Source of the DNA: an uncultured Desulfobulbaceae bacterium | Lineage (GTDB): Bacteria; Desulfobacterota; Desulfobulbia; Desulfobulbales; BM004 | Reading direction: 5' to 3' | Assembly (NCBI GenBank): GCA_945787325.1 | Contig: CALZHP010000025.1 | Span: 1-35,320 of the forward strand | Length of the DNA stretch: 35,320 bases | Shown here: positions 1 through 35,320 of the stretch, in pieces | How the letters are laid out: every line of letters begins with the position of its first letter | How positions within the stretch are numbered: position 1 is the first letter of the stretch | Position numbers and translations under genes: made by a program | Notes under the pieces: generated by a model | Seen by the model: the letters and a program-made list of their open reading frames with translations, nothing else | Told to the model about the DNA's origin: nothing | Databases searched by the model: none

Positions 1-2
1 AA

Positions 3-223
3 TTTTTCAGTGCAGCTGATTATCGCGAATATCTCTACCCTATGGCAGAGTTGAGCATCAGCTGTAAGGCCTTTAGTGAGATAATATGAAATAATTAAAT
101 ATGGTGTCCCCAGAACTCCGACTGGATCAGGACATGCGCCAGATGAACGACAGGCTTGTGCGGCTGGAAACTATGGTTGAAATCGCCAAACTGCATCCCC
201 GGCTGAAGAACGATCCCCAATGA
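3..223 (+). other. Gene-poor left edge with short coding remnants
   Basis: Two short open stretches lie here. One runs off the left edge and ends at a TGA at 87-89; its last 28 residues include ADYREYLYPMAELSI. The second is 101-223, starts with ATG and encodes 40 residues that look helical and charged (RQMNDRLVRLETMVEIAK), ending in TGA. The second stretch is visibly richer in G and C than the flanking DNA, unlike its AT-rich surroundings. Neither is recognised. They may be the tail of a neighbouring gene and a decayed or transferred fragment. From 224 to 439 I see nothing supportable. Confidence 0.2.
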
Positions 224-439
224 CCCAAATATTTCATTCATAATTTTGAATAGTAATTTATTGGGCAACTTTTATACTCACACAACCTACTTCTATTATG
301 AATGCCCCAAGCAAGGCAGAATATTTAACGAGTCAAGCAGATTGGAGATTTGAGGTTTAATGCGATTCGCTATACTGAAGTATGCGAATTGCTTTCAACC
401 GATGAAGATTCGGTCTGATCGGCCAGTTAAACATTCTGT

Positions 440-2986
440 CTAGAGCATATTCTCCGGATCAACGTCCAATATAACCTTTACCTTTTTGGATAGCGGCGAA
501 TTTGAAAATTTGTGTAAGAGCCCGGCTGCTGTGCTGTGCAATGCTTCGATATCCTGACCACGCAATAAAAGCTGCCATCGGTACTTGTTCCTTAACCGCT
601 CGATAGGCGCTGAAACAGGCCCGAGCATATCTGTTTTCTGCCCTGTTTTTCCACCCGCACTCCTGTTAATCCTGGCAAGTTCGGTAGCTGCCGATCGTAC
701 AGCACTTTCCACCTCACCTTCTACGCGTATATTTATAAGCCTGGAGTATGGTGGGAAACCGAGAGATTTTCTGAGCTTTATCTCACTCTCAAACAATTCC
801 TTGTACATGTGTTCCCTGGCAAGCGCGATGCTGTAGTGATCGGGCTGGTGTGTCTGGATTATAACCCTGCCAGCCTTCTCTCCTCGCCCTGCCCTGCCCG
901 TCACCTGTGAAACCAGCTGGAACGTCCTTTCACCGGCCCTGAAATCAGGCATGCCAAGTCCCGCGTCTGCCCAGATGACACCGACCAGGGTTACATTGGG
1001 GAAATGATGCCCTTTTGCAACCATCTGGGTCCCGAGAAGGATGTCTATTTCACCGTTTCGCATTGAGCTAAGGGTCTTCATAAAATGTTTACGCGTGCTG
1101 CTGGTGTCGCGGTCCAAACGTGCGATACGGGCTTCGGGAAATAAATTTGTAAGTTCATGTTCGATACGTTCAGTTCCAAACCCAACCCCGATCATATTGT
1201 TTGAACGACAATGCGGGCAGACAATATCGCTTCTGGATGAATATCCGCAGTAATGACATCGAAGTTCATTCTTGCCTTTATGCAGTGTCAGGGAGATGTG
1301 ACATTGATCACACTGAACTGTATTACCGCAATCCTGACATACCATGCAGTTTGCAAATCCGCGCCGGTTAAGAAAAATTATGCTCTGTTCCTTATTCTGT
1401 ATGTTTTCCCTGAGCGCCTGAAAAAGTCTTCCTGAAATAAGAGGAGGTTTTCCTGAAACTGTTTTGACTCCTCTCAGATCAACTATCTCAATGTCCGGCA
1501 GCGGGCGGTTTTCAATACGATTCTCAAGCTTAACAAGATTGTATTTACCGTTTACTGCATGATGATAGGACGTTATCGAAGGAGTTGCCGAACCTAAGAT
1601 GACCGTTGCGTTTTCCATGCTTGCTCTCAGCACGGCAAGATCACGTGCCTGGTAAAGCAGCCCTTCTTCCTGCTTATATGCCCCGTCATGTTCCTCGTCC
1701 ACAACAATCAGGCCCGGGTTTTTCAATGGGGCGAACACGGCCGAGCGTGCGCCAATTACAATAGACGCCTCACCGCGCAGGATTCTTTTCCATTGATCAT
1801 AGCGTTCTCCGGATGACAAACCACTATGTTGCAGGGCAACCCTGTCCCCGAAACGTGAATAAAAATGCCCTTCAAGCTGGGTTGCCAGAGCAATCTCGGG
1901 AACAAGTACAAGAACACTACGATTCTGATCAACAGCGGCTTCAGCAGCCCGTAAGTATACTTCCGTTTTACCACTGCCGGTAACACCATGAAGCATAAAT
2001 GATGTGAATTTGCCGCTCTCTATGGCCGGAACTATTTCTTTAAGAACATTATCCTGTTCAGGAGTCAGCTTTTCGGGTTTGGGTTGATACGGCGGACATG
2101 TTCCAAAAGGATCCCTGTAGACTTGTTTTTCTTCAATAACTACAAGGCCCTTTTGAGCAAGGTCTTTCAGAGCTTTTCGGGCGCCCGTGTACTCCCGTGC
2201 AATCTCTTTTTGAGGAATGAACACCTGCTGCTCATCGTCCCTTTCATCAATAAGCCTTTTCAAAAGATCTAACGTTTTCGCTTCCGAGATTTTTAAAGTA
2301 CGTTTTCCGCTTGAAATATTCTCCAGTTCGGAGAGAATACTATCGTAATTACCGGAAAGTGCCGTGCATACTTCATATCTGGACTTGACTGAATCTTCAG
2401 ACATTTCATTTTGAATTGTAAGCCATTTATTGTCCTGCCAATTCTGTAGTAACTTTCTATTCCTGCCGTTTCGCCAGAGCCGGCGTGTGGCAGCGTGTGT
2501 GATCTCCCCTCTTTCCAGTAAATTTTCAAGCCAGGCATTATCAACTTGTTCTTCCCTTTCGGCAACATCAGCCAGGTGTTCCCTGCCCTCTTCTCTGAGC
2601 ACTATTCGCCTGCAGCTTTGCGGTGTAAGTCCTCCCGGCAGAGCACTTCTGATGACTTCGCCGATCGGGTAATGATAGTACTTTGATATCCATCTGTAGT
2701 ACGGAATGATTTCAGTAGGAAACAGGGGCTCCGGATCGAGGACATCAATAACTTTTCTTATGCGGTAATCTGAAGAGTCCGGAGCCGATGTAAAACCGAG
2801 AAGATAACCGGTCACATGTCGTCCTGAAAGAGGCACCAGAAGACGCATCCCCGCAACCGGGTCAATTGAGTTATCATCCGGAGGAGCATACGTAAGTGTA
2901 TGAAAAACAGGAGCTGCTACCGCAACTTCAAGATATGAGGATGGTTGCTTAGTCAATTCAATGTGTTCGGAACTTACCTGAGGCAA
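440..2986 (-). CDS. priA: Primosomal replication restart helicase PriA
   Basis: PriA is a 3'-to-5' superfamily 2 DNA helicase that recognises stalled forks and loads the replicative helicase for restart. The 848-residue product has the N-terminal 3'-DNA-binding domain (roughly 18-115), Walker A GVTGSGKT at 334-341, the DEEH box at 430-433, and SATPS at 466-470. The zinc-binding insertion has four Cys pairs (550/553, 559/562, 577/580, 590/593). Length is somewhat above the roughly 730 residues of the E. coli protein because of a longer region between the N-terminal domain and the helicase core. The chosen start is a TTG at 2984-2986; there is no good in-frame ATG before the conserved PVFHTLTY segment. 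The TTG sits in the loop of a short hairpin, so the true start is uncertain. It follows galU on the same strand. Confidence 0.95.
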   Translation of the reverse strand: MPQVSSEHIELTKQPSSYLEVAVAAPVFHTLTYAPPDDNSIDPVAGMRLLVPLSGRHVTGYLLGFTSAPDSSDYRIRKVIDVLDPEPLFPTEIIPYYRWISKYYHYPIGEVIRSALPGGLTPQSCRRIVLREEGREHLADVAEREEQVDNAWLENLLERGEITHAATRRLWRNGRNRKLLQNWQDNKWLTIQNEMSEDSVKSRYEVCTALSGNYDSILSELENISSGKRTLKISEAKTLDLLKRLIDERDDEQQVFIPQKEIAREYTGARKALKDLAQKGLVVIEEKQVYRDPFGTCPPYQPKPEKLTPEQDNVLKEIVPAIESGKFTSFMLHGVTGSGKTEVYLRAAEAAVDQNRSVLVLVPEIALATQLEGHFYSRFGDRVALQHSGLSSGERYDQWKRILRGEASIVIGARSAVFAPLKNPGLIVVDEEHDGAYKQEEGLLYQARDLAVLRASMENATVILGSATPSITSYHHAVNGKYNLVKLENRIENRPLPDIEIVDLRGVKTVSGKPPLISGRLFQALRENIQNKEQSIIFLNRRGFANCMVCQDCGNTVQCDQCHISLTLHKGKNELRCHYCGYSSRSDIVCPHCRSNNMIGVGFGTERIEHELTNLFPEARIARLDRDTSSTRKHFMKTLSSMRNGEIDILLGTQMVAKGHHFPNVTLVGVIWADAGLGMPDFRAGERTFQLVSQVTGRAGRGEKAGRVIIQTHQPDHYSIALAREHMYKELFESEIKLRKSLGFPPYSRLINIRVEGEVESAVRSAATELARINRSAGGKTGQKTDMLGPVSAPIERLRNKYRWQLLLRGQDIEALHSTAAGLLHKFSNSPLSKKVKVILDVDPENML

Positions 2987-2995
2987 AACCTCAGG
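2977..2995 (-). promoter_or_regulatory. GC-rich hairpin around the priA start codon
   Basis: Perfect 7-bp inverted repeat CCTGAGG / CCTCAGG with a 5-base loop. On the minus strand the loop contains the predicted TTG start of priA and the upstream arm contains the only Shine-Dalgarno-like purines (GAGG). Such a structure could restrict initiation, but this is inference; it may also mean that the real start lies elsewhere. Confidence 0.35.
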
Positions 2996-3001
2996 GGTAA
3001 C

Positions 3002-3026
3002 TCAATATAATTAATATTTATATTGA
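3002..3026 (-). repeat. AT-rich inverted repeat between galU and priA
   Basis: TCAATATAA and TTATATTGA form a 9-bp stem with a 7-base loop, and the flanking AACTC/GAGTT (2999-3035) can extend it after a small asymmetric bulge. It lies just after the galU stop and before priA. It lacks a following T-run on the minus strand, so it is a poor intrinsic terminator; it could be an mRNA-stabilising or attenuating hairpin. Confidence 0.3.
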
Positions 3027-3037
3027 TTCTGAGTTAT

Positions 3038-3907
3038 CTACAAGTTTTTACAGACTTCCTTGATATGCTCTTGAAACTCTCCTCCAATCACAGGATGCCT
3101 TAATCCAAAAGCTATTATCGCTTTTAAATACCCAAGTTTATCACCGGCATCATAACGTGTTCCCTCAAACTCGTAAGCATAAATTGATCGCTTTTTTGCC
3201 AGGGAAAGAAGAGCATCGGTCAGCTGAATTTCTCCGCCATGTCCGGGTTCCGTATCATCGAGAATATCAAAAATATCCGGCTGCAGGATGTATCTTCCAA
3301 TAATTGCCATGTCCGATGTGGTTGTCCCGGCAGCAGGTTTTTCGAATAGGTGCTCAACCCGAAAAGTACGATCACGTTTTTTTGTTCCTTCAACAATACC
3401 GTACTGATTGGTCTGATCAAGAGGAACTCTTTGAACGGCAATAATCGACTCCTGCACATCATCAAAAAGTTCAAGCATCTGACGGATGCACGGTGGATCG
3501 CTTAAAACCATATCATCACCGAGCAGAACGGCAAAAGGTTCGTTGCCGACAACCTTCCTGGCTGTCCAGATTGCATGCCCAAGGCCAAGAGGTTTCTTCT
3601 GGCGAACCGCGACTATGTCAATGAGATTGGAGATATGACAGAGCTCTTCACAGAGGTCATCTTTGTTTTTTTCCTTGAGAACAGTTTCCAGCTCGTAATT
3701 ATAATCAAAATGATCTTCTATGGCGGATTTGCCCTCACTGGTTACAAAAATCACCTGTTCTATTCCGGCAGCTACCGCCTCTTCAACAATATATTGAATG
3801 GTAGGTCTGTCGACGACGGTAAGCATCTCCTTGGGAATAGCCTTGGTGGCAGGTAAAAATCTTGTTCCAAGTCCGGCAACAGGAATGACAGCTTTGCGCA
3901 CATTCAT
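3038..3907 (-). CDS. galU: UTP-glucose-1-phosphate uridylyltransferase GalU
   Basis: Makes UDP-glucose and pyrophosphate from UTP and glucose-1-phosphate in the cytoplasm, supplying envelope and exopolysaccharide synthesis. The 289-residue length is typical of bacterial GalU. The nucleotidyltransferase signature GLGTRFLPATKAIPKEM lies at 12-28. Further family landmarks are the segment around VRQKKPLGLGHA and the LLGDDM motif. The ATG at 3905-3907 gives the usual family N-terminus just before KAVIPVAG. The phosphohexomutase at 21974-23704 could provide its glucose-1-phosphate, and the exopolysaccharide locus at the right end may use its product (inference). It probably shares a transcript with priA downstream, although a hairpin separates them. 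Confidence 0.95.
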   Translation of the reverse strand: MNVRKAVIPVAGLGTRFLPATKAIPKEMLTVVDRPTIQYIVEEAVAAGIEQVIFVTSEGKSAIEDHFDYNYELETVLKEKNKDDLCEELCHISNLIDIVAVRQKKPLGLGHAIWTARKVVGNEPFAVLLGDDMVLSDPPCIRQMLELFDDVQESIIAVQRVPLDQTNQYGIVEGTKKRDRTFRVEHLFEKPAAGTTTSDMAIIGRYILQPDIFDILDDTEPGHGGEIQLTDALLSLAKKRSIYAYEFEGTRYDAGDKLGYLKAIIAFGLRHPVIGGEFQEHIKEVCKNL

Positions 3908-4117
3908 ATAATTCTGTACCTTTTCAATTCTAAAGTTTGTGCAAATATTTAAAATCTGGATTTTATCAACAGTTTAATCTAAATATGGTAACATAACTTA
4001 ATTAACATTCCTAATAATAGAGACCGATGAACAGTAAATGCTGTAAAGTCAGAACATTTTTTCTAACCAATTCACTCCCCTGGAAATAGACCTTCCCGAT
4101 AGTGGTAATACCTGAAA

Positions 4118-7100
4118 ATGTCTCATACAAAACTGAGAAAAGATACCATTAACCAAATAAACCAGCTACCAATTCTTGATCAAAAAGAACGCATCATACA
4201 AGCGATCAGGGAAAACCAGGTCGTAATTATAGCTGGAGATACAGGTTCGGGCAAGACTACGCAAATACCCAAGTTCTGCCTGGCAGCGGGCCGCGGCAAA
4301 AAGAAACTTATCGGCTGCACTCAGCCCCGCCGGGTTGCAGCAACTGCAATGGCCGCCAGGGTTGCTGAAGAACTGAGCAGTGAAATGGAAAGCGGTAGCA
4401 GACAGCTTGTAGGCTACAAGATCCGTTTCCGGAACAGGACTGACAGAAGAACAAGAATCAAGTTCATGACCGACGGCATTCTTCTAGCCGAAACGCTTCA
4501 CGACCGCCACCTGAATGCCTATGACACCCTCATCATTGACGAGGCTCACGAGCGCAGCCTGAATATCGATTTTATTCTAGGGTATGTCAAACGCCTTATA
4601 ACAAAAAGAAAGGATCTCAAGGTCGTTGTTACTTCAGCAACCATCGACACTGAAAAGTTTTCAAAACATTTTAATGATGCACCAGTCATTGAGGTCACCG
4701 GACGCACCTACCCTGTTGAAGTCAGATACAATCCATTTGAGACGGGAGACAGCAGCGAGGAAGAACCCTCATATATCGATCGTGCCGTAGAAGCGATTTC
4801 CGGTTTATGCCGGAAAGATCCGGGAGACATCCTGGTTTTCATGCCAACTGAAAGAGATATACGGGAAACCGTCGATTCACTTAATGGAGCGCTTAAAGAC
4901 AAAACCCTGATCCTGCCAATGTTTGGCAGGTTGCAATCAAAGGAACAACAGAGAATTTTCAAGACTTCAAGACACAGAAAAATTGTTGTCGCTACTAACA
5001 TAGCAGAAACATCCCTGACAGTTCCCGGCATACGTTATGTTGTTGACACCGGTCTCGCACGTATTTCCATGTATAACGTGAGACAGCGAACTACAAGCCT
5101 TCCCGTACTGCCGGTTTCCCAGGCTAGCTGCAACCAGAGAAAAGGAAGATGCGGCAGAACCGGGCCTGGCATGTGTATTCGTCTCTATTCCGAGGAGAGC
5201 TATAACTCACGACCTGAATATACACTTCCCGAGATTAAACGCTCCAACCTAACTGAAGTGATTCTGAGAATGATATCTCTCAAGCTCGGGGACCCTGCTG
5301 AATTTCAATTTATCGATCCTCCGTCCACAAGGGCCATCAAAGACGGTTATACCATGCTTATTGAGCTTGGCGCCCTGGAAACACTGAATGGCAGACGTAA
5401 ACTCACGGACAAAGGAAAACTTATGGCCCGTCTGCCATTTGACCCACGCCTGGCAAGACTCATTATTGAAGCACAGAATCGCAACGCGTTGAGTGAGATA
5501 GTCGTAATAGCATCTGCGCTTGCGATTCAGGACCCACGGTCCAGGCCCGCTGAAAAAGAACATGAAGCCGACGCAGCACATGAGAAGTTTAAAGAAACAT
5601 CATCTGATTTTCTCTTTTACCTCAACCTGTGGAACACCTATAGCAAATTGTCCGGCACTTCTAAGATTCGCAAGTTCTGCCGTACCCATTACCTTTCGTA
5701 CCAGAGAATGCGGGAATGGCGAGATATCCATGAGCAGATATGCATAATTATCAAAGAAGAAAAAGGGTTTTCATTTAGCAGAAAAGAAGCATCCTATGAT
5801 GCTATTCACCAATCAATCCTCAGTGGTTTTCTGCGTAACATTGCCTTAAAAAAAAGAACGAATATATATCAGGGAACACGCGGTAAGGAAGTAATGATTT
5901 TCCCAGGCTCCAAACTCTTCAAAAAAGCCGGCCAATGGGTGGTTGCTGCAGAGCTTGTGGAAACCTCAAACCTTTACGCTCGTATTGTTGCCAATATCAA
6001 TAAGGAATGGTTGGAGCATGCAGCCGGTTCTCTTTGCCGATCTAACTATTCCAACCCTCGATGGGAAAAAAACAGCGGGCGTGTTGTTGCTGATGAAAAA
6101 GTTACCCTGTTTGGCCTGATTATTGTTCCCCGCAGGAAGGTAAATTACAGCCAAGTAAGTGCTTCAACAAAAGATGAATCCCGCAAAATATTTATTCAAT
6201 CCGCCTTGGTTGAAGGTGAGCTGAAGGGAAAATATAGTTTTCTTAAACACAACCTTCAACTTGTTGGTCAGCTGGAAGGATATGAAAACCGCCTCAGGCA
6301 GCGGGGAATGCTGGTTGATGATTTTGAACTGTACAGATTTTATGAAGATCGCCTGCCGGGAGTATACGATCAGAACAGTTTAAACCGTTTGCTTAAAAAG
6401 AAAGGTTCAGACGTCTTTCTGAAGATGACAGACGATGATATTCAGAAGAATATACCTGAACATAATCGGCTTGAAGATTTTCCCAAAAAAATGAACTTGG
6501 GAGATTTCTCATTAAAACTTGCTTACAAATTCACACCCGGATCAGAAGACGACGGCATCTCGGTTCCTATACCAGCCAACCTGGTACAGGAAATTAACCC
6601 GTCAATCTTTGAATGGCTGGTTCCGGGCCTGTTACATGAAAAGATAACCTCTTTATTGAAGGGGCTTCCAAAAAACATACGAAAAAAACTGATCCCCATC
6701 CCGCAGACAGCTGCAGAAATATTTCATGAACTCAAGATTTATGAAGGTTCTCTCCTCGGATCACTTGAGCATATTATTTTTAAAAAGTACCGGGTTGAAA
6801 TAAAACGGAATCAATGGCCTCTGAAAGACCTGCCGGAACACCTTAAGATACGATTCATCCTCAGAGACAGTAATGATAAAATTTCACTTACTACACGAAG
6901 TTTTGATTTAGTTAAGAATGCGAAAGAATCTGAACCATCATCTGATCTCAATCTGAAAAAACTGAAAGAAAAATGGGAAAGAAAGAAACTAACAGAATGG
7001 GATTTTGATGGGCTTCCTGAAAAAATATCCTTAGAATCAAAACAAAAGCAGTTGAGGGGGTTCGCCTATCCCACACTGATCGCTGGAGAAAACAATTTAT

Positions 7101-7906
7101 CTGTTAAATTGTTTACAGACCTTTCAGAAAGCAGGAACAAAACTCGTAAGGGGCTATTAGAGCTGTACAGACTTTATTTTCCAAAACAGATTAAACACTT
7201 GCAGAAAGAATGCAGACTGGTTTTTAAGAAAGACCTCAAGAACTGGTCACTTTCACAAGGTATATCCGGACACGATAAAATATCAGAAGATATTAATACA
7301 TTTATCCAGGAAGAACTTTTCGAATCAAGAAATGGCATAATTCCCAAACGAAATGCATTTTTCTCAAAAATCGAAAGATTAAAAAAAGCTGGTGTGTTTT
7401 CAGAAGGGATGAAAATACTGGATGAGATAGTCGAAGTTCTGAAAGATCGGCAGGAGACAATAAAACACATAACAAGATATGAAAATAGTACCGCCCATAA
7501 AGTGAAAAGAAAAACCAGCACTGCGGCTGGTTCAAAATCTGCTGAATTTAATGAGGAAATAAATCAAATCCTGCCGGCAGATTTCACTTCACGCTTTACT
7601 TTTAAAAGGCTGCATGACGCTAGAAGATATTTACAGGCCCTGCGGATCAGGATAGAAAGGGCCCATGCATCTCCGCAAAAAGATGCTCAGAAAGCAGCTG
7701 TATTACAACCCTTTTTGGATCGTTTGGATTCGTTAAAATCACCCGAAAAACAAAATTCTGAATGTTGTGATATAATAGACGAATACGAGCACATGCTGCA
7801 GGAATATAAAGTTTCACTCTTTGCCCAGGAATTAAAAACAGCATACCCTGTTTCCATAAAAAGACTGGAAAATAAATGGCAAAAACTTATAAGTGAGTGT
7901 TGCTAA
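4118..7906 (+). CDS. hrpA: DEAH-box ATP-dependent RNA helicase HrpA
   Basis: A large bacterial DEAH-box helicase of the HrpA family, linked in E. coli to mRNA processing and rescue of stalled ribosomes. At 1262 residues it matches the roughly 1300 expected. Motifs seen are Walker A GDTGSGKT at 40-47, TQPRR at 68-72, DEAH at 141-144, SAT at 173-175, and further on TNIAETSLT and QRKGRCGRTGPG (motifs V and VI). These are followed by the helicase-associated domain and a long C-terminal HrpA-specific region of about 600 residues. The ATG at 4118 places Walker A where expected; its ribosome-binding site is weak. It is divergent from galU and followed by rarA, with which it probably shares a transcript. 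Confidence 0.95.
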   Translation: MSHTKLRKDTINQINQLPILDQKERIIQAIRENQVVIIAGDTGSGKTTQIPKFCLAAGRGKKKLIGCTQPRRVAATAMAARVAEELSSEMESGSRQLVGYKIRFRNRTDRRTRIKFMTDGILLAETLHDRHLNAYDTLIIDEAHERSLNIDFILGYVKRLITKRKDLKVVVTSATIDTEKFSKHFNDAPVIEVTGRTYPVEVRYNPFETGDSSEEEPSYIDRAVEAISGLCRKDPGDILVFMPTERDIRETVDSLNGALKDKTLILPMFGRLQSKEQQRIFKTSRHRKIVVATNIAETSLTVPGIRYVVDTGLARISMYNVRQRTTSLPVLPVSQASCNQRKGRCGRTGPGMCIRLYSEESYNSRPEYTLPEIKRSNLTEVILRMISLKLGDPAEFQFIDPPSTRAIKDGYTMLIELGALETLNGRRKLTDKGKLMARLPFDPRLARLIIEAQNRNALSEIVVIASALAIQDPRSRPAEKEHEADAAHEKFKETSSDFLFYLNLWNTYSKLSGTSKIRKFCRTHYLSYQRMREWRDIHEQICIIIKEEKGFSFSRKEASYDAIHQSILSGFLRNIALKKRTNIYQGTRGKEVMIFPGSKLFKKAGQWVVAAELVETSNLYARIVANINKEWLEHAAGSLCRSNYSNPRWEKNSGRVVADEKVTLFGLIIVPRRKVNYSQVSASTKDESRKIFIQSALVEGELKGKYSFLKHNLQLVGQLEGYENRLRQRGMLVDDFELYRFYEDRLPGVYDQNSLNRLLKKKGSDVFLKMTDDDIQKNIPEHNRLEDFPKKMNLGDFSLKLAYKFTPGSEDDGISVPIPANLVQEINPSIFEWLVPGLLHEKITSLLKGLPKNIRKKLIPIPQTAAEIFHELKIYEGSLLGSLEHIIFKKYRVEIKRNQWPLKDLPEHLKIRFILRDSNDKISLTTRSFDLVKNAKESEPSSDLNLKKLKEKWERKKLTEWDFDGLPEKISLESKQKQLRGFAYPTLIAGENNLSVKLFTDLSESRNKTRKGLLELYRLYFPKQIKHLQKECRLVFKKDLKNWSLSQGISGHDKISEDINTFIQEELFESRNGIIPKRNAFFSKIERLKKAGVFSEGMKILDEIVEVLKDRQETIKHITRYENSTAHKVKRKTSTAAGSKSAEFNEEINQILPADFTSRFTFKRLHDARRYLQALRIRIERAHASPQKDAQKAAVLQPFLDRLDSLKSPEKQNSECCDIIDEYEHMLQEYKVSLFAQELKTAYPVSIKRLENKWQKLISECC

Positions 7907-7957
7907 TCTGATGAAGATCAATTGCATGGATTTTCAGAATGGGGTCAGTATCAAGTA

Positions 7958-9295
7958 ATGAATGATCTTACTGGACCAGACAAAAACGTTCCTCTTGCAG
8001 AACGCATGAGGCCCAGAAACATTGAAGATTTTGTCGGACAGGACGAACTTCTCGGCAAAGACAGGCTGCTGAGAAGGCTTATAGATCAGAAGAGTATTCC
8101 TTCCCTTCTTTTATGGGGGCCACCCGGCAGCGGAAAAACAACGCTGGCAAGGATACTCGCCCAATGTGCAGGGGCTAATTTTGTCTTTTTTTCTGCGGTG
8201 TTATCAGGTGTAAAAGAGATACGGCAGATAGTGGCTCAAGCTGAACTTCTTCACAAGGGTGACACACCTTCACCTACTATTCTCTTTGTTGACGAGATTC
8301 ACCGGTTTAATAAAAGTCAGCAGGATGCCTTTCTACCTCACGTAGAAAGCGGGCTGCTCACTTTAATCGGCGCCACAACCGAAAATCCTTCTTTCCATGT
8401 TATTGCCCCGCTCCTTTCACGCTGCAAGGTTCTGGTTTTGCAGCCCCTTACCGTCGAGTCTCTCTTAATAATTTTGCAGCATGCGTTACAAGATAAAAAC
8501 AATGGCCTTGGTAGTTTCAATATCCACGCCGAAGAAGATTCCCTCGAACATATCTGCAGAATGGCAGACGGTGATGCCAGACGGGCCTTGAATCTGCTTG
8601 AAATATGTGCATCTTTGATTATTTCCGAGGATAAAGCAGGTGAAGACCAGCCTGTCATTACACTTGAACTTGTCGAAGAGGCAAGCCAGCGCAGCACATA
8701 CAGATATGATGCTGACGGCGAGGAACATTATAACCTTATCTCTGCTCTTCATAAAAGCATGCGCGACAGTGATCCAGACGGGTCAATCTACTGGCTTGCC
8801 AGAATGCTTGCTGCCGGTGAAGAACCACTCTATGTTGCCAGAAGGCTCATCAGATTTGCTTCAGAAGATATCGGCAACGCAGACCCTCAGGCATTAGGCG
8901 TTGCCATTAACTGCCGGGATGCTTATCATACATTGGGATCCCCTGAGGGGGAGCTTGCTCTTGTTCAGGCAGTTACTTACCTGGCAACGGCACCAAAAAG
9001 TAACGCAGTATATGCAGCATATAAAGCGGTGCAGTCGGACATCAAAAATACAGGAAGCCTGCTGGTTCCTCTTCATATCCGTAACGCCCCTACCCGTCTC
9101 ATGAAAGATCTTGGCTATGGGAAGAATTACAAATATGCCCACGACAATGATTATGGTCTAGTTGAGCAGGAACATCTGCCGGAAGAGCTTAAAGGCAAAA
9201 CATATTATCACCCTACAAATAGAGGATATGAAGCTTTAGTTAAAGAAAGGCTTACCAAGTGGCGACAGATTCTTTCAGAAAGAAAAAAACAATAA
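7958..9295 (+). CDS. rarA: Replication-associated recombination ATPase RarA (MgsA)
   Basis: AAA+ ATPase of the clamp-loader-related RarA/MgsA/WRNIP1 family, acting at stalled or gapped replication forks. Counting from the ATG at 7958 (445 residues): the PLAERMRP lead-in, Walker A GPPGSGKT at 54-61, Walker B FVDEIHRFN around 109-118, sensor 1 GATTENPSF at 138-146, then the RarA C-terminal tetramerisation region containing YLARML-type helices and the conserved Lys-Asp-Leu-Gly-Tyr-Gly ending. An upstream in-frame TTG at 7922 would add 12 residues, but the family normally begins only a few residues before PLAERMRP. It lies 51 bases after hrpA and 35 bases before the selenoprotein gene. Confidence 0.93.
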   Translation: MNDLTGPDKNVPLAERMRPRNIEDFVGQDELLGKDRLLRRLIDQKSIPSLLLWGPPGSGKTTLARILAQCAGANFVFFSAVLSGVKEIRQIVAQAELLHKGDTPSPTILFVDEIHRFNKSQQDAFLPHVESGLLTLIGATTENPSFHVIAPLLSRCKVLVLQPLTVESLLIILQHALQDKNNGLGSFNIHAEEDSLEHICRMADGDARRALNLLEICASLIISEDKAGEDQPVITLELVEEASQRSTYRYDADGEEHYNLISALHKSMRDSDPDGSIYWLARMLAAGEEPLYVARRLIRFASEDIGNADPQALGVAINCRDAYHTLGSPEGELALVQAVTYLATAPKSNAVYAAYKAVQSDIKNTGSLLVPLHIRNAPTRLMKDLGYGKNYKYAHDNDYGLVEQEHLPEELKGKTYYHPTNRGYEALVKERLTKWRQILSERKKQ

Positions 9296-9330
9296 CCTTT
9301 AATACCCCTGAACTATGCAGGAGCTCTCAA

Positions 9331-10944
9331 ATGAAATTCTTACTTAAAATTACGTTGCTGACTGTTAGCATTATTATGGTTTATGGCGACCAGGTTAATG
9401 TTACAGCAAACGTGATTTCTTCTGATAATGAGTTTATGATTTTCTATTCCAATGATGTTCGCGGTGAAATTGAGCCCTGCGGCTGAAAAGCCAGACAGTT
9501 GGGCGGTCTGTCCAAAAAAGCTGAACAAATCAAATCTATCTTCGAAAAAAATAATAAGCCCTTCCTGCTTATAGATGCCGGAAGCCTTCTTTTTAAGGGA
9601 GAGCAATTAAATTCTGCTCTTGCCGAACAGGACAAAGTTACAGCCGAAGGCATTGTTAGCTCTTACAATACAATAGGATATGATGCTGTCAATATTGCCC
9701 TTTTTGATCTGGCAGCTGGTCTCGATTTTTTTAAGGATATTGAAAAACAATCAAAGTTCTCCTGGCTGTCAGCAAACCTGGTAAACAAAACAAACAATAA
9801 ACCTATATTTAAAACTTCAATTATAAAAAAAGTCGGAAGTATTGATATTGGTATAATAGGGCTAACTGCAATCAGTAATTCCAGACAGGTGAAAAATAAG
9901 TTGGCAGACGAAAATGCTACGATACTTGAATGGTATGAAGTACTTGATCCACTGGTTACAGAAATAGATAATAAAAGTGACATGGTTGTTTTGCTTTCAA
10001 ATTATAACTTCAATATCAACAGGAAAATTGCAAACCGATTCAAATCTATCAATATCATCATTCAATCCGGAACAACCGCATCAAATAAAGCGCCCGAAAA
10101 GGTTGAAAACACACTCATTTTTCAGACTGATAAGCAGGGCAAAATTTTGGGGCTGATGAATGTTAACTGGTCTGATTCGGGAACATGGGGCTCGGATAAT
10201 ACTGCTAAACAATTAAAAAACAAAAAAAGCGAGATGGATGGAATCAATGGCAGACTGTCACGATTCAGAGCCCGCTATTCTGAAGAAGAGTTAAAACAAC
10301 AGCGGGGATATATAAACCTGCAGGAATACAAGGTTAAGCTTTCAAAAAACATCAATGAACTTGAAACGGCTTTAAATCACCAAATAGCTGCTGGATCAAT
10401 TCCATCGACTTATTCCAACAGATTCATTGCCCTGGAAGTTTTCATGCCTGATGATCCAGAGGTACTGAAGATTGTAGAAGAAACTAAAGATAAGGTTTAC
10501 CAGATTGGCAAAAGAGCATCTAAGAAAGGAAATACACATTCAAGTGGCGATGAAGATTCTCAGAAATTGCTGGTCGGGTGGCAATCATGTGAGAGATGCC
10601 ATTCAAGCCACACTAAATTCTGGGAAAATACCAGGCACGCAAAAGCTTACAACACACTCGTAAGAAAAAAGCAGAATTATAATTTGAAGTGTCTACCGTG
10701 CCATGTAACTTACGACCGTGCTCAATCACCGTCATTGACTCTTACATTAGAGCCGGAGTTCCAGCTTGTTGGATGTGAAGCATGCCATGGACCTGGCAAT
10801 AAACATATAATAAATCCGGAAGAAAATAGAATGACCACGCTTCCGCCAGAACATATTTGTGTTCGGTGTCATACATCGGAAAGGGATGATTCTTTTCTTT
10901 ATCAGAACGATTTAAAACTCATCGCCTGTCCGGAAGAAGGATAA
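9331..10944 (+). CDS. Probable selenoprotein: metallophosphatase-like / tetraheme cytochrome c
   Basis: A single reading frame of 537 residues if the TGA at 9484-9486 is read as selenocysteine (residue 52). The ATG at 9331 has an AGGAG ribosome-binding site at 9319-9323, seven bases upstream, and a hydrophobic signal peptide (about 3-18), so the protein should be exported. Next comes a metallophosphatase (UshA-like) domain, from FMIFYSNDVRGEIEPCG through about residue 290. It is degenerate: the usual His of the NDxHG motif is Arg and there is no GNHE motif. The C-terminal part holds four haem c sites: CERCH 420-424, CLPCH 454-458, CEACH 482-486 and CVRCH 510-514. Related cytochromes, as I recall them, carry Cys-Gly-Cys followed by a QLGGL-type segment; here the second Cys is TGA. 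The substrate is unknown. Alternatives are a nonsense mutation or a sequencing error. Confidence 0.82.
9484..9515 (+). promoter_or_regulatory. Candidate bacterial SECIS element after in-frame TGA
   Basis: After TGA 9484-9486, bases 9499-9504 (UUGGGC) pair with 9510-9515 (GUCCAA): six pairs, one of them G-U, closed by the five-base loop GGUCU. The first G of the loop is base 19 after the TGA, as in the E. coli fdhF SECIS as I remember it, and the codons GGT CTG occupy the same places. Bacterial SelB binds such a hairpin just 3' of the UGA to insert selenocysteine. Competing foldings (CAGAC/GUCUG or GACAG/CUGUC with nine-base loops) also exist in this stretch. Confidence 0.7.
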
Positions 10945-10975
10945 AATATAATTAGGATTACATATAGGGCTCACA

Positions 10976-11009
10976 AAAAAAGGCCATGCAAAAATCGCAT
11001 GGCCTTTTT
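10976..11009. terminator. Bidirectional intrinsic terminator
   Basis: GGCCATGC (10982-10989) and GCATGGCC (10997-11004) form a perfect 8-bp stem with a 7-base loop, flanked by A-run and T-run (TTTTT 11005-11009), so it works on both strands. It separates the convergent cytochrome gene and the pyrophosphatase gene. Confidence 0.92.
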
Positions 11010-11029
11010 AGTTTTATGTGCTGAAAATA

Positions 11030-11953
11030 CTAACAGCCGAATGCGTCCTGCAATGGCGGTATGGTTTGTTTTTTACGGCTCATCATGCCGTCAACCCATA
11101 CAGTTGGACCATCAAGCTTAACATTGTATGCTTTCTCAACGTAAGAATTATCATCACTGACTACCATGAGATCCGTTCCTTCTTTCATAATATCCGTAAG
11201 CATAAGAAGGACTGTGTGTCGGCCACCTTCTGTTTTAACTTCTCTAAGTGCACTAAGAAGATCATCACGGACATCTTCAACAAGCGAAAGATCAACCAGC
11301 TCAAGCTGCCCGCAGCCGACTTTATTGCCTTTCATGTCAAAATCTTTGTAGTCACGGAAAATAAGATCTTTTGCAGGCACACCGGCCACAGCTGACTTGG
11401 CTTTAAACATTTCCATTGCCAGAGCTTCCATATCAGAAATGCCGGCAATCTTTGCCAAAGCATCACATGCTTCCTTGTCGCTATCTGTTGTGGTAGGAGA
11501 CTTGAAAAGTACTGTATCACTCAGTATAGAAGCCAACATGATACCTGCTATATTTGCAGGTATTTCAATATTGTTCATATCATAAAGCTGTTTCAGAACA
11601 GTTCCGGTGCAACCGACTGGCATCGCACAGAAGAAAATTGGATTGTTGGTTGTGATATCTCCAATTTTATGGTGATCAACGATTTCAATTATTTCTGCGT
11701 CACCCAGATTATCAGGTGCCTGGGCAATATCACTGTGATCTACAAGGATCAGCTTTTTACCTGCACCATCGGTCAGGGTTTCAGGGACGGAGAAACCGAA
11801 CTTATCCAGCACCATCTTTGCTTCAGGGTTTATCTCACCCTGTACTGCAGCCACAGCATCAACGCCCATAGATTTTTTAAGTTCAGCATATGCTATCGCA
11901 GATGCTACAGAATCGGTATCAGGACTTTTGTGTCCAACAACGTACACTGACAT
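11030..11953 (-). CDS. ppaC: Manganese-dependent inorganic pyrophosphatase (DHH family)
   Basis: Family II soluble pyrophosphatase, hydrolysing pyrophosphate to two phosphates with Mn2+ or Co2+. The 307 residues fit the CBS-free form of the family. Metal ligands visible are His8, Asp12 and Asp14 in GHKSPDTDS, Asp72 in VDHSD, and the DHH signature at 93-95 in IVDHHK. The C-terminal substrate-binding motif SRKKQTIPPL is present near the end. The ATG at 11951-11953 is preceded on the minus strand by a strong ribosome-binding site (AGGAGG). It is a single-gene unit: convergent with the cytochrome gene and divergent from the next gene. It draws off pyrophosphate made by reactions such as that of GalU. 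Confidence 0.96.
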   Translation of the reverse strand: MSVYVVGHKSPDTDSVASAIAYAELKKSMGVDAVAAVQGEINPEAKMVLDKFGFSVPETLTDGAGKKLILVDHSDIAQAPDNLGDAEIIEIVDHHKIGDITTNNPIFFCAMPVGCTGTVLKQLYDMNNIEIPANIAGIMLASILSDTVLFKSPTTTDSDKEACDALAKIAGISDMEALAMEMFKAKSAVAGVPAKDLIFRDYKDFDMKGNKVGCGQLELVDLSLVEDVRDDLLSALREVKTEGGRHTVLLMLTDIMKEGTDLMVVSDDNSYVEKAYNVKLDGPTVWVDGMMSRKKQTIPPLQDAFGC

Positions 11954-12129
11954 GATTTAATCCTCCTAGAGTTAAGTAACTTGTTGTTTTTTAAACACTG
12001 GTATATAAAAAAATCAAAATACATTATGAATGATTATTCATTAAAGTCCGAAATAATAGTTCCATTGTATATATGAGTCAAGAAGAAAAATATTGTTAAT
12101 ATCTCGAAAGAATATAATCTTAATTACAT

Positions 12130-12158
12130 TTGACCTGGCACAAAAAGCGTAATAATGT
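12130..12158 (+). promoter_or_regulatory. Candidate sigma-70 promoter for the 12250 gene
   Basis: TTGACC (12130-12135), a 17-base spacer, then TAATGT (12153-12158). The -35 box is five of six and the -10 box four of six against consensus. It points toward the gene at 12250, giving a leader of about 85 bases. Two palindromes overlap or follow the -10 box. Confidence 0.45.
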
Positions 12159-12187
12159 ATCATTATGTATTCACTAATTGAGTGAAT
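12152..12187. promoter_or_regulatory. Two operator-like palindromes at a promoter
   Basis: ATAATG-TAT-CATTAT (12152-12166) covers the candidate -10 box, and ATTCACT-AATTG-AGTGAAT (12169-12187, perfect 7-bp arms) follows at the likely transcription start. The spacing is what a dimeric repressor site would show. No regulator gene lies next to it, so its owner is unknown. Confidence 0.4.
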
Positions 12188-12249
12188 GACATCAAATTTC
12201 TTTATACAAAACACATAATCTCTAGTAGCTTTTATCTAAGGTTATAAAA

Positions 12250-13206
12250 ATGTCTAATTCCGATACGGATATTAAATCGTCAAAATCGAAAGGTTTAATA
12301 TATGCCCTCATATTAATAATTTTAGTAATAGGCGTAGCTTTTCTCAACAGCGATAAAATTGCCGAATTTTTTCAATCGTCCCAACAACCTGCAATTGTAT
12401 TGGATGACAAAGAATCTGTAATACCGGAAGAAAAGCCTGTTGATGTCCCTACTGAGCAAACAGAATCTGCCGAAATTGTGCCCGGTTCTGAACCTGATAC
12501 ACAACAAAAAGATGATGTAAATATTGCGAGTATTGAAGATCAATATCAACTTCTTGCAGAGAGGCTCAAAGCTTTTTTTGACTATCTTGACAACCAGCAA
12601 TACATAGGTGAATTTAAACTTGCCGGTGGAAGTCAGAAGCATTTCAATGGTGTTCTTCGCAAGCTATTTGCTAATCCCCCCATAGTTATTCGAGAAACTG
12701 ACGATTTGTTTACCATCCTAAAAAACATGGCTCATTTCTATAGAATGTTAGGTAAAAATGACATTACGCTTATAAAAAGCATCCTGGCAAACGAAGAAGA
12801 TAGGTTAGAGTCGGTGATGTCAGATTTCTATCAATGGACAATCATAGGACAACAATATAGTAGCGAAAGTTTGCAAATATCTCTTCCGCTCAAGGATTTG
12901 TACGAATACGCTAGCTTTTTTCTGAATACACTTGGAGGGCAATCATATCTTTTTAGACGTGATGCCAACACGCGAATGCTTGTTAAGTATTACGCAATTC
13001 TTCTTATTGACCGTGCAAATACTCAATCCTTGAACAGACATGGCATTGATATACGTTTTTCCATAGACTCACTTCTTAAAGAAATGGAAACATCACAAAA
13101 ACTTCTCTACAAAAATGAATACCTCGGAGAATTATTAAGTCTTCAAGAAAAATACCAGGCTTTATACGGTATAAAATTCAGACAAAAAGGTTTAAATTCC
13201 GGATAA
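12250..13206 (+). CDS. Membrane-anchored protein of unknown function
   Basis: A 318-residue protein that I do not recognise. It starts with a short polar segment, then one strongly hydrophobic helix (about 15-34, GLIYALILIILVIGVAFLNS), which is probably a membrane anchor leaving the rest outside the cytoplasm. Residues about 40-95 are acidic and proline-rich, typical of a flexible linker. From about 98 to the end the sequence is predicted-helical and charged, without cysteines, recognisable metal-binding or catalytic motifs. The start ATG has TAAGG about eight bases upstream. It lies 102 bases before cooC on the same strand, so it may be co-transcribed, but nothing in the protein itself suggests a role in nickel or CO dehydrogenase maturation. 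Confidence 0.75.
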   Translation: MSNSDTDIKSSKSKGLIYALILIILVIGVAFLNSDKIAEFFQSSQQPAIVLDDKESVIPEEKPVDVPTEQTESAEIVPGSEPDTQQKDDVNIASIEDQYQLLAERLKAFFDYLDNQQYIGEFKLAGGSQKHFNGVLRKLFANPPIVIRETDDLFTILKNMAHFYRMLGKNDITLIKSILANEEDRLESVMSDFYQWTIIGQQYSSESLQISLPLKDLYEYASFFLNTLGGQSYLFRRDANTRMLVKYYAILLIDRANTQSLNRHGIDIRFSIDSLLKEMETSQKLLYKNEYLGELLSLQEKYQALYGIKFRQKGLNSG

Positions 13207-13308
13207 ATTTCAACAGCGTTTAGTTTATTTAGGTGCTGATGTATTATATTTATAACATACCGGATTTAAACTCATCTCTAAGATCCAAACTTTCGAAAAG
13301 ATACTGCC

Positions 13309-14064
13309 ATGAAAATTGCAATTAGCGGAAAAGGTGGCGTTGGAAAGACAACTGTAATGGCTCTTCTTGCAGACAAATTTCAGAAACAGGGTAAGGACGT
13401 CCTGGTAATCGATGCCGACCCAAGCCCTCATATGGCTGAAACTTTAGGCATTGATAACATCGATGAGCTAAAACCTATTGCCGAGATGACCCAAATGCTC
13501 TCAGAGCGTGCTGAAAAAACTCCTGGGTCGCCGTTTTATCAGATAAATCCCAAGGTGGATGATTTGATGGACAAATATATGATAAAACACAAAGGTCTGC
13601 GGCTCATGGTGCTGGGTGCAATTCAAACAGCGGAAGGTGGCTGTGCGTGCCCAGAGAATACTGTACTCAAAAGACTCCTTACAAAACTTCTGCTCTCACC
13701 ATCGCAGGTTGTTCTTCTTGATATGGAGGCAGGTGTTGAGCACTTAGGACGTGGGACTATTGCCGGCGTCGATCACCTTCTCATAGTTGTCATCCCGACA
13801 AATTCAAGCGTACGAACCGCATTAAAAATACAAAAGCTTGCTTCAGACTCTGGTATTCCAAAAATCTCTTTTGTCGGTAATCTTATTCAGGATGAAGAAG
13901 ACAAGGTGTTTCTTATTGAAGCACTAGGCGAAAAACCAGCAGCTTTCTTCTCCAGCTATTCAGCCATACGTAAGGCCGAGCGTAAGAACCAGCCTATCGC
14001 TGACATTATTGATCAATTGGGTGATGCGCCGGACTTGTTAATAAACTATCTTATGGCGCAGTAG
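13309..14064 (+). CDS. cooC: CooC-type carbon monoxide dehydrogenase maturation ATPase
   Basis: MinD/ParA-family P-loop ATPase of the CooC type, which helps insert nickel into the C-cluster of CO dehydrogenase. The 251 residues are typical. The deviant Walker A GKGGVGKTT is at 7-15, followed by VIDADPSPH (34-41). The Cys-x-Cys pair of CooC proteins (Cys112 and Cys114 in GGCACPEN) is present; in the family it binds metal at the dimer interface. The ATG at 13309 starts immediately before the P-loop strand, as expected. No CO dehydrogenase gene is in the window. The formate-tetrahydrofolate ligase nearby fits a Wood-Ljungdahl organism, but the two are on opposite strands and not one operon. Confidence 0.88.
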   Translation: MKIAISGKGGVGKTTVMALLADKFQKQGKDVLVIDADPSPHMAETLGIDNIDELKPIAEMTQMLSERAEKTPGSPFYQINPKVDDLMDKYMIKHKGLRLMVLGAIQTAEGGCACPENTVLKRLLTKLLLSPSQVVLLDMEAGVEHLGRGTIAGVDHLLIVVIPTNSSVRTALKIQKLASDSGIPKISFVGNLIQDEEDKVFLIEALGEKPAAFFSSYSAIRKAERKNQPIADIIDQLGDAPDLLINYLMAQ

Positions 14065-14066
14065 TA

Positions 14067-14089
14067 TTAATTTAACAGAGACAAATTAA
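14067..14089. terminator. Weak AT-only hairpin between convergent genes
   Basis: TTAATTT and AAATTAA (7 bp, loop of 9) lie in the 44-base gap between the convergent cooC and secretion ATPase genes. The position suits a terminator, but the stem has no G-C pairs and no clear T-run follows, so support is weak. Confidence 0.25.
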
Positions 14090-14108
14090 GGCGAGTATCC
14101 TAGGCAGG

Positions 14109-16373
14109 TTAATTTTTTTGGGCCCTGCCCTGGGCAAGTTTAACTATGATATTATCCGAGTGGTGCAACCTGCCTACCAGAGAACTGAAAAGATGCTTTG
14201 TCACATCCGGGTATTTTTCTATAATTTCAGGCAACTTGTCTCCGGGAAAACGTTTTATCACAGCACGACCTTTTGAAACAATCGTTGCCGATCTTGCCTC
14301 CCCTGATATTGCAGACATCTCTCCGAAATAGACCCCCGGCTGAACAATTTCAGCTATTTTCTTGCCACTCTTCACAACCAGTAAGCCACCCTGAACCAGT
14401 TTAAAAAAGTCTTTGTCGGTATTACCTTCACGGATTATCACATCACCATCTTCATATTTTTCAAGGTCAGGATTAACTAAATAAGTAGGTAGACTTTCTT
14501 TATTAAGTATAGTTTTTCTTAAAATCTCTTCTATGCTGGTAACTCCTTCCAGGACCTTGTCGAGAGCTGCATTCCGCAGAGGTATCATGCCTTCTTGAAT
14601 AGCTACCTTTCTCAATTGATCTTCGGGTACACTGGCACTTATAGCCTTACTAACTTCCTCGGTTACCTCCATAAGTTCAAAAAAGCCAACCCTGCCCTTG
14701 TAGCCGCCACCATTACACACTTTACATCCGACAGCTTTATAACCTGTAAACTCTGAAACTTTCTCTTCGGAAACTCCCATTGAGATAAGTTCCTTTTCAT
14801 CATAACTTTCAACAGGGGTTTTACATTTCACACAAAGTCTCCTGCCAAGACGCTGAGAAAGAACCATAGTTACAGAAGAGGCCAGCATATACGGTGGAAT
14901 TCCAATATCAACAAGACGACCAATTGTTGCTGGTGAATCATTTGTATGCAAAGTACTCAAAACAAGATGGCCGGTCATAGCTGCCTTAATTGCAATTTCA
15001 GCTGTTTCCATATCACGTATCTCACCGACCATAATAATATCGGGATCCTGACGAAGGAAAGCTTTGAGGGCCGCGGCAAATGTCATTCCGACCTCATTAT
15101 TAACATTTACCTGGTTAATTCCTCTGAAGTTAAATTCTACCGGGTCTTCAGCGGTAAGGATCTTAATATCCTCTTTGTTTAATGAGTTCAGGATTGAATA
15201 CAGGGTTACAGTCTTTCCACTACCTGTAGGTCCTGTTACAAGAAGCAGACCTTGAGGTTTAGAAATACAGCGCTGCAGTGCTTCAAATGTCTGCTGAGCA
15301 AAACCAAGTTTTGTAAGATCAACATTTAGGCTACTTTGATCAAGGATACGGAGAACAATGCTTTCTCCAAAAAGAGTCGGCAGAGAAGAAACACGGAAGT
15401 CCACAGCTTTCTTCTTACCCAACCGCATCTTAATACGGCCATCCTGAGGAACACGCCGTTCAGTAATATCCAGAGTGGCAAGAATTTTCATCCTGGATAT
15501 CAACGCATTTTTAATAGATAAAGGCAGGTTCATGGATTTATAAAGAGCACCGTCAATCCTATAACGTACCTGCATCGTTTTTTCATATGGTTCAATATGA
15601 ATATCACTTACACCGTCTGTTACGGCCTTAATCAGAATACCGTTTACAAGTTTAATGATCGGTGCATCAGAAAAGGAGTACTGGTCAAACCCGGAATCAT
15701 CAACTTCTTCTGTACTCTCGAGCTCCATATCTCCCGCGGCTTCAGAAGCAAGGGCTCCGAAGTCATCAATCTGGGTAACAGGAAGATCGTCTTCGTCTTC
15801 TTCTTCGTCATCAAGTTTGGGAAAGAAACTTTTATATTCTTCTTCACTTATTTTGTAATGGGTTTTGTAAGCCTCAATAATATCCTTTTCTGTAGAAACA
15901 CAAACACTCAGACCCATTTTAACTTCTGCCTGCATAGCCTCAACCGCCGAAGTATCCGTCGGTTCAGCCATGGTGACTTGAAGAGTCTTTGAAGTTACCC
16001 TCAAGGGAAAAGCCATATATTTCTTGGCTATTTCAAAAGGCATTATTTTGAGAGCATCAGGGTTTGGAGATTCTCTGGAGATTGTAACAGCAGAAAAACC
16101 GTGTTGTCTGCTCAATACGTTGAGAATGGTCTCTTCTTCAATATGGCCGAGTTTGACAAGAATCTGCCCAAGTCGCATGCCCGTTTTTTTCTGGACCAGC
16201 AGCGCCTGTTCAAGCTGGGTTGCAGTTATATGTCCTTCCTTCCGAAGCAAGTCACCAATGCGAAGTTTACCTGCACCAGATTGGTCTTTTACTGTAGCAC
16301 TTAGACTGGATTTCTTGCTTGATTCGGAAGCTTTAGCAGATGAATTTGTTTTTTTGGTAGACCTGACAGCCAT
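14109..16373 (-). CDS. PilB/GspE-family ATPase with C-terminal cyclic-nucleotide-binding domain
   Basis: Cytoplasmic hexameric ATPase of the type that powers type IV pilus extension or type II secretion. Order of domains in 754 residues: Lys/Ser-rich start; MshEN-type domain (about 35-170, with RIGDLLRKEGHIT and RLGQILVKLGHIEEE), a fold known to bind c-di-GMP in relatives; acidic linker (188-225); ATPase core with Walker A GPTGSGKT 381-388, Walker B IIMVGEIRD about 446-454, and zinc Cys pairs 514/517 and 550/553. The core ends near 620, where PilB proteins normally stop. A further domain at about 636-745 resembles CAP/cNMP-binding folds, with the phosphate-binding-cassette-like FGEMSAISGEARSATI at 683-698. 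No other pilus genes are near. The start has no strong ribosome-binding site. Confidence 0.9.
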   Translation of the reverse strand: MAVRSTKKTNSSAKASESSKKSSLSATVKDQSGAGKLRIGDLLRKEGHITATQLEQALLVQKKTGMRLGQILVKLGHIEEETILNVLSRQHGFSAVTISRESPNPDALKIMPFEIAKKYMAFPLRVTSKTLQVTMAEPTDTSAVEAMQAEVKMGLSVCVSTEKDIIEAYKTHYKISEEEYKSFFPKLDDEEEDEDDLPVTQIDDFGALASEAAGDMELESTEEVDDSGFDQYSFSDAPIIKLVNGILIKAVTDGVSDIHIEPYEKTMQVRYRIDGALYKSMNLPLSIKNALISRMKILATLDITERRVPQDGRIKMRLGKKKAVDFRVSSLPTLFGESIVLRILDQSSLNVDLTKLGFAQQTFEALQRCISKPQGLLLVTGPTGSGKTVTLYSILNSLNKEDIKILTAEDPVEFNFRGINQVNVNNEVGMTFAAALKAFLRQDPDIIMVGEIRDMETAEIAIKAAMTGHLVLSTLHTNDSPATIGRLVDIGIPPYMLASSVTMVLSQRLGRRLCVKCKTPVESYDEKELISMGVSEEKVSEFTGYKAVGCKVCNGGGYKGRVGFFELMEVTEEVSKAISASVPEDQLRKVAIQEGMIPLRNAALDKVLEGVTSIEEILRKTILNKESLPTYLVNPDLEKYEDGDVIIREGNTDKDFFKLVQGGLLVVKSGKKIAEIVQPGVYFGEMSAISGEARSATIVSKGRAVIKRFPGDKLPEIIEKYPDVTKHLFSSLVGRLHHSDNIIVKLAQGRAQKN

Positions 16374-16498
16374 ATGTTTTGAAAAACTACAATGATATGA
16401 ATACGTTACGATTTAGCAGTTATAAAAAAGAATCATGATAGAAAAATCAAATCAACTCATTATAACACAACTTTATAATAACTTACCTTAAAAAAAAT

Positions 16499-16541
16499 AA
16501 ATGGTTTAGAGGGACTTCATTCATGCCCCTCTAAACCATTT
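16499..16541 (-). terminator. Intrinsic terminator downstream of fhs
   Basis: A perfect 15-bp inverted repeat (AAATGGTTTAGAGGG at 16499-16513 with its complement at 16527-16541) around a 13-base loop. On the minus strand it is followed by a long T-run, so it should end fhs transcription before the secretion ATPase gene. The plus strand also has TTTTT after it. Confidence 0.9.
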
Positions 16542-16587
16542 TTTATTTGAGTAGCAAAACAATCATTAATACTGATATTTTTGCAAA

Positions 16588-16617
16588 GAGACACCATTAA
16601 GATCACTTAATTGTCTC
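16588..16617 (-). repeat. Stable hairpin in the fhs 3' untranslated region
   Basis: GAGACA and TGTCTC pair (6 bp), then ATTAAG and CTTAAT pair (6 bp), with a two-base bulge and a four-base loop. It sits between the fhs stop and the strong terminator at 16499-16541, inside an approximately 130-base 3' untranslated region. On the minus strand it has no T-run directly after it, so it is more likely an mRNA end-stabilising or RNA-binding structure than a terminator. Apart from these two hairpins I see nothing in 16374-16671. Confidence 0.4.
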
Positions 16618-16671
16618 CTAAAAAATCCATCCATTTGCTGTCAGGTCATAGCACCCCGATATAGCAAATAT

Positions 16672-18435
16672 TTAGAATACTCCTTTAACCCTGCCTGTTT
16701 CAACATCAACATCAATCCTTCGATAAGCAGGATCGGATGCAGTACCAGGCATCAAGCTAATTGCACCTGCCACTGGAACAACAAATCCTGCACCTTTGTA
16801 GGTGAGGATGTCCTGTATCGGCAGAGTCCAACCTTTTGGCACTCCTTTCAGCCTTGGGTCATGCGAAAGACTGAGATGCGTTTTTACCATACAGGTACCC
16901 ATTTCTTTTAAATCAGGGTCAGCTTCCATTCTCTTAAGTTTTGTCTGGGCATCTGCTGAATAGCTTACCCCATCAGCTCCATAAACTTCTTTGGCAATCA
17001 GTTCAATACGTTTGCTCAGTGGTGTTTCAAGGTCATAGAGAAATTTAAAATCATTGGGTTCTTCACAAGCATCAACAACAGCATCGGCAAATTCAAGAGC
17101 GCCATCACCACCATGTTCCCAATGCCTCGACAGAGCAACCCTGGCACCTGCTGCTTCTGAAAGACGGCGAACAGCTTTAATTTCATCGTCGGTGTCTGTG
17201 TAAAATGCATTGATACAAACAACAGGGTTAATTCCTGCCTTTTTAACTGTCTCGATATGATGTATAAGGTTCTTACACCCTTCCTCAACCCAACCGACAT
17301 TTTCACTGTTGTATTCTTCCGGCATAGGCTTGCCAGGAACAGGAATTGGCGCACCACCATGACACTTAAGCGCTCTAATTGTTGCAACAACAACCGCACA
17401 GTTAGGTTTAAGTCCGCTGAATCGACACTTGAGGTTCCAGAATTTTTCAAATCCTATATCCGCACCGAATCCACTTTCAGTTACGTTGTAATCAGCAAGT
17501 TTTAAGGCAACTTTGTCAGCAATTACTGAGGACTGACCAATTGCGATATTTGCAAAAGGCCCAGCATGAACGACAACTGGCTGCCCCTCCAGGGTTTGCA
17601 TGAGGTTCGGGTTCAAGGCTTCAACCATCCATGCGGTCATGGCACCATCTACTTCGAGGTCCGCTGTGGTAACCGGCCTGTCCTGCTTGTTGTAGGCAAC
17701 AACAATTTTACCAATTCTCTCACGCATATCTTTCAAATCTGATGCTACAGAAAGAATAGCCATGATCTCTGAACTAACAGCAATAGCAAATTTGGACTGC
17801 ATAGTGAAGCCGTCCATTTTGCCACCGATACCAATAGTTATGTTACGCAGTGCCTGAGCGCAATAATCAATTATCCAGCCGAATTCTACTTTTTTGGGGT
17901 GTATGTCCAAACGCTTCAGATTTCTTTTAGCAAGCTGCTCGTCAGTATAGTTAGATTCATGCTGCATTCGTGATGTAAGAGCAACCATACCAAGGTTGTG
18001 AGCATTCATAATTGCGTTAATATCACCGGTAAGTCCCAACGAAAAGGGGGTCAGTGGAATACATTGAGCCAAACCACCACCGGCAGCACTTCCTTTAATG
18101 TTCATTGTTGGACCGCCGGAAGGCTGACGTATTGCACCAATTACACTCTTATTTCTTTTGCCAAGGCCCTGCACCAAACCCATAGCACATGTGCTTTTAC
18201 CCTCGCCGAGAGGTGTAGGAGAAATTGCTGTAACATCGATATATTTTCCATCAGGCCTATCTTTCTGCCGGTCCAGAATCTTTCTGTAGTCAAGTTTTGC
18301 GACATAATGTCCATGAGGCAAAAGCTCTTCTTTTTCCAGTCCCAGCTCTTCAGATAACTGGTAAACAGTTTTCATTCTGCTCTCAGCTTCTTCTGCGATT
18401 TCCCAATCTTGGTGTTTCGTCGGGTCAAGAACCAT
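16672..18435 (-). CDS. fhs: Formate-tetrahydrofolate ligase
   Basis: ATP-dependent ligase making 10-formyltetrahydrofolate from formate, the entry of the methyl branch of the Wood-Ljungdahl pathway and a source of one-carbon units. The 587 residues fall within the usual 550-590. The nucleotide-binding loop TPLGEGKST is at 74-82, followed by the [19 protein letters not shown] region; TGDINAI and the PxPxP-rich [11 protein letters not shown] segment are also family hallmarks. The ATG at 18433-18435 is preceded on the minus strand by AAGGAGA at good spacing. It is flanked by hairpins on both sides and appears to be its own transcription unit, ending at 16499-16541. Confidence 0.97.
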
Positions 18436-18521
18436 TTTCTTCTCCTTTTTAAACGTTTTTTTTATTGCGTAACTATCTATATTAAAATGTTTTTAAACAC
18501 TAGACTGTTGTAAATAAAGGG

Positions 18522-18540
18522 GGTTAATAGAATATTAACC
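18522..18540. repeat. Perfect palindrome between thyX and fhs
   Basis: GGTTAATA-GAA-TATTAACC: 8-bp arms and a 3-base centre, about 85 bases upstream of fhs and 93 bases after thyX. It may be the thyX terminator (a short CCCTTTATTT follows on the minus strand) or an operator for fhs. The sequence does not decide between them. Confidence 0.4.
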
Positions 18541-18632
18541 TCTGTGCTCTAACTCAATTTACCGCTTTTTGTCAAGAAACTTGATATTCCAAATATCGAA
18601 ATGAATAACGCTTACCATATTAATTCGTGTAA

Positions 18633-19583
18633 TTAGCTTACAACACTCACACCTTCAAAAACCGATGGGAATGTAAGTTTGAATTGTTCTAGAAGAGGAA
18701 TCATTATCTCACGCATGGATGGATCTGCTCCTCTGGAAGTCCTTAAATTGAAAATATGAAGCCATTCGGTAAGATTCGCGTATACAATTAATTCTGTTTT
18801 GCAGGAGTTCGGCAATACGTTTCTTGAAGCCTGTGGGGAAGATGTTTCGAGAAGCTTCAGATAAATTTCTTCTGTATCCCGCATAGCTTTTTCCCACAAG
18901 CAATACTCCTCTGAGTCCTCGTTATAAAAAAGTGGTTTAATGAAAGTAACCTGGCTGCCAAACTTGTTTTCACCATACCTGCAGTAACGCTGACTTTCCT
19001 GAAGGAAAGAACAGGGCCGGTGACGAACTATCTCATGGGTCACGGCCCTATTTACAATAAATTTTACAGCTATATGACGATGTCTCTCAAGTAATTTTGG
19101 ACTGAATTTATCTACATCTTCAAGACTGATCTTTTCAATATCTATGGAGTCATGACTACTCCACCCTCCATCAGGGGCTACATCTTCAAAAAGTAAGGAA
19201 TGTTTTTCGAGAAGAAAGGAACTGATTGCCTGTATGAGTTTTATATTTCCATGAAACTGCGCGAGCTCCCGGAACGCCCTAACAGTTCCGCTTAGTAACA
19301 GGTGCTCGTCCAGCCGGTCAATTATAATGTACTTTGGAATAACAGAGTAAAACTCATTAATGATTGCTTCGTCATTTATGCCAACTTTTAAAGTCAGTGC
19401 TGCCATTTCCATTACAGAATTATGGCCGTGTTTTGCTATCTTCTTTACAAAGGGGGCAGCAGATTCGCTGGTAATCATATCTTCGCTCTTATAACAAACG
19501 CGCCCACAGGCTTCTATACGGACCATCATGCTCTGCTTGTCCAGATTATTAAGAATTTCAAACGATGGCGCAATGACTTTCAT
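18633..19583 (-). CDS. thyX: FAD-dependent thymidylate synthase ThyX
   Basis: Flavin-dependent synthesis of dTMP from dUMP with methylenetetrahydrofolate as carbon donor. The ThyX signature RHRx7S is exact at 187-197 (RHRPCSFLQES), followed by the Gln-Arg-Tyr of the extended motif. The N-terminal KHGHNSVMEM segment (51-60) matches the conserved FAD/dUMP region. At 316 residues it is longer than the usual 220-250, mostly because of an insert around 110-165 before the signature. The ATG at 19581-19583 has GGGGAG upstream on the minus strand. It replaces ThyA in lineages that use ThyX. Confidence 0.93.
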   Translation of the reverse strand: MKVIAPSFEILNNLDKQSMMVRIEACGRVCYKSEDMITSESAAPFVKKIAKHGHNSVMEMAALTLKVGINDEAIINEFYSVIPKYIIIDRLDEHLLLSGTVRAFRELAQFHGNIKLIQAISSFLLEKHSLLFEDVAPDGGWSSHDSIDIEKISLEDVDKFSPKLLERHRHIAVKFIVNRAVTHEIVRHRPCSFLQESQRYCRYGENKFGSQVTFIKPLFYNEDSEEYCLWEKAMRDTEEIYLKLLETSSPQASRNVLPNSCKTELIVYANLTEWLHIFNLRTSRGADPSMREIMIPLLEQFKLTFPSVFEGVSVVS

Positions 19584-19676
19584 GTTACTCCCCTTTATTT
19601 ATTAAATATTAATTTTGATATATTCTGAGAAACATAAAATTGAATGTATTTCAGAAATTGTTCACATAAATTAATT

Positions 19677-20906
19677 TCAGCAACTGCATTTGCAATTTGC
19701 TCCTCCAACCTGACCCGGATGGCTTCCTTTCCAGAAAGGAGACATTTCCCTTAGATTTGCAATAATTGGCGGAAGTTTATCAATTATGAAATCAACTTCT
19801 TCCTCTGTATTGTAGACACTGAGACTGAAGCGTATCGAACCGTGAGCAGCTGTAAAAGGAACACCCATTGCCCTTAAAACGTGGGAGGGCTCAAGAGATC
19901 CTGAAGTACAGGCCGATCCTGAAGAAGCGCAAATGTTATATCTGTCAAGATGCAGCAAGATCGATTCACCTTCAACATATTCGAAACTGATGTTGCTAGT
20001 ATTTGGCAATCTGAGTGTTTTGTGGCCATTTAAAATAGAGCTTGGGATGTTTGATAGAAGACCTTCTTCAAGCTTGTCACGTAAAGCTTTAACACGTGTA
20101 TTTTCATCGTTCATTTTAGTAGCTGCCAGTTCGCAGGCTTTTCCCAAGCCAATAATTGAAGTAACATTTTCAGTACCACCCCTTCTACCGTGTTCCTGAT
20201 GGCCGCCGGTCATGAACGGTACGAATGGAGTACCCTTTCTAACGTAGAGGACCCCTACACCTTTTGGGGCATGGAGCTTATGCCCGGATATCGAAAGAAA
20301 ATCGATAGGAACCTTGTTAAGGTCGATTGGGATTTTGCCTACAGCCTGAACCGCGTCAGTATGAAAAAGAATACCCCTGTTCTTGGTAATTTCCACCATT
20401 TCTTCAATAGGGAAAATAACACCGGTCTCATTATTGGCCCACATGATACTGACGATAGCCGTATCATCCGTAAGGCTTTCTTCAAAACGATTTAAATCAA
20501 TCGTTCCGTCACTTTCTACGGGTAGACTGGTTATCTTATGTTTATGGCCGGTAAGTGTGTCAAGTTGTTCACAGAGATTTTTTACTGCGGGATGTTCAAC
20601 GCGAGTTGTTACGATGTGCCTTTTGTCTGAAAAAGATTGGATGGCGGAAAGAATGGCTGTAGAGTCACTTTCAGTTCCACAGCTTGTAAAAACAAGTTCG
20701 TCCGGTTGAGCACCAATAAGAGAAGAAACCTTTTCACGTGCCCCAACTACCATTTTGCCAACACTGCCCCCAAAAGAATGCATACTTGAAGGATTGCCGT
20801 ACTGTTCGCTGAAATAAGGCAGCATCACCTCAAGTACCTCAGGCGCTACTTTGGTTGTAGCATTATTATCCATATAAATTACCTGACGGTCTTCACCGAG
20901 GCTCAT
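19677..20906 (-). CDS. nifS: Cysteine desulfurase NifS
   Basis: PLP-dependent enzyme that takes sulfur (or selenium) from cysteine and passes it to a scaffold. In the 409 residues, MDNNATT (12-18) opens the fold, Lys210 in SISGHK binds PLP, and Cys333 in SSGSACTSG is the persulfide cysteine. The start overlaps the nifU stop by four bases (ATGA), with GGAGGG in the nifU tail as ribosome-binding site: clear translational coupling. The C-terminus is unusual, ending in Cys-Lys-Cys-Ser-Cys (405-409), a possible metal- or persulfide-handling tail. Its main partner is NifU. Nitrogenase genes are absent from the window, so it is probably the general Fe-S system; it could also feed selenium to selenophosphate synthesis (inference). 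Confidence 0.95.
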   Translation of the reverse strand: MSLGEDRQVIYMDNNATTKVAPEVLEVMLPYFSEQYGNPSSMHSFGGSVGKMVVGAREKVSSLIGAQPDELVFTSCGTESDSTAILSAIQSFSDKRHIVTTRVEHPAVKNLCEQLDTLTGHKHKITSLPVESDGTIDLNRFEESLTDDTAIVSIMWANNETGVIFPIEEMVEITKNRGILFHTDAVQAVGKIPIDLNKVPIDFLSISGHKLHAPKGVGVLYVRKGTPFVPFMTGGHQEHGRRGGTENVTSIIGLGKACELAATKMNDENTRVKALRDKLEEGLLSNIPSSILNGHKTLRLPNTSNISFEYVEGESILLHLDRYNICASSGSACTSGSLEPSHVLRAMGVPFTAAHGSIRFSLSVYNTEEEVDFIIDKLPPIIANLREMSPFWKGSHPGQVGGANCKCSC

Positions 20907-21742
20907 ACTTTGCCCTCCTCTACTATGAGCGTGTCAAGCACCTGCTCACGTAATTTTTTTTCAACATATTCTTTTAAAGTAGTCTGCGACTTGGCACAAC
21001 TTACGCAGGCACCACGTAATGATACAATTACGAAATCACCATCAACATCAATTAGCTCTATATCTCCACCATCCTTTTTCAGGGCTGGTCTTATCTCTCG
21101 GTCCAAAACCTCTTCAATCATCTTGATTTTCTGAATATTCGTTAGCCGTTTTGGCTGTTCCTCGATGGCAATTTCTTCTTTAGCTTCTTTTCTGACCTCT
21201 CTGAGAAGTTCTTCAATTTTGTCTTCACATTTACCGCAACCACCTCCGGCCTTGGTAAAATTGGTTACCTCCTCAACAGTTCTCAGGTTAGATTCCTGGA
21301 TAGCTCTTTTTATCTCAAGATCTGTTACTCCAAAACATTCGCAGACTAACTCACCCAAAGCCATTGGAATTGGTACTCCACGGTAATTTGCTATAGCTGC
21401 CTCCAATGCTTCACGTCCCATGACGGAACAGTGCATTTTTTCTTTGGGAAGTCCACCAAGATATTTAGCGATGTCTTCATTGGTAAGTTTTTCGGCTTCA
21501 TCAAGAGTTAGCCCTTTAACCATTTCGGTCAGGGCGGAAGATGAAGCAATGGCGCTCGCACAACCAAAGGTTTTAAATTTTGCATCTACAATTTTTCCAT
21601 CGTCACCAAGCTTGAAGGTTAGTGTTAATGCATCTCCGCACGCGAGAGAGCCCACCTCGCCTATACCGCTTGGACTGTCAATTTCACCTACATTTCGAGG
21701 GTTTAGAAAATGATCTTTAACTTTGTCGGTATAATCCCACAT
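20903..21742 (-). CDS. nifU: NifU Fe-S cluster scaffold (three-domain)
   Basis: Scaffold on which NifS sulfur and iron are assembled into clusters. All three NifU domains are present in 279 residues: an IscU-like N-terminal domain with ligands Cys35, Cys61 and Cys105; a central [2Fe-2S] BFD-like ferredoxin domain with Cys134, Cys136, Cys169 and Cys172; and the C-terminal Nfu domain with CVSC at 246-249. First in the pair, it overlaps nifS by four bases. The ribosome-binding site on the minus strand is modest (AAGAGA). A weak promoter-like pair and a small dyad lie upstream. Confidence 0.96.
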   Translation of the reverse strand: MWDYTDKVKDHFLNPRNVGEIDSPSGIGEVGSLACGDALTLTFKLGDDGKIVDAKFKTFGCASAIASSSALTEMVKGLTLDEAEKLTNEDIAKYLGGLPKEKMHCSVMGREALEAAIANYRGVPIPMALGELVCECFGVTDLEIKRAIQESNLRTVEEVTNFTKAGGGCGKCEDKIEELLREVRKEAKEEIAIEEQPKRLTNIQKIKMIEEVLDREIRPALKKDGGDIELIDVDGDFVIVSLRGACVSCAKSQTTLKEYVEKKLREQVLDTLIVEEGKV

Positions 21743-21794
21743 AATTGTTCTCTTAAGAATATGTATTTATTTGACAGGGTTCGTTACTTGAACG

Positions 21795-21810
21795 TACTAT
21801 TTACGTAGTA
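21795..21810. promoter_or_regulatory. Dyad and weak promoter upstream of nifU
   Basis: TACTA-N6-TAGTA (21795-21810). On the minus strand TTGACC (complement of 21828-21833) lies 17 bases before TACTAC (complement of 21805-21810), so the dyad would overlap the -10 box. The -10 is only three of six against consensus. The dyad does not match the classic IscR consensus in spacing. Confidence 0.25.
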
Positions 21811-21973
21811 TGTATGAAATAGATTAGGGTCAATCAAATAGGTCGATTTTTATAACAAAAAGAACATAATTTTTTGCCACTCAAAATGCAACTAGTATTG
21901 AATCATAAAAGAGGATGACAAAAAAAAGATATCCTTGAACACTAAATCAATTATTAAAGCAACTTGTAACAAG

Positions 21974-23704
21974 TTATGTAAGTCCTATTTCAGTAAGCAT
22001 ATTTCGGGCAGCCGACAGTAGTTCAGCATTGTCTTCTTCGTTTCTTGCCTCGACATAAAATCTGACTTTTGGCTCTGTTCCTGAAGGCCTGATCAAAATC
22101 CAGCTTCCATCTTCAAGAATCATTTTTCTGCCATCTATATCAATAACTTTTGATACTTTTTTCCTACCATTATTAAATTTTATTTCAGTTCCAACCTTGT
22201 AGCATTTTAATTTTTCGAGTGTCTTTTTCAGCTCATCTCCTAGCTGGTTCACTTTAACACCGGCCGCGGCCGGATAGAAAAAACCATACTTGTCTTCAAG
22301 ATCAAGTTTTATATCACCCAGGTTTTTTCTCAGAGTCAAAACCATATCCAAAGCAATAAGTAAGCCGATATATGCATCTTTTTCTGGCGTATGACCGATA
22401 ACAGTTATTCCATCAGATTCTTCAAAACAAACCAGAGCCTCACCAATCACTGGTTTGAATTCTTTAAAACCAACCCTGGGTTCAAATACTTCTTCTAGGA
22501 AAGCACCTGCAATACTGTTTGCAAAATTGCTTGTTGCAACAGTTTTAGCCACCATTCCACTCTTCTTCTTTATTTCATGTAGATAGTAATAGGCCATTGC
22601 CCCAAAATGGTTCATGCTGATTTCAACGTTTCCATCAGTAAATCGTATCCTGTCACCGTCTGGGTCTATGATTGCTCCAAGTTTTAAGGGTTCAGTGCGT
22701 TTTTTTAGTAACTCAACAACCAGTTTCATGTTTTCTGATGAAGGTTCCGGGGCAATCCCTCCAAAAGTTGGGTCAGAATTACACCTGAGCAATTGAAGAC
22801 GCCCACTGCTGTCTTCATTGAATATTGATGCCATATGCAAACGACTAGCTCCATGAACACAGTCAACAGCGACCGAAAGATCTTCATCTGCATTAAACTT
22901 CTCTATGATCTCATCAATATTAAGTCCATGACTTATAACATTGTCTTTTACAAATTTTTTCCACAATTCTAGAGCGTTGATTTGTTTTACAAGTGAAGGA
23001 TCATCCTCGATATCAATTGATAAATCATCTGTTATTATCGTATTGGCAATACTGGTTATTTTATCAGTAATTTTGGAAGCTGCAGGCCCACCATCGGCAG
23101 CATTGAACTTGAAGCCACCATATTCAAGAGGATTGTGACTGGGAGTTAAATTAATGGAAAAAGCGGCATTTAATAGCAACAATGAGGCAGATAAAGTACC
23201 TGTAGTAGCTTCCCCTGCATAATATACGTGAAAACCATTTGATGTCAGTACATCTCTAACCTGGTTAGCAAGAATTTTACCGCCAAAACGATTGTCAAAA
23301 CCAAGAACACATCCGCGTTTTTTTGCTTCATCAGATGAACTTACACCTAAAAATTCTGCAATGTTTGCTGAATCATCCAGTTCGGAGTACAGCTGAACAA
23401 TTGCCTGGGCAACCTGTGCAACTGATTTATTATATATATCTTTGCCAATAATCCCCCTCCACCCCGATGTACCAAATTTAACGTTTGAAACTGGCCTGGC
23501 CTCGTTTGTAATAATCTCATTTTCTATGCATTTATACGTATCGTTTATACCGTTTTGGCATATTGAGTATTCGGTTGTTGATGTTGAGAATGAATCGCGC
23601 AACTTCAGTAATTCTCTGATTAATTGGAAATAATCACTTTGAGAGTGGTCATCTTGAATTACAAATTTATCGATTAAATCTTTAACTGTTAAAGAATTAC
23701 TCAT
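21974..23704 (-). CDS. Phosphoglucomutase/phosphomannomutase family enzyme
   Basis: Alpha-D-phosphohexomutase interconverting hexose 6- and 1-phosphates through a phosphoserine. Counting from the ATG at 23702-23704 (576 residues): FGTSGWRG at 77-84, the active-site loop TPSHNP with Ser189, the metal-binding DPDGDR at 347-352, and the phosphate-binding RPSGTEPKVRFY near the C-terminus. This start is preferred to an in-frame ATG 36 bases upstream because AGGGGAGGA lies immediately before it at good spacing. Whether glucose or mannose is the preferred substrate cannot be told from the sequence. It may supply GalU with glucose-1-phosphate. It is divergent from ppsA. Confidence 0.9.
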   Translation of the reverse strand: MSNSLTVKDLIDKFVIQDDHSQSDYFQLIRELLKLRDSFSTSTTEYSICQNGINDTYKCIENEIITNEARPVSNVKFGTSGWRGIIGKDIYNKSVAQVAQAIVQLYSELDDSANIAEFLGVSSSDEAKKRGCVLGFDNRFGGKILANQVRDVLTSNGFHVYYAGEATTGTLSASLLLLNAAFSINLTPSHNPLEYGGFKFNAADGGPAASKITDKITSIANTIITDDLSIDIEDDPSLVKQINALELWKKFVKDNVISHGLNIDEIIEKFNADEDLSVAVDCVHGASRLHMASIFNEDSSGRLQLLRCNSDPTFGGIAPEPSSENMKLVVELLKKRTEPLKLGAIIDPDGDRIRFTDGNVEISMNHFGAMAYYYLHEIKKKSGMVAKTVATSNFANSIAGAFLEEVFEPRVGFKEFKPVIGEALVCFEESDGITVIGHTPEKDAYIGLLIALDMVLTLRKNLGDIKLDLEDKYGFFYPAAAGVKVNQLGDELKKTLEKLKCYKVGTEIKFNNGRKKVSKVIDIDGRKMILEDGSWILIRPSGTEPKVRFYVEARNEEDNAELLSAARNMLTEIGLT

Positions 23705-23888
23705 GCTTCCTCCCCTGCTGAATAAATGAAGCCTCTTCAAGAACTAAATTCAATTTTTCCTTCAACTTTGTGTTGTTAAATATAAAAAACTATTATTAAA
23801 GAAATTCAATATTCTGTTTAAATAATGCAAGCGCAAAACCGATAAATAACGAAGTGCTTGAAAAATTAAAATTGTCGATAGGTTTAAG

Positions 23889-23917
23889 TTGACCCACGGT
23901 CTTAGATTTACTATAAG
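23889..23917 (+). promoter_or_regulatory. Candidate sigma-70 promoter for ppsA
   Basis: TTGACC (23889-23894), exactly 17 bases, then TATAAG (23912-23917); both boxes are five of six. Transcription would begin near 23924, leaving a leader of about 105 bases before the ppsA ATG. The rest of the 23705-24028 gap is AT-rich with no other clear signal. Confidence 0.6.
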
Positions 23918-24028
23918 ATTTGTCTCAGTTTTACTTATCTTATTTTTATAATAACCTAACGTAAATAACCGCATTTTAATTTCTTTTCTTTTAATATCAA
24001 CAAGAGACAAGATGCAGGGAGAAAAAAG

Positions 24029-26470
24029 ATGGGATCTGATCACGAAAAGACTTTAATACTTTGGTTTGACGAAATTGGCATTGAAGACGTACCAATGGTT
24101 GGAGGCAAAAATGCTTCTCTTGGTGAAATGTATCAAAATTTGACTTCGAAGGGTGTCGCTGTTCCACACGGTTTTGCAATTACAGCTTTTGCATATAGAC
24201 ATCTGCTGAAAACTGCAGGTGTCGAAAATGCTATTAAAGATGCCTTGGCCGGTCTTGATACGCATGACCTAAGAAATCTTCAGGAAAGGGGTAAAAAAGC
24301 CAGAAACATCATCAGAAATGCTGAATTTCCGGATGATCTTCGCCAGGCAATTGCTGCTGCGTATAAAAAGATGGAAGAAGAGTACGGCGCCGATGTTGAT
24401 GTTGCAGTTCGCTCGTCTGCCACTGCTGAAGATCTCCCGGATGCATCTTTTGCAGGTCAGCAGGAAACTTACCTTAATATTCGCGGTATCGACGCACTAA
24501 TAGACAACTGTCGCAAATGTTTCGCCAGCCTTTTCACTAACCGAGCTATTTCCTATCGTCATGATAAAGGTTTTGGTCAGTTTGATGTTTATCTTTCAAT
24601 CACCGTCCAGAAAATGGTCCGAAGCGATTCCTCATCTTCAGGTGTTCTTTTTTCCATTGACACGGAAAGCGGCTTTGAAGGTGCCGTTTTTCTGACCGGT
24701 GCATGGGGGCTGGGTGAAAATGTTGTACAGGGTGCAGTTAATCCTGATGAATTCTATGTATTCAAACCAACCCTCAAAGAAGGGAAGCGTCCCATAGTCG
24801 GTAAAAAGGTCGGCAGTAAAGAGATCAAGATGATCTATGATAACGACCCCAACACTGAAGAACCGGTAAAAAATATTGATACCACTCCAGAGGAACGCAG
24901 CTCGTATGTTATTAGTGATGATGAAATCCTCAAACTTGCAGAATGGGCTTGTATTATTGAAGACCATTATGAGAAGGCCATGGACATTGAGTGGGCCAAA
25001 GACGGTGACGGAGTCAATGTTGGTACCGGTGAACTGTTTATTGTTCAGGCACGCCCAGAGACAGTCCACTCTCAAATATCCAAAGGGAGCATGGAAACAT
25101 ACAAGTTAAAAGAAAAAGGCAAAATTGTTGCTGAGGGACTGGCGGTCGGCACTAAAATTGGTCAGGGAAGGGCAAATGTAATTGATAATGTCGCCGACAT
25201 TCACAGTTTCAAGGCCGGAGAGGTCCTGGTGACTGATATGACAGATCCTGACTGGGAACCGATAATGAAGATTGCTGCTGCAATAGTCACAAACCGTGGA
25301 GGGCGCACCTGCCATGCGGCGATTATATCAAGGGAACTTGGTATTCCATGTGTTATTGGAACAGGTGACGGATCCAAACTCATACAGTCAGGACAGGACA
25401 TAACTGTATCGTCTGCCGAAGGCGAGACAGGGTTTGTTTATGATGGACTTCTCGACTTCGAAATTGAGAGAGTGGATCTGGGCGACATGCCGGAGACCAA
25501 AACCAAGATTATGATGAACCTTGCCATTCCTGAGAAAGCTTTCGCAGAATGTCAGATCCCCAATGACGGCGTTGGGTTGGCCCGCGAAGAGTTTGTTATC
25601 AACTCGCACATCGGTCTTCACCCATTAGCGTTATACAACTACGAAGAGCTGAAAAGCTCTGATGACACTGAGAAGCAAGAAATTGCCAGAAAGATCGACG
25701 CAAAAACCGGTGCCTACACCGACAAAAAACAGTTTTTCATTGATAAGGTTGCCGAAGGAGTTGGCAGGATTGCTGCCGGTTTTTATCCTAAAGATGTTAT
25801 TGTCCGCCTCTCCGACTTCAAGAGTAATGAGTATGCGAACCTCGTCGGCGGCACCCTTTACGAGCCGGAAGAAGAAAACCCGATGATCGGCTGGCGTGGC
25901 GCATCCCGTTATTACGATCCCAAATATCGTCCTGCTTTTGAACTCGAATGCCAGGGTCTGTTAAAAGCCCGTAATGAAATGGGGCTTAATAATATCAAGC
26001 TTATGGTGCCATTCTGCCGAACTCCTGACGAAGGAAGAAAAGTCATCGAAGTCATGAAGGACTGCGGCCTTGTGCAGGGTGAAAATGGGCTGGAGCTTTA
26101 TGTTATGTGCGAAATTCCTAGTAATGTTATCTCGGCAGATGCCTTTGCCGACATATTTGATGGATTTTCCATAGGCTCCAACGACCTAACCCAGCTTACT
26201 TATGGGCTAGATCGTGATTCTGGTCTTATTGCCGGAATCGCAGATGAGCGTGACGAGTCAGTAAAAGATATGATACGCATGGTTATTGCCACGGCCAAAC
26301 GGCGCGGCAAAAAAATCGGTATCTGCGGCCAGGGACCATCAGACTTTCCTGAATTTGCCACATTCCTGGTTGAACTTGGTATCGATTCAATGAGTCTTAT
26401 TCCTGATACCGCCATCAAGACCCGTCTAGCAGTTCACGAAAAGGAAAAAGAAATGGGCATTGCACCCTGA
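24029..26470 (+). CDS. ppsA: Phosphoenolpyruvate synthase (pyruvate, water dikinase)
   Basis: Converts pyruvate, ATP and water to phosphoenolpyruvate, AMP and phosphate, the gluconeogenic step needed for growth on C1/C2 substrates. The 813 residues match the family. The N-terminal ATP-grasp part begins with VGGKNASLGEM and contains VRSSATAEDLPDASFAGQQ. The swivelling domain carries the phosphohistidine His429 in GGRTCHAAIISRELG. The C-terminal TIM barrel has the substrate region FSIGSNDLTQLTYGLDRDSG and the catalytic Cys in GICGQGPSD. The ATG at 24029 has AGGGAG seven bases upstream. It is monocistronic, ending at a strong terminator. Confidence 0.97.
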   Translation: MGSDHEKTLILWFDEIGIEDVPMVGGKNASLGEMYQNLTSKGVAVPHGFAITAFAYRHLLKTAGVENAIKDALAGLDTHDLRNLQERGKKARNIIRNAEFPDDLRQAIAAAYKKMEEEYGADVDVAVRSSATAEDLPDASFAGQQETYLNIRGIDALIDNCRKCFASLFTNRAISYRHDKGFGQFDVYLSITVQKMVRSDSSSSGVLFSIDTESGFEGAVFLTGAWGLGENVVQGAVNPDEFYVFKPTLKEGKRPIVGKKVGSKEIKMIYDNDPNTEEPVKNIDTTPEERSSYVISDDEILKLAEWACIIEDHYEKAMDIEWAKDGDGVNVGTGELFIVQARPETVHSQISKGSMETYKLKEKGKIVAEGLAVGTKIGQGRANVIDNVADIHSFKAGEVLVTDMTDPDWEPIMKIAAAIVTNRGGRTCHAAIISRELGIPCVIGTGDGSKLIQSGQDITVSSAEGETGFVYDGLLDFEIERVDLGDMPETKTKIMMNLAIPEKAFAECQIPNDGVGLAREEFVINSHIGLHPLALYNYEELKSSDDTEKQEIARKIDAKTGAYTDKKQFFIDKVAEGVGRIAAGFYPKDVIVRLSDFKSNEYANLVGGTLYEPEEENPMIGWRGASRYYDPKYRPAFELECQGLLKARNEMGLNNIKLMVPFCRTPDEGRKVIEVMKDCGLVQGENGLELYVMCEIPSNVISADAFADIFDGFSIGSNDLTQLTYGLDRDSGLIAGIADERDESVKDMIRMVIATAKRRGKKIGICGQGPSDFPEFATFLVELGIDSMSLIPDTAIKTRLAVHEKEKEMGIAP

Positions 26471-26490
26471 GAAATTTATATAGCCAAATA

Positions 26491-26530
26491 AAAAAAGGGG
26501 AGATCAATACAACTTGGTCTCCCCTTTTTT
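26491..26530. terminator. Bidirectional terminator between ppsA and the MscS gene
   Basis: GGGGAGATCAA (26497-26507) pairs with TTGGTCTCCCC (26514-26524) with one G-T pair and a 6-base loop; A6 precedes and T6 (26525-26530) follows. It can stop transcription of both convergent units. Confidence 0.93.
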
Positions 26531-26549
26531 GTTTGAATATTTATTACGG

Positions 26550-27605
26550 CTACTGATCAATAATATGAACATCCCTTTGTGGAAAGGGGATAGAGATTTT
26601 GTTCTCATCGAATGATTTATAAGCCGACTTAAGGAGGTTATGAATCTCCAGTCCTTTCAGGCTCGGGTCACCAACCCAGCAAAGCAATTCAAAGTTTACT
26701 GACGAGTCTGCAAAAGACCGAACTCGCACCCTTGGAGCAGGCTCCTCCGTAACGTTTTTATTCTCCTTCGCAACATCGAGAAGGACTTCCTCAACCTGCT
26801 GAAGGTTACTACCATATGCCACTCCAACAGGTACCCGAATCCGGAATCTTGGGATGGGGGCACTTTCATTAATAATTTTAGAAGTGGCCATTATTGAGTT
26901 GGGAATTGTAACAAGGACATCATCCCTAGTTTTTATCCTGGTCGATCGAATTCCAATTTGAACAACCTCTCCCCTTTCACCGCTGTCTAAAATAATATAG
27001 TCGCTAACCTTATAGGCATTATCGGCAAAGATACTTATTCCCCCGAAAAAGTTGGCCAAAGTGTCCTTCGCAGCCAGTGCTACCGCTATTCCTGCGATAC
27101 CTGCTGAAGCAAAAAGGGGAGTCATATCAATTTCCCAGATTGCTAGAAGCCAGAGGATACCGGCAACAATTATTACAACACGGGCAAGGTTTTTAATTAA
27201 ATAAAATAGATCTGCGCCAATTTTGCCACGACTGATAACTTTATCCTGTTTTATATGTACCAGCCTGCTAAGAACACGAATAATAGCAACCAGCCAGACA
27301 AATAATACTACAGACTGGGTAAACGCTGGCAATACTATCTTCCAAGGAGCCTGCATTTCCCTCAGAATAAGTGCATGCTGAACACCCAGACCGATTATTG
27401 TCCAGATTATAGGTACGTGCAGGTAATCTATCAGGATATCATCTACAGAGACTTTCGTTTTTTGGGCAATTTTCCGCAAAACACGGTTTATAATAATATC
27501 TGCAACTTTAGCAATAATTGCGTAAAGCAAAATAATTACAACCTGCTTTATAAGCAAATTCCCGCTTATAAATTCATGTTTATCAAGTAGAGATAGTATT
27601 TCCAT
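26550..27605 (-). CDS. MscS-family mechanosensitive channel
   Basis: Small-conductance mechanosensitive channel of the inner membrane, opening under osmotic downshock. In 351 residues there are four hydrophobic segments (about 20-40, 65-82, 92-115 and 140-157), then the glycine/alanine-rich pore helix (ASAGIAGIAVALAAKDTLANFFGGISIF, about 166-193), and the beta domain (YKVSDYIILDSGERGEVVQIGIRSTRI) followed by the alpha/beta cytoplasmic vestibule. This is one or two helices more than E. coli MscS. The ATG at 27603-27605 lies 14 bases after the Trm112-like gene, so it ends the msbA cluster. Confidence 0.92.
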   Translation of the reverse strand: MEILSLLDKHEFISGNLLIKQVVIILLYAIIAKVADIIINRVLRKIAQKTKVSVDDILIDYLHVPIIWTIIGLGVQHALILREMQAPWKIVLPAFTQSVVLFVWLVAIIRVLSRLVHIKQDKVISRGKIGADLFYLIKNLARVVIIVAGILWLLAIWEIDMTPLFASAGIAGIAVALAAKDTLANFFGGISIFADNAYKVSDYIILDSGERGEVVQIGIRSTRIKTRDDVLVTIPNSIMATSKIINESAPIPRFRIRVPVGVAYGSNLQQVEEVLLDVAKENKNVTEEPAPRVRVRSFADSSVNFELLCWVGDPSLKGLEIHNLLKSAYKSFDENKISIPFPQRDVHIIDQ

Positions 27606-27619
27606 AAGCCTTTACTTGC

Positions 27620-27787
27620 CTAATCAATTTCTTTTGCTTCATCAATCAACATAATTGGAATATCATCTCGTATTTCATAGAGCAATTTGCACGTGTCACA
27701 GATTAGACCATCCTCATCATCATTTAAGCTGAGAGAGCCCTTGCATTTTGGACAGGCCAGTATTTCCAGCAATTCTTCATTGATCAT
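27620..27787 (-). CDS. Trm112/YcaR-like small zinc-ribbon protein
   Basis: A 55-residue protein read on the minus strand from the ATG at 27785-27787, with a strong ribosome-binding site (GAGGAGG) upstream. It begins MINEELLEILACPKCKGSL and has two Cys pairs, Cys12/Cys15 and Cys30/Cys33, with the ending DIPIMLIDEA typical of the Trm112 / UPF0434 (YcaR) family. In eukaryotes and archaea Trm112 activates methyltransferases; in bacteria the role is not settled, but the gene often sits near lipid A or Kdo genes (msbA, lpxK, kdsB). The msbA neighbour here agrees with that. It is 42 bases after msbA and 14 before the MscS gene. Confidence 0.88.
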   Translation of the reverse strand: MINEELLEILACPKCKGSLSLNDDEDGLICDTCKLLYEIRDDIPIMLIDEAKEID

Positions 27788-27829
27788 GATGTCCTCCTCG
27801 GCAACAATATAAAATATGTCATTAAGTCT

Positions 27830-29560
27830 TTAATCCTTAAACTGCATTTCATGAAGTGTAGTATACACACCTTTAAGCGGTAAAAGGTATTCATGGGTTC
27901 CCTCTTCTACAATGCGTCCATCTTGAATAACAATAATTCTATCAGCATTTCTAACTGTCGATAACCTGTGAGCTATAACAAAAGTTGTTCTATCTTTCAT
28001 CAGATTTACCAAAGCTTCCTGCACTTCCCTCTCCGACTCTGTATCCAATGAAGATGTCGCCTCATCGAGAATAAGAATAGGAGCATTTTTCAACAATGCC
28101 CTGGCAATTGAAATGCGCTGCCTCTCACCGCCTGAGAGCCTCGCTCCTGACTCACCAATAACCGTATCAAAACCCTCTGGGAGTTGTTTAATAAAGTCTA
28201 AAGCGTAAGCAGCTAACGCGGCAGATTCAATATCTTCATCTGAACTTTCTGAGGAGCCATAAGCAATGTTATTCTTTACTGTATCATTAAACAGTATCGT
28301 TTGCTGGGTTACGATACCTGTCTGGTTTCGCAATGAATTGAGAGTGACATCCCGAATATCATGGCCATCAATAGAAATTGAGCCAGAGGTGACATCCGCA
28401 AAGCGTGGGATAAGATTAACAAAAGTTGATTTTCCGCCGCCGCTGGACCCTACTAATGCGATTACTTCACCATTTCTTACATTGAGGTTAATATCCTTTA
28501 AAACATTTGTAGAACCATCGTAGCTAAAATACACATGCTCAAATATGATAGTATCCTGAAGTGTTGGTAGTACTATAGCATTATTCTTTTCAGCAACATC
28601 AGACTGGATGTCCAGCAATGTAAAGACACGAACTGCTGCGGCAACTCCTTGTTGAAAGGTGTTATTAACCTTACTGAGCCCCTTTAATGGTTCGTAAATC
28701 ATTATAAGCGCGCCCAGAAAAGAGAAAAAAGAGCCCGTGGTGGATGTTCCATTTAAGACCTGCATACCCCCATACCAGGTAACAAAGGCAATACCGAAAC
28801 CGCCGAATATTTCATTTACAGGGTGCGCCAGACAATGATATTTTGCATCACGCATGATGATAGAAAAAAGTTTGTCCAGCATTGTGGAGAATCTCGTTGC
28901 CTCCTTTTCTTCCATGCAAAATGCTTTGACAATTCGGTTACCTGTAATGGTTTCGTAAAGGATATTCGAAACAAGAGCTGTCGTTTCCTGGTTTTGTGTA
29001 CTTAGCTTTCTATGCTTCCTTCCAAACTGCACAATCGGGTAAATGAGCATCGGCAGGAATATCATAGAAATAATAGCTAACTGCCAGTTCATATAGAAAA
29101 CTACGATTATCATGCCAACAATAGTAAAAAAGTCCTTCATTACACCAATTAAAACATGGGAAACAGCTCCTTGAATAAGTGTAACATCTGATATAACACG
29201 TGAAATTAATTCACCGGTGGGAGTTTTATGAAAGAACGAAAGTGGAAGAGACTGAACGTGAACATATATTTTGTTTCGAAGATCTCGAATAACACTTTGC
29301 CCCACCTTGTTAAGCAAGTATTCATACCCATAATGAAATGCACCTTTAAAAATAAAAACTAGCACCAACGCCGCAGGTACAAGTTTCATCATTAAGCGAT
29401 CCTGCTCAATAAAAATCTTATCAATGAGCGGTTGAATCATGTATGCCTGAAGGGCACTGAATAGCGCAACCATGATCATGAAGAACATTGCTATAAATAG
29501 CCAACCACGGTATATCTTAACGAGTTCTAGTATTCTTGGGAAAGTCTCTTTATCACGCAT
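27830..29560 (-). CDS. msbA: Lipid A export ABC transporter MsbA
   Basis: Homodimeric ABC exporter that flips lipid A-core across the inner membrane. The 576 residues contain one six-helix transmembrane domain (about 20-310, with SFFHKTPTGELISRV typical of MsbA) and one nucleotide-binding domain: Walker A GSSGGGKST at 371-379, signature LSGGERQR at 475-482, Walker B ILILDE at 495-500 and the H-loop in VIAHRLSTV. The start codon is one base after the stop of the upstream phosphatase gene, implying translational coupling. A general multidrug exporter is the alternative, but size, motifs and the YcaR-like neighbour favour MsbA. Confidence 0.9.
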   Translation of the reverse strand: MRDKETFPRILELVKIYRGWLFIAMFFMIMVALFSALQAYMIQPLIDKIFIEQDRLMMKLVPAALVLVFIFKGAFHYGYEYLLNKVGQSVIRDLRNKIYVHVQSLPLSFFHKTPTGELISRVISDVTLIQGAVSHVLIGVMKDFFTIVGMIIVVFYMNWQLAIISMIFLPMLIYPIVQFGRKHRKLSTQNQETTALVSNILYETITGNRIVKAFCMEEKEATRFSTMLDKLFSIIMRDAKYHCLAHPVNEIFGGFGIAFVTWYGGMQVLNGTSTTGSFFSFLGALIMIYEPLKGLSKVNNTFQQGVAAAVRVFTLLDIQSDVAEKNNAIVLPTLQDTIIFEHVYFSYDGSTNVLKDINLNVRNGEVIALVGSSGGGKSTFVNLIPRFADVTSGSISIDGHDIRDVTLNSLRNQTGIVTQQTILFNDTVKNNIAYGSSESSDEDIESAALAAYALDFIKQLPEGFDTVIGESGARLSGGERQRISIARALLKNAPILILDEATSSLDTESEREVQEALVNLMKDRTTFVIAHRLSTVRNADRIIVIQDGRIVEEGTHEYLLPLKGVYTTLHEMQFKD

Positions 29561-29561
29561 T

Positions 29562-30221
29562 TTATATTAATAAAGGTATACTAATAAAATCTTTTTCAGG
29601 AAGAATAAGGCAGGTGAGCTTGCCGCCATACACTGCACCCGTATCTATCGCAATCTTATTTTCTTCAAATCGGGGAGTATCATAGGGAGTGTGTCCGAAA
29701 ATAACTTTCTTGTCAAAATCATGGTTTGATCTGATAAATTTTTCACGAGCCCAAAGCAACCATGAAGTGGATTGCTGAGACAAGTGAACTCCTGGTTTAA
29801 CTCCCGCATGTACATAAATATAATTTTCGTCCTCCCAATGTGTTAGAAGATTTTCTCTCAAAAAATGAATATGATCGTCTGGAAGTTTATTGAGTGCCTC
29901 TCCGCCAGATTTACTAGAAATTCCATAGCTTTTCAGGGTCTTGTCACCCCCCATCATGAGAAAAAATTCCTCATCATTTCCCGCAAGAAAATTCAGAAAC
30001 ATCTGTTCATGATTTCCCATAAGGGTGATACAGTTTTGAGCATACCGTTTTTTTAATTTTATCAATTCTGAAATTACAAGACTGGAATCGGGGCCCCGAT
30101 TAATATAGTCACCTAAAAAAATTAAGAAATCAGTATCAGGATCAGGGTTTATTTTGTTTAATAATGCCATCATGGTTCGATGGCAGCCGTGAATATCACC
30201 AATTACGTATTTACGACTCAT
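29562..30221 (-). CDS. PP1-type metallophosphoesterase (Ser/Thr phosphatase-like)
   Basis: A 219-residue calcineurin-like phosphoesterase of the bacterial PrpA/PrpE/ApaH-like group. All metal-binding blocks are present: GDIHG at 8-12, GDYINRGPDS at 37-46, GNHEQ at 69-73, VHAG at 137-140, and GHTP at 176-179, ending in the IDTGAVYGGKLTCL block typical of the group. Substrate could be phosphoproteins or diadenosine polyphosphates; the sequence does not decide. It is the first gene of the cluster with msbA, with which it is coupled (one base between stop and start), an association I cannot explain. Confidence 0.87.
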   Translation of the reverse strand: MSRKYVIGDIHGCHRTMMALLNKINPDPDTDFLIFLGDYINRGPDSSLVISELIKLKKRYAQNCITLMGNHEQMFLNFLAGNDEEFFLMMGGDKTLKSYGISSKSGGEALNKLPDDHIHFLRENLLTHWEDENYIYVHAGVKPGVHLSQQSTSWLLWAREKFIRSNHDFDKKVIFGHTPYDTPRFEENKIAIDTGAVYGGKLTCLILPEKDFISIPLLI

Positions 30222-30281
30222 AGAATATTATTTGTTAATGATGAGTTGGAATATATAAGAAAATATATTTATTGATATCAA

Positions 30282-30315
30282 GGTGTGATTTTTTTGCAAC
30301 AGGAGAAATCCCACC
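30282..30315 (-). repeat. Imperfect hairpin after the TPR lipoprotein gene
   Basis: GGTGTGATTT (30282-30291) can pair with AAATCCCACC (30306-30315) with one mismatch, around a 14-base loop. It lies 21 bases past the stop at 30337 in minus-strand sense and could end or attenuate that transcript before the phosphatase gene. No T-run follows, so terminator function is doubtful. Confidence 0.3.
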
Positions 30316-30336
30316 AAGAAATTTAATTATAATTGA

Positions 30337-32616
30337 TTATAATTTCAAACTATTAAGTAATTCTTCTGCTGCCTGGCGTTCGGAAAAATCAACTTTACTT
30401 GAAACACTAATTTTAAGCTCTTCACGGGCCTCTTCAAGTTTGCCCAAAGCATTATATGCCAATGCACGATGATATCTGAAAACAGGCATTTGGGGCTGAG
30501 CATCTATTGCTTGAGAGAATTGGGCAACGGCAAGGCTGTATGATCCCCGTTTATAATGTACCCATCCCAATGTATCACTAATGCTAGGATTATTTGGAAT
30601 CTGCTTCTTAGCAAGCATTGCAAGGCGTAATGCTTCAGCTAAGTCGGGATTATCATCTTCAGCAAGAAGCCATGCCAGGTTATTTGCAGCAGGCGCATAT
30701 TTGGGTGAAATTTCAAGAACCTTTTGATAGTTTTCTTTTGCACCTTCTTTGTCTCCAAGCTGGTCAAGTAAGCCTCCTAATTCCATGTATGCAGGAATAT
30801 AATTTGGTGAGTTTTTTATTATTTGGCTGTATTGAGATATTGCTTCTTCAGAATTACCCTTGATTCTTAATATATTCGCAATCCCCATTACAGGCTGTGG
30901 AGAATCTGGAACAATTTCTTGAACATTTCGATAATGCATCAAAGCTTCGTCATAAGATTTTTTTCTTAATAAAAGACCTGCTAATAGGCTTAAATGCCCA
31001 GGATTTTGAGGGGCTTTTTCTATTTGAATTTTAATCCTTTTAATGGCGTCTTCGGGTTTATTTATTTGTAAACTGACACCCGCTAAAGATGCAAGAGCAG
31101 CTGTAAATCCGGGCTCAATATTAAGGGCTTTTTCAAAATCTTTAACAGCCTTATCTGTTTCATTTTGGGCTAGGTGTGCAAGGCCTTTATTATGAAGAAC
31201 TTCAATATTATCTGGAAGAACTTTATTAATCTGTTCAAAAACTTTTTGGGCCTTTTCAAAATCTTTTAATATCAAATAACTTTTACCTATTATTAATGCT
31301 GCTCTAAAATTTCCAGGTTCAAAACGTAAAGCTTGCTCTGCCTCCTTTTTAGAGGCATCATACTCTCCTTTCAGAAAATTGTGATGCGCCAAAATTGTAT
31401 GTGATTTAGAGTCTCTCGGGCTGTGTTTAACAGCTTCAATAGCGGCATTATGAGAAAGTTCCAATTCACCAGAACTCATAAGAGCGACAGATTTATAGTA
31501 ATAGGCCTCTCCATTTCTTGGAAACTCTTTAGTTACATAATCAAGCAAAGGAAGAGCATCGGCAAACTTTTTTTCTGTAACTAGTAGTTTTGCTTTTAAG
31601 AGACTCGCTCCACCGTGCTTATTGTCTTCTTTTAGAATTTCATCTACAATCTCAGCTGTATCTGAATATTTTTTCTCATCAAAGTACATTTCTGCAAGGA
31701 TTGTTTTAATATCAAAAGGTCTATCAGATTTTTCTATAGCTTCATTATATGCTTTTTCTGCTGCATCAAATTTATTTTGCATACGATAAAAATTACCTTG
31801 AAGGACATATAACTCAGGAGAACCTTCACTTACCTCAACACCTTTAGCAAGTTTATTCTCAGCTTTTTCAAATTCGCCCATTTGTATATATATTGAAGCA
31901 AGACTGATATAAGGTTGTGGTGATTCAGAATTATTTTGAACTTGCTTATTCAAAAAAGATATAGCCTTATCAAATTCCTGCCGGGAGATGTAAAAAGAAA
32001 CTAGTGTCTGATTGAAAAAAATATTATTGGGAGAAATCTCGACCGCTTTAAGAAGTGCTGATTCTGCCTCATCTAACATATCTTGAGCTGCAAACACCTT
32101 TGCCTTAGTAATATAAAATTTCCCAACATCAGATTCAATTTCCAAAGCCTTGTTAATGTTCTTCTCTGCCTCACCTACTTCTCCATCTAAAAGGTTGATA
32201 TTTGAATAAAGGTTTAAAGCTTCTGCATTATCAGGTGAATTACTTAATATCTTTTCTATATTTACTTTACTTTCTTGTGTGTTTTTGCTGATAAAATACA
32301 TCTCGGCCGTCTTTAAAAGTGCATCATGGTTGCTTGGGTCCAGGGATGCTGCTCTTTCAAGTTGACTGAAAGCTTTTTGGGGATCTTTTACCTTTAAATA
32401 AGCTAAGCCAAGTTGATAACGGGCTTCTGCATATTTGGGATCAATCTGAACTGCGTTTTTAAATTCAATTATTGCTGACTTTGTGTTTTCATTTTGAATG
32501 TATTCCATCCCTTTTTGAAAATGGGCCATTTTCTTTTCTTCAGGATTTGAACAACCGGTTATTAAAAATATTGACATTATTACTATTAATAATAATTGGA
32601 TCATTGTTCTGTTCAT
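30337..32616 (-). CDS. prsT: TPR-repeat lipoprotein, PrsT-like (exosortase/PEP-CTERM type EPS system)
   Basis: A 759-residue lipoprotein counted from the ATG at 32614-32616, which has AAGGAC seven bases upstream; an in-frame upstream start would place 16 basic/aromatic residues before the signal. The signal peptide ends in the lipobox LITGC. The rest is tandem tetratricopeptide repeats throughout, recognisable by recurring segments such as DPKYAEARYQLGLAYL and EPGFTAALASLAGVSL. This resembles the PrsT family found beside exosortase (XrtA) exopolysaccharide genes, though somewhat shorter than typical members. It probably scaffolds the export machinery in the periplasm. It is divergent from the polysaccharide export gene at 32966, which supports the assignment; no exosortase is in the window. 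Confidence 0.75.
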   Translation of the reverse strand: MNRTMIQLLLIVIMSIFLITGCSNPEEKKMAHFQKGMEYIQNENTKSAIIEFKNAVQIDPKYAEARYQLGLAYLKVKDPQKAFSQLERAASLDPSNHDALLKTAEMYFISKNTQESKVNIEKILSNSPDNAEALNLYSNINLLDGEVGEAEKNINKALEIESDVGKFYITKAKVFAAQDMLDEAESALLKAVEISPNNIFFNQTLVSFYISRQEFDKAISFLNKQVQNNSESPQPYISLASIYIQMGEFEKAENKLAKGVEVSEGSPELYVLQGNFYRMQNKFDAAEKAYNEAIEKSDRPFDIKTILAEMYFDEKKYSDTAEIVDEILKEDNKHGGASLLKAKLLVTEKKFADALPLLDYVTKEFPRNGEAYYYKSVALMSSGELELSHNAAIEAVKHSPRDSKSHTILAHHNFLKGEYDASKKEAEQALRFEPGNFRAALIIGKSYLILKDFEKAQKVFEQINKVLPDNIEVLHNKGLAHLAQNETDKAVKDFEKALNIEPGFTAALASLAGVSLQINKPEDAIKRIKIQIEKAPQNPGHLSLLAGLLLRKKSYDEALMHYRNVQEIVPDSPQPVMGIANILRIKGNSEEAISQYSQIIKNSPNYIPAYMELGGLLDQLGDKEGAKENYQKVLEISPKYAPAANNLAWLLAEDDNPDLAEALRLAMLAKKQIPNNPSISDTLGWVHYKRGSYSLAVAQFSQAIDAQPQMPVFRYHRALAYNALGKLEEAREELKISVSSKVDFSERQAAEELLNSLKL

Positions 32617-32712
32617 TATGTTTGTCCTTTTATAGAAATATTTGTTGCTGTTAAAAATCCACAATAAACTTCTAAATAAGTCAAAGTACTATATAACAAA
32701 TTTAACTTTTGG

Positions 32713-32811
32713 TTCAAATGATTTGAATTATTTCTTACTCCAGTTTCAACAAATTGACGGAAAAATCTTTAACAAATTTAATAAAATGTAAAATTTTGTT
32801 CGAATTTTCGA
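32713..32811. promoter_or_regulatory. Two palindromes in the divergent EPS intergenic region
   Basis: TTCAAAT-G-ATTTGAA (32713-32727) is a perfect 15-base palindrome; TTCGAA-TT-TTCGAA (32798-32811) is a second dyad. They flank the candidate plus-strand promoter at 32754-32781. The first also overlaps TTGAAC, a possible -35 box for the minus-strand lipoprotein gene. Both could be regulator sites shared by the divergent units. Nothing else is evident in this AT-rich gap. Confidence 0.4.
32754..32781 (+). promoter_or_regulatory. Candidate sigma-70 promoter for the polysaccharide export genes
   Basis: TTGACG (32754-32759), 16 bases, TTTAAT (32776-32781); both are five of six against consensus. 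It would give a leader of about 175 bases before the gene at 32966. Confidence 0.45.
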
Positions 32812-32965
32812 ATAATATACGCTATTTTTCTTTGGATTTTTTCAAAATTCTGAATTTGGTTAAAAGCTTTACCTCGATTTCATGTTTCATTTTTCTTTGG
32901 GTAATTAATTTTGCTTTTAATAACATGGCGGCCAATATGAATAGTTTATTTGGGGGAAATGTATC

Positions 32966-33553
32966 ATGAATATTTTCGCACTTAACAATCGTGTTATGAT
33001 TTTTATCCTAACCTTATTGACTTTCTGCTTCATTTCTTCTGTCTCAACCACTTATGCTGCAAAAAATGATGCCAATTACCAAATTGGACTTGGAGATATT
33101 ATTGAGGTACAGGTTTGGAAAGAACCTGAACTTTCTAGAACACAGCCTGTACGTATTGACGGCCGTATCTCTCTTCCCCTAATAGGTGACATTGAAGCAG
33201 TCGGCAGAACAACTAGTGAACTTGCTAACTATCTAGAAATTCAATTCAGCAAAATTGTGACTGAACCAGCTGTTTCTGTTATGTTAACTGAAAGCAGAAG
33301 TTGGAAATATTATGTTGTAGGCCAGATTACTGATCCTGGCGAGTTCACCATCGACTACCCTATAACAATATTGCAGGCTATCGCAAGAAGCGGCGGGTTT
33401 CTTGAATGGGCAAAGACAAGTAAAATATCAATAATCAGAAGAAAGGAAGGCAATGAAATCATATTAACCTTTGACTATGAAGCATTAGTCAAAGGTAATA
33501 ACCTTGGACAAAATATTTTAATTTCACCGGGTGATACAATAATTGTTCCTTAA
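32966..33553 (+). CDS. Polysaccharide export protein (Wza/EpsE-like, short)
   Basis: Periplasmic/outer-membrane polysaccharide export protein of 195 residues. A signal peptide (about 1-31, ending TTYAA) is followed by the Poly_export domain (YQIGLGDIIEVQVWKEPELS, RIDGRISLPLIGDIEAVGRT) and one SLBB domain (YYVVGQITDPGEFTI to the C-terminus, ending ISPGDTIIVP). There is no lipobox cysteine, unlike E. coli Wza, and it lacks the long C-terminal part; this short form is common in exosortase-type EPS loci. The ATG at 32966 has GGGGG upstream. It begins the plus-strand EPS transcript. Confidence 0.9.
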   Translation: MNIFALNNRVMIFILTLLTFCFISSVSTTYAAKNDANYQIGLGDIIEVQVWKEPELSRTQPVRIDGRISLPLIGDIEAVGRTTSELANYLEIQFSKIVTEPAVSVMLTESRSWKYYVVGQITDPGEFTIDYPITILQAIARSGGFLEWAKTSKISIIRRKEGNEIILTFDYEALVKGNNLGQNILISPGDTIIVP

Positions 33554-33571
33554 CAAAATGGGGTAAATATT

Positions 33572-34852
33572 ATGAAACGACACTTGTGTTACAGTTTATT
33601 ACTATTAATTTGTACCTCACTAATCCTGACTGAAACATCATCAAGTAGGGAAAATATCCTAAGCGGATCAATATCTGTTCGCCAAGGTTATGACAACAAT
33701 ATCAACAGGACAGATTCAGACCATATTTCAAGAACATATACAACAATACTGCCAGGTATCACCTTGAATTCTCGGGGTAGCAACGATAATTTTACTTTTG
33801 ACTATTCAATAGGGTACACAGAGGATAATGAAAGAACAGACAGTGAAATTGACCACTATCTTTCACTTGTCGCCGAAAAGGATGTGTCCTCACAGTTTCG
33901 TATAGAAATTTCTGAAGCTTACACCCGATCTGACAACTCATATTTGTATGCCGAAGGGGTGGAACGGGAAATAGTACTTACAGGAGACCGAATTAATGAT
34001 CGCTTCTGGACGAATGAAGCGGCTATTCGAACTGATTTCGAATATTACCGAGATAGCATTTTATCCTTTGGATATATTCATAATATCCTTGATAATGAAA
34101 GCTTAACATCGAGCGATTATGTAAGGCACAATCCATTTGTAGAACTGTCATATCGGTTCTCTCCACAGTGGAGTATTCTTACTACCTATAATTATATTAA
34201 TGGCAACTTTGATTTTGAAGATGACCTTGAAACTCACAATCCGAGCATACGGTTAAATTACAGGTCAAATCCGCAAAATCTTTATTTTGGAACTTACGAG
34301 TATAATGAAACAGACTACGATGGCACAAGTGTAGATTATGAGGTTCACATCGGACATCTTGGGTGGGAACATCAAATTGATCATCAGACTGACCTTGTAA
34401 TTTCCGCAGGAGCAGCTGAAATCGACAATCCCAATGAGCAGGCGTTTAGTTATGATGCATTATTAATAAAGAGGTTACAGCGCGGGGTATTAACTATAGA
34501 GGGATCCGGGGGGATTGACGAACGTCAATTCTTAGGTGAAAACGATGGGGATTTCGATGATCTTACTAAATTCTGGTCTGCTGGAAGCACTTTGACTTTC
34601 CAGCTGGCCGAAAGAATATCATCAGACATGAATGTGGTATACAGAAATGATGAGTTCATTAACCGTTCTCCGGTTAACACTGAAAAATCCTTTACTGCCG
34701 GATTAGGATTATCTTGGAATTTTTATAGATGGTTTACTATTGCCACTCGATATTCATACCGACAAGTTGATGCTGATATTGCTTCAGACGATTATGATAA
34801 CCACAGGGTATATGTTGAGCTGTCCGCAGCAAAAGAACTGTGGCGCTGGTAG
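33572..34852 (+). CDS. Outer-membrane beta-barrel protein of the EPS locus
   Basis: A 426-residue exported protein with a signal peptide (about 1-26) and then a series of alternating, aromatic-rich strands separated by acidic turns (for example FTFDYSIGYTEDN, WSILTTYNYINGNF, FTIATRYSYRQVDAD). The end, YVELSAAKELWRW, has a terminal aromatic residue as in beta-barrel insertion signals. It resembles the PEP-CTERM-associated outer-membrane protein family (TIGR03016-type), a probable porin for polysaccharide, by position and character rather than by a catalytic motif. GGGG lies about eight bases before the ATG, and it starts 18 bases after the export protein gene. Confidence 0.75.
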   Translation: MKRHLCYSLLLLICTSLILTETSSSRENILSGSISVRQGYDNNINRTDSDHISRTYTTILPGITLNSRGSNDNFTFDYSIGYTEDNERTDSEIDHYLSLVAEKDVSSQFRIEISEAYTRSDNSYLYAEGVEREIVLTGDRINDRFWTNEAAIRTDFEYYRDSILSFGYIHNILDNESLTSSDYVRHNPFVELSYRFSPQWSILTTYNYINGNFDFEDDLETHNPSIRLNYRSNPQNLYFGTYEYNETDYDGTSVDYEVHIGHLGWEHQIDHQTDLVISAGAAEIDNPNEQAFSYDALLIKRLQRGVLTIEGSGGIDERQFLGENDGDFDDLTKFWSAGSTLTFQLAERISSDMNVVYRNDEFINRSPVNTEKSFTAGLGLSWNFYRWFTIATRYSYRQVDADIASDDYDNHRVYVELSAAKELWRW

Positions 34853-34949
34853 AACAGCTTTTGTAATAATTGCGTTCTTTAATCCACATATTTCTTGGTT
34901 AAATAATTCTTCTAATACATGATTACAAATAGCACTTTATTATTACATT

Positions 34950-35320
34950 ATGAATCAGGATCAGACCCTACAAATTAATAAGTACATTAATATCTTTTCA
35001 AAAAGAAAATGGTTTATAATGTTTTCAATGCTTCTCAGCATAATTATTGGTGTTGCCATTTACCTTAAAACTCCGAAGGCATATCAATCTAAAGCTATTC
35101 TATTGTACCAAGAACAAAGCATTGAAGCAGCAAGAAATCCACGTCGCGACACTCGAGGGATATTAAGAGACCTTGTAAACACGATGACCCAACAGGTTAC
35201 CAGTAGATCCATCCTTGAAAAAATTATCACAAAATTTAACCTCTACCAAAATCTCCGGGCACAAATGCCTATTGAAGATGTAATCTTAATGGTGAGGACT
35301 AAGAAAATTTCTATTAGTAT
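34950..35320 (+). CDS. Polysaccharide chain-length determinant (Wzz-like), partial
   Basis: N-terminal 123 residues of a protein that runs off the window, starting at the ATG 34950-34952. It begins MNQDQTLQINKYINIFSKRK, then a membrane helix (about 22-40, FIMFSMLLSIIIGVAIYL), followed by TPKAYQSKAILLYQEQ, the typical Wzz-domain layout in which short cytoplasmic and first transmembrane segments precede a beta strand. This matches chain-length/EPS co-polymerase proteins of XrtA-type loci. No strong ribosome-binding site is visible. Whether a tyrosine-kinase domain follows cannot be seen. Confidence 0.85.
   Translation, partial: MNQDQTLQINKYINIFSKRKWFIMFSMLLSIIIGVAIYLKTPKAYQSKAILLYQEQSIEAARNPRRDTRGILRDLVNTMTQQVTSRSILEKIITKFNLYQNLRAQMPIEDVILMVRTKKISIS

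Follow-up and report, generated by a model that had tools for sequence, protein, structure and literature searches.

A probable selenocysteine at codon 52 of a UshA-like (PCGU) family protein with a tetrahaem C-terminal domain from an uncultured Desulfobulbaceae bacterium

The gene at positions 9331 to 10944 (+) of the window, the 35,320 nt stretch of an uncultured Desulfobulbaceae genome (GenBank assembly GCA_945787325.1, contig CALZHP010000025.1) that was analysed here, encodes a protein that belongs to an established selenoprotein family, UshA-like (PCGU), and has selenocysteine (Sec) at codon 52, a reading to which we assign a probability of about 95 %. The translated product matches the NCBIfam family NF041198 (UshA_like_PCGU, 'UshA-like (seleno)protein') with 597.5 bits, the curated cut-off being 275, and the match is essentially full length, covering residues 25–525 of the protein and positions 14–519 of the 519 in the profile. 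Both the PCGU motif (PCGC in some members) and a tetrahaem tail lie inside this profile, as they do in this protein, which differs in no significant respect from the family and, at 31–46 % identity to the aligned members, is an ordinary one. Though the first-pass annotation presented the gene as an unannotated selenoprotein, the family is already defined by NF041198 and by published tables, where UshA-like proteins with the motif CxU are found in the prokaryotic selenoproteome reviews of 2026 (PMC13188914) and 2022 (PMC9312934) and, as 76 COG0737 UshA-like CxU sequences, in the 2008 Global Ocean Sampling survey (PMC2398784). The latter share both the COG and the CxU motif with the protein described here, and the part of the survey that deals with them gives neither a domain analysis nor any mention of a haem tail (PMC2398784). 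A second NCBIfam family, NF049981 (UshA-like (seleno)protein family 2), has the UshA-like fold and a selenoprotein character in common with this protein but scores only 35 bits where its cut-off demands 140, and its listed motif is CxxU (PMC13188914). The sole match in PHROGs is to a family of unknown function. Hence, the identification as a selenoprotein is correct and adds one member, but the selenoprotein family itself is not new.

The reading frame contains a single TGA (9484–9486, codon 52), ends with TAA and, when TGA is read as U, yields a product of 537 aa in which U52 lies in the context SNDVRGEIEPCGUKARQLGGLSKKA. The Pro-Cys-Gly-Sec motif (CCC TGC GGC TGA, residues 49–52) occupies 9475–9486 (+). 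An AGGAG Shine-Dalgarno sequence (9319–9323, +) is found 7 nt 5′ of the ATG at 9331, and the first 30 or so residues (9331–9420, +; the end is approximate) form a putative hydrophobic export signal, which an AlphaFold model represents as a helix (residues 2–18) followed by a low-confidence link (residues 21–28). Together with strong conservation of the protein on either side of the TGA, these features bear out what had been noted from the raw sequence, namely one TGA interrupting an otherwise intact coding region that is preceded by a ribosome-binding site and a signal peptide. The further expectation that a standard gene caller would begin past the TGA and drop the export signal also held, as the mechanically made ORF list starts this gene at the TTG at 9499, 3′ of the TGA, and the leader is lost.

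The gene is flanked upstream by a RarA-like ATPase gene (7922–9295) and on the other side by a convergent Mn-dependent pyrophosphatase-like gene (11030–11953), both named from the sequence by eye. The former is kept in 17 of 21 loci and the latter in 15 of 21, a long-kept synteny with no obvious functional link. These are housekeeping genes and uninformative, and the neighbourhood points to no pathway.

Because the assembly that contains the window is a draft (2.78 Mb in 144 contigs, 90 % complete with 3.36 % contamination) and some homologues have TGC (Cys) at position 52, the TGA could in principle be a sequencing error for TGC or TGT, or a nonsense mutation that has left a pseudogene read from the TTG at 9499. 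This is decisively contradicted by 39 further homologues, each in an assembly other than this one, in which TGA recurs at the identical codon, and the protein-level conservation on both sides of the TGA and the preservation of a downstream hairpin in the Sec genes, less so in the Cys genes, also speak against it. Error and pseudogene were rejected on the recurrence of the TGA and are considered exceedingly improbable. When codon 52 was read through in 48 family genes, including that of the window, it was TGA in 40 and TGC in eight; a conserved in-frame TGA with Cys in some homologues is what is expected of a bacterial selenoprotein. In an alignment of 35 sequences P49, C50, G51, residue 52 (as Sec or Cys), G58, G59 and L60 were invariant. 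Such invariance, with TGA recurring at exactly this codon, is far from what chance would give. The C-x-U pair predicted earlier (C-x-C in the Cys forms) and the proposed exchange of Cys for Sec in an exported redox-type protein are supported; the Cys that was to be looked for at position 52 is present in the eight fetched homologues with TGC.

A profile search of 116 genomes found a match in 115, of which 101 were above the NF041198 cut-off, and nearly all of the full-length matches among those listed contain exactly one TGA. A sample taken across the phylum again had mostly one TGA per match. Searching the genome contigs with a single sequence found no relatives, while searching them with an alignment recovered 39 loci that are further removed. 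This sample is biased toward Cys forms, as the search pattern demanded PCGC; it includes PCGC proteins of Candidatus Electronema, Polyangium, Archangium and Bacteriovoracaceae. The eight Cys (PCGC) forms among the family genes (L051–L058) are from assemblies G081, G066, G028, G093, G058, G091, G037 and G045, and in some assemblies (e.g. G066, G081 and G093) Sec and Cys copies occur together. Such pairs may reflect a functional division or a selenium-independent backup.

A SECIS-like hairpin (UUGGGC-GGUCU-GUCCAA, 9499–9515, +) was found by folding to start 12 nt after the UGA, and its GGUCU loop (9505–9509, +) begins 18 nt after the UGA. A hairpin 3′ of the UGA whose loop opens with a G is the arrangement expected of a bacterial selenoprotein gene, and in Escherichia coli fdhF, too, a GGUCU loop follows the UGA after 18 nt (the fdhF sequence was verified against 5,388 E. 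coli genomes). Of the six hairpin pairs, at least five form in 39 of the 40 Sec genes compared to three of the eight Cys genes. At the aligned codons over the hairpin, the Sec genes have GGC for Gly58 in 28/28, GGT for Gly59 in 26/28 and CTG for Leu60 in 27/28, whereas the corresponding figures for the Cys genes are 4/7, 2/7 and 4/7, all of these counts coming from related sequences and not from independent events. Gly51, immediately 5′ of the TGA, is also nearly fixed (GGC in 26/28), and at most other invariant Gly or Leu sites the codons are mixed, e.g. nine GGC, eight GGG, six GGA and five GGT at Gly130. Judged from these codons, the synonymous positions over the hairpin are frozen in the Sec genes and drift in the Cys genes. 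There is little covariation, since the element is almost invariant; only one of the six pairs has changed on both sides, a level that 80 of 500 shuffles equal. Some of the folded stretches also contained a small hairpin at the UGA itself. An Rfam search of the window gave no match.

The selenium machinery, for which a search had been advised, is present in full in the same genome, as is expected where UGA is decoded as Sec. It includes selA (614 bits), a full-length selB (373.5 bits), a tRNA-Sec gene (75.3 bits; identified by ARAGORN as tRNA-SeC with anticodon tca) and selD (333.5 bits). The selD gene, at 1402–2500 (+) of locus L018 on contig C2, has its own in-frame TGA, in RTCGUAAKIGP, and is a second case of recoding in this genome; that SelD may itself be a selenoprotein is known. 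With the selenium genes present, Cys at position 52 in homologues and TGA recurring in other assemblies, none of the refutations put forward in the first-pass annotation holds. A second, partial selB (446 aa, truncated where the contig stops) lies beside an hflX gene on contig C113 (L003, 1380–4212), and the full-length selB adjoins another hflX on contig C37 (L001/L092), the two hflX being 80 % identical. The simplest explanation for having this selB-hflX pair twice is a contaminating or second-strain contig in the draft assembly.

The first-pass annotation called the product a multihaem cytochrome. This description fits the C-terminal 130 or so residues, which are a cytochrome c554-like tetrahaem domain, but residues ~30–280 have the UshA/5′-nucleotidase fold. 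The four CXXCH motifs that had been seen downstream of the TGA are indeed there, starting at residues 420, 454, 482 and 510, and were assigned from the sequence and the alignment as haem site 1 (CERCH, residues 420–424, 10588–10602), site 2 (CLPCH, 454–458, 10690–10704), site 3 (CEACH, 482–486, 10774–10788) and site 4 (CVRCH, 510–514, 10858–10872), all on the + strand. As expected of a c554-type tetrahaem domain, the four motifs are accompanied by a profile match, to Pfam Cytochrome_C554 (PF13435) at residues 419–487 (48.4 bits), and the C-terminal part also matches the profiles of PDB 1bvb and 6i5b. The CXXCH domain is like that of Nitrosomonas cytochrome c554, except that here it is the fusion partner of a Cys-Gly-Sec domain. 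One relative (L069, from assembly G040) is without haem motifs yet retains the CGU, and hence the role of the motif, whatever it may be, does not require the haems. More generally, shorter relatives of ~350–420 aa (L069 and others in G031, G047 and G054) have the UshA-like domain with TGA, apparently without the tetrahaem tail, the absence of haem motifs having been checked in L069. Going by these sequences, the cytochrome part looks modular.

The UshA/5′-nucleotidase-like (metallophosphatase) domain was placed at residues ~31–280 (9421–10170, +) using profile matches (PDB 3ivd, 2.4e-16; UshA, 5e-15), Foldseek and counts in alignment columns. The AlphaFold model has a mean pLDDT of 86, and Foldseek matches it to UshA and CD73 with E values of about 1e-17. 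Alignment with 3ivd pairs YTNDLHAHVEP with YSNDVRGEIEPCGU, which places the Sec motif right behind the position of the first metal-ligand pair; the identities of the ligands are presumed from UshA, and their positions were set via the 3ivd alignment. The fold is that of 5′-nucleotidase-type metallophosphatases such as UshA, CD73 and SoxB, and this clear homology, with the retention in 30 of the 35 sequences of Asp42, the counterpart of the first metal ligand in the alignment, would be consistent with Sec having been inserted into a domain that continues to act as a nucleotidase or phosphoesterase dependent on metal, the Cys-Gly-Sec serving only to regulate it or to bind metal. However, an active enzyme of the UshA or SoxB type needs its dimetal-binding residues intact, and the first Asp is the only one commonly kept. 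The histidine of the DxH is His in five of 35 and another residue in 30, the second Asp position is Asp in three and A, N, G or S in 32, the position of the catalytic Asn in the GNHE motif varies, with the Asn-His pair replaced, and Ser/Asn and Ala/Ser stand opposite the later histidines. On account of this ligand loss, a functional nucleotidase was judged quite unlikely. The protein also differs from UshA, CD73 and SoxB in having the tetrahaem domain instead of the usual C-terminal domain, and its score with the SoxB profile, at 66 bits, is far below the cut-off.

UGA codon 52 is thus very probably decoded as Sec by the SelA, SelB, SelC and SelD of this genome, directed by the hairpin with the GGUCU loop, and the protein would probably be located in the periplasm. 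There, in the loop that holds the first metal ligands in true nucleotidases, Cys50 and Sec52 could be joined reversibly as a selenenylsulfide, and the pair might catalyse a two-electron reaction of the thiol, sulfur or peroxide type, with the four haems exchanging electrons with the cytochrome pool of the periplasm. We think it somewhat probable that the mechanism is of this redox kind, with a Cys50-Sec52 selenenylsulfide that exchanges electrons with the haems. The AlphaFold model is of low confidence at the CGU loop (block pLDDT 61–68), and thus any contact of the Cys-Sec pair with the haems is putative. Given the distant kinship with SoxB, a sulfur compound is a reasonable first guess as substrate, but nothing more.

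Alternatively, rather than cycling through a selenenylsulfide, Cys50 and Sec52 may serve as a binding site for a metal or metalloid, or as the site at which oxyanions of selenium or tellurium are reduced, in exchange with the haems. Chemistry with metalloids would be compatible with a C-x-U pair that is joined to a multihaem tail, but pairs of the Cys-x-Cys or Cys-x-Sec kind more commonly act as thiol redox centres, and we regard this alternative as rather unlikely, though the same sources list another haem selenoprotein family, ExtKL (NF040886; NCBIfam and PMC13188914). For the family as a whole we are evenly poised on whether it consists of redox enzymes built on a dead metallophosphatase fold, in which a Cys-Gly-Sec redox centre sits in the loop that once bore the first metal ligands and a tetrahaem domain, present in most full-length members examined, provides a conduit for electrons.

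The recoded stop was read correctly from the raw sequence, and standard gene calling removes both the Cys-Gly-Sec motif and the export signal from such genes. The loss of the metal ligands suggests that the family should not carry a nucleotidase annotation. If the redox reading is true, these proteins would represent a distinct class of selenium-dependent periplasmic oxidoreductase, possibly acting on a sulfur compound given the relationship to SoxB.
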